Shown here piece after piece: positions 1 to 64,000 of a DNA stretch of 64,000 nt. The stretch spans positions 124,001 to 188,000 of the forward strand of contig NZ_BOOO01000008.1 in assembly GCF_016863275.1 (NCBI RefSeq), given 5' to 3'. Position numbers and translations under genes: made by a program. The DNA comes from Planotetraspora mira (GTDB taxonomy: Bacteria > Actinomycetota > Actinomycetes > Streptosporangiales > Streptosporangiaceae). The notes below the pieces were generated by a model. The model was not told the DNA's origin. It saw only the letters and a list, made by a program, of their open reading frames with translations, and searched no databases. The number at the start of each line of letters is the position of its first letter. The first letter of the stretch is position 1.

Positions 1-1766
1 GTTCTGGCCAGCTGCAGGTAGTGGTCGGCGTGCGCGCGCCGCACGGCGCCGGCCTCCCCCGCCTCCTCCAGCCGCTCGGCGCAGTAGGCGCGGATCGTCT
101 CCAGCATGCGGTAGCGCCCATCAGCGATCTCGATCAGAGACTTGCCGACGAGGGAGTCCAGCACGTCCTCGGCACCCGGCACCGCGCAGACCCACCGCGC
201 CGACTCGACGGTGGCGCCACCGTGGAAGACGGTCAGGCGCCTGGCCATCGCCCGCTCGGCCTCAGACAGCAGATCCCAGCTCCACGCCACGACCGCGCGC
301 AGCGTCTGGTGCCTGGCCTCGGCGGTACGGCTGCCCCGCGACAGCAGCCGGAACCGGTCGTCCAGCCCGGCGGCGAGCTCCTCCACATCGTGCGTGCGCA
401 GCCGCGCCGCCGCCAGTTCGATCGCCAGCGGCAGGCCGTCGAGGGCATGGCAGATCCGCCGCACGGCCTCGGCGTTGGCATCGTCCACGACGAAGCCCGG
501 CCGTACCGCGGCGGCCCTGTCGGCGAACAGCCGCTCGGCCGGGGCCGGCGCGAGCGGCCGGACCGGCCACAAGTTCTCGCCGGTGATACCCAGCGCCTCC
601 CGGCTCGTCGCCAGGACCCGCAGCGTAGGGCAGCGTTTCAGCAGCCGCTCGGCCAGCGCCGCCACGGCGTCGACCACATGCTCGCAGTTGTCGAGCAGCA
701 ACAGCACCGCCCGCTCGGCCAGCGCCGCGACCAGACGCGACTCCGGCCTCACCCCAGCCCGCCCGGCATGAAAGCCACTCTCCCGCAATCCGAGCGCCCC
801 GAGCACGGCCGCGGGCACCTCCGCCCCGTCACGCACCCGCGCCAGCTCCACTAGACACACCTCGAGCTCCGCGCTCGCGCTCACGGCCTCGATGGCCAGG
901 CGGGTCTTGCCTGCGCCGCCGGCGCCGAGCAGGGTGACCAGGCGGGCTCGCGCCAGCAGGCCGTTGACCGCGGCCAGGTCGTCCGCACGGCCCACGAAGG
1001 TGGTGAGCTGGGCGGGGAGTGCGGGCGCGACCGGGTCGCCGCGTAGCAGGGAACGGTGGATCGCGGCGAGCTCGGGTGAGGGGTCCGCGCCGAGTTCGTC
1101 GACCAGGAGCCGCCGGATCTCCTCGAACGCGACCAGTGCCTCGGCCTGCCTGCCGTCGGCTCGCAGCGCGCGTATGAGCAGGCCCCACAGCCGTTCTCGT
1201 AGCGGATGCCGGGCGGTCAGTTCCCGCAGCTCCGGGACGACCGCCCGATGCCCGCCCTGCTGGAGTTCGGCCTCGATCCGGTCCTCCAGGGCGCCGAGTC
1301 TGCGCTCTTCGAGCCGAGCCGCCGCGGCCCGTACCGAGTCGGCGTCGGCGACGTCGGCGAGCGCGGGACCGCGCCAAAGGTCGAGCGCCGCGCGAAGGAG
1401 CTCCGCGGCCCGTGCGGGGTCGCCCCGCCCGAGGACCTGCCGCCCCTCGTCCGACAGCCGCTCGAAACGGTAGGCGTCGACGATTCCAGGATCGACCAGC
1501 AGCCGGTAACCGGCGGGGACGAACTCGATCGCGGCACCGGGGCGCAGCACCTGACGGAGCCGTGACACCTGTGACTGCAAGGCGTGAGCCGCCCCGTCGG
1601 GGGCTTGCCCGCCGTACAGATCGTCAATCAGCCGGTCGAGCGCCACCACCTCGCCGGCGCGGATCGACAGCAGAGCCAGGAGCGCCCGCCGCACCGGCCC
1701 GCCCAGCGCCACCTCACTCCCGTCATCACGCCACACCCGCGTGACACCCAGGATCCCGATCCGCAT
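1..1766 (-). CDS. SARP/AfsR-type transcriptional regulator with NB-ARC ATPase, C-terminus cut by window edge
   Basis: About 588 residues are visible. The N-terminal winged-helix plus BTAD region (roughly residues 1-240) begins RIGILG and contains a typical SARP LLSIRAGEVV stretch. An NB-ARC-type ATPase follows, with P-loop GAGGAGKTRLA near residue 280, Walker B LLLLDNCEHV near residue 355, and a later AIELAAARL helix. The frame stays open to the left edge, so the C-terminal (probably TPR) part is missing. In-frame ATGs lie at 1766, 1775 and 1778, and a GAGGGGAG ribosome site ends at 1779. The site suits 1766 (12 nt) or 1775 (3 nt); I chose 1766. The family activates secondary-metabolite or morphological genes, but no biosynthetic cluster is visible here, so the target is unknown. 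It is transcribed divergently from the VOC gene. Confidence 0.85.
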   Translation of the reverse strand, partial: MRIGILGVTRVWRDDGSEVALGGPVRRALLALLSIRAGEVVALDRLIDDLYGGQAPDGAAHALQSQVSRLRQVLRPGAAIEFVPAGYRLLVDPGIVDAYRFERLSDEGRQVLGRGDPARAAELLRAALDLWRGPALADVADADSVRAAAARLEERRLGALEDRIEAELQQGGHRAVVPELRELTARHPLRERLWGLLIRALRADGRQAEALVAFEEIRRLLVDELGADPSPELAAIHRSLLRGDPVAPALPAQLTTFVGRADDLAAVNGLLARARLVTLLGAGGAGKTRLAIEAVSASAELEVCLVELARVRDGAEVPAAVLGALGLRESGFHAGRAGVRPESRLVAALAERAVLLLLDNCEHVVDAVAALAERLLKRCPTLRVLATSREALGITGENLWPVRPLAPAPAERLFADRAAAVRPGFVVDDANAEAVRRICHALDGLPLAIELAAARLRTHDVEELAAGLDDRFRLLSRGSRTAEARHQTLRAVVAWSWDLLSEAERAMARRLTVFHGGATVESARWVCAVPGAEDVLDSLVGKSLIEIADGRYRMLETIRAYCAERLEEAGEAGAVRRAHADHYLQLAR

Positions 1767-1842
1767 GCGTTCCATCATCTCCCCTCGCCCTCACCCGATG
1801 GAGATCTCCGAGCTTGTCGGTGCCGTCTGGCAGACTGCCGCC

Positions 1843-2211
1843 ATGCTTGATCACGTGTCGATTCAGTGCGGAGATCTCGTCAAGAGCGCGGCCTTCTACG
1901 ACGCTGTTCTGGCGCCGCTCGGCGGTCGACGGATCATGGAATTCGGTCCAGTCATCGGATACGGCGTTGACCGCCCCACGTTCTGGATTGGCCGGCAGTC
2001 GACCGGCGACGGTTTCCGCGAGTCGCACATCGCTTTCGCGACAACCGACCGCCGGCTCGTCGATGCCTTCTTCGCCGCGGCCATCGGCGCCGGCGCGGAG
2101 GTCCTGCATGAGCCCCGAGTCTGGCCGGAGTACCACCCCGACTACTACGGCGCCTTCGTACGCGATCCCGACGGCAACAACGTCGAGGCGGTCTGCCACC
2201 GATCCCGCTGA
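1843..2211 (+). CDS. VOC superfamily (glyoxalase/bleomycin resistance-like) protein
   Basis: This is a 122-residue single-domain VOC protein. It starts LDHVSIQCGDL and ends with the family signature FVRDPDGNNVEAVCH, whose glutamate is a metal-ligand candidate. VOC proteins form beta-alpha-beta-beta-beta modules used by glyoxalases, dioxygenases and antibiotic-binding proteins; the substrate cannot be read from the sequence. The start at 1843 has no Shine-Dalgarno sequence, but a CAGACT hexamer lies six bases upstream, as in leaderless actinobacterial promoters. An upstream GTG/ATG in the same frame would add a stretch unlike the family. The gene is divergent from the SARP gene and convergent with the histidine kinase gene. 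Confidence 0.85.
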   Translation: MLDHVSIQCGDLVKSAAFYDAVLAPLGGRRIMEFGPVIGYGVDRPTFWIGRQSTGDGFRESHIAFATTDRRLVDAFFAAAIGAGAEVLHEPRVWPEYHPDYYGAFVRDPDGNNVEAVCHRSR

Positions 2212-2264
2212 ACTCACCGCTTCATCCACGCTCCGGAGCACGCATGCGCGTCCCACCGACCATG

Positions 2265-2294
2265 CCCTCTTCTGCCGCGAGTCGCATAAGAGGG
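2265..2294. terminator. Hairpin between convergent genes
   Basis: CCCTCTT at 2265-2271 pairs with AAGAGGG at 2288-2294 around a 16-nt loop. It lies between the stops of the VOC gene and the convergent histidine kinase gene, as a bidirectional terminator would. The long loop and lack of a T run make it only a moderate candidate. Confidence 0.4.
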
Positions 2295-2305
2295 GCCCGG
2301 AGCTG

Positions 2306-4291
2306 TCATGCCTTGCTGTCGTGGATGGGAATGGATGCAGTGACCCGCCAGCCGTTGGTGGCCGGTCCTGCGGTGGCTGTGCCGCCGAGTTCCTCCGCAC
2401 GTTCGGCGATTGAGCGGAGCCCGATTCCGGGGTGCCATGTGGCGGGTTCGCTTCCGTCGTCGCTCACGTCGACGTGCAGGTTGTCGTCGACGCGTAGCGT
2501 TATGCGGCAGTTGCGGGCGCTGGAGTGGCGCAGCACGTTCGTCAGCGCCTCCTTCGCGATCCGGTAGCCCGCGAGTTCGACCGCCGGGGACAGGGCGGGC
2601 ATGGGATGGGGTGCCTTGACTTCGACGGCGACCTCTCGGGCAGCCTGCCTGGGGATGGCCGCCACGTGTTCGCGCAAGGCGCCGTCGAGTCCGAGTTGAT
2701 CGAGTTCCATGGGGCGCAGGCCCTGAACGATGTGCCGCACGTCGTCGATGACCACTCGCAGGTCAGTGCGCAGCTCACCGATCAGCTGACCGGCGGCTTC
2801 GATGTCGGATCGCAGCAGGCGAGATGCCGCGTCGGCACGGAATGCCAGGCTGGTCAGTGAAGGGCCGAGGCCGTCGTGCAGCTCGCGTTGCAGGCGTACC
2901 CGCTCGGCTCCTGTCGCTTCTACGGTGGCGGCGCGGGCTTGACGCACCTGTTCGGTGAGTTGGAGGGCGTGCAGTGCGACCGCGAGGGGTGTGCCGATCA
3001 GGCTCAGCGTGTCGCGATCGGCGGTGTGCAGGCTGCTTTCGCCGCGGCGTAGCTCGACGCGGAGCGTGCCGACGTGGTCGCCGCGGTAGTGCAGTTCGAT
3101 CTCGGTGGTGTTGCCGTCTTGTGGTGTGCCCGCTTGGGAGAGGACCGCGTCGTCGTCTGAGGCGTACAGCGCCAGCCACGGGATGCGTAGGGCGATGCGG
3201 GTGCGGTCGAGTGCCTCCACGAGGTCGTCGTCGTGGTTCAAGGTCTGCCCGATCTGTTGTGCGGTGCGGGCGGGGTCGGACCGGCCGCCGTAGAAGGCGC
3301 GGCCGGTGAGACGTTGCATCAGCAGGCGTACAGGGGTGAATCCGATCGCCACCGCGATCGCCGCGCCCGCTTGCACACCCCGTTCGGCGGTGGGAGGCAC
3401 GAGCATGGAGAAGGCGGCGACGAGGCCGGCGTACGCGGCGACGATCACTGTGAGTGTCAGGCCGTAAAGCAGTGTCCGGGAGAGCACCAGCCGGATGTCG
3501 AACAGTTGGTGGCGCACGATCGCGACACCGACGGCCAGGGGGATCAGCACGAACGACAGCAGCAACAGGATCGGCCCGTTGCCGGTGATCCAGCGTTGTG
3601 TGTTGAGCAGGAGCATGGCGATCAGCGCGAGGATGAGCCAGAGCAGTTGGCGCTTCGTACGCTCGTCGCCGCTCCGATACCGGACCACGAGAGCCGCGAT
3701 CCAGGCGAGGTTCAGGGGGATGAACAACAGGCCGAAGATCGTGTCGGCGAGGTTGGGCTGGACGAGGCCTATGTTGAGGACCGAGGTGACGCCGGGATGG
3801 TCGAAGAACGTGCCGGTCGACAGGACACTGCTGACAGCCTCATACAGTCCGGCGAGGATCGTCAGCCATAAGACCGGAAGCCAGCGGCGTGACGGCAACC
3901 GTTCGTCGGGAAAGAGCAACAACGCGATGTTGGCGAGGAAGCCGATCCCCAACTGCCAGCCCGCGAAGTAGAAGGTGACCAACGTGCGCTCCATCGGCAG
4001 TGGCCAGCCGTGTTCGAGCCCATAGGTCAGCAGCATCCCGCTGGTAGCGGTGACCAGATGGCCCAGCCCGCTGATCATGAAAAGTGTGCCGACCCGGTGA
4101 CCGGGCCTGTGCCATCCGATGATCGAGCCGGGCAGGGTGAACCCGATGCCGAACACGATGTTGGTGATCGCGTATGTGTCTATCCAGTCCCGCCACGAGA
4201 CGCCCGCGAGGTTGGCGAAGACGATCGCGGTCGCGGCCAGAACGGCGCCGGCGATTCCGACTGCGGTGACGCGGACGCGCGAGTCAACCAC
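2306..4291 (-). CDS. Membrane sensor histidine kinase, NarL/DesK type
   Basis: About 661 residues. The N-terminal half has around eight hydrophobic helices (for example AGAVLAATAIVFANLAG and PILLLLSFVLIPLAVGVAIV). A GAF-like segment follows, then a HisKA_3 dimerisation motif RELHDGLGPSLTSL with the phosphoacceptor His near residue 471. The protein ends with an HATPase domain carrying KEALTNVLRHS and DDG...GIGL boxes. A GTG at 4291 overlaps the stop of the upstream response regulator gene by 8 nt and is the likely translationally coupled start; an in-frame ATG at 4333 would enlarge the overlap. It forms a two-component pair with the preceding gene. The stimulus is unknown, though the many membrane helices suggest sensing at or within the membrane. 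Confidence 0.9.
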   Translation of the reverse strand: MVDSRVRVTAVGIAGAVLAATAIVFANLAGVSWRDWIDTYAITNIVFGIGFTLPGSIIGWHRPGHRVGTLFMISGLGHLVTATSGMLLTYGLEHGWPLPMERTLVTFYFAGWQLGIGFLANIALLLFPDERLPSRRWLPVLWLTILAGLYEAVSSVLSTGTFFDHPGVTSVLNIGLVQPNLADTIFGLLFIPLNLAWIAALVVRYRSGDERTKRQLLWLILALIAMLLLNTQRWITGNGPILLLLSFVLIPLAVGVAIVRHQLFDIRLVLSRTLLYGLTLTVIVAAYAGLVAAFSMLVPPTAERGVQAGAAIAVAIGFTPVRLLMQRLTGRAFYGGRSDPARTAQQIGQTLNHDDDLVEALDRTRIALRIPWLALYASDDDAVLSQAGTPQDGNTTEIELHYRGDHVGTLRVELRRGESSLHTADRDTLSLIGTPLAVALHALQLTEQVRQARAATVEATGAERVRLQRELHDGLGPSLTSLAFRADAASRLLRSDIEAAGQLIGELRTDLRVVIDDVRHIVQGLRPMELDQLGLDGALREHVAAIPRQAAREVAVEVKAPHPMPALSPAVELAGYRIAKEALTNVLRHSSARNCRITLRVDDNLHVDVSDDGSEPATWHPGIGLRSIAERAEELGGTATAGPATNGWRVTASIPIHDSKA

Positions 4292-4943
4292 GGCGACCGA
4301 GCCCGGCGTCTTTGGCGATGACGATCGCCTCACCCCGGGTGGAGACGCCCAGCTTGAGCAAGATCGCCGAAACGTGGTTCGCGATCGTCTTGTGGGACAG
4401 GTGTAACCGCAGCGCTATCGCCCCGTTCGTCGCTCCAGTGGCTATCTCGTCCAGCACCTCCCGCTCGCGGGGGGACAACTGCGGAAGAGGTGGATTCGGC
4501 GCCGAAAGCCGGTCGATCAGCCGGCCTGCCACCGCCTGAGAGAAGATCACATCACCCGCGGCCACCGCGCGGATCGCACGCTCGATTTCGTCCGACTCGG
4601 CGGTCTTCAGCAGGTAACCGCGGGCGCCGGAGCGCAACGCCTCCGTCACCATCGCATCCTCGTTGAACATGGTCAGGACCAGAACCGCCGTACTCGGGTA
4701 ATCGCGCATCACCCTCCGGGTCGCCTCAATGCCATCCATTCCGGGCATGCGCAGATCCATGACGACCACATCGGGGCCGTGCAGCGCGATTTCCCGCAAA
4801 GTCGCCTCGCCGTCCCCGGCGTGTGCCACCACCTCGATACCCGGAATTGTTTCGAGCAGAAGCGCGAGTCCGCGCCGTAGCGCCGGGTGATCGTCGGCGA
4901 GGAGCACCCGTATTGCAGCGGGCGCGCCGCGACTTGTCTCCAT
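4284..4943 (-). CDS. NarL/FixJ-family response regulator
   Basis: This 219-residue protein has an N-terminal receiver domain (VLLADDHPALRRGL; phosphoacceptor Asp in VVVMDLRMPGMDG; conserved Lys in GYLLKTAE). Its C-terminal LuxR helix-turn-helix contains LSPREREVLDEIATGATN. The start at 4943 gives the normal family N-terminus; the in-frame ATG at 5000 would add 19 atypical residues. It is co-transcribed with the downstream histidine kinase and is divergent from two small membrane-protein genes at 5130 and 5558, which are plausible targets by position only. Confidence 0.93.
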   Translation of the reverse strand: METSRGAPAAIRVLLADDHPALRRGLALLLETIPGIEVVAHAGDGEATLREIALHGPDVVVMDLRMPGMDGIEATRRVMRDYPSTAVLVLTMFNEDAMVTEALRSGARGYLLKTAESDEIERAIRAVAAGDVIFSQAVAGRLIDRLSAPNPPLPQLSPREREVLDEIATGATNGAIALRLHLSHKTIANHVSAILLKLGVSTRGEAIVIAKDAGLGRRG

Positions 4944-5129
4944 GCGCAAAGTATGACCTTGGGCGGCGCGGCCGCAGGAGTGCACAGCCTCAGTCGCCAT
5001 AGGTGCGCATTCCCGATCGAACCGGGAATCTGTCCCCTCCTCGCATGTCCGACAGGGAACCTCGCCTCATCCGCTCGTACCGCCCGCCGTCGCAGACTGA
5101 CGTCCACACGCCGCCGGAAGGGACCCGCG

Positions 5130-5501
5130 ATGCGCGACGCCAGATCTCCCGGGAAGGCACGGAAGGGTGCCACCGCACGTTGGGGGCTGGTCCTCGCCGT
5201 GGCATGCGCCGGTACGGATATCGCCGTGTCCGTCTACCGACTGCTGCTGGGCTCCACGGCAGCGGCCGTGGTCCTCGGCATCGGAGTCCTGACCCTCGCG
5301 GCGACCTGGCCGACATGGCGGGGCGCGGTGTGGGCTCGCAACACGGTCGTCTCCGCCCAGGCGATGGCGGGGCTGACAGGCGTGCCGGCGTTCGTGCTCC
5401 CGAAAATCCCGCCGATCGACGTCACGATCTCCGCTGCGCGGCTCATCGCAGCCTTGATCGTCGCGGTATTGCTGCTCACGACCACACACCCGGACATCTG
5501 A
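5130..5501 (+). CDS. Small multi-pass membrane protein
   Basis: 123 residues with three or four hydrophobic segments (for example AAAVVLGIGVLTLAATW and AARLIAALIVAVLLLT) and a basic N-terminus, so a polytopic inner-membrane protein. A GGAAGGGA ribosome site stands about 7 nt before the ATG at 5130. I do not recognise the family. The gene is divergent from the response regulator and sits 56 bp before another membrane-protein gene, so the two may form an operon controlled by the adjacent two-component system. Confidence 0.75.
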   Translation: MRDARSPGKARKGATARWGLVLAVACAGTDIAVSVYRLLLGSTAAAVVLGIGVLTLAATWPTWRGAVWARNTVVSAQAMAGLTGVPAFVLPKIPPIDVTISAARLIAALIVAVLLLTTTHPDI

Positions 5502-5557
5502 CACCCACGTACACGAACCGGCCGACTTCTCCGCGGCCATGGCAGACAGGGATCACC

Positions 5558-6151
5558 ATGCGACACTCTCCCCGCGCCCGTTTCTTCGGTGCCGTCGGCA
5601 TCGTCGGCGGGGTGCTCTTCCTCGCCGGCTGGGCCGTCGTGTTCAGCGACCCGGCCGTGCGGACGACCTCCTGGTACATCGGCAACACGCTCGGCGCCAT
5701 CGCCTGTACCGCCGTCGCCGTACTGACCGGCGGGCTCGCCCTGTTGAAGGAGGCCGGACCAGGCCTTCCCGCACGAATCACCTTGGCTCTGTGGCCCGTC
5801 GGCTGGCTGCTGCTGAGCATCGGCGGGGTCATCATGCTCACGACCGGCCATGACAACGCACTGCTGCCGGTCGGCGGCATCTTGTCGGTGCTCGTGGCGC
5901 TCGTCGCGGGGATCCTCATCGCCCGAAGGGCCGACCTGTCACGCGGCCGCCGATGGGCGCCCCTCGTCTACGGCGTCGGCGGCTTTCTGCTCACCTTCGC
6001 CCAGAGCGACCGGCACGACCTGCTGACCAACATCGTCGACCTGGTGACCTACCTCCTGCTCCTTGCCGTCGGGGTCGCGCTCCTTGCGGGGGCGAAGGAA
6101 CACCAGGCGGTCGTGGACAGCACAACCGGGGCAGCACGGTCGGCGGGCTGA
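5558..6151 (+). CDS. Six-helix membrane protein of unknown function
   Basis: 197 residues with six evenly spaced hydrophobic segments, for example AVGIVGGVLFLAGWAVVF, LALWPVGWLLLSIGGVIML and VDLVTYLLLLAVGVALLAG. No catalytic or transport motif was seen. A purine-rich AGGGA precedes the ATG at 5558 by about 5 nt. Longer in-frame extensions upstream overlap the previous gene out of frame and are unlikely. It probably shares a transcript with the small membrane protein at 5130. Confidence 0.78.
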   Translation: MRHSPRARFFGAVGIVGGVLFLAGWAVVFSDPAVRTTSWYIGNTLGAIACTAVAVLTGGLALLKEAGPGLPARITLALWPVGWLLLSIGGVIMLTTGHDNALLPVGGILSVLVALVAGILIARRADLSRGRRWAPLVYGVGGFLLTFAQSDRHDLLTNIVDLVTYLLLLAVGVALLAGAKEHQAVVDSTTGAARSAG

Positions 6152-6168
6152 GTCCGCCTACGTGTCGG

Positions 6169-6192
6169 GGGCGGCCGCAGGCGCGGCCGCCC
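6169..6192. terminator. GC-rich perfect hairpin between convergent genes
   Basis: GGGCGGCCGC at 6169-6178 and GCGGCCGCCC at 6183-6192 form a perfect 10-bp stem with a 4-nt loop. It lies between the membrane-protein gene and the convergent glycosyltransferase gene. There is no T tract, which is common for actinobacterial terminators. Confidence 0.6.
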
Positions 6193-6295
6193 ATGACGCG
6201 GGAGGAAGAGTCACAATCACGAGTCGGTGACGAGTTCCGCCTCATCCGGCGGGACCGCTGCCTGCTACGGCACCAGCGTGGTTCGGTCCGGGGAC

Positions 6296-7312
6296 TCATC
6301 CGCGCTTGGCATATTCCGGCAACCGGCGGGCGACCTCGTCCGGGGAGGGCATGCGGGCGATCTCCTCGGCGATCGCCCGGGCCGCGTCGCCGTAGCCGGC
6401 CTGTCCCTGCTGTGGCAACAGCTTCCGGGCGTGTTCGGCGACGGCGTTCGCGCTCACTTCGTCGGGAAGAAGGCGCAGCCCGGCGCCCGCTGAGCTGATC
6501 GCATCGGCGTTGGCGAATTGGTCGGCTCCCTGGGGGAGGATCAGTTGCGGGGCGCCGACGGCGAGCGCGCCGAGGGTGGTGCCGCTGCCACCGTGGTGCA
6601 CGACAGCGTCGATGTGCGGCAACAAGTCCGCCTGCGACACCCAGGTCTGCACGGTGACGTTGCCGGGCAGGTCGCCGAGTTGCTCCGGGCGCACCCGGCC
6701 GGCGGCTACCACCACGCGTGCGTTCAGCGTCGCCAAACCCTCAATGGCCGCGATGAGCAACTCCGGGGTGCCGAACGCGGTACCGAGCGTCAGGTAGATC
6801 AGCGGCGTGGAATCGCGCCGGCTGACCCAGGCGGGCAGTGCGGCCGGTGCGGAATACGGGAGGGGACGCATTTCGAGTCGGTCTTCGGCGGCGAGGAAGT
6901 CCTTGTCCTGCAAGGAGGGCGGGCAGATGTCGATGTGCGGCCGTCCGGGAGCCTCGGCGTTCTTCGTGGGCAGTTCGAGACCGATTCCTTCGGGGAACAG
7001 GCGGCCGAACCCATGCCAGATACCGGGGATTCCGGCACGGTGCGCGGCGATCGCCGCCCCCGGCAGTCCCCATTCATGTACGACGAGGTCGGGCCGTAAC
7101 CGTGCCAGTTCCGGTTCGAGATCCTCGGCATACATCTCGTAGAACGAATCCGCCGGGCGGAAGGGCCGCAGTCCGTTCGCGGCCAGCGGTGCGTGCACGT
7201 CCTCTCCGGCGGCGAAATGCACCTCGTACCCGGCATCTCGTGCGGCGATCGCGAGCGGGATCAGCGGGTAGGTGTGACCGACCGACGCAAGACTGGCGAA
7301 GAGCACACGCAT
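6296..7312 (-). CDS. GT1-family glycosyltransferase (macrolide/aglycone type)
   Basis: 338 residues with the GT-B fold of bacterial natural-product glycosyltransferases. The N-terminus is MRVLFASLASVGHTYPLIPL. The C-terminal nucleotide-sugar site carries VVHHGGSGTTLGALAVGAPQ and LPQGADQFANA, including the HGGxGT diphosphate-binding motif. These enzymes transfer an activated sugar to a small-molecule acceptor, in biosynthesis or self-protection; neither substrate can be inferred. The ATG at 7312 gives the usual family N-terminus; one at 7324 is also in frame. It is divergent from the epoxide hydrolase gene across about 50 bp, and no polyketide or peptide synthase is nearby. Confidence 0.88.
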   Translation of the reverse strand: MRVLFASLASVGHTYPLIPLAIAARDAGYEVHFAAGEDVHAPLAANGLRPFRPADSFYEMYAEDLEPELARLRPDLVVHEWGLPGAAIAAHRAGIPGIWHGFGRLFPEGIGLELPTKNAEAPGRPHIDICPPSLQDKDFLAAEDRLEMRPLPYSAPAALPAWVSRRDSTPLIYLTLGTAFGTPELLIAAIEGLATLNARVVVAAGRVRPEQLGDLPGNVTVQTWVSQADLLPHIDAVVHHGGSGTTLGALAVGAPQLILPQGADQFANADAISSAGAGLRLLPDEVSANAVAEHARKLLPQQGQAGYGDAARAIAEEIARMPSPDEVARRLPEYAKRG

Positions 7313-7364
7313 GCCGACGACCATACGTGGCGTGCGGATCCCTGTAGTGGTCGAGGAGACGACG

Positions 7365-8621
7365 ATGAGCCACGAAACCACCCCGCTGCACGGTGCCGAG
7401 GCCCGGCCGTTCCCGCTGGAACCGACGCCGATCCACGTGCCCGACGACGTGCTCGCCGACCTCCGGCAGCGCCTGGAGCTGACTCGCTGGCCTGACGACG
7501 CGGGCAACAACGATTGGCATTACGGCGTGAACCGCACCTACCTGCAAGAACTCGTCGACTACTGGCGCACCGGCTACGACTGGCGCAAGGCCGAGGCTGC
7601 GATCAACGCCTACGAGCACCATCACGTCGAGGTCGAGGGCGTGCCGGTGCACTTCATGCGCAAGCCCGGAGTCGGCCCGAATCCGACACCTTTGATCCTC
7701 ACGCACGGCTGGCCCTGGACGTTCTGGCACTGGTCCAAGGTCGTCGACCCGCTGGCCGACCCGGGCGCGTACGGCGGCGATCCCGCCGAGGCGTTCGACG
7801 TGATCGTCCCCTCGTTTCCCGGCTTCGGGTTCTCCGCCCCGCTGCCGGACGACCCGGACATGAACTTCTGGAAGGTCGCCGACCTCTGGCACTCCCTCAT
7901 GACCCGCACGCTCGGCCACGAGAAGTACGCCGCCGCCGGCTGCGACGTCGGAGCCCTGGTCACCGGCCAACTCGGGCACAAGTACGCCGATGAGCTCTAT
8001 GCCATCCACATCGGCTCCGGTCAGAAGCTCACCCTGTTCGACGGCGACCGGGCCTGGGACCTGAGCGGCGGCCGGCCCATCCCTGACGGCCTGCCCGCCG
8101 ACGTCCACGCCCAGATCGTCGCGTGGGAGAAGCGGTTCGCCGTCCACCTCGCCGCGCACGTGCTCGGCCCGAGCACGCTCGCCTACGGGCTGTCCGACTC
8201 ACCCGCCGGGATGCTCGCCTGGATACTCGAACGCTGGGTGAACTGGAGCGACAACGGCGGCGACGTCGAGACCGTCTTCACCAAGGACGACCTGCTCACC
8301 CACGCCATGATCTTCTGGGTCACCAACACGATCGGCACCTCGATCCGCACCTACGCCAACAACAACCGCTACCCGTGGACCCCGTCCCACGACCGGCGGC
8401 CGACTGTCGAGGCGCCCACCGGTATCACCTTCGTCGGCTACGAGAACCCGCCCGGCGTCAGCACCGACCGGCGCGTCCAGAGCTTCCTCGACGGTGACCG
8501 CGCCGCCTGGTACAACCACGTCAACCTCACCGCCCACGACCACGGCGGCCACTTCATCCCCTGGGAGATCCCCGAGCTGTGGGTCGACGACCTCCGGCGA
8601 ACCTTCCGCGGCCGCCGTTAG
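7365..8621 (+). CDS. Epoxide hydrolase (EHN domain plus alpha/beta-hydrolase)
   Basis: 418 residues. The N-terminal epoxide-hydrolase domain contains IHVPDDVLADLRQRL and ELTRWPDD. The catalytic domain shows the oxyanion motif HGWPWTFWHW near residue 113, the nucleophile Asp in GCDVGA near residue 192, and a C-terminal catalytic His in HGGHFIPWE. The reaction is hydration of an epoxide to a vicinal diol. GAGGAGAC precedes the ATG at 7365 by 4 nt. The gene is divergent from the glycosyltransferase, so the two may be co-regulated. Confidence 0.92.
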   Translation: MSHETTPLHGAEARPFPLEPTPIHVPDDVLADLRQRLELTRWPDDAGNNDWHYGVNRTYLQELVDYWRTGYDWRKAEAAINAYEHHHVEVEGVPVHFMRKPGVGPNPTPLILTHGWPWTFWHWSKVVDPLADPGAYGGDPAEAFDVIVPSFPGFGFSAPLPDDPDMNFWKVADLWHSLMTRTLGHEKYAAAGCDVGALVTGQLGHKYADELYAIHIGSGQKLTLFDGDRAWDLSGGRPIPDGLPADVHAQIVAWEKRFAVHLAAHVLGPSTLAYGLSDSPAGMLAWILERWVNWSDNGGDVETVFTKDDLLTHAMIFWVTNTIGTSIRTYANNNRYPWTPSHDRRPTVEAPTGITFVGYENPPGVSTDRRVQSFLDGDRAAWYNHVNLTAHDHGGHFIPWEIPELWVDDLRRTFRGRR

Positions 8622-8784
8622 CCAGTGCGCTCGGCGGCTTGGCCCCAGGCCCGAAATCGCCTCGAACTCGGCAACGGCTTCGTCAGCCGCCCCGACCAAA
8701 GTCGTAGGCGGGCGTCACCTCAGTCGGACTCGGGATGACCGCGCGCCCGATGCGGTGGCAGGCCGTGACGGCGACGATGTCCAC

Positions 8785-9918
8785 ATGACTCCCCCCATCG
8801 GTTACCTGACGACAGTGACTCTCACCGCGGTCTGTGTGGTGCTCGGCCTGCGACCGGTGGGCAGGCCGTGGTCGCTCGCCTATCTGAGCTTCCGCATCGG
8901 CATCGTGATCAACGAGTTGCCCTTCGTCGTCCTCTACTGGCTCCTGGCCTCGACGGCGCTGGCCCTCGGCCAGGGCTCCATCGACATACTGGGCGGATGG
9001 CCGGCCGCCGTGGTGCTGGCCCTGTTGGCGGTCGTCGTCCGGCGGGGGCTGCGGACGGGTCCGGTCATCGACCATGCCCTCGCCGAAGGCCTCGGCAGCG
9101 GGTGGCGCGCCGCCGACGTGAATCGGCGTCGCCGGCTCCCGCTCCTCCGCATCCTCTTCCTGCCGGTCGCGATACGCCCCCGCGACGTCGAGCGGCGGGC
9201 GGACATCAGCTACGGCGACGCGGGCCGGCGTAATCTCCTCGACGTCTACCGCCATCGCTCCCACCCCTCGGGCGGTCCCCTGCTGATCCACCTGCACGGG
9301 GGTGGGTTCAACAGCGGGAGGAAGAACAGTCAGTCGCTCCCTCTCATCCACCGGCTCGCACGCCGAGGGTGGGTGTGCATCAGCGCGAACTACCGCCTCA
9401 GGCCTGCGGCCCAGTTCCCCGACCACCTGGTCGACCTCAAGAAGGTGATCGCCTGGGCGCGGGAACACGCGCACGAGTACGGCGCCGACCCGTCGATGAT
9501 CTTCGTGTCGGGCAGTTCCGCGGGAGGTCACCTCGCCTCGATCGCCGCCCTCACCCCCAACGACCCCGACTTCCAGCCGGGATTCGAGCACGCGGACACC
9601 TCGGTCACCGCCGTCGTCTCCCTGAACGGCTGGTACGGGAACTACTACGGCCAGGGCCCCGAATCCTCGCCCATGGCCTACATCAGGCAGGACGCGCCAC
9701 CGTTCTTCATCGCGCACGGTGACCGGGACTCGATCGCGCCCGTCGACGCCGCGCGGCTCTTCGCCGGGAAGCTGCGCGGCACCTCGTCCGCCCCGGTCGT
9801 CTACGCGGAGTTGCCCGGCGCGCAGCACGCGTTCGACCTGTTCCACTCCCTGCGTTTCGAAAAGGTCGTCGACGGGGTCGAGGCCTTCGCCGCCTGGGTG
9901 CTCTCCCACCGGCGATAG
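8785..9918 (+). CDS. HSL-type alpha/beta-hydrolase esterase with N-terminal membrane segments
   Basis: 377 residues. Three N-terminal hydrophobic stretches (TVTLTAVCVVLGL, LPFVVLYWLLASTALAL, AAVVLALLAVVV) anchor it in the membrane. The hydrolase domain has the oxyanion motif HLHGGGF, nucleophile elbow SGSSAGG, acid GDRDSIAP and His in GAQHAFD, so the catalytic triad is complete. The family hydrolyses short acyl esters. The ATG at 8785 is the first start that avoids an arginine-rich, unlikely extension. The 163 bp upstream after the epoxide hydrolase hold nothing I recognise. Confidence 0.87.
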   Translation: MTPPIGYLTTVTLTAVCVVLGLRPVGRPWSLAYLSFRIGIVINELPFVVLYWLLASTALALGQGSIDILGGWPAAVVLALLAVVVRRGLRTGPVIDHALAEGLGSGWRAADVNRRRRLPLLRILFLPVAIRPRDVERRADISYGDAGRRNLLDVYRHRSHPSGGPLLIHLHGGGFNSGRKNSQSLPLIHRLARRGWVCISANYRLRPAAQFPDHLVDLKKVIAWAREHAHEYGADPSMIFVSGSSAGGHLASIAALTPNDPDFQPGFEHADTSVTAVVSLNGWYGNYYGQGPESSPMAYIRQDAPPFFIAHGDRDSIAPVDAARLFAGKLRGTSSAPVVYAELPGAQHAFDLFHSLRFEKVVDGVEAFAAWVLSHRR

Positions 9919-9968
9919 AACGCCGCCCCTCTTCGGATGCCCGGTCGGGCACCCGAAGAGGCGGCGTT
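9919..9968 (+). terminator. Long two-tier hairpin after esterase gene
   Basis: Outer arms 9919-9936 and 9953-9968 pair over 16 bp with a 2-nt bulge. An inner stem, TGCCCG at 9938-9943 with CGGGCA at 9946-9951, closes the loop. It begins at the first base after the stop codon, and the outer stem ends TT. It insulates the following eCIS operon. Confidence 0.75.
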
Positions 9969-9977
9969 AGGTGCACG

Positions 9978-10009
9978 TTGACCGCACGTTAGGGCCCGCT
10001 TCGCATACT
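9978..10009 (+). promoter_or_regulatory. Candidate promoter of the first eCIS operon
   Basis: TTGACC at 9978-9983 and CATACT at 10004-10009 resemble -35 and -10 boxes separated by 20 nt, slightly long. Initiation 6-7 nt after the -10 box would fall on the GTG at 10016, giving a leaderless transcript. No Shine-Dalgarno sequence precedes that GTG. Confidence 0.4.
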
Positions 10010-10015
10010 GACCGC

Positions 10016-10630
10016 GTGAATCGCATCGCGGTGTACGTCCAGGCTCACGACCCCATCCTCCGAGCCGGGGTGACCAGTCAGCTCCGCCAGCGCCCCGAGG
10101 TGCGACTGGTGGGCCAGGACGAGGCGCGGGTCGCCCTCGTCGTCGGCGACACCGTCGACGAGGAGTTGCTGCGATCGTTGAAGGCCCTGCGCTGCCGGGC
10201 CGACCTGCGCATTCTCGTGATCTCCCGGCACGTCGACGACGCCGGCCTGATCGCGGTCATGGAGATCGGGGTCGCCGGGCTGGTCCGCCGGGCGGAGGCC
10301 ACACCCGACCGGCTCCTGGCCATCGTCGAGGCCGCCTCCAAAGGAGAGGGATCCCTGCCGCCCGACCTGCTGGGCCGGCTGCTCTCCCAGGTGGGCAGCG
10401 TCCAGCGCGACGTGCTCGGCCCGCGCGGCCTGTCGTTCACCGGCCTCGCCGACCGGGAGGTGCAGGTGCTGCGCCTGGTCGCGGATGGTTACGACACCGC
10501 CGAGATAGCGGCGCGGCTCTGCTACTCCCAGCGCACCGTGAAGAGCGTCATGCATGACGTCACGACGCGGCTCAACCTGCGCAACCGCTCGCACGCGGTC
10601 GCCTACGCGCTCAGGAACGGCCTGTTGTGA
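10016..10630 (+). CDS. LuxR-type regulator with degenerate receiver domain, eCIS-linked
   Basis: 204 residues from a GTG at 10016. The C-terminal LuxR helix-turn-helix is intact (FTGLADREVQVLRLVADGYD, IAARLCYSQRTVKSVMHDV). The N-terminal half folds like a receiver (RIAVYVQAHDPILRAGV), but the expected phosphoacceptor region reads ALVVGDTVDEE and the conserved Lys is replaced in LVRRAE, so ordinary phosphorelay is doubtful. Its stop overlaps the GTG of the DUF4255 cap gene, tying its expression to the machine. By position it is the cluster's own regulator. Confidence 0.85.
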   Translation: MNRIAVYVQAHDPILRAGVTSQLRQRPEVRLVGQDEARVALVVGDTVDEELLRSLKALRCRADLRILVISRHVDDAGLIAVMEIGVAGLVRRAEATPDRLLAIVEAASKGEGSLPPDLLGRLLSQVGSVQRDVLGPRGLSFTGLADREVQVLRLVADGYDTAEIAARLCYSQRTVKSVMHDVTTRLNLRNRSHAVAYALRNGLL

Positions 10631-11244
10631 TCCACGAAATCGACGAGGCCCTGCGGAACCTGATCCGCGAGAACGCGCTGGCCGGCAGCGGAATCGAGGT
10701 GCTGCTCGAGGCGCCGACGAAGGAGTGGGCGGCCCGGCGGAACACCCCCACCGTCAACATGTACCTCTACGACATCCGCGAGGACCTGCGCAGGCGCGAA
10801 CTGGGCCGGATCCCGGAGTACGACTCCGACGGCCGGATCACGGCACGTCACCGGCCGCCTCGCCACATGAAGCTGTCCTACCTCGTCACCGCCTGGACGC
10901 AGCGGCCGGAGGACGAGCACCGGCTGCTCTCGTCGATGCTGGTCGTCCTGCTCGCCAACGAGATGATGCCGCCGTCGCGGCTCACCGGGTCCCTCGCCGA
11001 ACTGGGGCTTCCCGTGCCGATGACCGTGGCGTCGCCGCCTCCGGAGGACCGCGCGTTCGCCGACGTCTGGACGGCTCTCGGCGGCGAGCTGAAGCCCTCG
11101 CTGGACGTGGTCGTCAGCGTGCCCGTCCCTGCCGTGCCGCCGGAGCCGGCGGCCCCGCTGGTGACGGAGGACCTGGTAGCCCGGGTCGTGAACAGGCAGA
11201 CCCGCATCGCGATGTCCCGCCAGGCGAAGGACCGGCGACCGTGA
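10627..11244 (+). CDS. DUF4255 (Pvc16-like) tail terminator/cap protein
   Basis: 205 residues. The N-terminal MIHEIDEALRNLIRENAL and VNMYLYDIREDLRRRE are typical of the DUF4255/Pvc16 N-terminal family, whose AFP/PVC members cap the distal end of tube and sheath. The family's LSYLVTAWTQRPEDEHRLLS stretch is also present. The GTG start overlaps the upstream stop in TTGTGA, and its own stop overlaps the ATPase GTG. The C-terminal tail is rich in Pro and Ala. In AFP/PVC clusters cap and ATPase genes come last; here they lead. Confidence 0.92.
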   Translation: MIHEIDEALRNLIRENALAGSGIEVLLEAPTKEWAARRNTPTVNMYLYDIREDLRRRELGRIPEYDSDGRITARHRPPRHMKLSYLVTAWTQRPEDEHRLLSSMLVVLLANEMMPPSRLTGSLAELGLPVPMTVASPPPEDRAFADVWTALGGELKPSLDVVVSVPVPAVPPEPAAPLVTEDLVARVVNRQTRIAMSRQAKDRRP

Positions 11245-13316
11245 CCGACCCCGGCGTGACGCACCTGTTCGGGCGGCTCGGCCTCGTCGAGCGGCGGGTC
11301 CGCGGCGCCGTCGCCGCCTTCCGCGCCCGCGATCCGATCCCGGACGACCCCTTCCGCGGCCTCTACCTCTCCGACCAGGCGGTCGAGGAGATCCTGCGCT
11401 CGCGACGGCTGCCCATCGGGGACGGCGATCCCGGTCTCGCCGAAGTGGAGGCCGCCGCGGACCAGGCGGAGGCCGCGGGCGGGCGGTCCCGGCTCCGCGA
11501 CCTCACCGCCGCCGCCGGCCTGAGCCACCTCGACGTCGAACTCCTGCTCGCCGCCGTGCTGCCCGACGTGGACAGCCGCTACGAGCAGCTCTACGGCTAC
11601 CTGAACGACGACGTCACACGGCGGCGGGCCACGGTCGGGCTCGCCCTCCGGCTCTGCGGCATGCAGGAGGCCTCGGCACACGCGCGGGCCCGGCTGGACG
11701 CGCTGGCCGATCTCGGGCTCCTGGTCGTGGAGGAGCCCGAGCGGCCGCTGCTGTCCCGCACGCTCCGGGTGCCGGACCGAGTGGTCGCGCACCTGCTCGG
11801 CGACGACCGGCCCGACGCCGCGCTCGCGGCGGTTCTCACCCTCCCCGCCGCCCACACGACAGCCGGCACGACCATCGACACGACGATCGACACGGCAGCC
11901 GGGGGGCGGGCAGCGGTGACGCTTCCCGGAGCCGAACGGCTGGCGCGAGCCGTACAGAACGGTGTCCGTCTCGTCTACCTGCGGGAACGCGCCGGAGGAA
12001 GCGGGCACGCACTCGCCGTGGCCGCGCTGTCCCGAGCGGGCGCCGGGGCGCTCTGCGCGGACGCCGCCCGGCTCACCCCCAACCTCGCGCGCTCGCTCTA
12101 CCGTGAGGCGCTGCTGACCGGACGCGGAATCGTCATCGGTCCGATCTCCGGCCCGCTTCCCGCGCCACCGAGCGCGAACGTCGTCGTCATCATGTACGGC
12201 ACGGCCCCCTTCGACCCGCACTGGAGCTCCACTCCCCCGCTGCCCGCCGACGTGGAAGCCGTACCCGGCGCGGTGCGGGCGGAGTTGTGGCGCGACGCGC
12301 TGAACGGCCTGCTCGCGCCAGGAGCCGACCCGGACGCCGCGACCGCCCATTTCACGCTGGGCCCCCAGCAGATCACCCGGGCGGCGACGGCGGCCACCCT
12401 CATCGCGCTCGCGGAGGAGAGCCCGCTGCGCGCCGACCATCTGCGGCTCGGCGCACGCGCCCAGAACGCGGGCGGCCTCGAACGGCTGGCCCGCAGGATC
12501 GAGCCGGCCGTGGGCTGGGACGACCTCGTCCTTCCCCCCGACGTCACAGCACAACTCCGGGAGCTCGCCGCGCGGGCGAGGCACCGGGACACGGTGCTCG
12601 GCGAATGGCGGATGCGGCCGGGAGGCGGCCGCGGCCGTGGCGTGACCGCCCTGTTCGCGGGCGACTCCGGCACGGGCAAGACCATGTCGGCGGAGGTCAT
12701 CGCCGCGTCGCTCGGTCTCGACCTGTACACCGTGAACCTGGCGACGGTCGTCGACAAGTACGTCGGCGAGACCGAGAAGAACCTGGAGCGGATCTTCGCC
12801 GAGGCGGCGGGGGTCAACGGCGTCCTGCTGTTCGACGAGGCCGACGCGATCTTCGGCAGGCGGTCGGAGGTCCGCGACGCGCACGACAGGTACGCCAACA
12901 TCGAGAGCGCGTACCTGTTGCAGCGCATGGAGACCTTCGACGGCCTCGCGATCCTGGCCACCAACCTGCGCGCCAACCTCGACGAGGCCTTCACCCGGCG
13001 GCTCGACCAGGTGGTGGACTTCCCCGTGCCCTCCTCCGACCTGCGGCACACGTTGTGGGACCGGTGCCTGGGGGCGCGTCTGCCACGCGACCCCGACGTG
13101 GACCTCGACTTCCTCGCGCGCTCCTTCGAACTCGCGGGCGGGCACATCCGGTCGGTCGCGATCACGGCCGCCTACCTGGCGGCGACGTCAGGTGAACCGG
13201 TGTGCATGGCGGACCTCGTCGGGGCCGTCGCCCGGGAGTACCGCAAACTCGGACGCCTCTGCCTGGAGCGGGAGTTCGGGACCTATCTCTCCCTCGTCAC
13301 CCCGGAGCGCCGATGA
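11241..13316 (+). CDS. AAA+ ATPase of the eCIS (Pvc15/Afp15-like)
   Basis: 691 residues. The C-terminal AAA+ module has Walker A GDSGTGKT near residues 474-481, Walker B LLFDEADA near 529, and a sensor/arginine-finger stretch ATNLRANLDEAFTRRLD. The N-terminal ~450 residues are helical with winged-helix-like parts, as in eCIS ATPases. These proteins are conserved in eCIS loci and are implicated in assembly or cargo handling. GTG at 11241 overlaps the DUF4255 stop by 4 nt, and its own stop overlaps the next ATG. An in-frame extension further upstream belongs to no known domain and was not used. Confidence 0.93.
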   Translation: MTDPGVTHLFGRLGLVERRVRGAVAAFRARDPIPDDPFRGLYLSDQAVEEILRSRRLPIGDGDPGLAEVEAAADQAEAAGGRSRLRDLTAAAGLSHLDVELLLAAVLPDVDSRYEQLYGYLNDDVTRRRATVGLALRLCGMQEASAHARARLDALADLGLLVVEEPERPLLSRTLRVPDRVVAHLLGDDRPDAALAAVLTLPAAHTTAGTTIDTTIDTAAGGRAAVTLPGAERLARAVQNGVRLVYLRERAGGSGHALAVAALSRAGAGALCADAARLTPNLARSLYREALLTGRGIVIGPISGPLPAPPSANVVVIMYGTAPFDPHWSSTPPLPADVEAVPGAVRAELWRDALNGLLAPGADPDAATAHFTLGPQQITRAATAATLIALAEESPLRADHLRLGARAQNAGGLERLARRIEPAVGWDDLVLPPDVTAQLRELAARARHRDTVLGEWRMRPGGGRGRGVTALFAGDSGTGKTMSAEVIAASLGLDLYTVNLATVVDKYVGETEKNLERIFAEAAGVNGVLLFDEADAIFGRRSEVRDAHDRYANIESAYLLQRMETFDGLAILATNLRANLDEAFTRRLDQVVDFPVPSSDLRHTLWDRCLGARLPRDPDVDLDFLARSFELAGGHIRSVAITAAYLAATSGEPVCMADLVGAVAREYRKLGRLCLEREFGTYLSLVTPERR

Positions 13317-15187
13317 ACTGCGCCAGTTGTGGCACCAGCAATCCACCCGGAGCCCGGTTCTGCGCGAACCCCGGCTGCGGGGCGTATCTCTCCTGGTCCG
13401 GGCAGGCCCCGGCCGAGGAGAGGCAACCGCAGACCGCGTTGCGGCCACAGGCGGGCGGCAAGACGGGCATGCGGATGGAACTCGACGCGACGGACCTGAC
13501 GGCCGAGCCCGGCACCGGCGCGCAGTCGCGGGCCACCGTGCACAACACCGGGACCCGGGTCGAGCGGTTCGCGCTGACCGTCACCGGCACCGCGGCCCGC
13601 TGGGCCGCCGTCGACCCCGGGGAGCTCACGGTCTATCCGGGCGACGCCGCCACCGCGACGATCACCTTCACGCCGCCCCGCTCCCCCGCCGGACCGGCGG
13701 GCACCTGGGACTTCGTCGTGGCGGCGGCCTCCATGGTCAGCGGCGGCCTCCGCGACGACGTGCCCGGCAGGCTCACGATCGGGAGGTTCCACGCGCTGAA
13801 GGCCGTACTGTCACCCGCCGCGTCCCGTGGCGGCGTCCGTACGCGGCACTCGCTGATGCTGGAGAACCAGGGCAACGCCCCTGAGGACCTGCGGCTCGCC
13901 GCCACCGACGCGGAGAACGAGTTGCGCATCGGGCTGCCCGCCCAGGTGCGGCTCGACCCCGGCAAGGCGGCGGTCTCCGTCGAGGTCGGGGCGGCGCCCG
14001 CGACGTTCGGCATGCCGAAACGGGTGCCGTTCACGGTGGTCGTGACCCCGGCGGGCCAACCACCCGTCACGGCGGAGGGCACCCGCATCGTCACCCCCCG
14101 GTTCGGCCGCTGGCCGCTCGTCGTGGCGCCTGTGCTGGTCATCGCCCTCGTCGCGGGCGTCCTCGCGCTGACCCGTTCCTCCACCGGCCCGCCCGCCACG
14201 GCGGGGGCGGGAAGCACGGCCGCCCCGGACGGCGGCTCGGACACGACCGCCCCGGACGGCGGCTCGGACACGACCGCCCCGGAGGAGGCCACGAACGGGA
14301 ACTCGGCCGCACCGGGCGAGGGGGCGAAGCCCACCCCCAAGGCGACCGTGAAGAAGACGCCGAAACCGGTGACCCCTCCGGCGTACGTCGCCGGCAAGGG
14401 CGAGCTCACGGGCGGCGTGGCGGAGGTCGCCGTACGGAACCTCGCCTCCAGCGCGAGGATCTTCCTCACCCCGGATCTGACCGCCATCACGATGGCGGGC
14501 ACGACCATCGGCGACGACCGCCCGCGCACCGGGGGCAACTTCCCCGCCGCGGCGCTGCGGGTGACCGGGCGCGAGAAGAGCTCGTTCCGGGTCGGGCCGG
14601 TCACCGGCGACTCGCCCGACGGCCTGCGTTTCAGTTATCTCGTGGTCGACCGGCAGCGGGGAACCCTCGGCGGCCTGCCGTACGAGGCGGGCAGTGCGCG
14701 CATCGGAACCGGCCAGCAACGGGTGCAGGTCTCCGGCATCGAGACCGCGACTCCGGACAGCGTGATCATCCTGACCGTGCGGGACGGCGGCCAGGCCGTG
14801 CGGATCGACGACAAGGAGCAGGGCGGCTTCATCGCGTCGACCCTCGACGCCTCGGCCGCGACGTCCGAGGTCGCCTTCGACTATCTCGTCGTGGACCCGG
14901 CCGGGGACGGGAAGGGGCAGGTGAAGGCCGCCGCCGGGCTCGCCAGGACCGTTCCGGGCAACGTCGGCGTCGCCGCTCCCCGGCTTGAGCACGACGTGAT
15001 CGGCCTCCGATCGGCGGTGCTCCTCACGCCGGACGCCACGAGCTACCGGGACGACACCGGCCTCTACGCCTCGGCGTTGACGGACGTCTGCGTGCTGAGC
15101 CAGGGCGACGGCTTCGCCGAGGTCGAGCCGTTCTACACCCGGCGACCATTCGTGAAGATCCCATATGACTGGCTGGTCGTGACATGA
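13313..15187 (+). CDS. Zinc-ribbon/Ig-like membrane protein 1 with C-terminal beta repeats
   Basis: 624 residues. A four-cysteine zinc ribbon (CASCG and CANPGCG, residues 3-25) comes first, then two Ig-like NEW3/CARDB-type domains (about 45-260, with ATVHNTGTRVERF and LENQGNAPEDLRL). One transmembrane helix follows (LVVAPVLVIALVAGVLAL, about 266-287), then a Gly/Asp/Thr linker with a perfect 27-nt repeat. The C-terminal part holds three beta-rich repeats ending FSYLVV, FDYLVV and YDWLVV. Topology is probably cytoplasmic ribbon and Ig domains with an outside C-terminus. It is the first of three adjacent paralogues. I infer, but cannot show, a membrane docking role. Confidence 0.85.
   Translation: MNCASCGTSNPPGARFCANPGCGAYLSWSGQAPAEERQPQTALRPQAGGKTGMRMELDATDLTAEPGTGAQSRATVHNTGTRVERFALTVTGTAARWAAVDPGELTVYPGDAATATITFTPPRSPAGPAGTWDFVVAAASMVSGGLRDDVPGRLTIGRFHALKAVLSPAASRGGVRTRHSLMLENQGNAPEDLRLAATDAENELRIGLPAQVRLDPGKAAVSVEVGAAPATFGMPKRVPFTVVVTPAGQPPVTAEGTRIVTPRFGRWPLVVAPVLVIALVAGVLALTRSSTGPPATAGAGSTAAPDGGSDTTAPDGGSDTTAPEEATNGNSAAPGEGAKPTPKATVKKTPKPVTPPAYVAGKGELTGGVAEVAVRNLASSARIFLTPDLTAITMAGTTIGDDRPRTGGNFPAAALRVTGREKSSFRVGPVTGDSPDGLRFSYLVVDRQRGTLGGLPYEAGSARIGTGQQRVQVSGIETATPDSVIILTVRDGGQAVRIDDKEQGGFIASTLDASAATSEVAFDYLVVDPAGDGKGQVKAAAGLARTVPGNVGVAAPRLEHDVIGLRSAVLLTPDATSYRDDTGLYASALTDVCVLSQGDGFAEVEPFYTRRPFVKIPYDWLVVT
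14221..14274. repeat. 27-bp perfect tandem repeat in linker
   Basis: Two identical 27-nt units (14221-14247 and 14248-14274) encode APDGGSDTT twice in the linker just after the transmembrane helix. It looks like slippage-driven linker length variation. Confidence 0.9.
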
Positions 15188-16206
15188 CTTTGACATGCGC
15201 CAAGTGCGGCTTCCAGAACGTCGGCGGAGCCCAGTTCTGCGCGAACCAGACGTGCGGCGCCTACCTTCCGTGGGACCGTGCCCGGCAGCCGGAGACGGGC
15301 CGGGTACCCGTCGCCGAGCAGCGCGCGGGCCTGCGCATCGATCTCGCGGAGGCGTCCCTGACGGTCGAGCCGGGCCAGACGATCGGGACCCAGGTGACGA
15401 TCCACAACACCGGGACCCGCGTCGAGCAGTTCCAGCTGCGGCTGTTCGGGCCTGCCGCGGCGTGGGGGCAGGCCGACCCGGCCGAGCTCGCCGTCTATCC
15501 GGGCACCAAGGCCACCTGCGCGTTGCGCTTCACCCCACCCCGCTCGTCGGCGGCCGGTGCCGGCCGGTGGGATTTCGGCGTCCTCGTCGAGTCGTCGGTC
15601 AACACCGGTCTGCACGCGGACGCGACCGGCTGGCTCACGGTCGGCACGTTCTCCGCGCTCACGGCCGAGCTGTGGCCGCAGGTCACACGTGGCCGGGGAA
15701 CGACGGAGCACTCCCTCATCCTCGACAACCAGGGCAACCTCTCCGAGGTGGTGAAGCTGAGCGCCACCGACGAGTCCGGCGAACTCCGGCTCGACCTGCC
15801 CACATCGGTCTCCGCCGTTCCCGGCCGGACGACCGTGCCCATCAGGGTGACCGTGGTGAGCGGCCAGGACGACGGCCGGACCTACCGCTTCACCGTCACC
15901 GCGGCCGCGCGCGACCGCGCGCCGATCGCCGTGAACGGCTCTCGCGCGGTCCCGGCTCCGCCGCGGCCCCAGCCGAAGCCGGCCCCCGCGCCCCCGCCGC
16001 CGCGGCCCGAGCCGCCGCCGGAACCCCCGCGGCCGCAGGTCGTGTACGTCCCGTCGGGCGCGCAGCGGCAGCGCAGGGCAGGCTGCCTCGGCGGACTGGT
16101 CAAACTGGTGCTCTGGTGTGTCGTCATCGCCCTGCTGCTCGCGGCCGCATCCTGGGCATACGACAACCAGGACCAGGTGCGATCGTGGCTGGAGGGCCTG
16201 CAATGA
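15184..16206 (+). CDS. Zinc-ribbon/Ig-like membrane protein 2, C-terminally anchored
   Basis: 340 residues. The same zinc ribbon (CAKCG, CANQTCG) and two Ig-like domains as its neighbours are present (IHNTGTRVEQFQLRL; LDNQGNLSEVVKLS). After a proline-rich stretch and a basic patch it ends with one transmembrane helix, LVLWCVVIALLLAAASWAY, and about 18 more residues. Unlike the flanking paralogues it has almost no domain beyond the membrane, so it could be a plain anchor or scaffold. ATG at 15184 overlaps the previous stop by 4 nt; the next gene overlaps its stop likewise. Confidence 0.87.
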   Translation: MTLTCAKCGFQNVGGAQFCANQTCGAYLPWDRARQPETGRVPVAEQRAGLRIDLAEASLTVEPGQTIGTQVTIHNTGTRVEQFQLRLFGPAAAWGQADPAELAVYPGTKATCALRFTPPRSSAAGAGRWDFGVLVESSVNTGLHADATGWLTVGTFSALTAELWPQVTRGRGTTEHSLILDNQGNLSEVVKLSATDESGELRLDLPTSVSAVPGRTTVPIRVTVVSGQDDGRTYRFTVTAAARDRAPIAVNGSRAVPAPPRPQPKPAPAPPPPRPEPPPEPPRPQVVYVPSGAQRQRRAGCLGGLVKLVLWCVVIALLLAAASWAYDNQDQVRSWLEGLQ

Positions 16207-17681
16207 GCGTCACGTGTGCGGTCTGCGGCCAGGTCAACGCCGAAGGCACCCAGTTCTGCGTCAACCCCTCCTGCGGCGCGTACCTGCCGTGGGACCGGAC
16301 GGCGACCCACCGCCCACCCGCCCAGGAGCCGCCGCCACCGGACCAGCGGGGTTCGACCTCCCACCCGCCGCAGCCCGAGGCGCAACCGCAGACCGCCCGG
16401 CACGAGCGGGTGGAGCAGGAGCAGCGGTCGGGGGCGCGGATCGAGCTCGCCGATCCCACGCTCACGGTCGACCCGGGGCAGATCGCGGAGACCCAGGCGA
16501 CCATCCACAACACCGGGAACCGGGTGGAGCGGTTCCTGGTCCGCGTCTCCGGCCCCGCGGCGTCCTGGGCGAGCGTCGAGCCCGCCGACCTCACCGTCTA
16601 TCCCGGCCGTCCGGGTGTCTGCACCGTGAGGTTCGCGCCCTCCCGCCAGGCGGCCTCGTCCGCGGGCACGTGGAGCTTCGGTGTGCTCGCCGACTCGCAG
16701 GTCACCTCCGGCCTGCAGGCGAGCGCCGTCGGAGCGGTGCACCTGGGCGGTTACCGGTCGCTCACGCTGACGCTCGAACCGGGCGCCGCTCGCGGCGGGA
16801 GCCGTACGACGCAGACGCTGCTGATCGACAACCAGGGCAACGTTCCCGAGCGGTTACGGCTCACCGCGTCCGACACCGACGGGCTGCTGAGTTTCGAACT
16901 CCCGGCAGGCACGACCGTCGAGCCGGGCAGGTCGGCGGTCCCGTTCCAGGTGCACGCCCGGCAGGAATGGCTCGGCAAGCCGCAGCGGATTCCGTTCCAC
17001 ATCGTGGCCACACCGGAGGAGGGTCAGCCGGTGAGCGCCGACGGCGTACGGATCGTCCGGCCGCGGCTGGGCGTGCTGCCGCTGGTTCTGGCCGGCGCCC
17101 TGGTGGCCGTCCTCGCCGGGGGCCTGGCGCTCAACCTGCGGCCGTCCTCGTCCGAGACGGGTTCCGGCCCGATGGCGGTGGCGGGATCGCCCACGCAGGA
17201 GGACGCCTCTCCGGCGCCGGGGGTCACGATGCGGTCTCCCGAACCCCCCTCGCCGTCGCCTTCTCCCCCTCCGCCTCCATCACCATCACCATCACCGTCG
17301 CCGTCGCCGTCGCCGTCGCCACGGGTGAAGACCCCCGCACCTCCTCCGGTGAACCCCGCGTCGCAACTGCTCGTCGAGTATCACCGGTCGGGCGGCTTCG
17401 CCGGGTTCGCCGATCGGATCACGGTGTTCGGGGACGGCCGCGCCACGGTCACCCGGGTGACGACCAACGTGGACACCACACTCACGCCCGAGGAGTTGGC
17501 CGGGCTCACCGAGAATCTCGGGCGACTGGAGCTCGGCGAACCCGCGCCGGAGCCCGGCGGGGCCGACCACATCACGTACGAGCTGATCGTGAACGGTGAG
17601 CGGTCCGTCCGTTACGACGCCCTGCCGCAGGACTGGCAGGACGTGACGGCCATCCTCGACCAGGTGATCGAGCGCCAGTAG
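16203..17681 (+). CDS. Zinc-ribbon/Ig-like membrane protein 3 with emfourin-like C-terminal domain
   Basis: 492 residues. Zinc ribbon (CAVCG, CVNPSCG), a Pro/Gln-rich linker, two Ig-like domains (IHNTGNRVERFLVRV; IDNQGNVPERLRL) and a transmembrane helix VLPLVLAGALVAVLAGGLAL near residues 288-310. A Ser-Pro repeat follows, then a C-terminal domain (about 384-492) with RSGGFAGFADRITVF, LTPEELAGLTENL and ITYELIVNGE. That pattern resembles emfourin, the protealysin inhibitor family, and related SGGFAG extracytoplasmic domains; the match is by eye only. It is the last gene before a hairpin. Confidence 0.85.
   Translation: MSVTCAVCGQVNAEGTQFCVNPSCGAYLPWDRTATHRPPAQEPPPPDQRGSTSHPPQPEAQPQTARHERVEQEQRSGARIELADPTLTVDPGQIAETQATIHNTGNRVERFLVRVSGPAASWASVEPADLTVYPGRPGVCTVRFAPSRQAASSAGTWSFGVLADSQVTSGLQASAVGAVHLGGYRSLTLTLEPGAARGGSRTTQTLLIDNQGNVPERLRLTASDTDGLLSFELPAGTTVEPGRSAVPFQVHARQEWLGKPQRIPFHIVATPEEGQPVSADGVRIVRPRLGVLPLVLAGALVAVLAGGLALNLRPSSSETGSGPMAVAGSPTQEDASPAPGVTMRSPEPPSPSPSPPPPPSPSPSPSPSPSPSPRVKTPAPPPVNPASQLLVEYHRSGGFAGFADRITVFGDGRATVTRVTTNVDTTLTPEELAGLTENLGRLELGEPAPEPGGADHITYELIVNGERSVRYDALPQDWQDVTAILDQVIERQ
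17277..17320. repeat. Hexanucleotide microsatellite encoding Ser-Pro repeats
   Basis: An uninterrupted run of hexamers, first of the CACCAT type and then of the CGCCGT type, encodes alternating Ser and Pro between the membrane helix and the emfourin-like domain. Such tracts change length by slippage and act as stiff extended spacers. Confidence 0.85.
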
Positions 17682-17694
17682 GGGTGCCGTGCCC

Positions 17695-17720
17695 GAAGGG
17701 GCGGTCTCCGCCGCCCCTTC
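17695..17720 (+). terminator. Perfect hairpin ending the first eCIS operon
   Basis: GAAGGGGCGG at 17695-17704 pairs perfectly with CCGCCCCTTC at 17711-17720 over a 6-nt loop. It starts 13 nt after the stop of the third zinc-ribbon gene and separates it from the DUF4157 gene. Confidence 0.75.
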
Positions 17721-17797
17721 GTACGGACCTCCGGTCCTTCTTGCCCGCTGCGGAGCATGTCAGCGTCGGGGAGACGACACTGCTCCCAGGGGGCGCT

Positions 17798-18439
17798 ATG
17801 CACAGGCATGCCGGTGACCTCGGCGCGGAGTTCCGGCCGCCGGGCGACCGCGCGCGAGCCGACGAGGGGGCGGCTCTCGAGGCGGGGGGAATGGATCCGC
17901 GCGGCCTGCTCGGCCTGCAGCGCACGGCGGGCAACGCGGCGGTCAGCGGGATGCTGGAGGAGGAACGCTCGCCGGTCCACGATGTGATCTCCTCGGGCGG
18001 TCAGGCCCTCGACCACGAGGTCAGGGCCGACATGGAGGGCAGGTTCGGCGCGGACTTCTCCGACGTGCGGATCCACACGGGCGAGCAGGCCCGGCACTCG
18101 GCCACCTCCGTGAACGCCCAGGCGTACACGGTCGGGTCGAATGTCGTGTTCCAGCACTACGACCCGTCCTCCGACGCCGGCCGTCACATGCTCGCCCACG
18201 AGCTCACGCACGTCATCCAGCAGCGCAACGGCCCGGTGGACGGCACGGAGGCGGGGGGCGGCGTGCGGGTCAGCGACCCGTCCGACCGCTTCGAGCGCGA
18301 GGCCTCGGCCACCGCCGACCACGTGATGTCGGCGCCTGCCCCCGCCGTTCAGCGCGAGGAGGCGCCGGAGGAAGAGGAGCCGACGGCCCAGACGTACGTC
18401 CAGCGCCAGGAAGAACCCGAGGAAGAGCAGGCGGAGTAG
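17798..18439 (+). CDS. DUF4157 (eCIS core domain) protein
   Basis: 213 residues. The DUF4157 domain spans about residues 60-150, with MEGRFGADFSDVRIHTGEQA and MLAHELTHVIQQ; the HExxH zinc-peptidase motif is intact near residues 132-136. DUF4157 is a hallmark of eCIS loci. Upstream lies LLGLQRTAGNAAVSGML near residue 40; the tail is acidic and Gln-rich with repeated QR(E/Q)E motifs. The ATG at 17798 has AGGGGG just upstream. No downstream catalytic Glu or further domain is obvious, so it may bind metal, process cargo or serve as a loading factor. Two bases separate it from the effector gene. Confidence 0.9.
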   Translation: MHRHAGDLGAEFRPPGDRARADEGAALEAGGMDPRGLLGLQRTAGNAAVSGMLEEERSPVHDVISSGGQALDHEVRADMEGRFGADFSDVRIHTGEQARHSATSVNAQAYTVGSNVVFQHYDPSSDAGRHMLAHELTHVIQQRNGPVDGTEAGGGVRVSDPSDRFEREASATADHVMSAPAPAVQREEAPEEEEPTAQTYVQRQEEPEEEQAE

Positions 18440-18441
18440 CC

Positions 18442-20409
18442 GTGCGCGCGCACACGGAACGCGGACACTCCTCGGACGACGAGACCCGGGCGGCGAAGCG
18501 GACGGCGCAAGCGTCCGACGAGGGGCTCGCCCACCTGCAGAGGGCAGCCGGCAACACCGCGGTGCGAGGCCTGATGTCACGGGCTCCCGCACTCCAGTCA
18601 CCGGCCGTTCAGACCGCGCCGCCCACGTCGGCGCCGCCCGCCGCCGAGAACGCGGCCAAGTCCCCCGTCGCGACTCTCACCGAGCAGGTCGTCGCGGGCC
18701 AGTTCAAAGAGGCGCTGCTCTACCTCAACGGGCTTCCGATCGAGTACATGCTGGACTACCTGGAGAAGCTGGGTTTCGCCAACGCGAGCTACCTGCTGGC
18801 CAACCTGGGGACGGTGGCCGGGCTCGGAGGTCCTTCGGTCGCCCGGCTGGAAGCGGCGATTCGCACGACCGGCATCCGGCAGACGGGCACCTTCTCCGAC
18901 CTGCTGATCCCCCTGCTGGATGCACTCAGCCGATCCGGGCTGCGTCAGCACTTCTCTGATCAGTACCTCGCGATCCGTGCCAAGGTGCGGCCACCTGCAG
19001 GCGGCTGGAACACACTCCTCCATCAGTATTTCGAGATGGCCCACCTGGGACCACTCGTCGAGTTGACGGTGGCGGACGACGTCTTCCGGGTGCTCGACTT
19101 CCTGCCCACCGCCGAGACGAACCAGGCGGTGAGCGCTCTCGGGCAGTCCGAACTGATCCTCCTCCTCAAGAACGGCCGGAGCGCCGACCGCTTCCCCGAA
19201 GGCGACCGGGTCAAGGCGTCGCTCGACGCCACCTGGCGCGCACAGTTCCCGGGGGTGGAACCACCCTGGCCGAAGGCGCCGACCGTCTCGGGACGGAACG
19301 TCGCGGCGATGTCCACGATGGACAAGCTCGCCGAATCGATCCGACGGTCCGAGAAGTACGGCGGAGCCGAGGTCAGCGGGAAGCTGGAGGAACTGCTCGC
19401 GCCCGCGTCTCTCGCGATGATCGCGGGCACGACGATCCTGTTCGCGGTGCTGGAGATGGGCACCGGTGGAACCGCCGGCCTCGTCATGCTCGGACTGTCG
19501 GCGTTGATGGTGGGCCCGGAGGTCTACACCATCGCCGGAGACATCAAGGCGTTCATCACCACGGCGGCCGGCGCAAACGACGAGATGGACCTCGACCTGG
19601 CCGGAAGCCATTTCGCCAAGGCGGCTGTGGCGATCAGCATCGACATCCTGATCGCCGTCCTGCTGCACAAACCGACCAAGATGGCGACTCCCAAGATCCA
19701 GGCGGGAGCGCGGGCGGCGGGCGAGTTCCTGAAGACCGCGGTGCCGATGCGGGGACAACGTCAACTGGTCCCGGCCCTCGTCATGGCCGGGGACGGACCG
19801 CGCTTCGTCCAGGCCTCGCCCGAACAACTGGCGGTGCTCGAGTCGACGGGAGGGCCGGCGCCTGCTCCGTTCGAGCAGCTCAGCGACTCCGCACTGAGAA
19901 AGTTGGCCACGACGGACAAGGCCGCCGCAGAGGCACTCATCAGACGCTACTGGACGATGCCGAAGAAGAAGCTGCAGGGCAAGGCCAGGAACGGCGACGG
20001 GACGGCGCAGTACGTGCTGGAACAGCGGATCAACCCCAATGACGAGGCACTGCGGAAGGCGCAGGGCAGCGACTACCGTCCCCCTCACACCGCCGAAGTG
20101 ATCGTCACTCGGCCCGGCGTGGGCGAGGTCTCGAGGGACACGCTCAACAGCGGCAACATGACGGACCTCGAGGCCGCGGAGGGATGGCCGGAGAGCGCGC
20201 TGCTCACCCACACGGAGGCGCGTGCCGTACGCAATCCGGACCTGCAGCGCGGCGACACCATGACCATCATGGGGCAGTACGACCCCTGCGGGTCCTGTGT
20301 CGCACGGATGCGGCTGGCGGCCGACCGGCTCGGCATCCGGATCGACTACCACTGGATGGGCGGGCACAGATCCTTCGAGCCGATGACCCTCGTCAGAGGA
20401 CCGCGATAG
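18442..20409 (+). CDS. Candidate eCIS effector with C-terminal deaminase-like domain
   Basis: 655 residues from a GTG two bases after the DUF4157 stop. Near residue 32 it carries HLQRAAGNTAVRGLM, matching the motif in the DUF4157 protein. The middle is helical and includes a hydrophobic region, LMIAGTTILFAVLEMGTG-like through ALMVGPEVYTIAG. The C-terminus shows HTEARAV near residue 589 and GQYDPCGSC near residue 614. This is the HxE plus PCxxC zinc signature of the cytidine-deaminase-like fold used by many bacterial toxins, by eye closest to Pput_2613-like members. No immunity gene follows. The target, nucleic acid or nucleotide, is unknown. Confidence 0.8.
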   Translation: MRAHTERGHSSDDETRAAKRTAQASDEGLAHLQRAAGNTAVRGLMSRAPALQSPAVQTAPPTSAPPAAENAAKSPVATLTEQVVAGQFKEALLYLNGLPIEYMLDYLEKLGFANASYLLANLGTVAGLGGPSVARLEAAIRTTGIRQTGTFSDLLIPLLDALSRSGLRQHFSDQYLAIRAKVRPPAGGWNTLLHQYFEMAHLGPLVELTVADDVFRVLDFLPTAETNQAVSALGQSELILLLKNGRSADRFPEGDRVKASLDATWRAQFPGVEPPWPKAPTVSGRNVAAMSTMDKLAESIRRSEKYGGAEVSGKLEELLAPASLAMIAGTTILFAVLEMGTGGTAGLVMLGLSALMVGPEVYTIAGDIKAFITTAAGANDEMDLDLAGSHFAKAAVAISIDILIAVLLHKPTKMATPKIQAGARAAGEFLKTAVPMRGQRQLVPALVMAGDGPRFVQASPEQLAVLESTGGPAPAPFEQLSDSALRKLATTDKAAAEALIRRYWTMPKKKLQGKARNGDGTAQYVLEQRINPNDEALRKAQGSDYRPPHTAEVIVTRPGVGEVSRDTLNSGNMTDLEAAEGWPESALLTHTEARAVRNPDLQRGDTMTIMGQYDPCGSCVARMRLAADRLGIRIDYHWMGGHRSFEPMTLVRGPR

Positions 20410-20430
20410 TTCGGCGGACAAGGCGCGGGC

Positions 20431-20446
20431 CTGCCCCTTGGGGCAG
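20431..20446 (+). terminator. Short GC hairpin after effector gene
   Basis: CTGCCCC at 20431-20437 pairs with GGGGCAG at 20440-20446, realistically 6 bp with a 4-nt loop. It starts 22 nt after the effector stop and precedes the sheath operon. The remaining ~97 bp before the sheath start should contain a promoter, but I could not identify one with confidence. Confidence 0.5.
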
Positions 20447-20543
20447 CGGACGAGGGACCAAAGGGTGGGCGGGCGGACGCTGCGCTCCCGGCCTGGGCGT
20501 CTGATTCTGGATGCGGGACGAGATTCCGCGAACGGAGGCAAGG

Positions 20544-22058
20544 ATGCCCACATATCTGACCCCGGGTGTGTACGTCGAGGAGGTCGAGGCGGGCTCACGG
20601 CCGATCGAGGGGGTCGGTACGGCGGTCGCCGCGTTCGTCGGCTTCGCGGCGCTCGGGCCGTACAACACCGCGACCCTCGTCACGAGCTGGAGCCAGTTCA
20701 CCCAGACCTTCGGGGACTTCATCCCGGGGTGCAACCTCGCACACGCCGTTTACGGATATTTCCTGAACGGCGGCGGCACCTGCTACGTCGTCCGCATCGG
20801 CGGCGACGGCGCGGGGACCCTGCCGGAACCGCAGGCGATGCTCGGCACCTACCGCGTCGCCGCGAAGGAACTGGAGAACGGCAAGCCCGAGATCGTCGTC
20901 GAGGTGGCGCAGCCGGCCGGGCAGGAAGAGGCGGGCGACCGGTTCAACCTGGTCGTGAAGCGCGACGGCAAGGTCGAGGAGACCTACGAGGGCGTCACCG
21001 CCAAGCGCGGCAAGGACAACGTGGCGACCCAGGTGCAGAGCAAGTCCCGGCTGATCACGCTCGTGGACACCGGCACCACCGCCGCCGTGCCGTCGCCCCA
21101 GTCGGTCACCCTGCGGACGCCGCCGGCCCCCGCCGCCGTGCCCGACCACATCTCGGCCGACGACTACGTCGGCAACGTCGCGGAGCGCACGGGCTTCGGC
21201 GGCCTGGAGGCCGTCGACGAGATCACCATGGTGGCGGTGCCCGACCTGATGGGCGCCTACGAGCGGGGGGCGATCGACCTCGAGGGAGTGAAGGTCGTCC
21301 AGGACGCGATCATCGCGCACTGCGAGCTGATGGGCGACCGCATGGCGATCCTCGACGCGCCTCCCGGCATGACGGCCCACCAGGTGAAGGAATGGCGCAC
21401 CGACCTGGCCGGATACGACAGCAAGTACGCCACGCTCTACTACCCCTGGGTCAAGATCTTCGACCCGGCGGTGAACGCCACCCGGTTCCTGCCGCCCAGC
21501 GGCCACGTCGCCGGGATCTGGGCGCGCAGCGACGCCACGCGCGGTGTGCACAAGGCCCCGGCCAACGAGGTCGTGCGCGGCGCGGTGGCCCTGCAGACCC
21601 AGCTCACCAAGGGTGAGCAGGAATTGCTGAACCCCATCGGGATCAACTGCATCCGGGCGTTCTCCGGCCGCGGGATCCGGATCTGGGGCGCGCGGACGTT
21701 GTCCTCCGACCCGGCCTGGCGCTACCTCAACGTGCGGCGCCTGTTCAACTACCTGGAGGAGTCGATCCTCACCGGCACCCAGTGGGTGGTGTTCGAGCCC
21801 AACGACGACGCCCTGTGGGCCCGGATCCGGCGTTCGATCAGCGCCTTCCTGATCCTCGGCTACCAGCAGGGCTCGCTGTTCGGCCGCACGCCCGACGAGG
21901 CCTTCTACGTCAAGTGCGACGGCGAGACGAACACCGCGGAGAGCATCGAGGCGGGACAGGTCATCTGCGAGATCGGCGTCGCCCCGGTGAAGCCGGCCGA
22001 GTTCGTGGTCTTCCGGCTCGCCCAGATATCGGGCGGCGCCGGCCTCATCGGCGAATAG
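20544..22058 (+). CDS. Contractile tail sheath protein
   Basis: 504 residues. The N-terminus MPTYLTPGVYVEEVEAGSRP and C-terminal SDPAWRYLNVRRLFNYLEES are classic phage-tail-sheath family signatures. The protein forms the outer contractile tube whose contraction drives the inner tube out. GGAGG about 5 nt before the ATG at 20544 supports the start. It is the only sheath gene in the cluster, whereas AFP and PVC carry three. It heads the structural operon. Confidence 0.97.
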   Translation: MPTYLTPGVYVEEVEAGSRPIEGVGTAVAAFVGFAALGPYNTATLVTSWSQFTQTFGDFIPGCNLAHAVYGYFLNGGGTCYVVRIGGDGAGTLPEPQAMLGTYRVAAKELENGKPEIVVEVAQPAGQEEAGDRFNLVVKRDGKVEETYEGVTAKRGKDNVATQVQSKSRLITLVDTGTTAAVPSPQSVTLRTPPAPAAVPDHISADDYVGNVAERTGFGGLEAVDEITMVAVPDLMGAYERGAIDLEGVKVVQDAIIAHCELMGDRMAILDAPPGMTAHQVKEWRTDLAGYDSKYATLYYPWVKIFDPAVNATRFLPPSGHVAGIWARSDATRGVHKAPANEVVRGAVALQTQLTKGEQELLNPIGINCIRAFSGRGIRIWGARTLSSDPAWRYLNVRRLFNYLEESILTGTQWVVFEPNDDALWARIRRSISAFLILGYQQGSLFGRTPDEAFYVKCDGETNTAESIEAGQVICEIGVAPVKPAEFVVFRLAQISGGAGLIGE

Positions 22059-22088
22059 CACCCCGAACAGCACTCAAGGAGTTAGGTG

Positions 22089-22532
22089 ATGGCACTCCCC
22101 GAGATGGACACCTCTGTCGGTCACTCCTTCGGCCTGGAGATCGACGGCATCGTCATCAAGCAGATCAGCGAGGTGTCCGGGCTCAAGATGGAGCAGGACG
22201 TCATCGACCTGCCGCAGAACACGGCCGACGGCAAGTTCATGCGCAAGAAGCTGCCCGGCCGTCCGAAGCCCGGAGAGGTGACGCTCTCGCGCGGTCTCAC
22301 GAACGACCAGAGCTTCGAGAAATGGGCCAAGGACGCCCAGTTCGGCAAGATGAAGGACGCCAGGAAGGGCGGCGCCATCATCGTGTACGACTTCGAGGGC
22401 GTCGCCATCAAGCGGTACAAGCTGCACAACGCCTGGCCGAAGAGCCTGGAGATCGGCACCCTCAAGGCCGGCGACACCACCGTGCTGATGGAGAAGCTCG
22501 TCATCGTGCACGAGGGGATGGAGCCCGCGTGA
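22089..22532 (+). CDS. Inner tube protein (T4 gp19-like), main
   Basis: 147 residues with the gp19-family pattern SVGHSFGLEIDGIVIKQISE at the start and KLVIVHEGMEPA at the end. It should polymerise as hexameric rings inside the sheath. AAGGAG at 22076-22081 lies 7 nt before the ATG at 22089; a GTG three bases earlier is in frame but less well placed. The following gene starts at its stop in a TGATG overlap. Confidence 0.96.
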   Translation: MALPEMDTSVGHSFGLEIDGIVIKQISEVSGLKMEQDVIDLPQNTADGKFMRKKLPGRPKPGEVTLSRGLTNDQSFEKWAKDAQFGKMKDARKGGAIIVYDFEGVAIKRYKLHNAWPKSLEIGTLKAGDTTVLMEKLVIVHEGMEPA

Positions 22533-23062
22533 TGCGCCGCACCGCCCCGGCCGCCATGTCGCCAGTGGGGATGTCCACTGCGGAGATGTCCGGCGTCGCC
22601 GTCCCGGGTGCGGGCGATCCCGGCAGGGCCGCGGCCGACACGGGCGACCACGCACAGGACGGCCGGCCGTACGGCGGGCCCCGGCGCGAGACCATGCGCA
22701 CGGAGTTCGCGTTCGAACTGCCCCGAGGCTACGTCGACGAGTACGGCACGGTCCACCGTGACGGCGTCATGCGTCTGGCCACCGCGCGGGACGAACTGGT
22801 CCCGCTCAGGGACGACCGGGTGCGCGAGAACCGCGCCTATCTCACGGTGGTTCTGCTCGGCCGGGTCGTCACGCGCATCGGGACCATCACCGACGTCCAT
22901 CCCGGGCTGATCGAGAACTTCTTCGCCTCCGATCTGGCCTTCCTGCAGGACCTGTACCGGCGGGTGAACAGCGAGGGCCAGTCGCGGGCGGCCGTCGCCT
23001 GCCCCGAGTGCCGCCACGAGTTCACGGTCGACCTCTCGGGCAGCCGCCTGGGGGAACCGTGA
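22532..23062 (+). CDS. Conserved eCIS tail protein with Met-rich N-terminal extension
   Basis: 176 residues. The conserved-looking part begins at MRTEFAFELPRGYVDEYG (residue 55) and includes LIENFFASDLAFLQDLYRRV and a CPECRHEF knuckle near the C-terminus. A protein of this kind sits between tube and DUF6760 in actinobacterial eCIS loci; its role may resemble a tail assembly chaperone. The first 54 residues are low-complexity and methionine-rich. The 1-nt TGATG overlap with the tube gene supports the upstream start; ATG 22694 is an alternative. Confidence 0.75.
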   Translation: MRRTAPAAMSPVGMSTAEMSGVAVPGAGDPGRAAADTGDHAQDGRPYGGPRRETMRTEFAFELPRGYVDEYGTVHRDGVMRLATARDELVPLRDDRVRENRAYLTVVLLGRVVTRIGTITDVHPGLIENFFASDLAFLQDLYRRVNSEGQSRAAVACPECRHEFTVDLSGSRLGEP

Positions 23063-23190
23063 CCGACCGGCTGTACGAGGAGATCACCTATCTCGCGTAC
23101 CACCTGCACTGGCCGCTCGACGACCTCCTCGACCTGGAGCATCACGAGCGCCGCCGGTTCGTCGCCGAGACCGGCCGGCTGGCCGGGTAG
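23059..23190 (+). CDS. DUF6760 small eCIS protein (Pvc6/Afp6-like position)
   Basis: Only 43 residues from a GTG at 23059 that overlaps the previous stop by 4 nt. The core, YEEITYLAYHLHWPLDDLLD followed by LEHHERRRFVAE, is the pattern I associate with DUF6760 proteins encoded beside tail genes. Despite its size the conserved aromatic and acidic residues indicate a real gene. Function is unknown; the position matches Afp6/Pvc6. Confidence 0.85.
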   Translation: MTDRLYEEITYLAYHLHWPLDDLLDLEHHERRRFVAETGRLAG

Positions 23191-23196
23191 GCCGCG

Positions 23197-25359
23197 ATGC
23201 GGTGGCCATGGACGCGCTCCGAGCCCGGGCGACCCGGCGAGGACGGCGCACGGACCGGGACCCGGGAGGACGCGCGAGCCGAGGCGACGGCCGCCGCGCT
23301 CCCGGACGCACACGCCGGGACACCGGCCGGGACCCGGCCGGACGCCCTGGTGGAGACGCGGCCGGTGCATCGCGGTGAGTGGCGATCGTTGCCACCGCTC
23401 CAGCGAGTCGTCGGCCCGCACCCGCTGGTCAATCCCGGCGACGCGTTCTCCGGCGCGCTGACGGCCTGGCGGAACCCGTCGTCGCTGGCGCCGCTCGGCC
23501 ACTACGTCGTGGACCGGCCCGGCGGCCTCATCGGCTCCCTCTCCCCCGGTACGGCTCCCGCCGAACGACCGGGCACGCCGGACGACGACCATGCGCCGGT
23601 ACGGCACGCGTCCACGGCCCCGGCCGGGCCCGAGCCGGTGACGATCTCCCGGTGGGCGGCTCCGGCACCCTCTCCCGGCGCGCTGCCGGTCGTGAGCCGT
23701 GAGGACGGATCCTCGCTCGTGGACGCGGGGTCGCACGGCCCGATGGGGGAAGGCGTGCGCGTCGAGGTTTCTCATGGAAGCACGCAGGCGTTCCCGGGAG
23801 AATCCTCGGGCGACGGCCTCCGCCATGTGGTGAGCGCCCAGGACGACTCCTGGGGTGCCCACACGGTCGACGCCCCACACGACGCCGGGGGCGCTCACGC
23901 CATCGGCACCGGGGACGGCTCGGCGCACATTCACGCGGGTGACGCCGACCTCGCGGGAGGCGGCATGCGTGCGCTCGCGGGCGACACGTCCTTGAGCACG
24001 TATGCCGCCGAGGCCGCTCCGCCGCTCTTTCACGAGACCGCCTCAGGGCAGGTCTCCGCGAAGGAGGCCGGGCCGCGGAGCCACCGCGAACCGCAGGCAG
24101 AGGGTCTTCCCTCTGTGCAGCGGACGGCCGGACGGCGGCTCGGACTCGGCCCACCCCTCGAAGGCGACGCGCGGGGCAACGGCCTGCCCGTGGACGCGCC
24201 GGGAAACGGCCTGTCTGCGCACGCACTGGGAGGCTCGCCGACTCGAACACCCGGCGCAGGACGGTCGTCCGGCCGGACGAGCGGGTCGGACGTCACGCCC
24301 ACGGTCGCGCGGATGGAAGCGCCCGGCGCCCCCAGCCCCACGGACTCGTCGATCCAGGCGCGCACACTCATCCGATCGGCCACCCGTGACCCGGCGGAGA
24401 CGCCGTCCGGCGTGCGGGCACCGGTGGACGCGGACCCCGTCGCGCCCACGCTCGGGTGGGATCGGCTCGACATACCCGTGCACTCGGCCGACTCCGGTCG
24501 CACCACCACCGGAGCGGAAGGAGCGGGCACCACGGCCGCCCAGGGGCTCGGCGAACCCGTTCAACGGACGCCGGCGGGCACCGTCACCTCCCGAGGTCCG
24601 GGCGAACCTGTTCGTCGGACCACAGCTGGAACCGAAGTCCCGGCCGGCGATCGGCCGGATGTCGTCGCGCGAGCCGTACGACTGGAAGCGGAGCCGACGC
24701 GTCCCCTCCTGGGCCTGAGCCTGATGCCAGAGGCGCCACAGGCCGTTTCCGGTCTGCTCTTCGACGACGGCGCGCACCGGACCCCCGGCGATCCCGCCGC
24801 AGGCGGTCCCCCGGTCACGCGACCGGCCATCAGGCAGACGGAGGAGCCGGGGCTCCAGCGCTTTACGGGCATGGGGGCGCGTACCCCGCTCCGGGAAGCG
24901 GCCTGGCCGGCGAGTCCCCCGGGAATCCGGACGGCCGGCTTCAGCGCACAAGCCATGCCTGCCGTACAAGCGTTCAGCGCGCACGCCATGCCGACCGTGC
25001 AGACCGTGCAGGCCCTCGGCACTCCTGCGGACTCCTCCGGCACCGGAGCGGAGTCCGGCCGCGCGGCGCCGTACGGCATGGCGGAGATGGCGGAGCACGT
25101 CGTGATGCGGCTGGCGGCGTCGGGAATCCCGGTGGCCCGCCAGGAGGATCCCGTCGCCGACCGGCCGGAAGTCGTGGAACCGCCACCCCAGGTAGCGCCG
25201 CCGGCGGAACCGGCGGGACGCGCGCCCGGGGACGCGAAGCAGGACCAGGAACTGGTGGGACGCCTGCTCGAACCGCTGCTGCGCCGCCTCAGGGCCGAGC
25301 TCTGGCTGGAACGCGAGCGCCGCGGCGACCTGTCGGAACCGGGCGGAAGGCGTTTTTGA
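23197..25359 (+). CDS. Large disordered eCIS-linked protein of unknown function
   Basis: 720 residues rich in Gly, Pro, Ala, Thr, Arg and Asp, with little predicted secondary structure. Two islands look constrained: LQRVVGPHPLVNPGDAFSGA with YVVDRPGGLIGSL near residues 70-115, and a C-terminal helix LLRRLRAELWLERERRGDL. Between them lie short degenerate repeats such as GEPVQRTPAGT/GEPVRRTTAGT and SAQAMPAVQAF/SAHAMPTVQTV. Its slot, between DUF6760 and the second tube gene, is not where AFP/PVC tape measures lie, and it lacks their long helices. ATG at 23197 is 6 nt after the DUF6760 stop. A scaffold, length-setting or tube-lumen role is possible but unproven. Confidence 0.75.
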   Translation: MRWPWTRSEPGRPGEDGARTGTREDARAEATAAALPDAHAGTPAGTRPDALVETRPVHRGEWRSLPPLQRVVGPHPLVNPGDAFSGALTAWRNPSSLAPLGHYVVDRPGGLIGSLSPGTAPAERPGTPDDDHAPVRHASTAPAGPEPVTISRWAAPAPSPGALPVVSREDGSSLVDAGSHGPMGEGVRVEVSHGSTQAFPGESSGDGLRHVVSAQDDSWGAHTVDAPHDAGGAHAIGTGDGSAHIHAGDADLAGGGMRALAGDTSLSTYAAEAAPPLFHETASGQVSAKEAGPRSHREPQAEGLPSVQRTAGRRLGLGPPLEGDARGNGLPVDAPGNGLSAHALGGSPTRTPGAGRSSGRTSGSDVTPTVARMEAPGAPSPTDSSIQARTLIRSATRDPAETPSGVRAPVDADPVAPTLGWDRLDIPVHSADSGRTTTGAEGAGTTAAQGLGEPVQRTPAGTVTSRGPGEPVRRTTAGTEVPAGDRPDVVARAVRLEAEPTRPLLGLSLMPEAPQAVSGLLFDDGAHRTPGDPAAGGPPVTRPAIRQTEEPGLQRFTGMGARTPLREAAWPASPPGIRTAGFSAQAMPAVQAFSAHAMPTVQTVQALGTPADSSGTGAESGRAAPYGMAEMAEHVVMRLAASGIPVARQEDPVADRPEVVEPPPQVAPPAEPAGRAPGDAKQDQELVGRLLEPLLRRLRAELWLERERRGDLSEPGGRRF

Positions 25360-25397
25360 ATGGCGACTCGAATGGGCGACTCGGATAGGTGGTCCGC

Positions 25398-25838
25398 ATG
25401 GATGAGGACCTGATCGCGGTCTCGGTGTGCTTCGTCGTCACGATCGACGGCAAGAACATCGGGGCGTTCAACAGCTGCGAGGGCCTGGGCTGCGAGGTCA
25501 TGATCGAGCAGCGTGAGGTGGGCGGCAACAACGGGATGGTGCTGCAGTTGCCGACCCGGTTGAAGTATCCGAACGTGAAGCTGACCAGGCCGATCACCAA
25601 GGCGACCGCCGACAAGATCCCCATGTGGCTGACGAGCCTGGCCAAGGGCGTGCAGCGCAAGACCGCGACCATCGAGGCGCGTACGGCCATGGGCGAGGTC
25701 ATCGTCGCCTGGGGGCTCACGGGGGTGGTCCCCGTGAGATGGACCGGGCCGCAGTTCACGCTCGACTCGCCCAAGGTGGCCACCGAGACGCTGGAGCTCG
25801 CCCATCACGGGTTCACCGGACCGGGATGGGGGGGTTGA
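25398..25838 (+). CDS. Second tube protein (gp19-like, Pvc5/Afp5-type initiator)
   Basis: 146 residues with the gp19 fold signature: VCFVVTIDGKNIGAFNSCEG at the start, a YPNVKLTRPITK middle and TLELAHHGFTG near the end. It is clearly diverged from the first tube protein and stands beside the LysM adaptor gene, as does Afp5/Pvc5, which initiates the tube on the baseplate. AGGTGG lies 5-6 nt before the ATG at 25398; the in-frame GTG at 25389 is less likely. Confidence 0.93.
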   Translation: MDEDLIAVSVCFVVTIDGKNIGAFNSCEGLGCEVMIEQREVGGNNGMVLQLPTRLKYPNVKLTRPITKATADKIPMWLTSLAKGVQRKTATIEARTAMGEVIVAWGLTGVVPVRWTGPQFTLDSPKVATETLELAHHGFTGPGWGG

Positions 25839-25841
25839 GCG

Positions 25842-26573
25842 ATGGCCGCCGCTCCCGTCACGTTCAGCGCCCCCGGCGTCACCGGCGCGGCTCCGGCCAG
25901 CGTGCAGGAGGCGTTCCTCGCGATCCACGAGCCGCCGAAGACGCCGACGGACCGCAACCCCGGCGCGCAGATCGGCACCGTGAAGTTCCAGTACAACCCG
26001 AAGGAGCTCTCGCTCACCAAGTCGGCGAGCTGGGAGCGCAAGGCGCAGAAGAAGACCGACCGCAGCGCCCGCCCGCAGTATCTGGGGTCGGACCCCTGCA
26101 AGCTGCAGCTGGAGATGTTCCTCGACGCCACGGAGAAGATGGACGACGGCGTGGTCAAGGCGGTGGAGCGGCTGTTCTCCTGCATGGTCTGCGCGGAGGG
26201 CAAGCCGACGCCCCCTTGGGTGATCTTCAACTGGGGCGGGCTGACCGGCTTTCCCGCGTTCGTCAGCAGCGTGACCGCGAAGTACACCCTGTTCACCCCC
26301 GGCGGGATGCCGGTGCGCGCCCTGTGCACGATCGCCGTGGAGGAGGTGTTCGGCACCACGAAGCGGCAGAACCCGACATCGGGCTCCCTGGCCGCCAGGG
26401 ACGTGCACGTGGTGGTCGCCGGGGACACCCTGGCCGGCATGGCCTACGCCTACTACGGCGAGCCCGGCTTCTGGCGGGAGATCGCCAAGGCCAACGACAT
26501 CGGGGACCCGATGCGGCTCCGGCCGGGCGCCCGGCTGCTGATCCCCGCGAGGGAGGAACTCGGTGGCGGGTGA
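25842..26573 (+). CDS. LysM-containing baseplate/spike adaptor (Afp7/Pvc7-like)
   Basis: 243 residues. The N-terminal domain has GTVKFQYNPKELSLTKSASW, a family hallmark. The C-terminal LysM module reads VVVAGDTLAGMAYAYYGEP and ends LRPGARLLIPARE. In AFP/PVC this protein joins the tube initiator to the spike and baseplate. The start lies 3 nt after the second tube stop. Its 3' end overlaps the spike gene by 11 nt. Confidence 0.95.
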   Translation: MAAAPVTFSAPGVTGAAPASVQEAFLAIHEPPKTPTDRNPGAQIGTVKFQYNPKELSLTKSASWERKAQKKTDRSARPQYLGSDPCKLQLEMFLDATEKMDDGVVKAVERLFSCMVCAEGKPTPPWVIFNWGGLTGFPAFVSSVTAKYTLFTPGGMPVRALCTIAVEEVFGTTKRQNPTSGSLAARDVHVVVAGDTLAGMAYAYYGEPGFWREIAKANDIGDPMRLRPGARLLIPAREELGGG

Positions 26574-28284
26574 GACGTTCTCCAGTGCCCTGCTGGTGGA
26601 GGTGGGCGGCGCCGAGCTTCCGCCGGAGATCGCGGCGCTGCTCGTCCACGGCTACGTGGAGGACAGCAGGAACCTGCTCGACACGTTCCTGCTGCGGTTC
26701 CGCGACCCGGGCCACCTGGTGGTGGACAAGGGCGGCCTGACCGTGGGCGCGAAGGTGACGCTGAAGGCGCAGACCTCCGACCCCGGCCCGCCGGTGACGC
26801 TGATGACGGGCGAGGTGGCCGGGCTGACGCTCGACCTGGACGCGGCGGGGACGATCACCGAGGTGCGCGGGTTCGACGAGGCCCACCGGCTGATGCGGGG
26901 CCGCCGCGTCGCGGCGTACCCGAACATGACGGTCAGCGACGTGGTCCGCCAGGTCGCCAGACGGGCGAACATCCCGGTCGGGCAGATCGACCCGCTGCCC
27001 GGCGTCGGCGGGCGGCTGCACACCCAGCTCAGCCAGGACAACGTGAGCGACTGGACGTTCCTGACCCGGCTGGCCGACCGGGTCGGCGCGCAGGTGGGGG
27101 TCTCCGGCGGCAGGCTCTTCTTCCGCCTGCCCGCTCCCCCGTCGGACGCTCCGGGGCCGACGGAGAAGGCCGAGCAGAACCCGCTCGTGCTGGAGGCCGA
27201 CGCGAACCTGATCTCGCTGCGCGCCTCGGTGACCGCCGCCTCGCAGACCGCCGAGGTCGAGGTGCGCGGGTGGGACTACGAGCACAAGCAGGAGATCACG
27301 GCCACGGCCACACCGGCGCTGAAGGAGGCGGGCGCCGATCCGGCCGAGCTCGGCCGGACGTTCGGCGCGCCGACGGTGCTGGCGGGAGTCAGCGGGCACC
27401 GGACGCAGGCCGAGGTGAAGGCCGCGGCGGACGCGCTCGCCGCCGACCTCGGCGGCACGGCCGTCGAACTGGACGGCGTGGCCAAGGGCAACCCTCGGCT
27501 GCGTGCCGGCGCCGCGGTCTCGCTGGCCGGGGTCGGCGCGCCCTTCGCGGGGAAGTACACGCTGAGCGGCACCCGCCATCTGTTCTCGCCCGAGACCGGG
27601 TACACGACCGCCTTCTCGGTCTCGGGCCGCCAGGACCGTTCGCTGTACGGCCTGGCCTCGCGGGGCGCTTCCGCCGTGGCCCACGGGCTCGTCCCCGCCA
27701 TCGTCAGCAACATCAAGGATCCGCTCACGATGGGCCGGGTGTGCCTCACGTTCCCATGGCTGAGCGGCGAGTTCACCAGCGGCTGGGCCCGGGTGGCCCA
27801 GCCGGGCGCGGGCAAGGACCGCGGGCTGGAACTGCTCCCCGAGGTGGGCGACGAGGTCCTCGTCGGCTTCGAGAACGGCGACTTCGACAGCCCCTACGTC
27901 CTGGGCGGCCTGCGCAACGGGACCGACACCGCACCGAGCCTGTCGGCCCCCGTGGTCGACGGCACGAGCGGCCAGGTGGCGGTGCGCGCGCTCGTGTCTC
28001 GCGTCGGCCACCGGCTGGAGTTCCTGGAAGAGCCCGGTGCCGTACGGCTCAGCACCGGCGACGAGCAGGTGACCCTGACGCTGGACGGGAAGTCGGGAGC
28101 CGTCGTGATCAAGGGGGCGAAGGGCGTGACCGTCGACGCGGGGACCGGCGCGATGGAGGTCACGGCGACCTCGGGCATCACCCTCGACGCGGGCACGGGG
28201 CCGCTGGAGCTCAAGGGAAGCCGGGTAACCGTCAGCGGCCAGGCCGACGTCACGGTCACCGGCGCGATCATCAAACTCAACTGA
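26563..28284 (+). CDS. VgrG-like spike/hub protein (Afp8/Pvc8-like)
   Basis: 573 residues. The N-terminal gp27/phage-D-like hub (LPPEIAALLVHGYVEDSRNL, WTFLTRLADRVGAQV) is followed by a gp5-type OB domain near 379-450 (DPLTMGRVCLTFPWLSGEF, LLPEVGDEVLVGFENGD). A C-terminal beta-helix has repeated TxxAGTG motifs. It trimerises as the puncturing spike. The GTG at 26563 is preceded by GGGAGGAA and overlaps the LysM gene. No effector domain is fused to the C-terminus. Confidence 0.95.
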   Translation: MAGETFSSALLVEVGGAELPPEIAALLVHGYVEDSRNLLDTFLLRFRDPGHLVVDKGGLTVGAKVTLKAQTSDPGPPVTLMTGEVAGLTLDLDAAGTITEVRGFDEAHRLMRGRRVAAYPNMTVSDVVRQVARRANIPVGQIDPLPGVGGRLHTQLSQDNVSDWTFLTRLADRVGAQVGVSGGRLFFRLPAPPSDAPGPTEKAEQNPLVLEADANLISLRASVTAASQTAEVEVRGWDYEHKQEITATATPALKEAGADPAELGRTFGAPTVLAGVSGHRTQAEVKAAADALAADLGGTAVELDGVAKGNPRLRAGAAVSLAGVGAPFAGKYTLSGTRHLFSPETGYTTAFSVSGRQDRSLYGLASRGASAVAHGLVPAIVSNIKDPLTMGRVCLTFPWLSGEFTSGWARVAQPGAGKDRGLELLPEVGDEVLVGFENGDFDSPYVLGGLRNGTDTAPSLSAPVVDGTSGQVAVRALVSRVGHRLEFLEEPGAVRLSTGDEQVTLTLDGKSGAVVIKGAKGVTVDAGTGAMEVTATSGITLDAGTGPLELKGSRVTVSGQADVTVTGAIIKLN

Positions 28285-28317
28285 CCGAACTCAACTGACC
28301 GAACCCAATTGACCACG
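28276..28317. repeat. 14-bp tandem repeat across the spike stop codon
   Basis: Two identical 14-nt copies (28276-28289, 28290-28303) and a third degenerate copy (28304-28317) run from the last spike codon into the spacer before the PAAR gene. Each of the first two contains the stop-like CTGACC context. It may reflect slippage or affect translation between the two genes. Confidence 0.85.
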
Positions 28318-28329
28318 GGGAGACGCGAG

Positions 28330-28620
28330 ATGCCACCCGCCGCACGCGTGGGAGACCCGACCGGGCACCCGGGAACGATCAGCGGGCCGGGGGTGCCGGC
28401 CGTGCTGATCGGCGGCATGCCCGCCGCCACGGTGGGCACGATGCACGCCTGCGCCTTCCCCGCGGTCCCCCCTGCTCCCCCGCACCCGCCGACCCCGCTG
28501 GCCGGACCCGGCGTGCCGACCGTGCTGATCGGCGGCATGCCCGCCGCCGTCGTGGGCGACATGACGGGGTGCGGCGCGCCCGTCGTCATGGGCTGCCCCA
28601 CCGTGCTGATCGGAGGCTGA
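28330..28620 (+). CDS. PAAR-domain spike tip protein (Afp10/Pvc10-like)
   Basis: 96 residues with PAAR-type patterns: AARVGDPTGHPGTISGPGVP, then a near-exact duplication of GPGVPxVLIGGMPAA and a final CPTVLIGG. PAAR proteins form a sharp zinc-bound cone on the spike; candidate ligands are the His and Cys residues in PTGHPG, TMHAC and TGCG. GGGGAGACGCGAG precedes the ATG at 28330. It lies between the spike and gp25 genes. Confidence 0.94.
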   Translation: MPPAARVGDPTGHPGTISGPGVPAVLIGGMPAATVGTMHACAFPAVPPAPPHPPTPLAGPGVPTVLIGGMPAAVVGDMTGCGAPVVMGCPTVLIGG

Positions 28621-28622
28621 CC

Positions 28623-29048
28623 ATGACGTCCGACTTCATCGGCGCGGGCTGGACCTTCCCCGTGCGCACCGACGCGACCGGCTCGATCGCGCTGGTCCGG
28701 GGGGAACGGGAGATCGCGGAGAGCATCCGGCTCATCCTCGGCACCTCGCCGGGCGAGCGGCCGATGCGGCCCGAGTTCGGCTGCGCCATCCACGACCTGG
28801 TCTTCGCGCCGGCCGACGCCCGCACCGCGGGCAGGCTCGCCGCGGAGGTGCGCCTCGCGCTCGAACGGTGGGAGCCGCGCATCGACCTCGACGACGTCCT
28901 CGTCCACTTCGACCAGGTGGACGAGGGGATCCTGCTCCTCGACATCAGGTACGCGCTGCGCGGTGACAACGATCCCCGCAACCTCGTGTTCCCGTTCTAC
29001 GTGATCCCCGACGACGCGGCCCCCACCGGTGACGAGGGAGAGATCTGA
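28623..29048 (+). CDS. GPW/gp25-family baseplate wedge protein
   Basis: 141 residues. Family signatures are FIGAGWTFPVRTD, IAESIRLILGTSPGERPMR and PEFGCAIHDLVFAP. gp25 nucleates the sheath on the baseplate and is one of the most conserved contractile-tail proteins. The ATG overlaps the PAAR stop region closely (2-nt gap), and its stop abuts the baseplate J start. Confidence 0.97.
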   Translation: MTSDFIGAGWTFPVRTDATGSIALVRGEREIAESIRLILGTSPGERPMRPEFGCAIHDLVFAPADARTAGRLAAEVRLALERWEPRIDLDDVLVHFDQVDEGILLLDIRYALRGDNDPRNLVFPFYVIPDDAAPTGDEGEI

Positions 29049-30995
29049 ATGACCCTGCCCGTGCCCGACCTCGACGACCGGCGGTTCCAGGACCTGGTGG
29101 ACGAGGCCAAACGCCTGGTCCAGCAGCGTTGCCCCGAGTGGACCGACCACAACGTCTCCGATCCGGGCGTGACGCTGATCGAGACGTTCGCGTTCATGGT
29201 CGACCAGCTTCTCTACCGGCTCAACCAGGTGACCGACCTGCACTACCTGCGCTATCTGGAGCTGATCGGCGTGCGCCTGTTCCCGCCGACGGCGGCGCGC
29301 ACCCAGGTCACCTACTGGCTGTCCGCCGCGCAGCGGCAGCCGGTGGTGATCCGGTCGGGCGCGCAGATCGCGGCCGAGCGCAAGGAGGGCGACGAGCCGG
29401 TCGTCTTCACCACCGAGGACGAGCTGGCCATGCCGCCGTCCGCGCTGGTCCGCGTGGTGACCCGGAACGGGGGCGGCGAACCGGTCGACCGGGGAGACGA
29501 CCTCGCCACCGGCCAGGGATTCGCCTGCTTCTCCGAGGCGCCGGTCGCCGGTGACCTGCTGTACTTCGGCCTGTCCGTGGCGGTCCCCCGCTGCGCCGTT
29601 CTGCTGCGCGTGGAGTGCGAGCTCACCGGCGCGGGGGTGGACCCGCGCGATCCGCCGCTGGTGTGGGAGGCCTACACGGGCTCCGACTGGACGGCCTGTG
29701 AGGTGGACCGGGACACCACCGGAGGGCTGAACCGGCCCGGTGACGTGGTCCTGCACGTGCCCGAGGGGCACGTCACGTCGGTGGTCGGCCAGCATGCGGC
29801 CGGCTGGCTGCGCTGCGTCGTGTCCGAGCCCGCCGAGGGTCAGCCCTTCTATACCTCCTCGCCCCGGCTGCACGCCGCGGCCGCCTCCACCATCGGGGGC
29901 ACCGTGGCCGCCGTGCACTCCGACTTCGTGTACGACGAGGTGCTCGGGACGAGTGAGGGCATCCCCGGTCAGCGGTTCGGCACCCAGCACGCGCCGATCA
30001 TCAGCTCGGACAAGCCTCTGGTGGTGCTGGTGGTGGGCCACGGAGGCTTCCAGGAGTGGTGGGAGGTCGCCTCGTTCGCCGAGTCCGGGCCGGGCGACCG
30101 GCACATCCGGGTGGACCGGGCGGAGGGGACGATCGAGTTCGGGCCCGCCGTCAGGGAGGCCGACGGGTCGCTGCGGCAGCACGGCGCGGTACCGCCCAAA
30201 CGAGGCGTCGTCCGCATCCCCGTCTACCGGACGGGCGGCGGACGGCGGGGCAATGTCGCCCGCAACGCGCTCGTCGTCCAGCGCGACGCCGTGCCGTACG
30301 TCGCCTCGGTGACCAACCGCAGGCCCGCCACGGGCGGCGTGGACGCGGAGTCCGTCAGGGACGCGGCGGTGCGCGGGCCGTTGCTGCTGCGCACCCGGGA
30401 CCGCGCGGTGACCACCGGGGACTACGAGCAGCTCGCGAGGGAGGCGGCGCCCGACCTCGCGCGGGTGCGGTGCGTCCCCGTGGGCGCGGACGAGCGCGGG
30501 GTCGCCGCGGGCGTGCGCGTCCTGCTGGTGCCCGCCGTGCCCGACCCGGTCGAGGTGGCCTTCCGCGACCTCCGGGTCCCCGCCCCTCTGCGGGACCGGG
30601 TGACCGCCTACCTCGACGAGCGCCGGTGCGTCGGCGCCAGGGTCGTCGTCGAGCCGCCGTTCTACCAGGGCATCACGGTCGTGGCCCGGCTCAGGGCGTC
30701 GCGGGACGCCTCGCGCGACGGCGCCCGTGACCGTGCCCTGCTGGCGCTGCGGACCTATCTCAACCCGCTGGTCGGCGGCCCGGACGGCAGGGGTTGGCCG
30801 TTCGGCAGGGCCGTACAGACCGGGGAGGTCTTCGCGGTGCTGCAGCGGGTGGCGGGCGTCGAGCTCGTCGAGGAGGTCCTGCTGTTCAAGGCCGACCCGG
30901 TGACGGGGGAACGCACGACGCAGGCCCAGGTCATCGACCTCACGCCGAACGCGCTGGTCTTCTCCTACGGCCACCAGATCAAGGTGGAGGTCTAG
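29049..30995 (+). CDS. Baseplate J-like protein (Afp11/Pvc11-type)
   Basis: 648 residues. The N-terminus has LDDRRFQDLVDEAKRL, WTDHNVSDPGVTLIETFAFM and YRLNQVTDLHYLRYLELIGV, typical of putative baseplate assembly proteins of the J family. It forms the wedge around the hub and joins the tail protein I product. It is the only J-type gene; AFP and PVC have two larger ones. It starts directly after the gp25 stop and ends directly before the next ATG. Confidence 0.94.
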   Translation: MTLPVPDLDDRRFQDLVDEAKRLVQQRCPEWTDHNVSDPGVTLIETFAFMVDQLLYRLNQVTDLHYLRYLELIGVRLFPPTAARTQVTYWLSAAQRQPVVIRSGAQIAAERKEGDEPVVFTTEDELAMPPSALVRVVTRNGGGEPVDRGDDLATGQGFACFSEAPVAGDLLYFGLSVAVPRCAVLLRVECELTGAGVDPRDPPLVWEAYTGSDWTACEVDRDTTGGLNRPGDVVLHVPEGHVTSVVGQHAAGWLRCVVSEPAEGQPFYTSSPRLHAAAASTIGGTVAAVHSDFVYDEVLGTSEGIPGQRFGTQHAPIISSDKPLVVLVVGHGGFQEWWEVASFAESGPGDRHIRVDRAEGTIEFGPAVREADGSLRQHGAVPPKRGVVRIPVYRTGGGRRGNVARNALVVQRDAVPYVASVTNRRPATGGVDAESVRDAAVRGPLLLRTRDRAVTTGDYEQLAREAAPDLARVRCVPVGADERGVAAGVRVLLVPAVPDPVEVAFRDLRVPAPLRDRVTAYLDERRCVGARVVVEPPFYQGITVVARLRASRDASRDGARDRALLALRTYLNPLVGGPDGRGWPFGRAVQTGEVFAVLQRVAGVELVEEVLLFKADPVTGERTTQAQVIDLTPNALVFSYGHQIKVEV

Positions 30996-31532
30996 ATGCG
31001 CGGCGGCCTGAGCGGGCTCGGCACCGCGTTCCCCATCGGTGAGGCGCTCCCCTCCCTCTACGCCGAGGACGGGTACACCCAGCGGCTCACCGAGGCGCTC
31101 GACGAGGTGCTCGCGCCCGTGTTCACCACGCTCGACTGCCTGGACAGCTACCTGAGTCCCGAGCTCGCCCCCGAGGACCTGCTGGAGTGGCTGGCCGGGT
31201 GGGTGGCGCTGAGCCTGGACGAGCACTGGACGGTACGGCAGCGCCGCGCGATGATCGCCCGCGCGGTGACCGACTCGCGCGCCCGCGGCACGCTGCACGG
31301 GCTGCGCGATCAGCTGCGGCTGCTCACCGGCACGGACCTGGAGGTCGTCGACACCGGCGGATGCGTCTGGTCGGACGAGCCGGGCGCCCCGCTTCCCGGC
31401 TCCGTGGCCAACCAGGTGCTGATCAAGGCGCCCGGGCTGGATCCCGACCGGGTGCGCGCCCTGGCCGAGCGCATGCTGCCTGCCCACGTCCGCGTGGTCG
31501 TCGACGGCGGTACGGCTCCCGCGGACGCGTGA
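30996..31532 (+). CDS. Phage tail protein I-like baseplate protein
   Basis: 178 residues. PSLYAEDGYTQRLTEALDEV, LLEWLAGWVALSLDEHW and ARGTLHGLRDQLRLLTG match tail protein I-type proteins found at the end of actinobacterial eCIS loci. It probably completes the baseplate wedge and may substitute for the C-terminal part of Afp12. It is the last gene of the structural operon; no tail fibre gene follows. Confidence 0.92.
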   Translation: MRGGLSGLGTAFPIGEALPSLYAEDGYTQRLTEALDEVLAPVFTTLDCLDSYLSPELAPEDLLEWLAGWVALSLDEHWTVRQRRAMIARAVTDSRARGTLHGLRDQLRLLTGTDLEVVDTGGCVWSDEPGAPLPGSVANQVLIKAPGLDPDRVRALAERMLPAHVRVVVDGGTAPADA

Positions 31533-31587
31533 CCTGTCCGCGTCCACGGCTTGGGTGGTCTACGGGGGACGCCGCCCCTGTCAGTGC

Positions 31588-31605
31588 CGGGCCGTGAACG
31601 GCCCG
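31588..31605. terminator. Hairpin ending the eCIS cluster
   Basis: CGGGCCG at 31588-31594 and CGGCCCG at 31599-31605 form a perfect 7-bp stem with a TGAA loop. It lies between the last eCIS gene and the convergent SDR gene and could serve both directions. Confidence 0.7.
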
Positions 31606-31635
31606 AAATGACGAGGTCAGGGGCCGGCATCCGTT

Positions 31636-32415
31636 TCAGCTGGTCCGGTAGCGGGTCGCGAGGTCAGGACTCTGGGCCTTGAAGGCCGCCAGGTCGGCCT
31701 CGAAGACGCTGTAGAGGAGCCCCGCGTTCTCGACACCGGGGGCGCAGACGACTTCGCCGAGTTCCAGTCCGCGCAGTCCGGCCGTGACGACGTCGTCGGC
31801 GGTCATCCGGGGGACGGCGCTCATGTCCAGGCCCTGGCGCTCATGGAATTCGGTGGCGACCACGCCGGGGCACAGGACCTCGACCTTGACGCCGGTGCCT
31901 TCGAGTTCTGCGCTCAGGCACTGGGACATGGCGACGAGGTGGGCCAGGGTTCCCGCATAGACGGCGCGGCGGGGCATCTGGGAGTGCGGGGCGGGGCCGC
32001 TGAACGCGATCATGCCGGCCACGTTGATGATGGCGCCTTGGCCGCGGTCCCGCATTCCCGCGACGGCGGCGCGGCTGATCATGGTGGGGGCGAGGACCTT
32101 GACGGTCACCAGTTCGCGGGCCTTGTCGGCGGGCAGGTCGGCGAGCGGCATGTAGTGGGCGACGCCCGCGTTGTTCACCAGCAGGGTCAGTGGTTCCCCC
32201 GCGCAGATCTCGGCGACGGTGTCGATGCCTTCGCCGGTGGACAGGTCGGCCGCGACGGTGCGGACCTCGACCTCGGGGTGGGCGGCGGCGAACTCTTCGA
32301 GTCGTTCCCGTCGGCGGCCCACGATCACGAGGTCGTAGCCGTCGGCGGCCAGGCGCTCGGCGAATGCCCTGCCGATTCCCGAGGTGGCGCCGGTGACAAG
32401 TGCGAGCCTGCTCAT
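31636..32415 (-). CDS. SDR-family protein lacking the usual catalytic Ser and Lys
   Basis: 259 residues. The NAD(P)-binding motif TGATSGIG and the NNAGVAH strand are intact, so a Rossmann fold that binds a nicotinamide cofactor is expected. In the catalytic region, however, the usual INVSS reads INVAG and the YxxxK motif reads YAGTL, so Ser and Lys are replaced while Tyr remains. Either this is a divergent subfamily or it is not an oxidoreductase. It is followed upstream, on the same strand, by a second SDR gene whose motifs are intact. Confidence 0.87.
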   Translation of the reverse strand: MSRLALVTGATSGIGRAFAERLAADGYDLVIVGRRRERLEEFAAAHPEVEVRTVAADLSTGEGIDTVAEICAGEPLTLLVNNAGVAHYMPLADLPADKARELVTVKVLAPTMISRAAVAGMRDRGQGAIINVAGMIAFSGPAPHSQMPRRAVYAGTLAHLVAMSQCLSAELEGTGVKVEVLCPGVVATEFHERQGLDMSAVPRMTADDVVTAGLRGLELGEVVCAPGVENAGLLYSVFEADLAAFKAQSPDLATRYRTS

Positions 32416-32501
32416 GAGCGGTATTCCTTTCGATTTCAGGCCGGGCCGCTCGTCCCCTCCGCGGAGACGAGCACCCCCGATTCGGTCGGCGTCAGCCCTG
32501 G

Positions 32502-33203
32502 CTACCAGGCGAGCTCGCCCGTCGTCTCCTGGAAGGTGCCGGTGGGGCCGTCCTTGCCGATGGACGCGAGGCGCACGATGACCTCGGCGCTCTCCTGAAC
32601 CGGACGCCCACCACCCCCGAAGGGGGCAGTGAGGTCGGTGGCGGTGTAGCCGGGCTCGACCGCGTTGAACTTGATATCCGGCAGCGCCTTGGCGTACTGG
32701 ACGGTGAGCATCGAGACGGCCGCCTTGGTCGCCCCATACACGACGAAGGCGTTGTGCGACTCCTGGCGCTCCGGGTTGGTGACCGCCCAGAATGAGCCGA
32801 GGCCGCTGGAGATGTTCACCACGACCGGGTTGTCGGACCTGCGCAGCAAAGGCAGCGCGGCCTGGGTGACGCGGACGACGCCGACGGCGTTGGTGTCGAA
32901 CTCCACAAGCGCGGTCGCGCCGGTGAGCCCGTCGACGCCGACGAAGCCGTCCCCGATGCCGGCGTTGTTGACGAGGACGTCGAGACGGCCGTCGCGTTCC
33001 TCGATCACCCGCATGGCGGCCTCCACCGACGCGTCGTCGGTGACATCGATCCGCAGGAAGCGCGCGCCGAGTTCGGCCGCGGCCGCCTCTCCTCGCGCGA
33101 TGCTACGCGCCTCGATGTAGACGGTGTGGCCCGCCGCGATGAGTCGGCGGGCGGTCTCGAAGCCCAGGCCCTTGTTCGCCCCGGTGATCAGTGTTGTTGT
33201 CAT
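32502..33203 (-). CDS. Short-chain dehydrogenase/reductase
   Basis: 233 residues with a full SDR set: TGANKGLGFE cofactor loop, DVLVNNAGIG, NISSGLGSF with the catalytic Ser, and YGATKAA with Tyr and Lys. It probably reduces a carbonyl using NADPH; substrate unknown. The ATG at 33203 is 102 bp from the divergent XRE regulator gene, a common arrangement in which the regulator controls the SDR. GTCCC and GGGAC (33242-33246, 33255-33259) form a weak inverted repeat between them. Confidence 0.9.
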   Translation of the reverse strand: MTTTLITGANKGLGFETARRLIAAGHTVYIEARSIARGEAAAAELGARFLRIDVTDDASVEAAMRVIEERDGRLDVLVNNAGIGDGFVGVDGLTGATALVEFDTNAVGVVRVTQAALPLLRRSDNPVVVNISSGLGSFWAVTNPERQESHNAFVVYGATKAAVSMLTVQYAKALPDIKFNAVEPGYTATDLTAPFGGGGRPVQESAEVIVRLASIGKDGPTGTFQETTGELAW

Positions 33204-33305
33204 GCCCCCAGGTTTCGGTGCGGCGGCGTGATCAGCCAGTCGTCCCGCCTTCCTGGGACTTCCGGTACCAGGCAGGTCAGGGGCCGACCGGGCACACTGG
33301 TGGGC

Positions 33306-34145
33306 ATGAGGGCGACGGAATTCGGACAGGCGGTGCGCCGCTGGCGCGACCGGGTCTCGCCTGAGACGGCCGGCCTGCCCGCCGGCGGACAGCGGCGCGC
33401 GGCAGGGCTGCGCCGCGAGGAGCTGGCTCTGCTGGCCGGGATCTCCGTCGACTATGTCACCCGCCTCGAACAGAGCCGGGCGACCAACCCGTCGGCTCAT
33501 GTCGTGGAGGCCCTGGCCCGGGCGCTGCGCCTGTCGGGAGACGAGCGCGCGTACCTGTTCCGGCTGGCCGGGCTCGTGCCGCCGGGACCCGAAACAGTGC
33601 CCGCGTACATCACCCCGAGCGTCCAGCGAATGCTGGACAGACTGGCCGGCATTCCCGTCGGGATCTACGACGCGTCCTGGACGCTGCTCATGGCCAACCC
33701 GCCGTACGCGGCGCTGATGGGCGATCCGTCCGGGTGGCGCGGCAACGAACGCAACGCCGTGTGGCGCAACTTCCTCGGCCCGGGCAGCCGGGTCCGTCAC
33801 ACACCGCACGAACAGCGCGCCTTCGAGGCCGCGGTGGTCGCCGACCTGCGCGTGACCGCCGGCCGGTATCCCGCCGACCAGCGACTGCGGCGCCTGGTCG
33901 CACAGTTGCGCACGAACAGTGAGCGGTTCGCCGAGCTGTGGGACGCGGGCGTCGTCGGCGAGCAGCAGGCCGCACGCAAGACCATCGAGCACCCGCAGGT
34001 GGGCCCTCTGACGCTGGACTGTGACGTGCTCAGCGTCGCAGGCAGCGACCTGCGGATCATGATCTACACGGCCGAACCCGGCACCCAGGACGCGGAGCGC
34101 CTGGCCCTCCTGTCCGTAGTTGGGACACAGTCACTCGTCGGATGA
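33306..34145 (+). CDS. XRE-family regulator with MmyB-like ligand domain
   Basis: 279 residues. The N-terminal helix-turn-helix includes LRREELALLAGISVDYVTRL. The C-terminal MmyB-like domain, typical of actinobacteria, includes GIYDASWTLLMANPPYAALM and IEHPQVGPLTLDCDVL. The domain is thought to bind a small hydrophobic ligand. A CACACT hexamer seven bases before the ATG at 33306 and no ribosome site suggest a leaderless mRNA. It is divergent from the SDR gene, its likely target. Confidence 0.9.
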   Translation: MRATEFGQAVRRWRDRVSPETAGLPAGGQRRAAGLRREELALLAGISVDYVTRLEQSRATNPSAHVVEALARALRLSGDERAYLFRLAGLVPPGPETVPAYITPSVQRMLDRLAGIPVGIYDASWTLLMANPPYAALMGDPSGWRGNERNAVWRNFLGPGSRVRHTPHEQRAFEAAVVADLRVTAGRYPADQRLRRLVAQLRTNSERFAELWDAGVVGEQQAARKTIEHPQVGPLTLDCDVLSVAGSDLRIMIYTAEPGTQDAERLALLSVVGTQSLVG

Positions 34146-34161
34146 GCCCCCGCCCGCGTCC

Positions 34162-35184
34162 TCACGTGGTCGTGGCGGGATTCGGGTCGATGAACGCCGA
34201 GCCGAAGACCCACGGAGAGGTCTGGGCGATGAAGTCGGCCGGGAATCCGAGTGTGAAGCCGGTGGCCTCCTCCAGGCGGGCGACGGCTTCCGGCGGAAGG
34301 GAGAGGTCGGCGGCGGCGAGGTTGTCGCGGAGCTGGTCGGCACTGCGTGCCCCGACGATGGGATGGACGGCGCGGGAGCGGCTCATCGTCCAGGCGATCG
34401 CCACCTGTGAGGGCGTGGCGCCGAGGTCGTCGGCGACCTCCTGCACGACCCGGGCGACGGCGTGATCGCGAGCCGAGAGCGACTCGGCGTTCAGCCGGCC
34501 ACCGGATGCGGTCTCCGGGCGGGTGTACTTGCCGGACAACACCCCACCGCCCAGCGGGCTCCACGCGGTGACGCCCAGCCCGAGGGACTCGGCCATCGGC
34601 AGCAACTCACGTTCGATGTCCCGCTGCAGCAGGCTGTAGGGGACCTGGAGGCCGATGAACGGACTCCAGCCGTGCCACTGCGCCAGCGTGTTGGCGCGGG
34701 ACACGACCCAGGCGGGGGCGTCGGAGATGCCCACGTACAGCACCTTGCCCGCCTGGACGGCGTCGTCCAGCGCCCGCATGGTCTCCTCGATCGGCGTTTC
34801 ACGGTCCCACATGTGCACCCAGTACAGGTCCAGGTAGTCCGTGCGCAGCCGGCGCAGGCTGGTCTCCAGCGACGCCCGCAGATTCTTGCGGTGATTCCCG
34901 GCCGCGTTGGGGTCGGCGCGGTCGCGGGACACGGTGTACTTCGTGCCGAGGACGAACGACTCCCGCCGGCCGTCCAGCAGCTCTCCGAGGATCTGCTCGC
35001 TGGCTCCGTCGCGGTAGTTGATGGCGGTGTCGATCATGTTGCCGCCGGCCTCGGCGTACTGGTCCAGCATCTTGCGGCACTCCGGCAGCGGCGCGCCGAC
35101 TCCGCCCTGCTCGCCGAAGGTCATCGCGCCCAGGATCAGATCGGACACACGCAGGCCGCTCGCGCCCAAAGTCCGATACCTCAT
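34162..35184 (-). CDS. Aldo/keto reductase
   Basis: 340 residues with AKR signatures: MRYRTLGASGLRVSDLILG, MIDTAINYRDGASEQILGE with catalytic Asp and Tyr, Lys in LGTKYTVSR, and the catalytic His in YWVHMWDRE. It reduces aldehydes or ketones with NADPH. Its ATG overlaps the stop of the short VOC gene by 4 nt, so the two form an operon read away from the TetR gene. Confidence 0.93.
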   Translation of the reverse strand: MRYRTLGASGLRVSDLILGAMTFGEQGGVGAPLPECRKMLDQYAEAGGNMIDTAINYRDGASEQILGELLDGRRESFVLGTKYTVSRDRADPNAAGNHRKNLRASLETSLRRLRTDYLDLYWVHMWDRETPIEETMRALDDAVQAGKVLYVGISDAPAWVVSRANTLAQWHGWSPFIGLQVPYSLLQRDIERELLPMAESLGLGVTAWSPLGGGVLSGKYTRPETASGGRLNAESLSARDHAVARVVQEVADDLGATPSQVAIAWTMSRSRAVHPIVGARSADQLRDNLAAADLSLPPEAVARLEEATGFTLGFPADFIAQTSPWVFGSAFIDPNPATTT

Positions 35185-35447
35185 GCCGTCACCGATCCGG
35201 TGAACAGCTCCGCGGCCCGGGAGACGATCTCATCGTGCGACACGTCCCGCACGTGCTCGTCCAATGCCCAGCGGTGCCCGAACGGATCTAACAGCTGGCC
35301 TGTGCGGTCACCCCAGAAGGCGTCATGCACCGGCTCGAAGACCGAGGCTCCCGCCCCCAGTGCCCGCGCCCAGGCGGCGGCTTCGGTGTACCAGGTGGCG
35401 GCCTGGTCGGGGTCGGTGACGACCAAGTGGATCGCTATCTGCGTCAT
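35181..35447 (-). CDS. Short VOC-family protein with apparent internal deletion
   Basis: About 88 residues. The start, QIAIHLVVTDPDQAATWYTE, and the end, HDAFWGDRTGQLLDPFGHRW with HVRDVSHDEIV, match PhnB-like VOC proteins, normally 120-150 residues. The roughly 50 central residues are missing: the sequence passes from WYTEAAA straight to WARALGAGASV with the frame kept. It may therefore be a non-functional relic or a half-module. In-frame ATGs at 35447, 35453 and 35459 are all possible starts. It is coupled to the AKR gene. Confidence 0.7.
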   Translation of the reverse strand: MTQIAIHLVVTDPDQAATWYTEAAAWARALGAGASVFEPVHDAFWGDRTGQLLDPFGHRWALDEHVRDVSHDEIVSRAAELFTGSVTA

Positions 35448-35479
35448 GACCATGACCATACACACTGTCCGGATAGCGC

Positions 35480-35513
35480 GTCCATACGATATGTCCATAT
35501 AGCTTGTCGTATG
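35480..35513. promoter_or_regulatory. Nested inverted repeats between TetR and VOC-AKR genes, candidate TetR operator
   Basis: An AT-rich patch in GC-rich DNA. CATACGA at 35483-35489 and TCGTATG at 35507-35513 form outer arms. Within them ATATGTCCATAT (35489-35500) is an inverted repeat with a 2-nt centre. GTCCATA also occurs directly at 35480 and 35493. The position over the shared divergent promoter suits autoregulation by TetR and control of the VOC-AKR operon. Confidence 0.6.
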
Positions 35514-35522
35514 CTGAGGCGC

Positions 35523-36233
35523 ATGCCCGCCAAGCCTTCCGCACGCACTGCCCGCCGATCCGGTGCGGCGCCCGCATCGGCCGAGCTGCGGGAGCGGATA
35601 CTCTCCGCGACGCGCGAACTGCTGCAGGAGAGCCGCTTCGACACCCTCAGCGTGGCCGACATCCTGACCGCCGCAGAGGTGTCCCGGGCCAGCTTCTACT
35701 TCTACTTCCCGAGCAAGCAGGCCGTGCTCGGCGAGCTCGTGCGCGAAGCGGTGACACAGGGGCAGGAGGCGGCACAACCCTGGATCGACGGACGGCAGGA
35801 CCCGGTCGCCGCCCTCCGCGCCGGCGTGCGGGAGGGCGCCCGTCTGTGGAGCGCCAACGCGGGCGTTCTCATGGCGATCGTAGAGAGCTGGGGTTCGGAC
35901 GAGGATCTGCGAGCTCTGTGGCTCGAGCAGATGGACCTGTTCACCGACGCCGCCGTGGCGCGCATCCGATCCGACCCGCACGTCCTCCGACGACTCGGCG
36001 ACGCGGACGTGCGCGCCGTCGCCGCCTCACTGACCTGGATGGGCGAACGGCTCTACTACCTCGCCGCAGCCGGGGTGCCGCCCTTCGACGATGAGGAGAC
36101 CCTCGTCGAGGTCCTCACCGACGCGTGGACGTCGATCCTCTACGGCCGGCGCGACCCCGCACAGTTGTCGGAGGCCCGGCCTACTGTGGGTGACGACACA
36201 GGATCCGCGACGAGAGACAGAAGGTCCTCATGA
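35523..36233 (+). CDS. TetR-family transcriptional regulator
   Basis: 236 residues. The N-terminal TetR helix-turn-helix spans LSVADILTAAEVSRASFYFY and FPSKQAVLGELV. The C-terminal ligand domain is helical, ending DAWTSILYGRRDP. ATGs at 35511 and 35523 are in frame; the first lies inside the operator arm, so I chose the second. Its stop overlaps the isochorismatase ATG by 4 nt, so regulator and hydrolase are co-transcribed and the VOC-AKR operon runs divergently. Confidence 0.9.
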   Translation: MPAKPSARTARRSGAAPASAELRERILSATRELLQESRFDTLSVADILTAAEVSRASFYFYFPSKQAVLGELVREAVTQGQEAAQPWIDGRQDPVAALRAGVREGARLWSANAGVLMAIVESWGSDEDLRALWLEQMDLFTDAAVARIRSDPHVLRRLGDADVRAVAASLTWMGERLYYLAAAGVPPFDDEETLVEVLTDAWTSILYGRRDPAQLSEARPTVGDDTGSATRDRRSS

Positions 36234-36796
36234 CGACCCTGCCCGATCGGCCGAACACCGCACTGCTCGTCATCGACGTCCAGAACGGGGTGATGGCCGG
36301 CGCCCACGACCGAGACGGCGTGATCGCGAACGTCAACACCCTGGTGGACAAGGCTCGCGCCGAGGATGTGCCCGTGGTCTGGGTGCAGCACTCAGACGAC
36401 CAGCTCAAGCGGGACAGTGAGAGCTGGCAGTACGTGGCGGAACTGGTCCGCCTCGATTCGGAGCCCCTCGTCCACAAGACCTACGGCGACTCGTTCGAGG
36501 GCACCGACCTGGAGGCGCTGCTCGCCGAGCGCGGGGTGGGCCGGCTCGTCGTCACAGGCGCCCAGACCGACGCGTGCATCCGCTCGACTCTCCACGGGGC
36601 GTTCGTTCGCGGGTACGACGTGACGCTGGTCGGCGACGCGCACTCGACCGAGGACCTCAGCGCGTACGGCGCGCCGCCCCCGGACCAGGTGATCGCGCAC
36701 ACCAATCTCTACTGGCAGTGGCAGAGCGCACCCGGACGACGCGGGGGGACCGTCGACACGGCGGAGGTCACCTTCGCGGCGGGCGACGCGGGCTGA
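36230..36796 (+). CDS. Isochorismatase-family cysteine hydrolase
   Basis: 188 residues with the expected triad: Asp16 in LLVIDVQNG, Lys near 83 in LVHKTYGDSF and Cys near 115 in GAQTDACIRST, with the cis-peptide region GAQTD. Family members hydrolyse isochorismate, nicotinamide or other amides; the gene neighbourhood does not fix the substrate. It is translationally coupled to the TetR gene, suggesting that TetR responds to a related compound. Confidence 0.9.
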   Translation: MTTLPDRPNTALLVIDVQNGVMAGAHDRDGVIANVNTLVDKARAEDVPVVWVQHSDDQLKRDSESWQYVAELVRLDSEPLVHKTYGDSFEGTDLEALLAERGVGRLVVTGAQTDACIRSTLHGAFVRGYDVTLVGDAHSTEDLSAYGAPPPDQVIAHTNLYWQWQSAPGRRGGTVDTAEVTFAAGDAG

Positions 36797-36800
36797 GCCC

Positions 36801-36830
36801 GGGCGGCCGCCGCGAGTGCCGCGGTCGCCC
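36801..36830. terminator. Hairpin between isochorismatase and GNAT genes
   Basis: GGGCGGCCGC at 36801-36810 pairs with GCGGTCGCCC at 36821-36830, 10 bp with one G-U pair and a 10-nt loop. It begins 5 nt after the isochorismatase stop and faces a convergent gene. Confidence 0.6.
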
Positions 36831-36901
36831 CAGGTGAGAGGCCGGTGCGCCCGCAATCCACTCGATCCACTCGAGAAGAACGACGTCTCGGCGTGGACGG
36901 A

Positions 36902-37738
36902 TCACGAGTCGGGGCCGGCTTCGGCGATCAGCGCGGTGCCGACGGAGCGGAAGCCGAGCCGTTCGTAGATCCTTGCCACGTCCGCGTCACCCGCGGAGAG
37001 GAACACCGTGGTGACCCCTCGCGAGTGGGCGTCGGCGGCCAGAGCGGCGGTGACCGCGGACGCCAGGCCCCGGCGGCGCGCGGAGGGCAGGGTGCCGACA
37101 CCGACGATCTCACTGACCTCCCCGACCGGTTGATGCCGGCCCGAGCACAGCGCGACGCCGTCGGCCGTCGTCGACACGGCGACGACGGTCAGCCCGGCGC
37201 GCATGCGTTTCCTGACGGCCTCCACGGGCTCGTCGCCGCTCTCGGCGACCTTCGCCGCCAGTTCGGCGACACCGGCCGGGCCGACGCCCGTGCCGGGGTC
37301 GGCGAACGCCAGGTGCACCAGCGCCAGAGCGGAGGGCAGAGCCGGATCGTTCACGTCGAGCACCCGCGCCCCGCCGTTCGCGGCCGCCGGCCCGCCAGGG
37401 CCGAGAACCATCAGCGGGTGCTCATGCACCTCGAGCCCCGACGCCTCCACCGCCGCCCGAAGGCCGGGCGTGGTCTCGGCGACCCATTCGAAACTCTCCG
37501 GGATCCCCAGCTGCCGCTGACGTTCCCGCACGCGCAGCACATCGTCGAGACCGGCCGCGCCGGCCCGGCCACGGGTCGGGCGAGCGTAATACGGGAAGCC
37601 TTCGCCTTCGCGCACGAACAGGGTCAGGGGCCCGAACTCCTCCGCCCGCGCCGCAGATCGGGGAACCGCGTCGTAGTAGCACTCGAGCCGGTCCAACAGG
37701 TCCCGATGATCAATATCCTCCACAGTCACGGGGAGCAC
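36902..37738 (-). CDS. GNAT-family N-acetyltransferase
   Basis: 278 residues. The C-terminal GNAT core has the acetyl-CoA loop VGVGTLPSARRRGLASAV and the final strand IYERLGFRSVGTAL. The N-terminal ~120 residues form a separate domain seen in many actinobacterial GNATs. The acceptor is unknown. The start is a GTG at 37738 without a clear ribosome site; another GTG lies at 37729. Confidence 0.85.
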   Translation of the reverse strand: MLPVTVEDIDHRDLLDRLECYYDAVPRSAARAEEFGPLTLFVREGEGFPYYARPTRGRAGAAGLDDVLRVRERQRQLGIPESFEWVAETTPGLRAAVEASGLEVHEHPLMVLGPGGPAAANGGARVLDVNDPALPSALALVHLAFADPGTGVGPAGVAELAAKVAESGDEPVEAVRKRMRAGLTVVAVSTTADGVALCSGRHQPVGEVSEIVGVGTLPSARRRGLASAVTAALAADAHSRGVTTVFLSAGDADVARIYERLGFRSVGTALIAEAGPDS

Positions 37739-37865
37739 TCAACCAGACGCGACGCCGCCGCGACCACTCGGTTTCTCGCCGCGCCGCCGCTCAGGCGGCT
37801 CGTGGCCCCGGGCCGACGAACTTTCCTCGTCGCGCTCCCCAGATACGTGCGCGGGTGCGGCCGGT

Positions 37866-38642
37866 TCAGCCGGTGAAGAACGCCGTCAGCGCGGGGGCGA
37901 TGGCGGTGGGGTCGACGTTGTGCGGCTGACCGTCCAGGGTGTGGCGTCGCGCGCCGGGCAGCGTGGCGGCGACGGCCTCGGCGGCGACGGTCAGCCACGG
38001 GGTGGTGCCTCCGTCGATGACCACGGTGGGGACGGTGACCGTCGCGATCCGGTCGGCGGGCAGGGAGAAGTCACCGGTGATCGCGGCGTCGTAGACGAGG
38101 GTGTGCGCGATGGCCTCCATGGCCGACCGGCCGGGCATGGCGCGCATGGGCGCGACGAACTCCTCGGGAATGCCGACGGCGGCGATGAAGAACAGGTCGA
38201 GCATGTCGCCCCTGCGGTCCTCGTCCAGAAGGCGAGCTAGCCGGTCCGCGTAATCGGCGGGGACGGCCGGGCGGCTTCCGGGAAGGATGTACGGGGGCTC
38301 CCAGACGGCGAGCCCGGTGATGGACAGACCGCGCGCCGCGGCTTCCAGGGCGATGATGCCGCCGCCGGACGTGCCGTAGACCAGCGCCGATCCGCCCGCT
38401 TCGGTGATGAGCGCCTGGATGTCCTCGTACTCCCGGTCGACGGCGTACGGGGTGGTGTCGCCGCTGTCCCCGCGGCCGCGGCGGTCGTAGTTGTACACGG
38501 TGAAGTGCTCGGACAGCAGGTCGGCCAGGGTCGCGTTGGCCGAGCGGTCGGTCGGGCCCCCACCGATCAGAATGAGCGCGGGCCCGTGACCGAGCCGGTC
38601 GAACGCGATCGGGGTGCCGTCCGCCGAGATGACCTTGTTCAT
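37866..38642 (-). CDS. Alpha/beta-hydrolase
   Basis: 258 residues. Oxyanion loop GGGPTDRSA, nucleophile elbow YGTSGGG, acid Asp in VVIDGGTTPW and a terminal His in GQPHNVDP give a plausible triad. It belongs to small soluble hydrolases of unknown substrate. GGAGAG lies about 6 nt before the ATG at 38642. The 208 bp up to the next gene contain no convincing coding region. Confidence 0.87.
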   Translation of the reverse strand: MNKVISADGTPIAFDRLGHGPALILIGGGPTDRSANATLADLLSEHFTVYNYDRRGRGDSGDTTPYAVDREYEDIQALITEAGGSALVYGTSGGGIIALEAAARGLSITGLAVWEPPYILPGSRPAVPADYADRLARLLDEDRRGDMLDLFFIAAVGIPEEFVAPMRAMPGRSAMEAIAHTLVYDAAITGDFSLPADRIATVTVPTVVIDGGTTPWLTVAAEAVAATLPGARRHTLDGQPHNVDPTAIAPALTAFFTG

Positions 38643-38850
38643 GATTCTCTCCTGGTCTTCACGCCCGCCTCGCGGCCGGGCTCGTTGTGCCTTCGACCAC
38701 GCCTCGATCGGCGAACGGCCGTTTCGACACTCCGGACTGATTTTTTCGAGAGATTCTCCGATGAACTTCTGAGTGGGCTCCCCCGCCCTCTTGATCATCT
38801 CCTGGAGCTCGTGCGAAGACGCGGCGGCCCCGGACGTGGTGGGGCTCTCC

Positions 38851-39075
38851 TCAGATCTCCTGGGCCGCGAAAAGTTCCAGGTGGGCGCACCGCGGGCATC
38901 GGTAGGCGTCGACCTGCCACCGCTGGCGGCCTATTCTCTTGGCGCCCCCGAACGGGCCTCGTTCGAGGGCGCCCGCGATCCAGCGCAGGTATCCCTGCGA
39001 GCTCTGACCGGCGTCTTCGACGAAGCCCGGTTCCAGACCGACCTCACCGCATTGTGTGCACTTGAAGTCATTCAC
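38851..39075 (-). CDS. Small zinc-ribbon protein
   Basis: 74 residues from a GTG at 39075. CTQCG near the start and CPRCAHLEL near the end give a four-cysteine zinc site across the whole protein, with basic GGAKRIGRQRW between them. Function is unknown. It lies 42 bp after the downstream end of an alpha/beta-hydrolase gene on the same strand, possibly in one transcript. Confidence 0.75.
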   Translation of the reverse strand: MNDFKCTQCGEVGLEPGFVEDAGQSSQGYLRWIAGALERGPFGGAKRIGRQRWQVDAYRCPRCAHLELFAAQEI

Positions 39076-39117
39076 CTTGGGGAGCCTAATCGCCTGCCGC
39101 GCCGCGGTCGCCGGCCA

Positions 39118-40008
39118 TCAGGGCGCACTCGCCATCACCTCGTGCAGCTTGGCGGCGAACGTCTCGGGCAGCGCGCCGAAGCCGCCGTGGTCGCCGGGGA
39201 AGGGCACGGGCGTCGTCCCCAGCCGTTCGGCCACCGCGGCCGCGGCCCGGTTGGGCGGCTCGCCCTCCGACGCCTCGCCCATCGCGGCCACCACCCGCAC
39301 CCGCGACGTCCGGAGAGTGGCCAGGTCGGGGACGTACCTGGAGAACGGCGGCACCTCGTAGCCGATGAAGAACTCCATGTTCCGCCCCAGACGCGCCATC
39401 ATCTCCAACGTCTCCGGGTCCGGCTCCCCCTGCGGGGCCTCCTCGCCGCCGGGGATCCGGCGTTCCTCGCCGGAGGACTCCTCCGCCGGCTCGCCTCCGC
39501 TCATCCGCAACCCGGCGGCGAGGGCCTGATTGGCGGCTCCGGCACCCTCCTTGAGGAAGGCGTCCTCCACCTCCTGCACGACGGCGCGCCAATGGTCACG
39601 GTCGGGCAGCAGATCGAACAGGGGCGGCTCGTGGGCGACCAGCAGGCGCACCTGCGCAGGATGACGGACGGCCAGTTCCAGGCCGATCATCGCGCCTGAG
39701 CTGTTGCCGAACACGTATGCTGGCGCGTCCGCCGTGACGCCCACGGCCTTCAGGACGCGGTGCGCGTCGTCGCCGTGGACCTCGATGCTCTGGTGCTCGG
39801 GCGGCCCGTCCAGCGGGCTGCGCGAGTTGCCGCGCCGGTCGTAGGTCACCACCGTGTACCGGTCGGCCAGGCGGTCGGCGAGGCCGGCGTACCCGGCGGC
39901 GTCGTAGACCCCGCCGCAGATCAACAACGGGACCGGGCCGGAGCCCCGGACCTCGTAGTAGAGGGTCGCGCCTGGAACCCTCAGCATGTCCGTCTTCGTG
40001 GCTGCCAC
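39118..40008 (-). CDS. Alpha/beta-hydrolase
   Basis: 296 residues. The fold shows LLICGGVYDAAGYAGLADRL, YDRRGNSRSPLDGP, nucleophile elbow FGNSSGAM and a terminal His in FPGDHGGFGALPE. A charged insertion between the lid helices (GEPAEESSGEERRIPGGEEA) is unusual. AAGGAG stands 7 nt before the GTG at 40008; an upstream ATG would add an arginine-rich tail. It is the second hydrolase of this type within 2 kb. Confidence 0.87.
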   Translation of the reverse strand: MAATKTDMLRVPGATLYYEVRGSGPVPLLICGGVYDAAGYAGLADRLADRYTVVTYDRRGNSRSPLDGPPEHQSIEVHGDDAHRVLKAVGVTADAPAYVFGNSSGAMIGLELAVRHPAQVRLLVAHEPPLFDLLPDRDHWRAVVQEVEDAFLKEGAGAANQALAAGLRMSGGEPAEESSGEERRIPGGEEAPQGEPDPETLEMMARLGRNMEFFIGYEVPPFSRYVPDLATLRTSRVRVVAAMGEASEGEPPNRAAAAVAERLGTTPVPFPGDHGGFGALPETFAAKLHEVMASAP

Positions 40009-40027
40009 GGTCGTTCTCCTTCGGAAC

Positions 40028-40102
40028 TCAGCGGGTCTCGGCAACACGGAACGTGGGCGACCCTCTCCGCGGTCTTCCCAGCGTGAAGAACACCTTGCTC
40101 AT
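40028..40102 (-). pseudogene. 24-codon reading frame, possible remnant of a RibD/DHFR-like gene
   Basis: A GGGGAG ribosome site precedes an ATG at 40102 that opens MSKVFFTLGR. This matches the usual N-terminus of RibD C-terminal/DHFR-like proteins, but the family part ends after ten residues and the frame stops at 40028. It may be the edge of a deleted gene or a short leader ahead of the hydrolase gene, whose GTG is 20 bp downstream. The rest of 40103-40316 shows nothing convincing. Confidence 0.3.
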
Positions 40103-40316
40103 CACTCTCTCCCCTGTTGCGAGGTTTCACAGGGCAGTCGGAGCAGGCGGCCACATCTCTACATCGGGCCGGAACCTTTTCGGCCGCATTCGGCCCGGCG
40201 CAACTCGCCGGCGAAGGCGACGACGCCGGGGATCAGTCCCAGCGCGTGATGGAAGAACGCCACGTCAGCTTCATCGCCGGAGCGTCCGGACGATGACGCC
40301 ACGCCGAACGCGACCC

Positions 40317-40739
40317 CTAGCCGGTGCGGCGGGAACGGGCCAGAGCCAGCCCGCCGAGGACCATGGCGATCAGCCCCACCACCACGGCCACAAAGCCCCC
40401 GACTATTCCGTAGCCGGTGCCGGGACCACCCTCGGCCGCGGCCACGACCAGTCCGCCGATGACCGCGCCGGCCAGCCCCGCCACCGGGGCCACGATGCCC
40501 CCCCTTCTCCCGGTGCCGGTGCCGATGCGACCGGCGGAGCGGGCCAGAGCCAGCCCGCCGATGACCACGCCGGCCAGCCCCAGCAGTGCGGCCACCACGG
40601 ACCAGAGACGCCCGGCGGTCAAGGTGTAAGCAGTGGCGGGGTCCGGCTGGACCACGACGTGCGCGGCCGCAGGCGAGGCAAGCCCGAAACCTACGATCAG
40701 GGCTGCTCCGGCCACCGCAAGCGCAAATCGGACTGACAT
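40317..40739 (-). CDS. Small membrane protein with signal peptide (DUF6223-like)
   Basis: 140 residues. A signal-type N-terminus (RFALAVAGAALIVGFGLASP, cleavage near AAA-HV) is followed by three hydrophobic helices: VVAALLGLAGVVIGGLAL, VAGLAGAVIGGLVVAA and VGGFVAVVVGLIAMVLGGLA. The first and last end in the same GLALARS motif, suggesting an internal duplication. The arrangement resembles the actinobacterial DUF6223 family; function is unknown. Upstream sequence to the divergent histidine kinase (218 bp) holds no further gene. Confidence 0.72.
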   Translation of the reverse strand: MSVRFALAVAGAALIVGFGLASPAAAHVVVQPDPATAYTLTAGRLWSVVAALLGLAGVVIGGLALARSAGRIGTGTGRRGGIVAPVAGLAGAVIGGLVVAAAEGGPGTGYGIVGGFVAVVVGLIAMVLGGLALARSRRTG

Positions 40740-40957
40740 GAGGTGCTCCTTCTCGTCCCACGACTGGATGTCGCCTGATCATGTCCGCCGGACCCACCGC
40801 CGGTCGTCCAGCAGACGTAGGCGATTCGCGCTGCCGCCGATGCCATAGCCGGTTGCCGCGGACGCCGCAGGAGCCGGGAAGGTACCGCGCGTGCGGTAGA
40901 AGGCTGTTCATCCGTGCGCAGGAGTCGCCCGCGCGAACATCGGGTTAGGGTGCGCGC

Positions 40958-42085
40958 ATGAGCACAGTCCGGTTCGGTGTCCGGGCAGGTGTCACAGACT
41001 GGGCGATCGCCGTCGGCGTGGCGGCGACGCTGCTGGTCACCGGGCTGTCCGGGCAGCACTCCGCCACGTACCTCGACCTGCTCGGCTACGCGCTGCTGGC
41101 GGCCGGCGGCCTGGGGCTGGCCGCGCGCCGCCGGGCTCCGGTTCTCGTCCTGGCCGTCACCGGGCTGTGCGCGGTGGGCTACCAGGCGGCCGGTTTCGAC
41201 GTGCCTGCCGTCGCGTACCTGTTCGCGGTGTACTCAGCCGTACGAGCAGGACACCGCGCCATCACGGTAGTGGCGAGTGTGAGCATGCTGGCGGCTCTCC
41301 CCCTCGCGGCCCTGGCCTCGGGCCTGCACGACACGGGCGAGGCGTTCGCGCAGGCACGAGGCGCCCTCGAGCTGGCCTGGCTGATCGCCGCCGGCGCCGC
41401 GGGTGAAGCGCTGCGGCAGGCTGAACGGAGGGCGGACGAAGCCGTGCGCACCCGGGAGGAGACCGCGCGGCACCGCGCCGCCGAGGAGCGGCTGCACATC
41501 GCGCGGGAGCTGCACGATTCGCTCACCCACCAGATCTCGGTCATCAAGGTGCAGGCCGAGGTCGCCGTCCACGTGGCCCGCAAGCGTGGCGAACAGGTGC
41601 CGGAGGCCCTGCTGGCGATCCAGGAGGCCGGACGTGAGGCGACCCGGGAGCTGCGCGCGACCCTGGAGGCGCTGCGCGACGACGACACGACCCCGCCGCG
41701 TGGGCTCGACCACGTCCCGGAACTGGTGGAACGGGCCCGGACCATCGGCCTGGACGCGACGCTGACGATCGAAGGACAACGACACGACGTACCGGCCGCG
41801 GTGGACCGGACCGTCTACCGGATCGTTCAGGAGTCGCTCACCAACATCGCCCGTCACGCGGACGCCGCCACGGCGTCGGTCCGGATCGACTATCGTCCGG
41901 ACGCCCTCGCGATACGCATCGAAGACGACGGCAAGGCAGCGGCGAACACCACTCCGACGTCCGGCGTCGGGCTGCTCGGCATGCGCGAACGAGTCACCGC
42001 CCTCGGCGGTTGGCTGCGTGCCGAACCACGCGGCGAGGGCGGCTTCACCGTCCAGGCCGAACTCCCCGTGGACCAGACGGCATGA
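40958..42085 (+). CDS. Sensor histidine kinase, NarL/DesK type
   Basis: 375 residues. Four or five N-terminal membrane helices precede a HisKA_3 motif, IARELHDSLTHQISVIKVQA, and an HATPase domain (VQESLTNIARHADA, IEDDGK, GVGLLGMRERV). TAGGGT seven bases before the ATG at 40958 and no ribosome site suggest a leaderless mRNA. It overlaps its response regulator gene by 4 nt. Confidence 0.93.
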   Translation: MSTVRFGVRAGVTDWAIAVGVAATLLVTGLSGQHSATYLDLLGYALLAAGGLGLAARRRAPVLVLAVTGLCAVGYQAAGFDVPAVAYLFAVYSAVRAGHRAITVVASVSMLAALPLAALASGLHDTGEAFAQARGALELAWLIAAGAAGEALRQAERRADEAVRTREETARHRAAEERLHIARELHDSLTHQISVIKVQAEVAVHVARKRGEQVPEALLAIQEAGREATRELRATLEALRDDDTTPPRGLDHVPELVERARTIGLDATLTIEGQRHDVPAAVDRTVYRIVQESLTNIARHADAATASVRIDYRPDALAIRIEDDGKAAANTTPTSGVGLLGMRERVTALGGWLRAEPRGEGGFTVQAELPVDQTA

Positions 42086-42744
42086 TCCGCGTCCTGCTGG
42101 TCGACGACCAGCCACTGCTTCGCAGCGGATTCCGCGCGCTCCTCGACCTCGAAGACGACATCGAGGTGGTGGCCGAGGCCGCCGACGGGAAGGAGGGCCT
42201 GGCTCTGGTCAGGCAACACCTGCCCGACATCGCTCTCATCGACATCCAGATGCCCGTCATCGACGGCATCGAGGCGACCCGGCGCATCGCCGCGGACCCG
42301 GCCCTGTCCGGGGTGCACGTCGTCATCCTGACCAACTACGGCTTGGACGAGTACGTCTTCAACGCGCTGCGCGCCGGCGCCGCCGGATTCCTCGTCAAGG
42401 ACATCGTGCCGGAAGACTTCCTGCACGGCGTACGCGTCGCCGCGCGTGGTGACGCCCTGCTCGCCCCCTCGATCACCCGCAAGCTGATCAACAGGTACGT
42501 CACCCAGCCGGTCACCGTCGGCGCCGGCACGGGGCTGGAGGAGCTGACCAACCGCGAGCGCGAGGCCGTCGTTCTTGTCGCGCAGGGCCTGTCCAACAAC
42601 CAGATCGCCGACCGCATGATGATCAGCCCCATGACCGCGAAAACCCACATCAACCGGGCCATGGCCAAGCTCCACGCCCGCGACCGCGCTCAGCTCGTCG
42701 TCCTCGCCTACGAATCCGGCCTGGTAGCCCCGCGCAGCTCCTGA
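42082..42744 (+). CDS. NarL-family response regulator
   Basis: 220 residues. Receiver: VLLVDDQPLLRSGFRALL, phosphoacceptor Asp in IALIDIQMPVIDG, Lys in FLVKDIVPE. LuxR helix-turn-helix: LTNREREAVVLVAQGLSNNQ. It partners the kinase encoded just upstream; the ATG at 42082 overlaps the kinase stop. Targets are not evident. Confidence 0.94.
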   Translation: MIRVLLVDDQPLLRSGFRALLDLEDDIEVVAEAADGKEGLALVRQHLPDIALIDIQMPVIDGIEATRRIAADPALSGVHVVILTNYGLDEYVFNALRAGAAGFLVKDIVPEDFLHGVRVAARGDALLAPSITRKLINRYVTQPVTVGAGTGLEELTNREREAVVLVAQGLSNNQIADRMMISPMTAKTHINRAMAKLHARDRAQLVVLAYESGLVAPRSS

Positions 42745-42798
42745 TATCCCCTCCCCATCCCCCGGTCCCCGGGTCCGCGAGGCCGCGTACGGACGGAG

Positions 42799-45570
42799 TC
42801 ACAAGGCGGGGACCTCCAGGTCGTCCAGCATCGCGGAGTAGCGCCGGCGCGCCCGCGCCGCGGCCATCACGTCGCCGAGCCGTTCGTAGGCGGCGATGAG
42901 CGTCCGCCACGCCGGGTCGTGCCACTCGTCGATCTCCAGGCATCGGACGGCCGCGAGCACCGCCGCGTCAGGCCGGCCGGCGGCGAGCCGCAGGGTGGCC
43001 AGTTCGCTCGCACACTCGGCGGCCTGCGTGCGCAGGACGTCACGCTCGTGCACGACCCACTCGGCGGCGCCGTCCTCGGGCAGCAGGTCACCGCCGTACG
43101 TCGCGAGCATGCTCTCCAGAGCCGGGGCCGTGCGCGGCCCGCGCAGCGCCCGGCGGAACTCGGCGACGTCGCACGGCGCGTCGAGGAGGTACGCCTCCCC
43201 GCGCCGGGCGACCACCCGGGCCAGGCGGTGGGCGGCGAGCGAAGTGCGCAGCGCGGAAAGCGCGACGTGCAGCCCGCGCGTGGCCGCCGCGGGATCGCTC
43301 TCGGGCCACAGCGCGGCGAGCAGCACGTCACGGTGCACCGGGCGGCCCGCGTTGACGGCGAGCAGGCGGAGCACGGTGCGCGCCTTCGGGCGTACGGCGG
43401 ACAGGTCCAGCGCGTCTCCGCCGACCTCGACGGCGAAACCGCCGAAACACCGCACAAGGAGGTCACCCTCCTCCGGCATGTCATCGGTGTGCGCCCGCCC
43501 CCGCACCGGTGCACGAGGAGCCTCCGGCACGTGCGCGGGGCGGGACGCGTGAACCATGCGGGCGGCCGTGGCCAGCGTGCGCGCCGCGGGCACCCCGGCG
43601 GCCCGTGCCTGCGCGTCCGCCTTCCTCGCCTCCTCCGCCCCCGCCCCAGGAAGCACGGCTCGAACGGCCCGGGCCCAGGCGGCGAACACGCCCGCGCCGA
43701 GCGGCAGCGCGAGCCGTACGACCTCGTCGGCGGCTTCGTGATCCGGCCGGCCCCACAGCAGGTCGGCGAGGCACCACACCGAGGCGGCCAGCAGCGCCCC
43801 CCACGGATCGCGGTCGCCCTCGCATTCCTCGGCGATCCTGCGGGCCTCCTTCCTGTCGGGATCCGCGCCGCCGAGCGCGGGCACGACTCTCGCCATCCGC
43901 GACAACCAGGGCAGGCGGGCCCGCTCGGCATCGTCGGCGAGCCTTTCCAGCGCGACGGCCGCACCGGGATCGCCGTCGACGGCCGTGAGGGCTCCGCGTA
44001 CGAGTCGCAGCGCCAGGCCGTCCAGGTCGAGGGCGTCCGGGTCGGCGGTCGCGGCCAGTCGCCGCGCCGTGGCCACGTCCCCGGAGAGCAGCCGGGCGGC
44101 GAGCACGGCCACCGGCCGCGTACAGGTCACCTCTGCGGGGTTCGCCCGCGTCGCCGCACGCAACTCGGCCGTCCAGTGCGGGTGCGTGCCGCCGACGGCG
44201 GCACGCGGCGACCACATCGCGGCGAGCGCGCGATGGCGCCGGCAGGCGGCGAGCGCCGAAGGGTGCCTCGCCCGCTGCTCCGCCTGCCGCAACACGTCCA
44301 CGGCCTGGTCCACGCGCCCGCGGCTGAACAGGTGGCGGCCCTGCGCGAGCAGCAGCAGCGGCTCCTCCGCGACCAGCCAGGCAGGCAGCACGTCATGCCA
44401 GAGATCACCTGCCTCCCGCGGACCCGTCTCGGGCGAGCCGGGCACCTCCGACTCCCGGGGTCCCTCGCCGAGTCCGGTCCTCGGGATGAGACGCCGTACG
44501 GCAGGCCAGTCGGCGGCCCGCGCGTACGCCTGTGCGGCGTCCGCGTAGGCGCCCTCGGCCTCGAGCAGGGCGGCCGCCCTGCCGTGCCACTCCCGTGCGC
44601 CCTGCTCTCCGAGGTCCTCCGCGAGCTCGATCTCCAGGTGGGCGCGCAGCGCCTCGTGGTAGCGGTAGGTGCGGCCGTGGTCGGGGCTGAGCGTGAACGC
44701 CTGCAGGGCGGCGAGCCGGTGAAGGTGCCTGCGGGCGTCGTCGGTCCCGAGCAGGAGGTCGCACCGTTCCGCCGTCAGCACGGTGAAGACGCACGTGCGC
44801 ACCAGGAAGTCGCGTGCGCCCTCGGGCAGGTCGGCCAGAACGGTCCGCGCCAGGTAGGCCTGCGACTGGGGCAGCCTGCCGTCCAGGGCGCGCACGGCCG
44901 CCCGGCGTTCGACCTGCGACCGCCCGGACGTCGAGAGGTGGAACATGTGCAGTCCGGCCGCCCAGCCGCCCGCGCGTCTGGTCAGCACGGCCGCGTCCTC
45001 GGGCAGCAGCGGCTCGGCGTAGACGTCGCGGAACAGTCGCTCGACCTCCCACGTGCGGAAGCGCAGCGCGTCCTGGCCGATCAGGTTCACCGGGCCGAGC
45101 TCGTGACGGTGCAGGTTGATGCCGGGCACCCGGCGGCTCGCGAGCACGGCCTGGACGGGGGCCGCGCTCAGCAGGCGCTCGATGTGGGCCTCGGCGGCCG
45201 TGCCGTACAGGAGGTGGAGGTCGTCCACGACCAGGAGGCTCCCCGCGGGGATCTCTCGTGCCGCGTCGACGAGGGCGACAGCGTCCGCGTCGACCAGGGG
45301 GCCGGCGTCCTCGCCCGGATCGGGCAGAAGCGGGGCGAGCGCGGCTCCGAGCCGGCGTGCCAGCGCCGGCAGGGCCGCGTCGCCGGGCTCCAGCCGCAGC
45401 CAGGCCACCGGCCCGGGAAAGCTCGCGGCATGGTGGGCCAGGAGCGTCGTCTTCCCGCATCCCGCGGGCCCGGTGACGACCGTCACCCGGCGCGCCGGAC
45501 CGCTTCCTGACGCTCCGCTCAGCTCGGCCACCAGCCGGCCCCGCACCAGCCCGTCCAGCTCCCGCATCAT
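42799..45570 (-). CDS. Large STAND-ATPase regulator with C-terminal SARP/BTAD domain
   Basis: 923 residues. The N-terminal MalT-like ATPase has P-loop VTGPAGCGKTTLL near residue 33 and Walker B LLVVDDLHLLYG. A long helical repeat region follows. The C-terminal 220 residues carry a SARP-type DNA-binding domain (LVRCFGGFAVEVGGDALDLS, ARTVLRLLAVNAGRPV) plus BTAD (WVVHERDVLRTQAAECASEL). The order is the reverse of AfsR, where the SARP domain comes first, but is found in other actinobacterial regulators. Targets are unknown. It is convergent with the two-component genes. Confidence 0.88.
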   Translation of the reverse strand: MMRELDGLVRGRLVAELSGASGSGPARRVTVVTGPAGCGKTTLLAHHAASFPGPVAWLRLEPGDAALPALARRLGAALAPLLPDPGEDAGPLVDADAVALVDAAREIPAGSLLVVDDLHLLYGTAAEAHIERLLSAAPVQAVLASRRVPGINLHRHELGPVNLIGQDALRFRTWEVERLFRDVYAEPLLPEDAAVLTRRAGGWAAGLHMFHLSTSGRSQVERRAAVRALDGRLPQSQAYLARTVLADLPEGARDFLVRTCVFTVLTAERCDLLLGTDDARRHLHRLAALQAFTLSPDHGRTYRYHEALRAHLEIELAEDLGEQGAREWHGRAAALLEAEGAYADAAQAYARAADWPAVRRLIPRTGLGEGPRESEVPGSPETGPREAGDLWHDVLPAWLVAEEPLLLLAQGRHLFSRGRVDQAVDVLRQAEQRARHPSALAACRRHRALAAMWSPRAAVGGTHPHWTAELRAATRANPAEVTCTRPVAVLAARLLSGDVATARRLAATADPDALDLDGLALRLVRGALTAVDGDPGAAVALERLADDAERARLPWLSRMARVVPALGGADPDRKEARRIAEECEGDRDPWGALLAASVWCLADLLWGRPDHEAADEVVRLALPLGAGVFAAWARAVRAVLPGAGAEEARKADAQARAAGVPAARTLATAARMVHASRPAHVPEAPRAPVRGRAHTDDMPEEGDLLVRCFGGFAVEVGGDALDLSAVRPKARTVLRLLAVNAGRPVHRDVLLAALWPESDPAAATRGLHVALSALRTSLAAHRLARVVARRGEAYLLDAPCDVAEFRRALRGPRTAPALESMLATYGGDLLPEDGAAEWVVHERDVLRTQAAECASELATLRLAAGRPDAAVLAAVRCLEIDEWHDPAWRTLIAAYERLGDVMAAARARRRYSAMLDDLEVPAL

Positions 45571-45651
45571 GGGGCCCAGCGTGACCCGGACCCGCGGGGC
45601 CGCGCATGAGTAGCCCCCTACCCAACCGCCCGTCCCCGAGGTGGGGGCCGC

Positions 45652-46935
<1,284 letters not shown>

Positions 46936-47034
46936 TCAGCTCACGAAGTCGGATCTGCCGTACGTGCACGATAGAGCACGAGCACAGACGGAGACCGGGC
47001 GCCGTGTTCACACCCCGTCCCGGCGGCGGGCGTC

Positions 47035-47922
47035 CTATTCGCCGACGGTACGGCCGGGCGCCCTGCCGGAGTGATACCGCCGCCGCCTGGCGGATGTGGC
47101 CAGCGCGGCGGCCCTCGCCGCCTCCGTCGGCGTGAACGGCAGCGCCGGGCGGCTCACCAGCAGCGCGCGTTCCGGATGGACGGACACGACCAGGGTCGTC
47201 CCGAGTTCCCCCGTGCCGTCGACGGTGTCGCCGGGACGCCGCCAGTGGACCGCGGGAGCACGCAACAACTCCGCCATCGCCTCGGGCAGCCGATGGGGTT
47301 CCTCACTGACGCGATGCGCCAGGACCAGGGCCTGGACCCCGGGATCGACCAGATCCTCGACATGGGCGCGCACGATCACGGTGTCGAGGCCCCCGGCCTC
47401 GCCGACGGCCGACCGCAGGTCCCGCATGGTGAGGTCGGTGGGCGCCTCGATCACGAACTCGTCGAGGGCGTCGCATCCGGAGGGCGACGTCGCGCTGCTG
47501 CCGGTGGCCGCGATGTGCAGGGCGAGGACGTTGCAGCGCAGACGGGCGAAGGCGCCGGCGAGCCCGGCCAGGCGGCCGGGCCTGTCGACCACGCGGGTGC
47601 GGATGCGCCACAGGCTCATGGGCCGGTCCTCGTCGACGTCCCCCGGCTCACCGGGAGGGCGGACGCGCCCCGGCTCACCGAGAGGGCGGACGCGCCCCCG
47701 CCGCGTACTCAGCCGTTTATGGACGAAGGCCCCGGCGATCACCGCCACACCCAGGCCCACGAGCACCATGGGACCGGGGTCGGTGTGCCCGAGGAGGATG
47801 GCGAGCAGATGGGCCAGGCCCACTGTCATGAACAGCACCGCCAGTTCCACGGCCTCGCGCTTCCATGACGCGGAGACCTCGTCCGGGGTGCGGGCCCGAT
47901 CGGCACCGTGTGCTTCACTCAT
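47035..47922 (-). CDS. Membrane protein with ACT-like regulatory domain
   Basis: 295 residues. Two N-terminal helices (LAVLFMTVGLAHLLAILLG, MVLVGLGVAVIAGAFV) are followed by a repeated RVRP(L/P)GEPG linker. The soluble part begins RIRTRVVDRPGRLAGLAGAF, an ACT-domain opening, and continues FVIEAPTDLTMRDLRSAVGE. ACT domains bind amino acids or similar small ligands. Membrane-anchored ACT proteins are known in actinobacteria without a defined role. The ATG at 47922 is well placed. Confidence 0.78.
   Translation of the reverse strand: MSEAHGADRARTPDEVSASWKREAVELAVLFMTVGLAHLLAILLGHTDPGPMVLVGLGVAVIAGAFVHKRLSTRRGRVRPLGEPGRVRPPGEPGDVDEDRPMSLWRIRTRVVDRPGRLAGLAGAFARLRCNVLALHIAATGSSATSPSGCDALDEFVIEAPTDLTMRDLRSAVGEAGGLDTVIVRAHVEDLVDPGVQALVLAHRVSEEPHRLPEAMAELLRAPAVHWRRPGDTVDGTGELGTTLVVSVHPERALLVSRPALPFTPTEAARAAALATSARRRRYHSGRAPGRTVGE
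47642..47695. repeat. 27-bp tandem repeat in the ACT protein gene
   Basis: Two 27-nt units (47642-47668, 47669-47695) differ at one visible base and encode two RVRPxGEPG copies in the linker between membrane helices and ACT domain. Confidence 0.85.
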
Positions 47923-48021
47923 GGGGCCAGGCTGACCGTCGGTTGTTTCACGATCACGCAGTGTGCAATTACGGCAGCATTAAACCGTCCGCACGTCCGG
48001 GCCGCCTCCTCCGGGCCGGCG

Positions 48022-48648
48022 TCACCCCGCTTCGCTCGATGACGTACGGCGGAGCACATGGCCGCGGGCGGCCGCGTCGCCGGGACCGTCCCGCTCGGCG
48101 AGCCGGTCCGCGACGTACCGGCGGTGGGCCTCGTCGACGTTGCCGCCGTACTTGAACTTGCCGTTGATCTTCTGGACGGCCAGGCGCAGGCCGCGGATGC
48201 CGGGAAGTCTCCTGGAGTGCTCGCGGGGATCGGCCAGGCCGCCGTCCAGGCGGGCCAACTGGGCCCGCAGGATCTCGAGCACGCCGTCCGCGTCGGTGAC
48301 GATCTCCGCCCGGCAGACCAGTTGCACGGCCGCGTAGTAGGTGGTGGGGACGCCGAGGCCGGGCTCCTCGTCCGTCCCCGGCAGGGCCTTCCACGCGCCC
48401 TCCACATACGCCCAGTCACCCGCGACGGACAGCACGACCATGGGGTTCTCTTCGATCGCCGCCCAGATCGGGTTGGGCCTGGCCAGGTGCAGCACGATCG
48501 CGGACTCACCGGTCACGAGGAACTGGGTCGGCACCACGACCGGCACCTCCCGGTCGCGGCCGGAGGCGACCAGATGGCCGAACTCGTTGGCACGGACGAA
48601 GGCCAGCGCCTCGTCGTCGGCGGCAGCGTCCCAAGGGTGAATCAACAC
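48022..48648 (-). CDS. PaiB-type FMN-binding negative regulator
   Basis: 208 residues. LIHPWDAAADDEALAFVRAN, VVVPTQFLVTGESAIVLHLA and KINGKFKYGGNVDEAHRR are typical of FMN-binding PaiB-like proteins, which share the split-barrel flavin fold. The start is GTG at 48648, giving the family's LIHPWDA opening. A perfect palindrome stands just upstream. B. subtilis PaiB is linked to repression of sporulation and protease genes; the role here is unknown. Confidence 0.85.
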   Translation of the reverse strand: MLIHPWDAAADDEALAFVRANEFGHLVASGRDREVPVVVPTQFLVTGESAIVLHLARPNPIWAAIEENPMVVLSVAGDWAYVEGAWKALPGTDEEPGLGVPTTYYAAVQLVCRAEIVTDADGVLEILRAQLARLDGGLADPREHSRRLPGIRGLRLAVQKINGKFKYGGNVDEAHRRYVADRLAERDGPGDAAARGHVLRRTSSSEAG

Positions 48649-48655
48649 ACGGTGA

Positions 48656-48669
48656 AATGTATGTACATT
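48656..48669. promoter_or_regulatory. 14-bp palindrome upstream of PaiB-like gene, candidate operator
   Basis: AATGTATGTACATT has perfect 6-bp arms, AATGTA and TACATT, around TG. It lies 8 bp upstream of the GTG start in an otherwise GC-rich region, so it probably overlaps the promoter. Autoregulation by the PaiB-like protein or control by another repressor is inferred from position only. Confidence 0.6.
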
Positions 48670-48699
48670 CCAGCATGAACGGCAATCGAGATGTGGAAG

Positions 48700-48729
48700 C
48701 CCCGCGCCTCCCGGAGGGGAGATGCGGGG
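48700..48729 (-). terminator. Two-tier hairpin after CBS gene
   Basis: CCCCGC (48700-48705) pairs with GCGGGG (48724-48729), and inside it CTCCC (48708-48712) pairs with GGGAG (48717-48721). It lies about 20 nt beyond the stop of the CBS protein gene on the minus strand and before the PaiB-like gene. Confidence 0.6.
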
Positions 48730-48749
48730 CGGGCAGGCACGCCGGGCCG

Positions 48750-49172
48750 TCAGTTGTTCGGCGGGGCCGCACTGATGTCGGACAACGCCGAGGACGGATC
48801 CCGGTCCACGGCCATGTCGCCGATGGAGACGATCCCGACCGGGTGGCCGTTCTCCACGACCGGAACCCGGCGCACGGCCTTCTGGCGCATCAGGCGCACG
48901 ACCTCGTCGGCGTCCTGGTCGGGGGTGACGGTCGCCACGTCGGAGCTGCAGAGCACCCCGATCGGAGTGGCCGTCACGTCGCGGGTCTCGGCCACGGCAC
49001 GTACCACGATGTCGCGGTCGGTCACCACGCCGCACAGCCGCTCGCCGTCCTCGATGACCAGGACGTCGCCGATGCCCTGGTCGCGCATGAGCTTGGCGGC
49101 CTGCGCGACGGTCGCCTCCCTGGTCAGCATTACCGGACCCGGAGTCATGACATCTCGTACTTTTTGCGTCAT
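48750..49172 (-). CDS. Two-CBS-domain protein
   Basis: 140 residues comprising two CBS repeats: VRDVMTPGPVMLTREATVAQ with VVTDRDIVVRAVAE, and IGVLCSSDVATVTPDQDADE with IVSIGDMAVDRD. Such stand-alone pairs bind adenine nucleotides and are often stress-induced in actinobacteria (Hrp1-like). GGAGGGG lies 6 nt before the ATG at 49172. Confidence 0.93.
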   Translation of the reverse strand: MTQKVRDVMTPGPVMLTREATVAQAAKLMRDQGIGDVLVIEDGERLCGVVTDRDIVVRAVAETRDVTATPIGVLCSSDVATVTPDQDADEVVRLMRQKAVRRVPVVENGHPVGIVSIGDMAVDRDPSSALSDISAAPPNN

Positions 49173-49255
49173 CTTCCACCCCTCCTTCCGGTTAGCCGCT
49201 CTACCCGGAGAGGAGAGGGCTAACCCAGGGCATCCGGTCCTGAGCGCTCCGGGCG

Positions 49256-49918
49256 TCAGGCGAGACCGGCGTCGTGGGCGAGGAGCGCGATCTGCGTGCG
49301 GTTCCCGAGACTGAGCTTGGTCAGGATGTGGGTGATGTGCGCCTTCACGGTGCCGACGCTCATGAGGAGATCGGCGGCGATCTCGGCGTTCGTCAGCCCT
49401 TGGGCGATGGCGAGGACGACGTCGTGCTCGCGGGGGCTCAGTCCGGCCAGGGCGTCACGCGCCCGCTCGTACGCGCCGGACGCGGTGGCCACCTTCTCCA
49501 TCAACCGGCGGGTGATCGCCGGAGACAGGATCGGGTCCCCCGACGCGACCCGGCGCACCGCGTCCACTATCTGGGCGGGCGGGGTGTCCTTGAGCAGGAA
49601 TCCGCTGGCGCCGGCGCGCAGCGCCCGTAAGACGTTCTCGTCGGTGTCGAAGGTCGTCAGCACGATGACCTCCGGGGGGCTCTGCCGCCTCCGCAGCCGG
49701 TGAATGGCCGTGATCCCGTCCACTCGCGGCATCCGCAGGTCCATGAGCACGACCTGGGGGGCGTGCGCGTCGATCGCGGCCGGGACCTCGTCCCCGTCGG
49801 CCGCCTCGGCGACCACCGCGATGCCGTTCGCGCCGTCGAGCATCAGCGAGAGCCCGGCACGCACCAGAGGGTCGTCGTCCACGATGAGAACGCGTACAGC
49901 AAGGCTCACGCGGGCCAT
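49256..49918 (-). CDS. NarL-family response regulator
   Basis: 220 residues. Receiver: VRVLIVDDDPLVRAGLSLML, Asp in VVLMDLRMPRVDG, Lys in FLLKDTPPAQ. LuxR helix-turn-helix: LSPREHDVVLAIAQGLTNAE. The start overlaps the 3' end of the kinase gene by 13 nt, so kinase and regulator form one operon with the kinase first. Confidence 0.94.
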   Translation of the reverse strand: MARVSLAVRVLIVDDDPLVRAGLSLMLDGANGIAVVAEAADGDEVPAAIDAHAPQVVLMDLRMPRVDGITAIHRLRRRQSPPEVIVLTTFDTDENVLRALRAGASGFLLKDTPPAQIVDAVRRVASGDPILSPAITRRLMEKVATASGAYERARDALAGLSPREHDVVLAIAQGLTNAEIAADLLMSVGTVKAHITHILTKLSLGNRTQIALLAHDAGLA

Positions 49919-51087
49919 GGTAGCGAGGCGCGGAGGCGGAACTCCCCCGAGGTGATCTCGTGGTCGAGCCGTCCTCCGGCGAGCCGTACCCGTTCGGTCA
50001 GCCCGATCAGGCCGGTGCCGCTGCCCGGGATGGCGGGCACGGTCGACGGGTCGTCCGGCAGCGGGTTGCGCAGGTCGATGACCAGCCCCGTTCCCGGCCG
50101 GCCATCGAGCAACACCTCGACGGGAACGCCGGGAGCGTGCTTGCGGGCGTTGGTCAGCCCCTCCTGGACGACTCGGTAGGCCGTCCGCCCGGTCGTGGCC
50201 GGAAGCGCCGCCGGGTCCGCCGTCCGGTCGTCCAACCGCACGCGCATTCCCGCGTCGAGCGACTCGCCGACCAGCCGGGGCAGGTCGGTCAGCACGGGCT
50301 GCGGCCGTCCCTCGCCGGCGGTCTCCTCAGGGCCGTCGTCGCGCAGCAGGCTGATGACCTCACGCAACTCGTCGAGCGCCTGGTGCACCCCCGCCCGCAC
50401 CACGCCGGCGGCGCGGGACAGCTTCTCCGGAGACGCGTCGGGACGGAACTCCAGCGCGCCCGCGTAGGTGGCGACCAGGGAGAGCCGGTGGGCCAGGACG
50501 TCGTGCATCTCACGGGCGATCTGGGCGCGCTCGGCGATCCTCGCCTCCGCGACTCGGCGGCCCTGCTCCGCCTCCGCGCGGTCGGCGCGCTCACGCAGCG
50601 ACACGATCAGGCTGTGCCGGGCCTGCCCCAGCGCGCCCCAGCCGACCAGCGCGGCGTACGCGACGACGGTCATGAACACCCACCAGCCGTACGACAGCCC
50701 TCCCGGCGGTCGCGACAGGGCCTGGATCGCGTGCGCCGCGATCCCCGCCGCCGCCACCGCGCCCGCGACGGGGAAGCGGCGCCATCGGGCGACGTACCAG
50801 GCGCTCATGGTGGCTGTCGGCGTGGCGACCGGTGACAGCGCGACCAGCACCGTCAGCGCGAGGGCCCCGGTGACAGGCCGGTGGAGCAGTAAGGGTACGA
50901 GGGCGCAGGCCGCCGTCCCGACCACCAGGTCGACGACCAGAGCCGTCGTCGTTCCGTGCGCGTCGGTCTGGCCCCAGAACGCGAGCGCGGTCATCGCGGT
51001 CATCCCGAGCGTCACCGCGACCGTGACGGCCCGTCCGGGGACGCCCGCGCGAGGGCTCATCATCTCGGCCGGTGCACACTCATTCAC
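49906..51087 (-). CDS. Sensor histidine kinase, NarL/DesK type
   Basis: 393 residues. About six N-terminal membrane helices (for example AVTVAVTLGMTAMTALAF and WVFMTVVAYAALVGWGAL) precede HisKA_3 IAREMHDVLAHRLSLVATYA and an HATPase domain with VQEGLTNARKHAPG and GTGLIGLTERV. The first glycine box lacks the usual DDG, reading IDLRNPLPD, as in many members of this subfamily. The start at 51087 is a GTG; ATGs at 51063 and 51060 are alternatives. Confidence 0.92.
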   Translation of the reverse strand: MNECAPAEMMSPRAGVPGRAVTVAVTLGMTAMTALAFWGQTDAHGTTTALVVDLVVGTAACALVPLLLHRPVTGALALTVLVALSPVATPTATMSAWYVARWRRFPVAGAVAAAGIAAHAIQALSRPPGGLSYGWWVFMTVVAYAALVGWGALGQARHSLIVSLRERADRAEAEQGRRVAEARIAERAQIAREMHDVLAHRLSLVATYAGALEFRPDASPEKLSRAAGVVRAGVHQALDELREVISLLRDDGPEETAGEGRPQPVLTDLPRLVGESLDAGMRVRLDDRTADPAALPATTGRTAYRVVQEGLTNARKHAPGVPVEVLLDGRPGTGLVIDLRNPLPDDPSTVPAIPGSGTGLIGLTERVRLAGGRLDHEITSGEFRLRASLPWPA

Positions 51088-51273
51088 CCGCTCACAGTAG
51101 ATCGGAGCGCCGGATCCCCGACACCGACCAAAGTCGATGCTCCGCCCGACCTGAGTCGTACCGTCCGCGGCCTCGCGGCCGATGCGCCGGCCGTCGCAAG
51201 CGGGTCATTCTGCACTGGACCGCAGGGAAACAACCCCGGCGGCACGGCGCTTCACCCCCCGAAGGGAACGAAA

Positions 51274-51705
51274 ATGTCCGCTCGCTCCGATCTCGCACCC
51301 GCCTCCACCACCCCGGCGACCGACCGGCCCACCCAAGTCCGCCGGCTCGTCGTCGTGGCCGGCGCCTCGGTCGCCGCCCTGGCGGTCTGGGCGGTCGCCG
51401 ACCCCCTCGCCGGGATCGACCTGACCGTACGGCTCAGCGGTGCCGAGCAGCACGTCGGCGCGGGCGCCGTCGTGGCCGCGAGCCTCGTCGCCGGGTTCGC
51501 GGCCTGGGCGTCACTCGCGCTCCTGGAGCGCCTCATGAGAAGGGGCCGCCGCATATGGACGGTGCTCGCCGTCGTGGTGCTCGCGCTCTCGCTCAGCGGC
51601 CCCCTCGGCGCGGTCGGTGCCGCGAGCTTGGTGGCACTCGCGTGCATGCATCTGACCGTCGGCGCCGTGCTCATCCCGGGCCTGACCGTACGGCGCCGCG
51701 GGTGA
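51274..51705 (+). CDS. DUF6069-like four-helix membrane protein
   Basis: 143 residues with four hydrophobic helices, including LVVVAGASVAALAVWAVA, AGAVVAASLVAGFAAWASLA, VLAVVVLALSLSGPLGAVGA and MHLTVGAVLIPGL. The layout fits DUF6069 membrane proteins, common in actinobacteria and of unknown function. GAAGGGAA stands about 5 nt before the ATG at 51274. Its stop overlaps the methyltransferase GTG. It is divergent from the kinase-regulator operon, a possible regulator by position. Confidence 0.78.
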   Translation: MSARSDLAPASTTPATDRPTQVRRLVVVAGASVAALAVWAVADPLAGIDLTVRLSGAEQHVGAGAVVAASLVAGFAAWASLALLERLMRRGRRIWTVLAVVVLALSLSGPLGAVGAASLVALACMHLTVGAVLIPGLTVRRRG

Positions 51706-52337
51706 ACGCGGGACGCACTACCGGGCCGGACACGGATCACGGCCCGGCGGGTGCGCGCGAGCCGATCGGCGACATGGCCGCCTACACCAGGCGCAAGCAC
51801 CGGCTCCTCGGCTCCCTGACCGGCACGGTTCTCGAAGTCGGGGCCGGCAGGGGGGCCAACTTCGGCCTCCTCCCCGCGGGCGTGGCCTGGATCGGCCTCG
51901 AACCGGACCGGCGGCAGCATGGACGGCTGACACGGGCCGCCGCCGCCCACGGCCGTCGACCGACGATCCTCGACGCCCCGGCTGAGGCGATCCCGCTGCC
52001 TGACGGGAGCGTGGACGCCGTCCTGTCGACCGTCGTCCTGTGCTCGGTGGCCGACCCCGGCCGCGTCCTCGCCGAGATCCGGCGAGTGCTGCGGCGCCCC
52101 GGCCGTTTCCTGTTCTTCGAACACGTCGCGGCGCCTGCGGGCACATGGGCGCGGCGGTCGCAACGTCTCTGGTCCGGTCTCTCCCGGCTCAGCGGGGACG
52201 GGTGCGATCCCTGCCGGGAGACCTGGAAGACCATCGGGCGTGCGGGCTGGGAGGGCGTCGACCTGCGATGGTTCTCCTCCGGAAGGCGCCTCGCCGTGCA
52301 CGGGCCGTACATCGCCGGGCAGGCGTTCATCCGCTGA
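51702..52337 (+). CDS. Class I SAM-dependent methyltransferase
   Basis: 211 residues from a GTG overlapping the DUF6069 stop. SAM motifs are VLEVGAGRGANFGLLP near residue 44, GLEPD, and VDAVLSTVVLCSVADP, followed by LRRPGRFLFFEHV. A CDPCRET motif near the C-terminus fits the METTL7-like/UbiE-like branch that often acts on thiols or hydrophobic molecules. Substrate unknown. Confidence 0.88.
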   Translation: MNAGRTTGPDTDHGPAGAREPIGDMAAYTRRKHRLLGSLTGTVLEVGAGRGANFGLLPAGVAWIGLEPDRRQHGRLTRAAAAHGRRPTILDAPAEAIPLPDGSVDAVLSTVVLCSVADPGRVLAEIRRVLRRPGRFLFFEHVAAPAGTWARRSQRLWSGLSRLSGDGCDPCRETWKTIGRAGWEGVDLRWFSSGRRLAVHGPYIAGQAFIR

Positions 52338-52402
52338 CCTCAGACCCGAATGATCGCGAATGTCGTCCCGTCTCGCTACGGTCGCTCCAGCGAGAGGAGA
52401 TC

Positions 52403-53506
52403 ATGCGCATGAGCGACGAAGAGACAGATGGTGAGAGGTTCCGGAGCAGGGTGCGCGGCTGCCTGCTCGGCGGTGCGATCGGCGACGCCCTGGGTGCGCC
52501 CGTCGAGTTCGACTCCCTCCAGGTCATCCGGCGCGTCCATGGCCGGGACGGACTGACCGGCCTCGTGCACGACTGGCGCGGCAAGGTCGGTCTCGTCACC
52601 GACGACACCCAGATGACGCTGTTCACCGTCGAGGGGCTGATCCGGGCCGGTGTGCGCCGGAGAGGGAAGGGCATCGCCGGGGCAGAGGTCGACGTCGTCC
52701 GGAACGCCTATCTGCGCTGGCTCGACACCCAGGACCACCGCTCGCCGCCGCCCGCGGACGGCCTCGTCCGCACGGGATGGCTCCGCGAGCAGACCTGGCT
52801 GTACTCGCGACGCGCGCCCGGCAACGCCTGCCTGTCCGGCCTGCATCAGAACCTCGGCCCGCTCGCCGCGCCGGGCATGCCGGGCCCGGTCAATCCCGGA
52901 TCCAAGGGCTGCGGCACCGTCATGCGTTCCGCCCCCTTCGGCCTGGCCGCATCCGACGCGTCCGGCGCCTTCCGGCTCGCCGCGGAATGCGCCCAGATCA
53001 CCCACGGACATCCGACGGGATACGTCGCGGCCGGGGCCTTCGCCGCGATCGTCTTCTTCCTGTCGCGTGGCGACACGGTGAGCCAGGCCGTACAGCAGAC
53101 ACTCGGCCTGCTCGGCGGGCAGCCCGCACACGAGGAGACGACCGTCGCGGTCGAGGCCGCGGTCGCGCTGGCGGGCGAGGGACGCCCGTCGCCGGAGGCC
53201 GTAGAGAGCCTCGGCGGCGCCTGGGTCGCCGAGGAGGCACTCGCGATCGGCGTCTACTGCGCCCTCGTCAGCGAGGACGACATCGAGCGGGCGCTGCTGC
53301 TGTCCGTCAACCATTCCGGAGACAGCGACTCCACCGGGTCCCTCTGCGGCAACCTCCTGGGCGCCCGCCACGGCGAGGCGGCTCTGCCCCGCCCCTGGCT
53401 GTCCCGGCTGGAGGGCGGGGACACCATCACCGAACTCGCCGACGACCTCACCGACCTGCTCACCGGTTCCGGTGACCCGCGACCGGACAGGTATCCCGGC
53501 ACCTGA
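52403..53506 (+). CDS. ADP-ribosylglycohydrolase family protein
   Basis: 367 residues. DraG-type metal-binding motifs are present: LLGGAIGDALGAPVEF, TDDTQMTLFTVEGL and NHSGDSDSTGSLCGNLLGA. The family removes ADP-ribose from proteins or nucleic acids using a dinuclear metal centre. GAGGAG lies 3 nt before the ATG at 52403 and 9 nt before an in-frame ATG at 52409, the better-spaced start. No ADP-ribosyltransferase gene is nearby. Confidence 0.92.
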   Translation: MRMSDEETDGERFRSRVRGCLLGGAIGDALGAPVEFDSLQVIRRVHGRDGLTGLVHDWRGKVGLVTDDTQMTLFTVEGLIRAGVRRRGKGIAGAEVDVVRNAYLRWLDTQDHRSPPPADGLVRTGWLREQTWLYSRRAPGNACLSGLHQNLGPLAAPGMPGPVNPGSKGCGTVMRSAPFGLAASDASGAFRLAAECAQITHGHPTGYVAAGAFAAIVFFLSRGDTVSQAVQQTLGLLGGQPAHEETTVAVEAAVALAGEGRPSPEAVESLGGAWVAEEALAIGVYCALVSEDDIERALLLSVNHSGDSDSTGSLCGNLLGARHGEAALPRPWLSRLEGGDTITELADDLTDLLTGSGDPRPDRYPGT

Positions 53507-53583
53507 CTGCGGGCCGGCACGTTCTTTCCTCCTGCCTGTTCCTCCCGCCTGCTCTACCCGCGTGCGACGACCTCGCGCGGCGG

Positions 53584-54603
53584 TCAGCGGCGCGGATCCA
53601 CATGGATCTTCGGGGCGTCGCCCCATTCGGGACGGCGTTCGCCGCCGAGGACCGCGGCGAGGTCCTCCAGGGCGACGGTCGCCGCGACGAGCGGCCGCGG
53701 ATCGACGGCGCCGGAGGCGTAGAGGTCGACGGTGCCCTCCAGACCGCCGGAGGCACTGAGCACGCCGACGGCGGTGACGTCCTTGAGTGCGATGGTCCGG
53801 GTGTCGACGAGGCTCGGCTCACCGGCGAGGCCGATGTAGACGACGCGCCGTCCCGGCTCGACCAGTTCGAGGGCGAGCGCGGGCAGCGCGGCGGCGTTCG
53901 ACGCGTCGATGACGGCGTCGAACCGGAGCGCCGGCAGTGTCTCCGTGGTCCACACATGGGCGAAGCCGAGACGTCGGGCGAAGTCCAGCGACTGTCTCGT
54001 ACGGCCGAGCAGGTGGACCTCGGCTCCTTCCGCCGCGGCGATCCGGGCGGCGAGCAGCCCGATCGTGCCGGGTCCCAGGACGAGCAGCCGCTCACCGGGC
54101 TGGAGGCCCGCCCCCCGCACGGCGCGCAGCGCGTTGCCTCCCGGCTCGACCAGGGCGCCGAGCGCGGGATCGAGCGTGTCGGGCAGCGACTGCAGGGCAC
54201 GCACCGGCACCGGGAGTTGCTCGGCGAGGCCGCCCGGCCGGCCGTTGCGGATGCCGATCTCATAGCGGTCGGCGCACAGATGCCGGCGACCGGCGCGGCA
54301 ACGGTGGCAGTGCCCGCAGCCGAGCATGGTGTCGCCGGTGACCCGCCTGCCGATCCAGGAGGGGTCTGCCGCGTCGCCGACGGCGGAGACGACGCCGGCC
54401 CACTCGTGGCCGATCCGGATCGGGTAACGCGCCTCGCCGGTGTGCAGGTAGGCCATCTCACCGGAGAAGAACTCGGCGTCGGTTCCGCAGACGCCGGCAC
54501 ACTCGACGTCGACGATCACCTCGTCGGGAAGGGGCTCCGGCCGTGGGACGTCCCGCACCTCGCCCCGTCCGGGCCCGGTGATGACGAACGCGCGCATGGT
54601 CAT
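53584..54603 (-). CDS. Zinc-dependent alcohol dehydrogenase (MDR)
   Basis: 339 residues. Catalytic zinc ligands are in AGVCGTDAEF and RIGHEWAGVV; the structural zinc loop GCGHCHRCRAGRRHLC has four Cys. The Rossmann glycine motif is VLGPGTIGLLAA. It oxidises a secondary alcohol or polyol, or the reverse. The start at 54603 is ATG, with another at 54597. Confidence 0.93.
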   Translation of the reverse strand: MTMRAFVITGPGRGEVRDVPRPEPLPDEVIVDVECAGVCGTDAEFFSGEMAYLHTGEARYPIRIGHEWAGVVSAVGDAADPSWIGRRVTGDTMLGCGHCHRCRAGRRHLCADRYEIGIRNGRPGGLAEQLPVPVRALQSLPDTLDPALGALVEPGGNALRAVRGAGLQPGERLLVLGPGTIGLLAARIAAAEGAEVHLLGRTRQSLDFARRLGFAHVWTTETLPALRFDAVIDASNAAALPALALELVEPGRRVVYIGLAGEPSLVDTRTIALKDVTAVGVLSASGGLEGTVDLYASGAVDPRPLVAATVALEDLAAVLGGERRPEWGDAPKIHVDPRR

Positions 54604-54774
54604 CGCGGTGCCGGAACCCGCCGTGCGCGTCCTGCGCGCCTGCCGATTTCCGACCTTGGCCGAGGCGGCCTGTGCACGTCTTCGGGCTCCACAGGGCGGT
54701 ATCGTACCGGCGTTCCGTTTATCAGAGCATTGTTCCGATGGGTCCCGACGGCGGGACGTGTGGGCCGCGACCCG

Positions 54775-55785
54775 TCAGGGCTCGCCGGGCTCACTCCGCC
54801 CGGCGTGATCCCGGGGTGACGCCGGACCCGCTCCCGCCGCACGGACGGCGCGGGCACCCAGCTCTCGCAGGTAGGCCACCAGTTCAGGCGGGTCGTGCAC
54901 CTCCACCTCGCACCCGAGCATGAGCAACCGCGCGGCCAGCCACTCCAGGGTGTCGGCCCGCCCGCGCAGGCGGCAGCAGTGCCGGTCGATCGGCTCGACG
55001 TCGCCGGCGGCGGCGCCGAGGGCCGCCACCACCTGGCGGGCGGGCATATGCACGGTCGCCGCCACCTCGTAGGAAGGCGCGAGTGAGTACATCCTGCTCC
55101 TGACGAATGCCACCGCGTCCTTCTCAGGCGGTTCACGCGGCGGGACGCGCACGCCGGTCGGAAAGGGGTCGCCGATCCGGTCGACCCGGAAGATCCGCCA
55201 GTCGTCCCGGTCGAGGTCGTAGGCCAGCAGGTACCAGCGGCGCCCGGCCGCGACCACGCGGTACGGCTCGACCAGGCGCCTGCTCTCGCTCCCGTCAGCC
55301 GCCTCGTAGGCGAAGCGCAGCCGTTCCCGATTGACCGCGGCGGCACCGAGGACCGCCAGGTGCCGGGGGTCGAAACTCGGCCCGCCCGCCGACGGCATCG
55401 GGACGGTCGCGGCGCCGAGAGCTCCCACCCGGGCCCGCAACCGAGACGGCAGCACCTGCTCGAGCTTGGCCAGCGCCCGCACCGACGACTCCTCGATGCC
55501 GTCCACCGGATGCCACGCCGCGGTGCGCAGACCCACCGCGATCGCCACCGCCTCCTCGTCGTCCAGCAGCAGCGGGGGCATGGCCGTACCCGCGGCGAGC
55601 CGGTAGCCGCCGGCGGCGCCCATCGTCGCCCGCACCGGATAGCCCAGCTCACGCAGCCGGTCGATGTCACGCCGGATGGTGCGGGGGCTGACCTGGAGGC
55701 GCTCGGCCAGCTCGGTGCCGGGCCACTCCCGGGTGGTCTGCAGGAGGGACAGGAGCGTGAGCAGCCGTGCGGAGGTGTCGCCCAT
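54775..55785 (-). CDS. WYL-domain HTH transcriptional regulator
   Basis: 336 residues. An HTH_11-type winged helix begins ARLLTLLSLLQTTREWPGTE with SPRTIRRDIDRLRELGYPV. The WYL domain includes RRLVEPYRVVAAGRRWYLLA and a YafY-like C-terminal extension. WYL proteins sense ligands, often nucleic-acid-derived, and several respond to DNA damage. It is divergent from the AlkZ-like gene across 61 bp, a notable pairing. Confidence 0.93.
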   Translation of the reverse strand: MGDTSARLLTLLSLLQTTREWPGTELAERLQVSPRTIRRDIDRLRELGYPVRATMGAAGGYRLAAGTAMPPLLLDDEEAVAIAVGLRTAAWHPVDGIEESSVRALAKLEQVLPSRLRARVGALGAATVPMPSAGGPSFDPRHLAVLGAAAVNRERLRFAYEAADGSESRRLVEPYRVVAAGRRWYLLAYDLDRDDWRIFRVDRIGDPFPTGVRVPPREPPEKDAVAFVRSRMYSLAPSYEVAATVHMPARQVVAALGAAAGDVEPIDRHCCRLRGRADTLEWLAARLLMLGCEVEVHDPPELVAYLRELGARAVRAAGAGPASPRDHAGRSEPGEP

Positions 55786-55846
55786 GGATCCATCCTGCCG
55801 ACCATTTGGGCCAGGATCTGACCTACATGATGCCTAGGGTCGCCTC

Positions 55847-57010
55847 ATGAGCACCGAGACCGACCCCGTCCGCCTCTCCTTCCGCGACGTGTGCGCCCGG
55901 CGGCTGGAGTGGCATGGGCTGGCGCGCCCGTCGGCCGGATCACGGCCCGCCGACGTGGCCCGCGCCATGGCGGGCGTGCACGCGCAGGTAATCTCAGGCG
56001 CCGAGCTCGGCGTCGGCCTGCGCATCGCGGGCGTGACGCGCACCGACGTCCGGACCGCCCTGTGGGGCGACCACAGTCTGATCAAGACGTTCGGCCCGCG
56101 CGGCACCGTCCATCTGCTGCCGCGTGACGACCTGCCCCTGTGGGTCGCGGCGCTGTCGGCCGTCCCACCCCCGCGCGAGGGGTTCCCCGAGGACGTACGG
56201 ATGACCCCGGAGCAGACCGAGAAGGTCCTCGCGGCCATCGCGGAGGCCTTGCAGGACGGAGAGCTGACGATCGACGAGCTCAACGACGAGGTGATCCACC
56301 GGGCGGGGTCCTGGGCGGGAGACCTGGTCATGCCCGCGTTCCAGGGCAGGTGGGCGCGCTGGCGCCAGGCCGTCCACCTCGCAGGGATGCGGGGCGTTCT
56401 GTGTTTCGGACCCAACAGGGGCCGCAAGGTCACCTACACCCATCCCGGCCGGTGGTCGCCGGGGTTCGAACCCGCCGAGACGCCTCCTGCCCTCGCCCAC
56501 GTGGTGAAGAGCTATCTGCGGGCGTACGGCCCGGCCACGCCCCAGCGGTTCGCGCACTGGCTCAACGCCCCGGCCCGCTGGGCGGCCGACCTGTTCGCGT
56601 CCCTGGCCGGTGACCTCCAGCAGGTCGAGGTCGAAGGAGTCGCCGCGTGGGTGGTCGCGGGTGACACCGCGGTGCCCGCCCCCGTGGCGCCGTCGGTACG
56701 GCTGCTCCCCTACTTCGACACCTACGCCTACCGTGTCGGCAACCAGCCACCGGGGCTGCTCTATCCGGGCCGGGCCGGCGAGCGGGTGCTCCGGGGGAAC
56801 TTCCAGGCCCTGATCGTCGACGGAGTGGTCGCCGGGCTGTGGCATCAGCGCCGCTCGGGCGGCCGGGTCGACCTGACCGTCGAGCCGCTCGTGCGGCTCG
56901 ACGCCTCGCAGCAGGACGAGCTCGGCCACCAGGCGGAACGAGTCGGCGAGATCCTCGAGGCGAGGGCCCGGCTGACGATCGGCACCGTCACCGTCGGCGG
57001 TCACGCGTAG
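55847..57010 (+). CDS. AlkZ-like winged-helix DNA glycosylase family protein
   Basis: 387 residues of the HTH_42/AlkZ-like family. MAGVHAQVISGAELGVGLRI carries a His-Ala-Gln at the place of the catalytic Gln-x-Gln of AlkZ, which suggests the AlkZ2-like branch. FGPRGTVHLLPRDDLPLW and LLPYFDTYAYRVG are other family markers. AlkZ enzymes excise bulky or crosslinked alkylated bases and confer self-resistance to genotoxic natural products. TAGGGT eight bases before the ATG and no ribosome site suggest a leaderless mRNA. The adjacent WYL regulator is its likely controller. Confidence 0.85.
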   Translation: MSTETDPVRLSFRDVCARRLEWHGLARPSAGSRPADVARAMAGVHAQVISGAELGVGLRIAGVTRTDVRTALWGDHSLIKTFGPRGTVHLLPRDDLPLWVAALSAVPPPREGFPEDVRMTPEQTEKVLAAIAEALQDGELTIDELNDEVIHRAGSWAGDLVMPAFQGRWARWRQAVHLAGMRGVLCFGPNRGRKVTYTHPGRWSPGFEPAETPPALAHVVKSYLRAYGPATPQRFAHWLNAPARWAADLFASLAGDLQQVEVEGVAAWVVAGDTAVPAPVAPSVRLLPYFDTYAYRVGNQPPGLLYPGRAGERVLRGNFQALIVDGVVAGLWHQRRSGGRVDLTVEPLVRLDASQQDELGHQAERVGEILEARARLTIGTVTVGGHA

Positions 57011-57029
57011 ACGCCGCGGAGGTGCCGTG

Positions 57030-57073
57030 ATCGGATTCCCGGGGAGAGAACCGGTCATCGGATTCCCGGGGAG
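57030..57073. repeat. 17-bp direct repeat between convergent genes
   Basis: ATCGGATTCCCGGGGAG occurs at 57030-57046 and again at 57057-57073, a 27-bp spacing. It fills most of the gap between the AlkZ-like stop and the convergent kinase stop. Its role is unknown; CCCGGG within each copy is self-complementary. Confidence 0.85.
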
Positions 57074-57080
57074 GAAGCCG

Positions 57081-58544
57081 TCAGGACTCGGCCAGGGGGA
57101 TCCTGAAGACGAACCTGGCCCCGCCGCCGGGTGACTCGCCGGCCCGCAACGATCCGCCGTGCGCGTGGGCGACGTCGCGGGCGATGGCCAGGCCGAGGCC
57201 GGTGCCCCCGTGGTCGCGGCTGCGGGCGGCGTCCAGCCGGGTGAACCGTTCGAAGACGCGTTCGCGATCGGTCTCGGGGATGCCCGGCCCGTCGTCGGAC
57301 ACCACCAGTTCCGCGAAGCCGCCGCACCGTCCCACCTGGACCTCCACGCTGTTCCGCGCGTGCCGCTGGGCGTTGTCGAGCAGATTCCGCAGGGCCCGGA
57401 CGATCTGGGCCTGGACCGCGCTGACGAACACGTCAGGTTCGGCCCACAGCCGCACCTGCGGCCTTCCCGGCCGCTCGGAGACCTCGCGCTGGACCAGGTC
57501 CGACAGGTTCACGTGCGCCCTCTCGCCCTCACCGGTGGACTCGACCCTGGCCAGCAGCAGCAGATCGGTGATGATCTGCTCGAGCCGGTCGACGTCACCC
57601 ATCGCGTCGTCCAGCAGGGCGACCAGGTCGGTCTCCTTCGGATGCATCTGCGCCTCTTCAAGCTCCGTCCGCAATCCCGCGAGCGGGGTGCGCAGCTCAT
57701 GCGAGGCGTCGGCGACGAATTGGCGCTGCCTGCTCAGGATCCGGTCGCTGGAACGCTTGGCGTTCTCGATCCGGCCCAGCGTGCCGTTCACGGTCCGGGC
57801 GAGCCGGGCGATCTCGTCGTCTCCCGGAGGCTCGGGGACCCGTCCGCTCAGGTCGTTGAAGTTGATCGCGGCGAGGTCGGTGCGGATCACCTCCACGGGC
57901 TTGAGCGTGCGACCGGTCACCTGCCACGTCGCCCACGCCGCCAGGAGCACCAGCACGGCGTCCTGAATCCCGAACAACCGGGCGAAGATCTCCGTCGAGG
58001 TCAGCGCGGCGACCGGCCGGCCCGCGTAGACGACCGGCGAGTTCGCCGACGGCAGTACGCGGAGCGCCGACAGCCGGACGCACCCCACCTGCGCGGAGGC
58101 ACAGGTCTGCACGTCGCGCTCCGGATCGCTCGCACTCGGCCAGACCGAGCTGAGGGGCGGGAGCCCCCGGGCGTCCTTTGAGGCGTCGATCACATGGCGG
58201 TCCGGCGCGACCACCTGGATCAGGGGCGCGCCCCCCACCCGCGGGAGAATCGGATCGGTCGTGGTTCCCGCCCGGACGGCCGCCGCCGTGAGGTCGGCCT
58301 GTTGCCTGGCCTCCAGCCAGATGGCGTCGGCGATGGCCTGGCGACCCACCGCTCCCTCAGCGACGGCCGTGGGGACGAGGAGAGCCAGGGCCAGCAGCGT
58401 GACGAGAGCGGTGATGCGGCCACGGATGGAGCGCGGGCGCGCATACAACAACACGCGCCGGACGCGCGCCGCGCGCCCGGGCCTGCCGGCCGTAACGCTT
58501 CCCCCTCGCAGATACCCCATCTCCCCCGATAGAGGGAATTGCAT
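57081..58544 (-). CDS. Orphan HAMP/HisKA sensor histidine kinase
   Basis: 487 residues. Membrane helix ITALVTLLALALLVPTAVA, an extracytoplasmic domain with two Cys (QTCASAQVGC), a second helix VLVLLAAWATWQVTG, HAMP, then HisKA FVADASHELRTPLAGL and HATPase (LLDNAQRHARN, VSDDGPGIP, GGTGLGLAI). No response regulator gene is adjacent, so its partner is elsewhere. The N-terminus is uncertain: ATGs at 58544 and 58517 are both in frame. The first lies in a palindrome. Confidence 0.9.
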   Translation of the reverse strand: MQFPLSGEMGYLRGGSVTAGRPGRAARVRRVLLYARPRSIRGRITALVTLLALALLVPTAVAEGAVGRQAIADAIWLEARQQADLTAAAVRAGTTTDPILPRVGGAPLIQVVAPDRHVIDASKDARGLPPLSSVWPSASDPERDVQTCASAQVGCVRLSALRVLPSANSPVVYAGRPVAALTSTEIFARLFGIQDAVLVLLAAWATWQVTGRTLKPVEVIRTDLAAINFNDLSGRVPEPPGDDEIARLARTVNGTLGRIENAKRSSDRILSRQRQFVADASHELRTPLAGLRTELEEAQMHPKETDLVALLDDAMGDVDRLEQIITDLLLLARVESTGEGERAHVNLSDLVQREVSERPGRPQVRLWAEPDVFVSAVQAQIVRALRNLLDNAQRHARNSVEVQVGRCGGFAELVVSDDGPGIPETDRERVFERFTRLDAARSRDHGGTGLGLAIARDVAHAHGGSLRAGESPGGGARFVFRIPLAES

Positions 58545-58553
58545 ACTGTATGC
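58541..58553. promoter_or_regulatory. 13-bp palindrome at kinase start
   Basis: GCATAC and GTATGC flank a single T at 58541-58553. The sequence covers the ATG at 58544 and the bases just upstream, within an AT-richer patch. It may be an operator or -10 region of the kinase gene if translation begins further downstream. Confidence 0.4.
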
Positions 58554-58696
58554 GCCTTATGGATGCTACATATCCCCACTGGTCGAACCGGCCGTCGCCC
58601 TGATGCGGACGGACGCCGGTGGTGACTCCTCCACGATTCCAGCCCGTGGGGCGCTCGTCGTTACCGCCAGCCACCATTCGACCCTCCCGCTCGCAC

Positions 58697-59515
58697 CTAT
58701 GCGCGGAGCCCCACGAACAGGTCGTCCTCCCGATCCGGCGCACTGATGCGGCAGAAGTGACGGGTGAAGTACTCCGGGGAGAAGACACGTGGCTGGACGT
58801 CTTCGGGCAGCCCGAGCATGAACGCGCCGTCCGCCTGGCTGGCGTGCGCCCGCAGAGCCTTGACCTTGTTCTCGAAGTACGCCGAGACGTCGACGGCGGT
58901 GGTGACGAGCTCGTCCGGGGTGCCGAAGTCGTCGGGCATCTCGCCCTCGGCCCAGTCCGCGCCCAGGGCGCGCATGTGCTCGAACATCTCCCGCATCCTG
59001 GCGCGGGGCATCGCCGCGTAGTACAGCTTGTCCGGGATCCCGGTGCTCTCGGTCGCGGCCACGGCGATCCGGTGCGCCTGGATGTGATCAGGGTGGCCGT
59101 AGCCGCCGTTCTCGTCATAGGTGACGACGACCTGGGGCCGGTAGCGCTCCATGAGCTTGCCGAGCTTCGCGGCGGCGACCTCTACCGGGGTGTTGGCGAA
59201 GGCGTCGGGGTGTTTGTTCGCCTCCCAGCCCTCCATGCCGGAATCCCGGTATCCGAGCAGCTCGACATGGGCGATGCCAAGGTGCCCGACCGACTCCTGG
59301 AGCTCGCCGAGCCGATGCTCGGCCACCGCCTCGGGGTCGTGGCCGTCCTCGCCGGGCTTCACCCCTCCGGGTCCGTCACCCTGCTCCCCGTTGGTGCACG
59401 TCACCAGAACCGTGCGGATTCCCTCCCTCGCGTAGCGGGCCAGGATCCCGCCTGTGCTGATCACTTCGTCGTCCGGGTGGGCGTGGACCGCCATCACCGT
59501 CAACTCTCGAGCCAT
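58697..59515 (-). CDS. PIG-L family deacetylase (MshB/Mca-like)
   Basis: 272 residues. The zinc motif AVHAHPDDEVISTGG is followed by YGHPDHIQAHRIAV, which supplies the third ligand. Family members deacetylate GlcNAc-inositol, mycothiol conjugates or antibiotic sugars; the sequence does not separate these roles. GAGG sits 5 nt before the ATG at 59515. It is 20 bp downstream of a DUF2809 gene. The 152 bp before the kinase start hold nothing recognised. Confidence 0.9.
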   Translation of the reverse strand: MARELTVMAVHAHPDDEVISTGGILARYAREGIRTVLVTCTNGEQGDGPGGVKPGEDGHDPEAVAEHRLGELQESVGHLGIAHVELLGYRDSGMEGWEANKHPDAFANTPVEVAAAKLGKLMERYRPQVVVTYDENGGYGHPDHIQAHRIAVAATESTGIPDKLYYAAMPRARMREMFEHMRALGADWAEGEMPDDFGTPDELVTTAVDVSAYFENKVKALRAHASQADGAFMLGLPEDVQPRVFSPEYFTRHFCRISAPDREDDLFVGLRA

Positions 59516-59535
59516 TCGATCCTCAGTTCCGTTCG

Positions 59536-59970
59536 TCACGGCCGGCCCGGAGACGGCGTGGGGTCCTCGCCGGCCGGGCCGTCCCATTCGTGGTCTCCAT
59601 CCTGGACTCCGCTCGACGTGCCCGAGCGAGCTGCTCTGCCGAGCCCGGCGTGGACCGCCCAGGCCGCCCCGGCTCCCACGGCGTACCAGAGCAGGTCAGG
59701 GGGGTTGAACGTGCTGCCGAGAATCGGGCGCACGAGCGCGGGCAGATCGAGAAGCTGTGACAACTCGATCAACCAGCTGGCGGCGACCGCGATCGCCGCG
59801 ACCCGCGAGGGCCGGGCGGCCGGGACCGCGAGCAGCACGAGCAGATACAGCAGGACGGTGTAGAGCGCGTCCCCCGCGTATTTGGCGAACGGACCGCCCA
59901 GGAACGCTCTGATCAACAGCCCGGCGGCGATCGTCACGATCGTGGCCACGGCGACGGGGGCGCGCGACAT
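59536..59970 (-). CDS. DUF2809 membrane protein
   Basis: 144 residues with four hydrophobic helices and the DUF2809 pattern: FAKYAGDALYTVLLYLLVLL, SWLIELSQLLDLPALVRPI and FNPPDLLWYAVGA. Function unknown. The ATG at 59970 gives the usual N-terminus; a GTG at 60048 that overlaps the upstream hydrolase stop would add 26 basic residues. It continues the hydrolase-DUF2809-deacetylase strand. Confidence 0.87.
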   Translation of the reverse strand: MSRAPVAVATIVTIAAGLLIRAFLGGPFAKYAGDALYTVLLYLLVLLAVPAARPSRVAAIAVAASWLIELSQLLDLPALVRPILGSTFNPPDLLWYAVGAGAAWAVHAGLGRAARSGTSSGVQDGDHEWDGPAGEDPTPSPGRP

Positions 59971-60040
59971 GTGACGACCGTAGCGGCCGCCTCCGACAGA
60001 TACCGCGCGGCTCCTCCTCGGCGGCGACCGCCGGGCCGGA

Positions 60041-60913
60041 TCATTCACCGTCCGGCGAGGACTGTCCGGTGGCGAAGCCGTGGATGAGCCGCCAGACCTC
60101 CGCGGGAGCCTCCTCCTGGGCGAAGTGGCCCGCGTCCGGCACCAGGGCCGTGGTCAGGTCCTCCACCCCGGCCGCGCGGAATCCGGCGGCGTAGGTCGCG
60201 ATGTCACCCCCTTCACTTCCCCCACGCAGGTAGAGCACCGGGGTGTGGACGGCGGCGCTCGCGACGGCGTTGTCCCGGGCGTCCTGGGCGAACGCCCGGT
60301 AGAGGTCGAACCCGGCGGTGAGCGAGGCGTCGCTGCCGTAGGCGGCGGCATGGGCGGCGCGCGACTCCGCGGTGATCTTCGACGGATCCACCGACAACAC
60401 GTCGTAGAAGTAGGCGAAGTAGTCGGCTTGGTGCCCCCGCACCAGCGTCTCGGGCAGCGTGGGGACGTTGTGCAGGCCGAAGTGCCAGATGTGGGGGTTC
60501 CTGATGACCTCGTTCCACGGCTCCACCCCGGGAATCACGGTGTTCATGATGACGACGCGAGCGATCTGCGGATATCTCCGGAGGAAGGCGTAGGCGACCA
60601 TCCCGCCGGCGTCGTGCCCGACCAGGGTGACGTCGGTGAGCCCGAGGGCCTGGATCAGCTCGTGGACCGTCTCGGCCAGGGCCCGCTTGCCGCCGCCGCC
60701 CGCCGTGGCGGTCGACTCCCCCACTCCCGGCAGGTCGATGGCGATGGCGCGGGAGTCCCGCCCGGCGAGGGCCATGACCTCCTTCCAGGTGCGCCACGAT
60801 TCCGGCCAGCCGTGCAGGAACACGTACGGCCGGCCACGGGGGTCTCCGGCCTCGACGACGTGCAGCGTGCAGTCTCCGACGCCCACCCGGCTGTGACGTA
60901 GCTCAATAGACAT
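60041..60913 (-). CDS. Alpha/beta-hydrolase, epoxide hydrolase-like
   Basis: 290 residues. HGWPESWRTWKEVM supplies the oxyanion loop, GHDAGGMVAYAFL has an Asp nucleophile, and DAGHFAQEEAP carries the catalytic His, as in soluble epoxide hydrolases and haloalkane dehalogenases. The ATG at 60913 lies inside the twin operator shared with the divergent MarR gene, so repression by MarR is very likely. Confidence 0.92.
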   Translation of the reverse strand: MSIELRHSRVGVGDCTLHVVEAGDPRGRPYVFLHGWPESWRTWKEVMALAGRDSRAIAIDLPGVGESTATAGGGGKRALAETVHELIQALGLTDVTLVGHDAGGMVAYAFLRRYPQIARVVIMNTVIPGVEPWNEVIRNPHIWHFGLHNVPTLPETLVRGHQADYFAYFYDVLSVDPSKITAESRAAHAAAYGSDASLTAGFDLYRAFAQDARDNAVASAAVHTPVLYLRGGSEGGDIATYAAGFRAAGVEDLTTALVPDAGHFAQEEAPAEVWRLIHGFATGQSSPDGE

Positions 60914-60947
60914 GAATCATGTATATCGAAAAGACATGATTCATGTC
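60909..60947. promoter_or_regulatory. Twin MarR operator between hydrolase and MarR genes
   Basis: 14-bp arms at 60909-60922 and 60934-60947 are perfect inverted repeats. Each arm contains its own palindrome, CATGAATCATG at 60911-60921 and CATGATTCATG at 60935-60945, whose centres are 24 bp apart. The sites overlap the start of the hydrolase gene and end 12 bp before the MarR GTG, the classic arrangement of an autoregulated divergent MarR promoter. Confidence 0.85.
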
Positions 60948-60958
60948 TACCTGGTACC

Positions 60959-61420
60959 GTGACAGTCATGATCGGAAGTGGCGACCACCGTCCCTCGTAC
61001 GAACGCGGCACCGGGTTCCTGCTGGCGCGCCTGGGATCGCTGGCCGCCCGCTCCTGGACGGCGTTCCTCACCGCTCACGGCCTCACCCAGAGTCAGCACT
61101 CGGTCCTGGTGGTCCTCAAGGACCAGGGGCCCCTGGGTCAGCGACGGCTCGCGCAGTTGGTGGCCGTGGACACGCGCAACATCGTGCCGGTCCTGGATCA
61201 GATGGCCGTCAAGGGACTGATCCGACGGGAGGCCGACCCGCTGGACGGCCGCCGCCGCACGGTCACCCTGACCGCCGACGGGGACACGCTCGCCGGCACC
61301 CTGGCCGCCACGGCGTCCTCAGTTCAGGACGACTTCCTCGAGGTGCTGGACGACGAGGAGCGCGGGAGCCTCAACGACCTGCTTCAGCGGCTGTACAGCG
61401 CGCACGCGCGTGATCACTGA
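60959..61420 (+). CDS. MarR-family transcriptional regulator
   Basis: 153 residues. The winged helix spans TQSQHSVLVVLKDQGPLGQR, LAQLVAVDTRNIVPVLDQM and the wing DPLDGRRRTVTLT. Dimer helices lie at both ends. GTG at 60959 and ATG at 60968 are both possible; neither has a ribosome site. The twin palindrome upstream is its likely binding site, with the hydrolase as target. Confidence 0.93.
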   Translation: MTVMIGSGDHRPSYERGTGFLLARLGSLAARSWTAFLTAHGLTQSQHSVLVVLKDQGPLGQRRLAQLVAVDTRNIVPVLDQMAVKGLIRREADPLDGRRRTVTLTADGDTLAGTLAATASSVQDDFLEVLDDEERGSLNDLLQRLYSAHARDH

Positions 61421-61495
61421 TCATCGGGCCGACACGATCACCGGCGCCCGCGAAAGCGGCGGCATCCGCGACACGGCACTAGCATCGGTCGGGAT

Positions 61496-63133
<1,638 letters not shown>

Positions 63134-63169
63134 GTACGGCACGACATGTAGAAGCACACGTGACCCAAT

Positions 63170-63193
63170 CAAAAGGGCAACAGCACCCTTTTG
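63170..63193 (+). terminator. Intrinsic terminator after ABC-F gene
   Basis: CAAAAGGG at 63170-63177 pairs with CCCTTTTG at 63186-63193 over an 8-nt loop, with a T run on the 3' arm. It lies 37 nt after the ABC-F stop and stands out in this GC-rich sequence. Confidence 0.75.
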
Positions 63194-63219
63194 TGTGATT
63201 TGAGTCATAACGTGTCACT

Positions 63220-64000
63220 ATGAGCGCCAAGAAGCCGCTTGGCGATTTCCTGCGAGCCAGGCGCCAGGTCACGAGTGTCGATCAGGTGGGGCTCGCGGGC
63301 GGAGGCAGCCGCCGCATCCCGGGACTGCGCCGCGAGGAGGTCGCCACGCTGGCCGGCGTCAGCACGGACTACTACATCCGGCTGGAGCAGGGCAGGGAGC
63401 GCCATCCCTCTGACCAGGTGCTCCAGGCTCTGGCGCGAGTCTTCGACCTCACGCCGGAAGCCGCCGAACACATGTACGATCTCGCCAGCCCCCGGCCCCA
63501 CCGGCGCCGGACTCCCGGCGGGAGCGACCGGGTCAGCGCGGGCGTGATGCGGCTTCTGAACAGGTGGGACCACGCTCCGGCGTTCGTGGTGAACCACCGG
63601 CAGGACGTGCTGGCCAGGAACCATCTGGCCGACGGCCTCCATGGATGGCTGGACCACAGCGACAACCTGCTGCGGTTCACCTTCCTCAATCCCGCATCGC
63701 ACGAGTTCTACCTGGACTGGGAAGACGAGGCCCTGGCCAAACTGGCCGATCTGCGCGCCTTCCTGGGCGCGGACCGCGACGACCCCGCCGTGTCCGAACT
63801 GGTGGAGGAGCTTTCTGAGGCGAGCGCGGACTTCCGCCGGATGTGGGCCCGCCACGACGTCCGCGCCAAGACCGACGAACTCAAACGCCTTCACCACCCA
63901 GTCGTCGGCGACCTGGTCCTCTGGCACGAGACATTGGCCATCGCCAGCGCTCCTGACCTGCGCATATTCGTCAGCTCAGCAGAGCCCGGCAGCCCCTCCG
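63220..64000 (+). CDS. XRE-family regulator with MmyB-like domain, cut by window edge
   Basis: 260 residues are visible. The helix-turn-helix includes GLRREEVATLAGVSTDYYIR. The MmyB-like ligand domain includes AFVVNHRQDVLARNHLADGL and HHPVVGDLVLWHETL. The C-terminus runs past the right edge, so only the last few residues are probably missing. The ATG at 63220 follows the ABC-F terminator by 26 bp. It is a relative of the regulator at 33306. Confidence 0.9.
   Translation, partial: MSAKKPLGDFLRARRQVTSVDQVGLAGGGSRRIPGLRREEVATLAGVSTDYYIRLEQGRERHPSDQVLQALARVFDLTPEAAEHMYDLASPRPHRRRTPGGSDRVSAGVMRLLNRWDHAPAFVVNHRQDVLARNHLADGLHGWLDHSDNLLRFTFLNPASHEFYLDWEDEALAKLADLRAFLGADRDDPAVSELVEELSEASADFRRMWARHDVRAKTDELKRLHHPVVGDLVLWHETLAIASAPDLRIFVSSAEPGSPS

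What the first reader, a model, noticed from the sequence alone, without database searches (positions are those of the whole stretch)
13313..17681. Three tandem zinc-ribbon/Ig-like membrane proteins with different C-termini
Three consecutive genes share a four-Cys zinc ribbon, two Ig-like domains and one membrane helix, but differ beyond the helix: three beta repeats ending (F/Y)x(Y/W)LVV, nothing, or an emfourin-like domain. Triplication inside the ATPase operon suggests a membrane platform for the particle, with shared inner parts and specialised outer parts. I recall that a membrane protein (CisA) has been reported to matter for membrane association of Streptomyces CIS; whether these proteins are related is open.
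Basis: partly seen in the sequence, partly recalled or inferred. Interest (0 to 1): 0.8.

Follow-up and report, generated by a model that had tools for sequence, protein, structure and literature searches.

The report
CIS membrane proteins with swappable ends
A soil bacterium carries, inside the gene cluster for a phage-tail-like injection machine, three sister membrane proteins with the same inner part and different outer parts; their relatives go with most machines of this type and look like docking platforms, although the best-studied relatives have been published as the machine's toxins.

Summary
Three ATGA-coupled genes follow the ATPase of a contractile injection system (CIS) in a Planotetraspora-genus actinomycete. 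They share a four-Cys ribbon, two PapD/ASH-like Ig domains and one membrane helix, and differ beyond it.

The family is CIS-bound: of 394 class-level genomes, 45 of 50 with a CIS marker have it, 4 of 344 without; 3 of those 4 do carry CIS genes.

It is very probably the family of Streptomyces coelicolor Sco4256-4258, published as CIS effectors, so not a new kind of system. I could not align to Sco4256 itself.

Three points appear new. (1) The window type has an N-terminal ribbon ending YLxW, as in the membrane adaptor CisA; 0 of 23 other ribbons checked have LxW. (2) CIS with ribbon-bearing Ig proteins lack CisA (0 of 10); ribbon-less ones often have it (31 of 44). (3) Outer modules in relatives include ricin, PASTA and peptidoglycan-binding domains; the window's own outer parts match none of these. 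Separately, Sco4256 was listed as a membrane glycoprotein.

I lean to a resident membrane docking platform over injected toxins, roughly 60:40. That role is inferred, not shown.

The parts
13313..15187 (+). P1, 624 aa: ribbon-Ig-Ig-TM-beta repeats
13313..13396 (+). P1 N-terminal four-Cys ribbon ending GAYLSW (residues 1-28)
   Evidence: invariant Cys; LxW control
13469..14092 (+). P1 Ig pair (residues 53-260), PapD/ASH-like
14111..14173 (+). P1 membrane helix (residues 267-287)
14384..15184 (+). P1 beta module with three LVV ends (residues 358-624)
   Evidence: no Pfam match for the G148 orthologue, no PDB relative by profile
15184..16206 (+). P2, 340 aa: ribbon-Ig-Ig-Pro-rich-TM, 21-residue tail
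16084..16140 (+). P2 hydrophobic segment (residues 301-319)
16203..17681 (+). P3, 492 aa: ribbon-Ig-Ig-TM-Pro/Ser linker-alpha/beta domain
17076..17135 (+). P3 membrane helix (residues 292-311)
17367..17675 (+). P3 C-terminal domain (residues 389-491), weak emfourin likeness
9971..10630 (+). LuxR-type regulator at the head of the operon
10627..11244 (+). Pvc16-type CIS protein
11241..13316 (+). AAA+ ATPase; the GTG start at 11241 is my choice inside a longer open frame
17684..18439 (+). eCIS_core domain protein just after P3
20511..31532 (+). sheath, tubes, spike, gp25, baseplate J and Tail_P2_I genes of the CIS

Best explanation
P1-P3 are single-pass membrane proteins of the producing cell. 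The ribbon and the two Ig domains lie in the cytoplasm and one helix crosses the membrane. P1 and P3 put a folded module outside on a flexible linker; P2 has almost nothing outside. They belong with the Sco4256-4258 family that goes with actinobacterial CIS of the Streptomyces type. Most likely the inner parts dock the cytoplasmic particle, or its loading machinery, at the membrane, and the outer modules read or grip the envelope, so that firing happens in place and under stress. In Streptomyces the LxW ribbon sits on CisA and the Ig pair on Sco4256-type proteins; in the window lineage both are in one chain and CisA is absent, with three copies giving three outer parts. Shown here: architecture, confinement to CIS, exchange of modules, the shared ribbon type, the complementarity with CisA. 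Inferred: topology, docking, sensing.
For: Distribution: 45 of 50 marker genomes against 4 of 344. Ribbon ending LxW in P1-P3 and in CisA-like proteins (first ribbon of 27 of 43 ORFs), in 0 of 23 other ribbons. Fusion-like complementarity: CisA in 0 of 10 genomes with ribbon-bearing Ig proteins in the CIS, 31 of 44 with ribbon-less ones. G050 has a ribbon-LxW protein without Ig that carries P1's beta module, so CisA-type heads and P1-type tails recombine. In Actinomycetospora an Ig protein stands in the CisA place. Outer modules of relatives: RicinB_lectin_2 10, PG_binding_1 5, PASTA 4, ChW 3, LysM 1 of 86 C-terminal parts; the CisA C-terminal domain is F5/8C-like. Charges flanking the helix favour N-in in P1 (K+R 3 against 1), P2 (4/1), P3 (3/1). 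No signal peptide is apparent by eye (not computed). SCO4256 is listed as a glycosylated membrane protein with one helix and no signal peptide (PMC6593405, section 7 part 1 read). CisA and Sco4256 were both found in all three particle purifications of PMC10020575. CisA, an adaptor, is toxic in E. coli too, so toxicity there does not mark an effector.
Against: The S. coelicolor triple deletion leaves most tubes empty (about 85%), which fits cargo. In the window itself neither outer part matches a wall- or glycan-binding family. The commonest Pfam hit behind the helix, CarboxypepD_reg (20 of 86), is not wall-specific. Charge bias over the family is weak: 47 of 106 favour N-in, 28 are equal, 31 the reverse. 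The glycoprotein list also holds cytoplasmic proteins such as S15, so it does not prove an outer face. No contact with the particle was tested. The complementarity is not corrected for relatedness, and two named loci (L086, L105) have both. If G288, G309 and G524, whose ribbon-bearing paralogues lie away from CIS genes, were counted as ribbon genomes, CisA would be in 3 of 13.
Confidence: 0.55

Rival explanations
1. P1-P3 are injected effectors (the published reading of Sco4256-4258): cargo carried in the tube, whose helix and outer-type modules harm membrane or wall after firing.
For: PMC10066040: E. coli toxicity, empty tubes, loss of nisin-induced death in the triple mutant (section 11 read). 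PMC10020575: Sco4256 in all three particle purifications; putative toxin.
Against: No Pfam toxin domain in P1-P3. The gene next door already encodes an eCIS_core protein and the one after it a deaminase. Other actinobacterial cargo described in print has or pairs with a DUF4157/CIS core domain (passages of PMC11126660 and abstract of PMC13277306). The ribbon shared with the adaptor CisA, and CisA absence where it is fused, are not expected of cargo. Glycosylation in the producer's membrane fraction.
Confidence: 0.35
2. P1-P3 are loading or assembly factors that act with the neighbouring ATPase at the membrane, to fill the tube, without a part in firing.
For: Gene coupling with the ATPase in the window (coordinates) and ATPase neighbourhood in many relatives; empty tubes in the triple mutant.
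Against: Does not explain the exchange of outer modules or the link with CisA, which is needed for firing.
Confidence: 0.07
3. Generic envelope proteins that merely sit near CIS genes.
For: Related ribbon-Ig-TM proteins lie away from CIS genes in G288, G309 and G524; one weak Ig hit in G383 has no CIS genes near.
Against: Co-occurrence with CIS; G288, G309 and G524 have CIS elsewhere; CIS function is lost in the S. coelicolor triple mutant.
Confidence: 0.03

Closest known systems
Sco4256-4258 of the Streptomyces coelicolor CIS (published as CIS-associated effectors)
   Same: Three tandem genes in the CIS cluster; similar N-terminal part, one TM, varied C-terminal part; first domain likened to pilus chaperones, as here.
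   Different: The Streptomyces relatives I fetched have no N-terminal ribbon by pattern; ricin-type ends rather than the P1 beta module or the P3 domain; I could not compare the Sco sequences themselves.
CisA (Sco4242)
   Same: Ribbon with LxW, TM, outer domain; CIS-bound; published as N-in/C-out.
   Different: No Ig pair; disordered inner part with a second ribbon; F5/8C-like outer domain; encoded after the baseplate genes. P1-P3 lack that domain and place.
WxL-interacting protein (WxLIP, Enterococcus)
Emfourin
   Same: P3 residues 395-466 match weakly.
   Different: 17.7 bits, below the 27-bit cut-off.

Membership tests
Sco4256-4258 family | Encoded in a CIS cluster, rare elsewhere | tested here: met
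Sco4256-4258 family | One TM between a shared N-terminal part and a varied C-terminal part | tested here: met
Sco4256-4258 family | First domain like pilus chaperones (PapD-like) | tested here: met
Sco4256-4258 family | Direct sequence similarity to Sco4256-4258 | not testable with these tools
Sco4256-4258 family | Needed for tube filling and stress-induced death | not testable with these tools
   published for Sco4256-4258
CisA | F5/8C-like C-terminal domain | tested here: not met
   no A7 match in G000 at E 1e-8
CisA | N-terminal ribbon ending LxW (my observation, not a published criterion) | tested here: met
   control
CisA | Gene directly after the baseplate genes | tested here: not met
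   P1-P3 lie after the ATPase; the next listed long frame after 31532 is on the other strand
WxLIP | Fold of the Ig pair | tested here: inconclusive
Emfourin | Pfam PF20242 above its cut-off | tested here: not met
   17.7 bits against 27

The most novel reading that the evidence does not exclude
The CIS effectors of the Sco4256-4258 type are not injected. With CisA they form a modular membrane platform: an LxW ribbon and an Ig pair hold the cytoplasmic particle, and exchangeable outer modules (ricin, PASTA, PG_binding, F5/8C, the P1 beta module) sense or grip the cell wall and license firing. The window shows the fused form that makes CisA dispensable.
Probability: 0.4. Interest if true: 0.85.

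Novelty: new variant of a known kind. Interest (0 to 1): 0.6.

Why it matters
How a phage-tail-like machine that floats in the cytoplasm of a Gram-positive bacterium finds its own membrane and decides to kill the cell is open. CisA is one needed part, yet many CIS lack it: in the class sample 22 of 50 marker genomes have no CisA match. The data say that Sco4256-type proteins go with 45 of those 50, that in some CisA-less clusters they carry CisA's own type of ribbon, and that outer parts include wall- and glycan-binding modules. This turns the question of effector or platform into a direct test in S. coelicolor and offers a candidate receptor side for stress sensing.

Tried and rejected
CisA as a full homologue: rejected (no CisA C-terminal domain in the window genome). 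Homologues in viral contigs: none confirmed. Solved relatives of P1 and P3 by sequence: none convincing; the P1 beta module profile finds none either. The positive-inside rule as family-wide proof: too weak. Uniqueness of the window: rejected, three of four other genomes of the genus in the order sample keep all three genes, and the fourth, G104, has neither CIS marker nor CisA match. In the order search 10 further genomes had weak hits (E 7.6e-5 to 9.5e-4); I did not follow them up, and one (G002) overlaps an ordinary zinc ribbon.

Literature searches: contractile injection system with zinc ribbon (0 papers); with PASTA and Actinobacteria (1, a review on co-infections, not read); with ricin and Streptomyces (only PMC10066040); with Ig-like (0); two searches gave nothing relevant in the listings. 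'Zinc' does not occur in the main text of PMC12237407 or PMC10066040. PMC10020575 suggests a Zn-binding region just before the TM of Sco4242, not an N-terminal ribbon. 'Glycoprotein' and 'glycosyl' do not occur in PMC10066040 or PMC10020575. Only open-licence papers were searched, no supplements. My notebook entry miscounts the strong hits; the number is 10 including the own genome.
Full report

SURROUNDINGS. The operon runs from a LuxR-type regulator and a Pvc16-type protein through the ATPase, P1-P3, an eCIS_core protein and a deaminase protein to sheath, tubes, spike, gp25 and baseplate. Besides the three genes the own genome has only partial hits to the Pro/Ser-rich stretch. In the order sample (200 genomes) 20 had a hit; 10 were strong (own included). 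The nine others, G060, G148, G169, G172, G050, G164, G191, G199 and G001, all have CIS genes around the hit. The 10 weak ones were not followed up. G060, G148, G169 and G172 keep P1-P3 in order. A FastTree tree of the Ig part (midpoint root, support values not examined) puts P1, P3, P2 and one G050 copy together, and the ribbon-bearing proteins in one group except the set L180-L184. So the three copies seem to have arisen within the family before these genera split.

DISTRIBUTION. In a class-wide draw of 394 genomes at E <= 1e-8, a CIS marker (profile A3) is found in 50, the Ig family (A6) in 49, both in 45 (Fisher 1e-48, not corrected for relatedness). Of the four Ig-only genomes, G266, G417 and G499 have CIS genes on the fetched contig and G383, a borderline hit, has none. 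Of 81 Ig loci typed into, 75 are in marker genomes: 60 lie within 31.2 kb of the marker, one (G288) 1.1 Mb away, 14 on another contig. For these 15 I fetched 11 stretches: ATPase and Pvc16-type genes are beside the Ig gene in 4 (G357, G249, G371, G454), only a LuxR-type hit in 2 (G314, G465), nothing in 5 (G382 C43, G366, G309, G524, G288). The five marker genomes without the family (G027, G029, G293, G420, G551) have diverged CIS genes; in the up to 40 kb fetched I found neither CisA domain, Ig pair nor a ribbon-LxW pattern. The CisA C-terminal domain (A7) is found in 31 of 394 genomes, 28 of them marker genomes, all 28 with the Ig family; the other three (G323, G417, G499) also have CIS genes.

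NAMED CIS LOCI. 14 of the 80 hold an Ig protein (L052 and L053 are the G060 and G172 records again); most reach only about 10 kb upstream of the marker. The gene just after the baseplate genes in Streptomyces and Amycolatopsis loci looked at has the CisA layout and begins with a ribbon that tblastn aligns with those of P1-P3 at E 1e-4 to 8e-4. I call these CisA by place and layout; CisA's own sequence was not at hand. In Actinomycetospora (L067) an Ig protein stands in that place and a second beside the ATPase.

RIBBON. By a strict pattern 25 of 108 Ig proteins (redundant set) have a ribbon and 24 of them end in (Y/F)LxW; the exception is the G050 PASTA protein. L067 has one that only a looser pattern finds. 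Of 43 CisA-like ORFs, 27 have LxW on the first ribbon (27 of the 32 with two ribbons found) and 1 on the second, where a spurious first match (L086) shifted the count. Control: PF13240 loci from 13 related genomes, 47 matches listed, 30 loci returned, 28 resolved. LxW is in 5: four P1 orthologues (own genome included) and one CisA-like protein beside baseplate genes (L205). It is in 0 of the other 23, about half of which are orthologues of one another.

SHUFFLING. Behind the helix occur ricin lectin, PASTA, PG_binding_1, collagen repeats, CarboxypepD_reg-like repeats and unassigned domains. In 86 C-terminal parts, close relatives included: CarboxypepD_reg 20, RicinB_lectin_2 10, PG_binding_1 5, PASTA 4, ChW 3, LysM 1 (one protein can count for several families). 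Of 108 proteins 13 were dropped before (redundant genus copies, no or short C-terminal part), and nine of the remaining 95, the longest or cut at a stretch end, were not submitted. G050 has a ribbon-LxW protein without Ig that carries P1's beta module (29% identity in the alignment). So inner and outer parts recombine. The outer parts of P1 and P3 themselves match no wall- or glycan-binding family.

COMPLEMENTARITY. I asked whether CIS with ribbon-bearing Ig proteins lack CisA. Order sample: G060, G148, G169, G172 and G164 have no match; G050 has only a 6e-4 hit more than 7 Mb from its CIS, which I do not count; ribbon-less G191, G199 and G001 have CisA at E 1e-38 to 1e-53. Class sample: G000, G209, G456 and G544 have none, 28 of the 41 others have it. 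Pooled 0 of 10 against 31 of 44, Fisher 4.8e-5, uncorrected for relatedness: five of the ten are from two genera. G288, G309 and G524 were put with the ribbon-less ones because their ribbon-bearing paralogues lie away from CIS genes. Exceptions among named loci: L086 and L105 have both. Ribbon and Ig pair thus occur on two proteins of one cluster or fused on one, which by the domain-fusion argument suggests that CisA and Sco4256-type proteins act together (inference).

LITERATURE. Casu 2023 (PMC10066040, section 11 read; passages): Sco4256-4258, one TM each, highly similar N-termini, ricin-type C-termini in two; homologues in 47 of 94 CIS-positive Streptomyces; toxic in E. coli; triple deletion gives mostly empty tubes and no nisin-induced death; named effectors. 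No complementation of that mutant is described in the section read. Vladimirov 2023 (PMC10020575, section 11 and passages): Sco4256 and Sco4242 in all three purifications; relatives of Sco4256 in 90% of 105 Streptomyces class IId clusters and rarely outside eCIS; first domain like pilus chaperones; putative toxin. Architecture, distribution and fold match what I see, and G304 shows ATPase, two tandem Ig genes (one with a ricin-like end by eye) and sheath. Membership is therefore very likely, though not tested on the Sco sequences. CisA (PMC12237407; abstract, passages, discussion) is bitopic with a cytoplasmic N-terminus, is needed for contraction in cells, and is toxic in E. coli. The glycoproteome paper (PMC6593405, section 7 part 1) lists SCO4256 as a glycosylated membrane protein with one helix and no signal peptide; the list also holds some cytoplasmic proteins. 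That such glycosylation happens outside the membrane is recalled knowledge.

JUDGEMENT. Membership in the published family and confinement to CIS are well supported. Platform against cargo is open. I lean to the platform because a membrane-fraction glycoprotein with envelope-type modules that shares its ribbon type with the adaptor is hard to see as tube cargo, while E. coli toxicity is shared by the adaptor. The strongest contrary fact is the empty-tube phenotype.

Noticed in passing
window 17684-20409: Just after P3 lie an eCIS_core protein (17684-18439, 110 bits) and a 655-aa protein with a Pput_2613-type deaminase domain (87 bits): candidate cargo of this CIS.
   Followed up: partly
L222-L224 (G288, G309, G524): Ribbon (YLGW)-Ig-TM proteins of 711-790 aa open frame, with a longer Ig match than P1-P3, with no CIS genes found in the 20 kb fetched, in genomes that have CIS elsewhere; relatives in G456 and G544 lie beside the CIS ATPase.
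   Followed up: partly
L240-L248 (G027, G029, G293, G420, G551): Five diverged actinobacterial CIS clusters with neither Ig family, CisA domain nor a ribbon-LxW protein in the stretches fetched.
   Followed up: partly
L135, L137, L138, L142, L148-L151, L161: Other lineages have three tandem Ig proteins with very long C-terminal parts (about 500 to over 1000 residues); CarboxypepD_reg repeats are common in the C-terminal set.
   Followed up: no
L067:2641-4725 and 18980-19828 (Actinomycetospora termitidis): One Ig protein with collagen-like repeats beside the ATPase and a second Ig protein without a predicted helix at the CisA position.
   Followed up: partly
window 22529-23062: Small conserved CIS protein of unknown function with a CxxC pair near its end (residues 158-161); it made the best CIS marker here.
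   Followed up: partly
window 23197-25359: A 720-aa protein without Pfam match at E 0.1 that changes fast within the genus (49-79% identity) while its neighbours are 84-100% identical.
   Followed up: no
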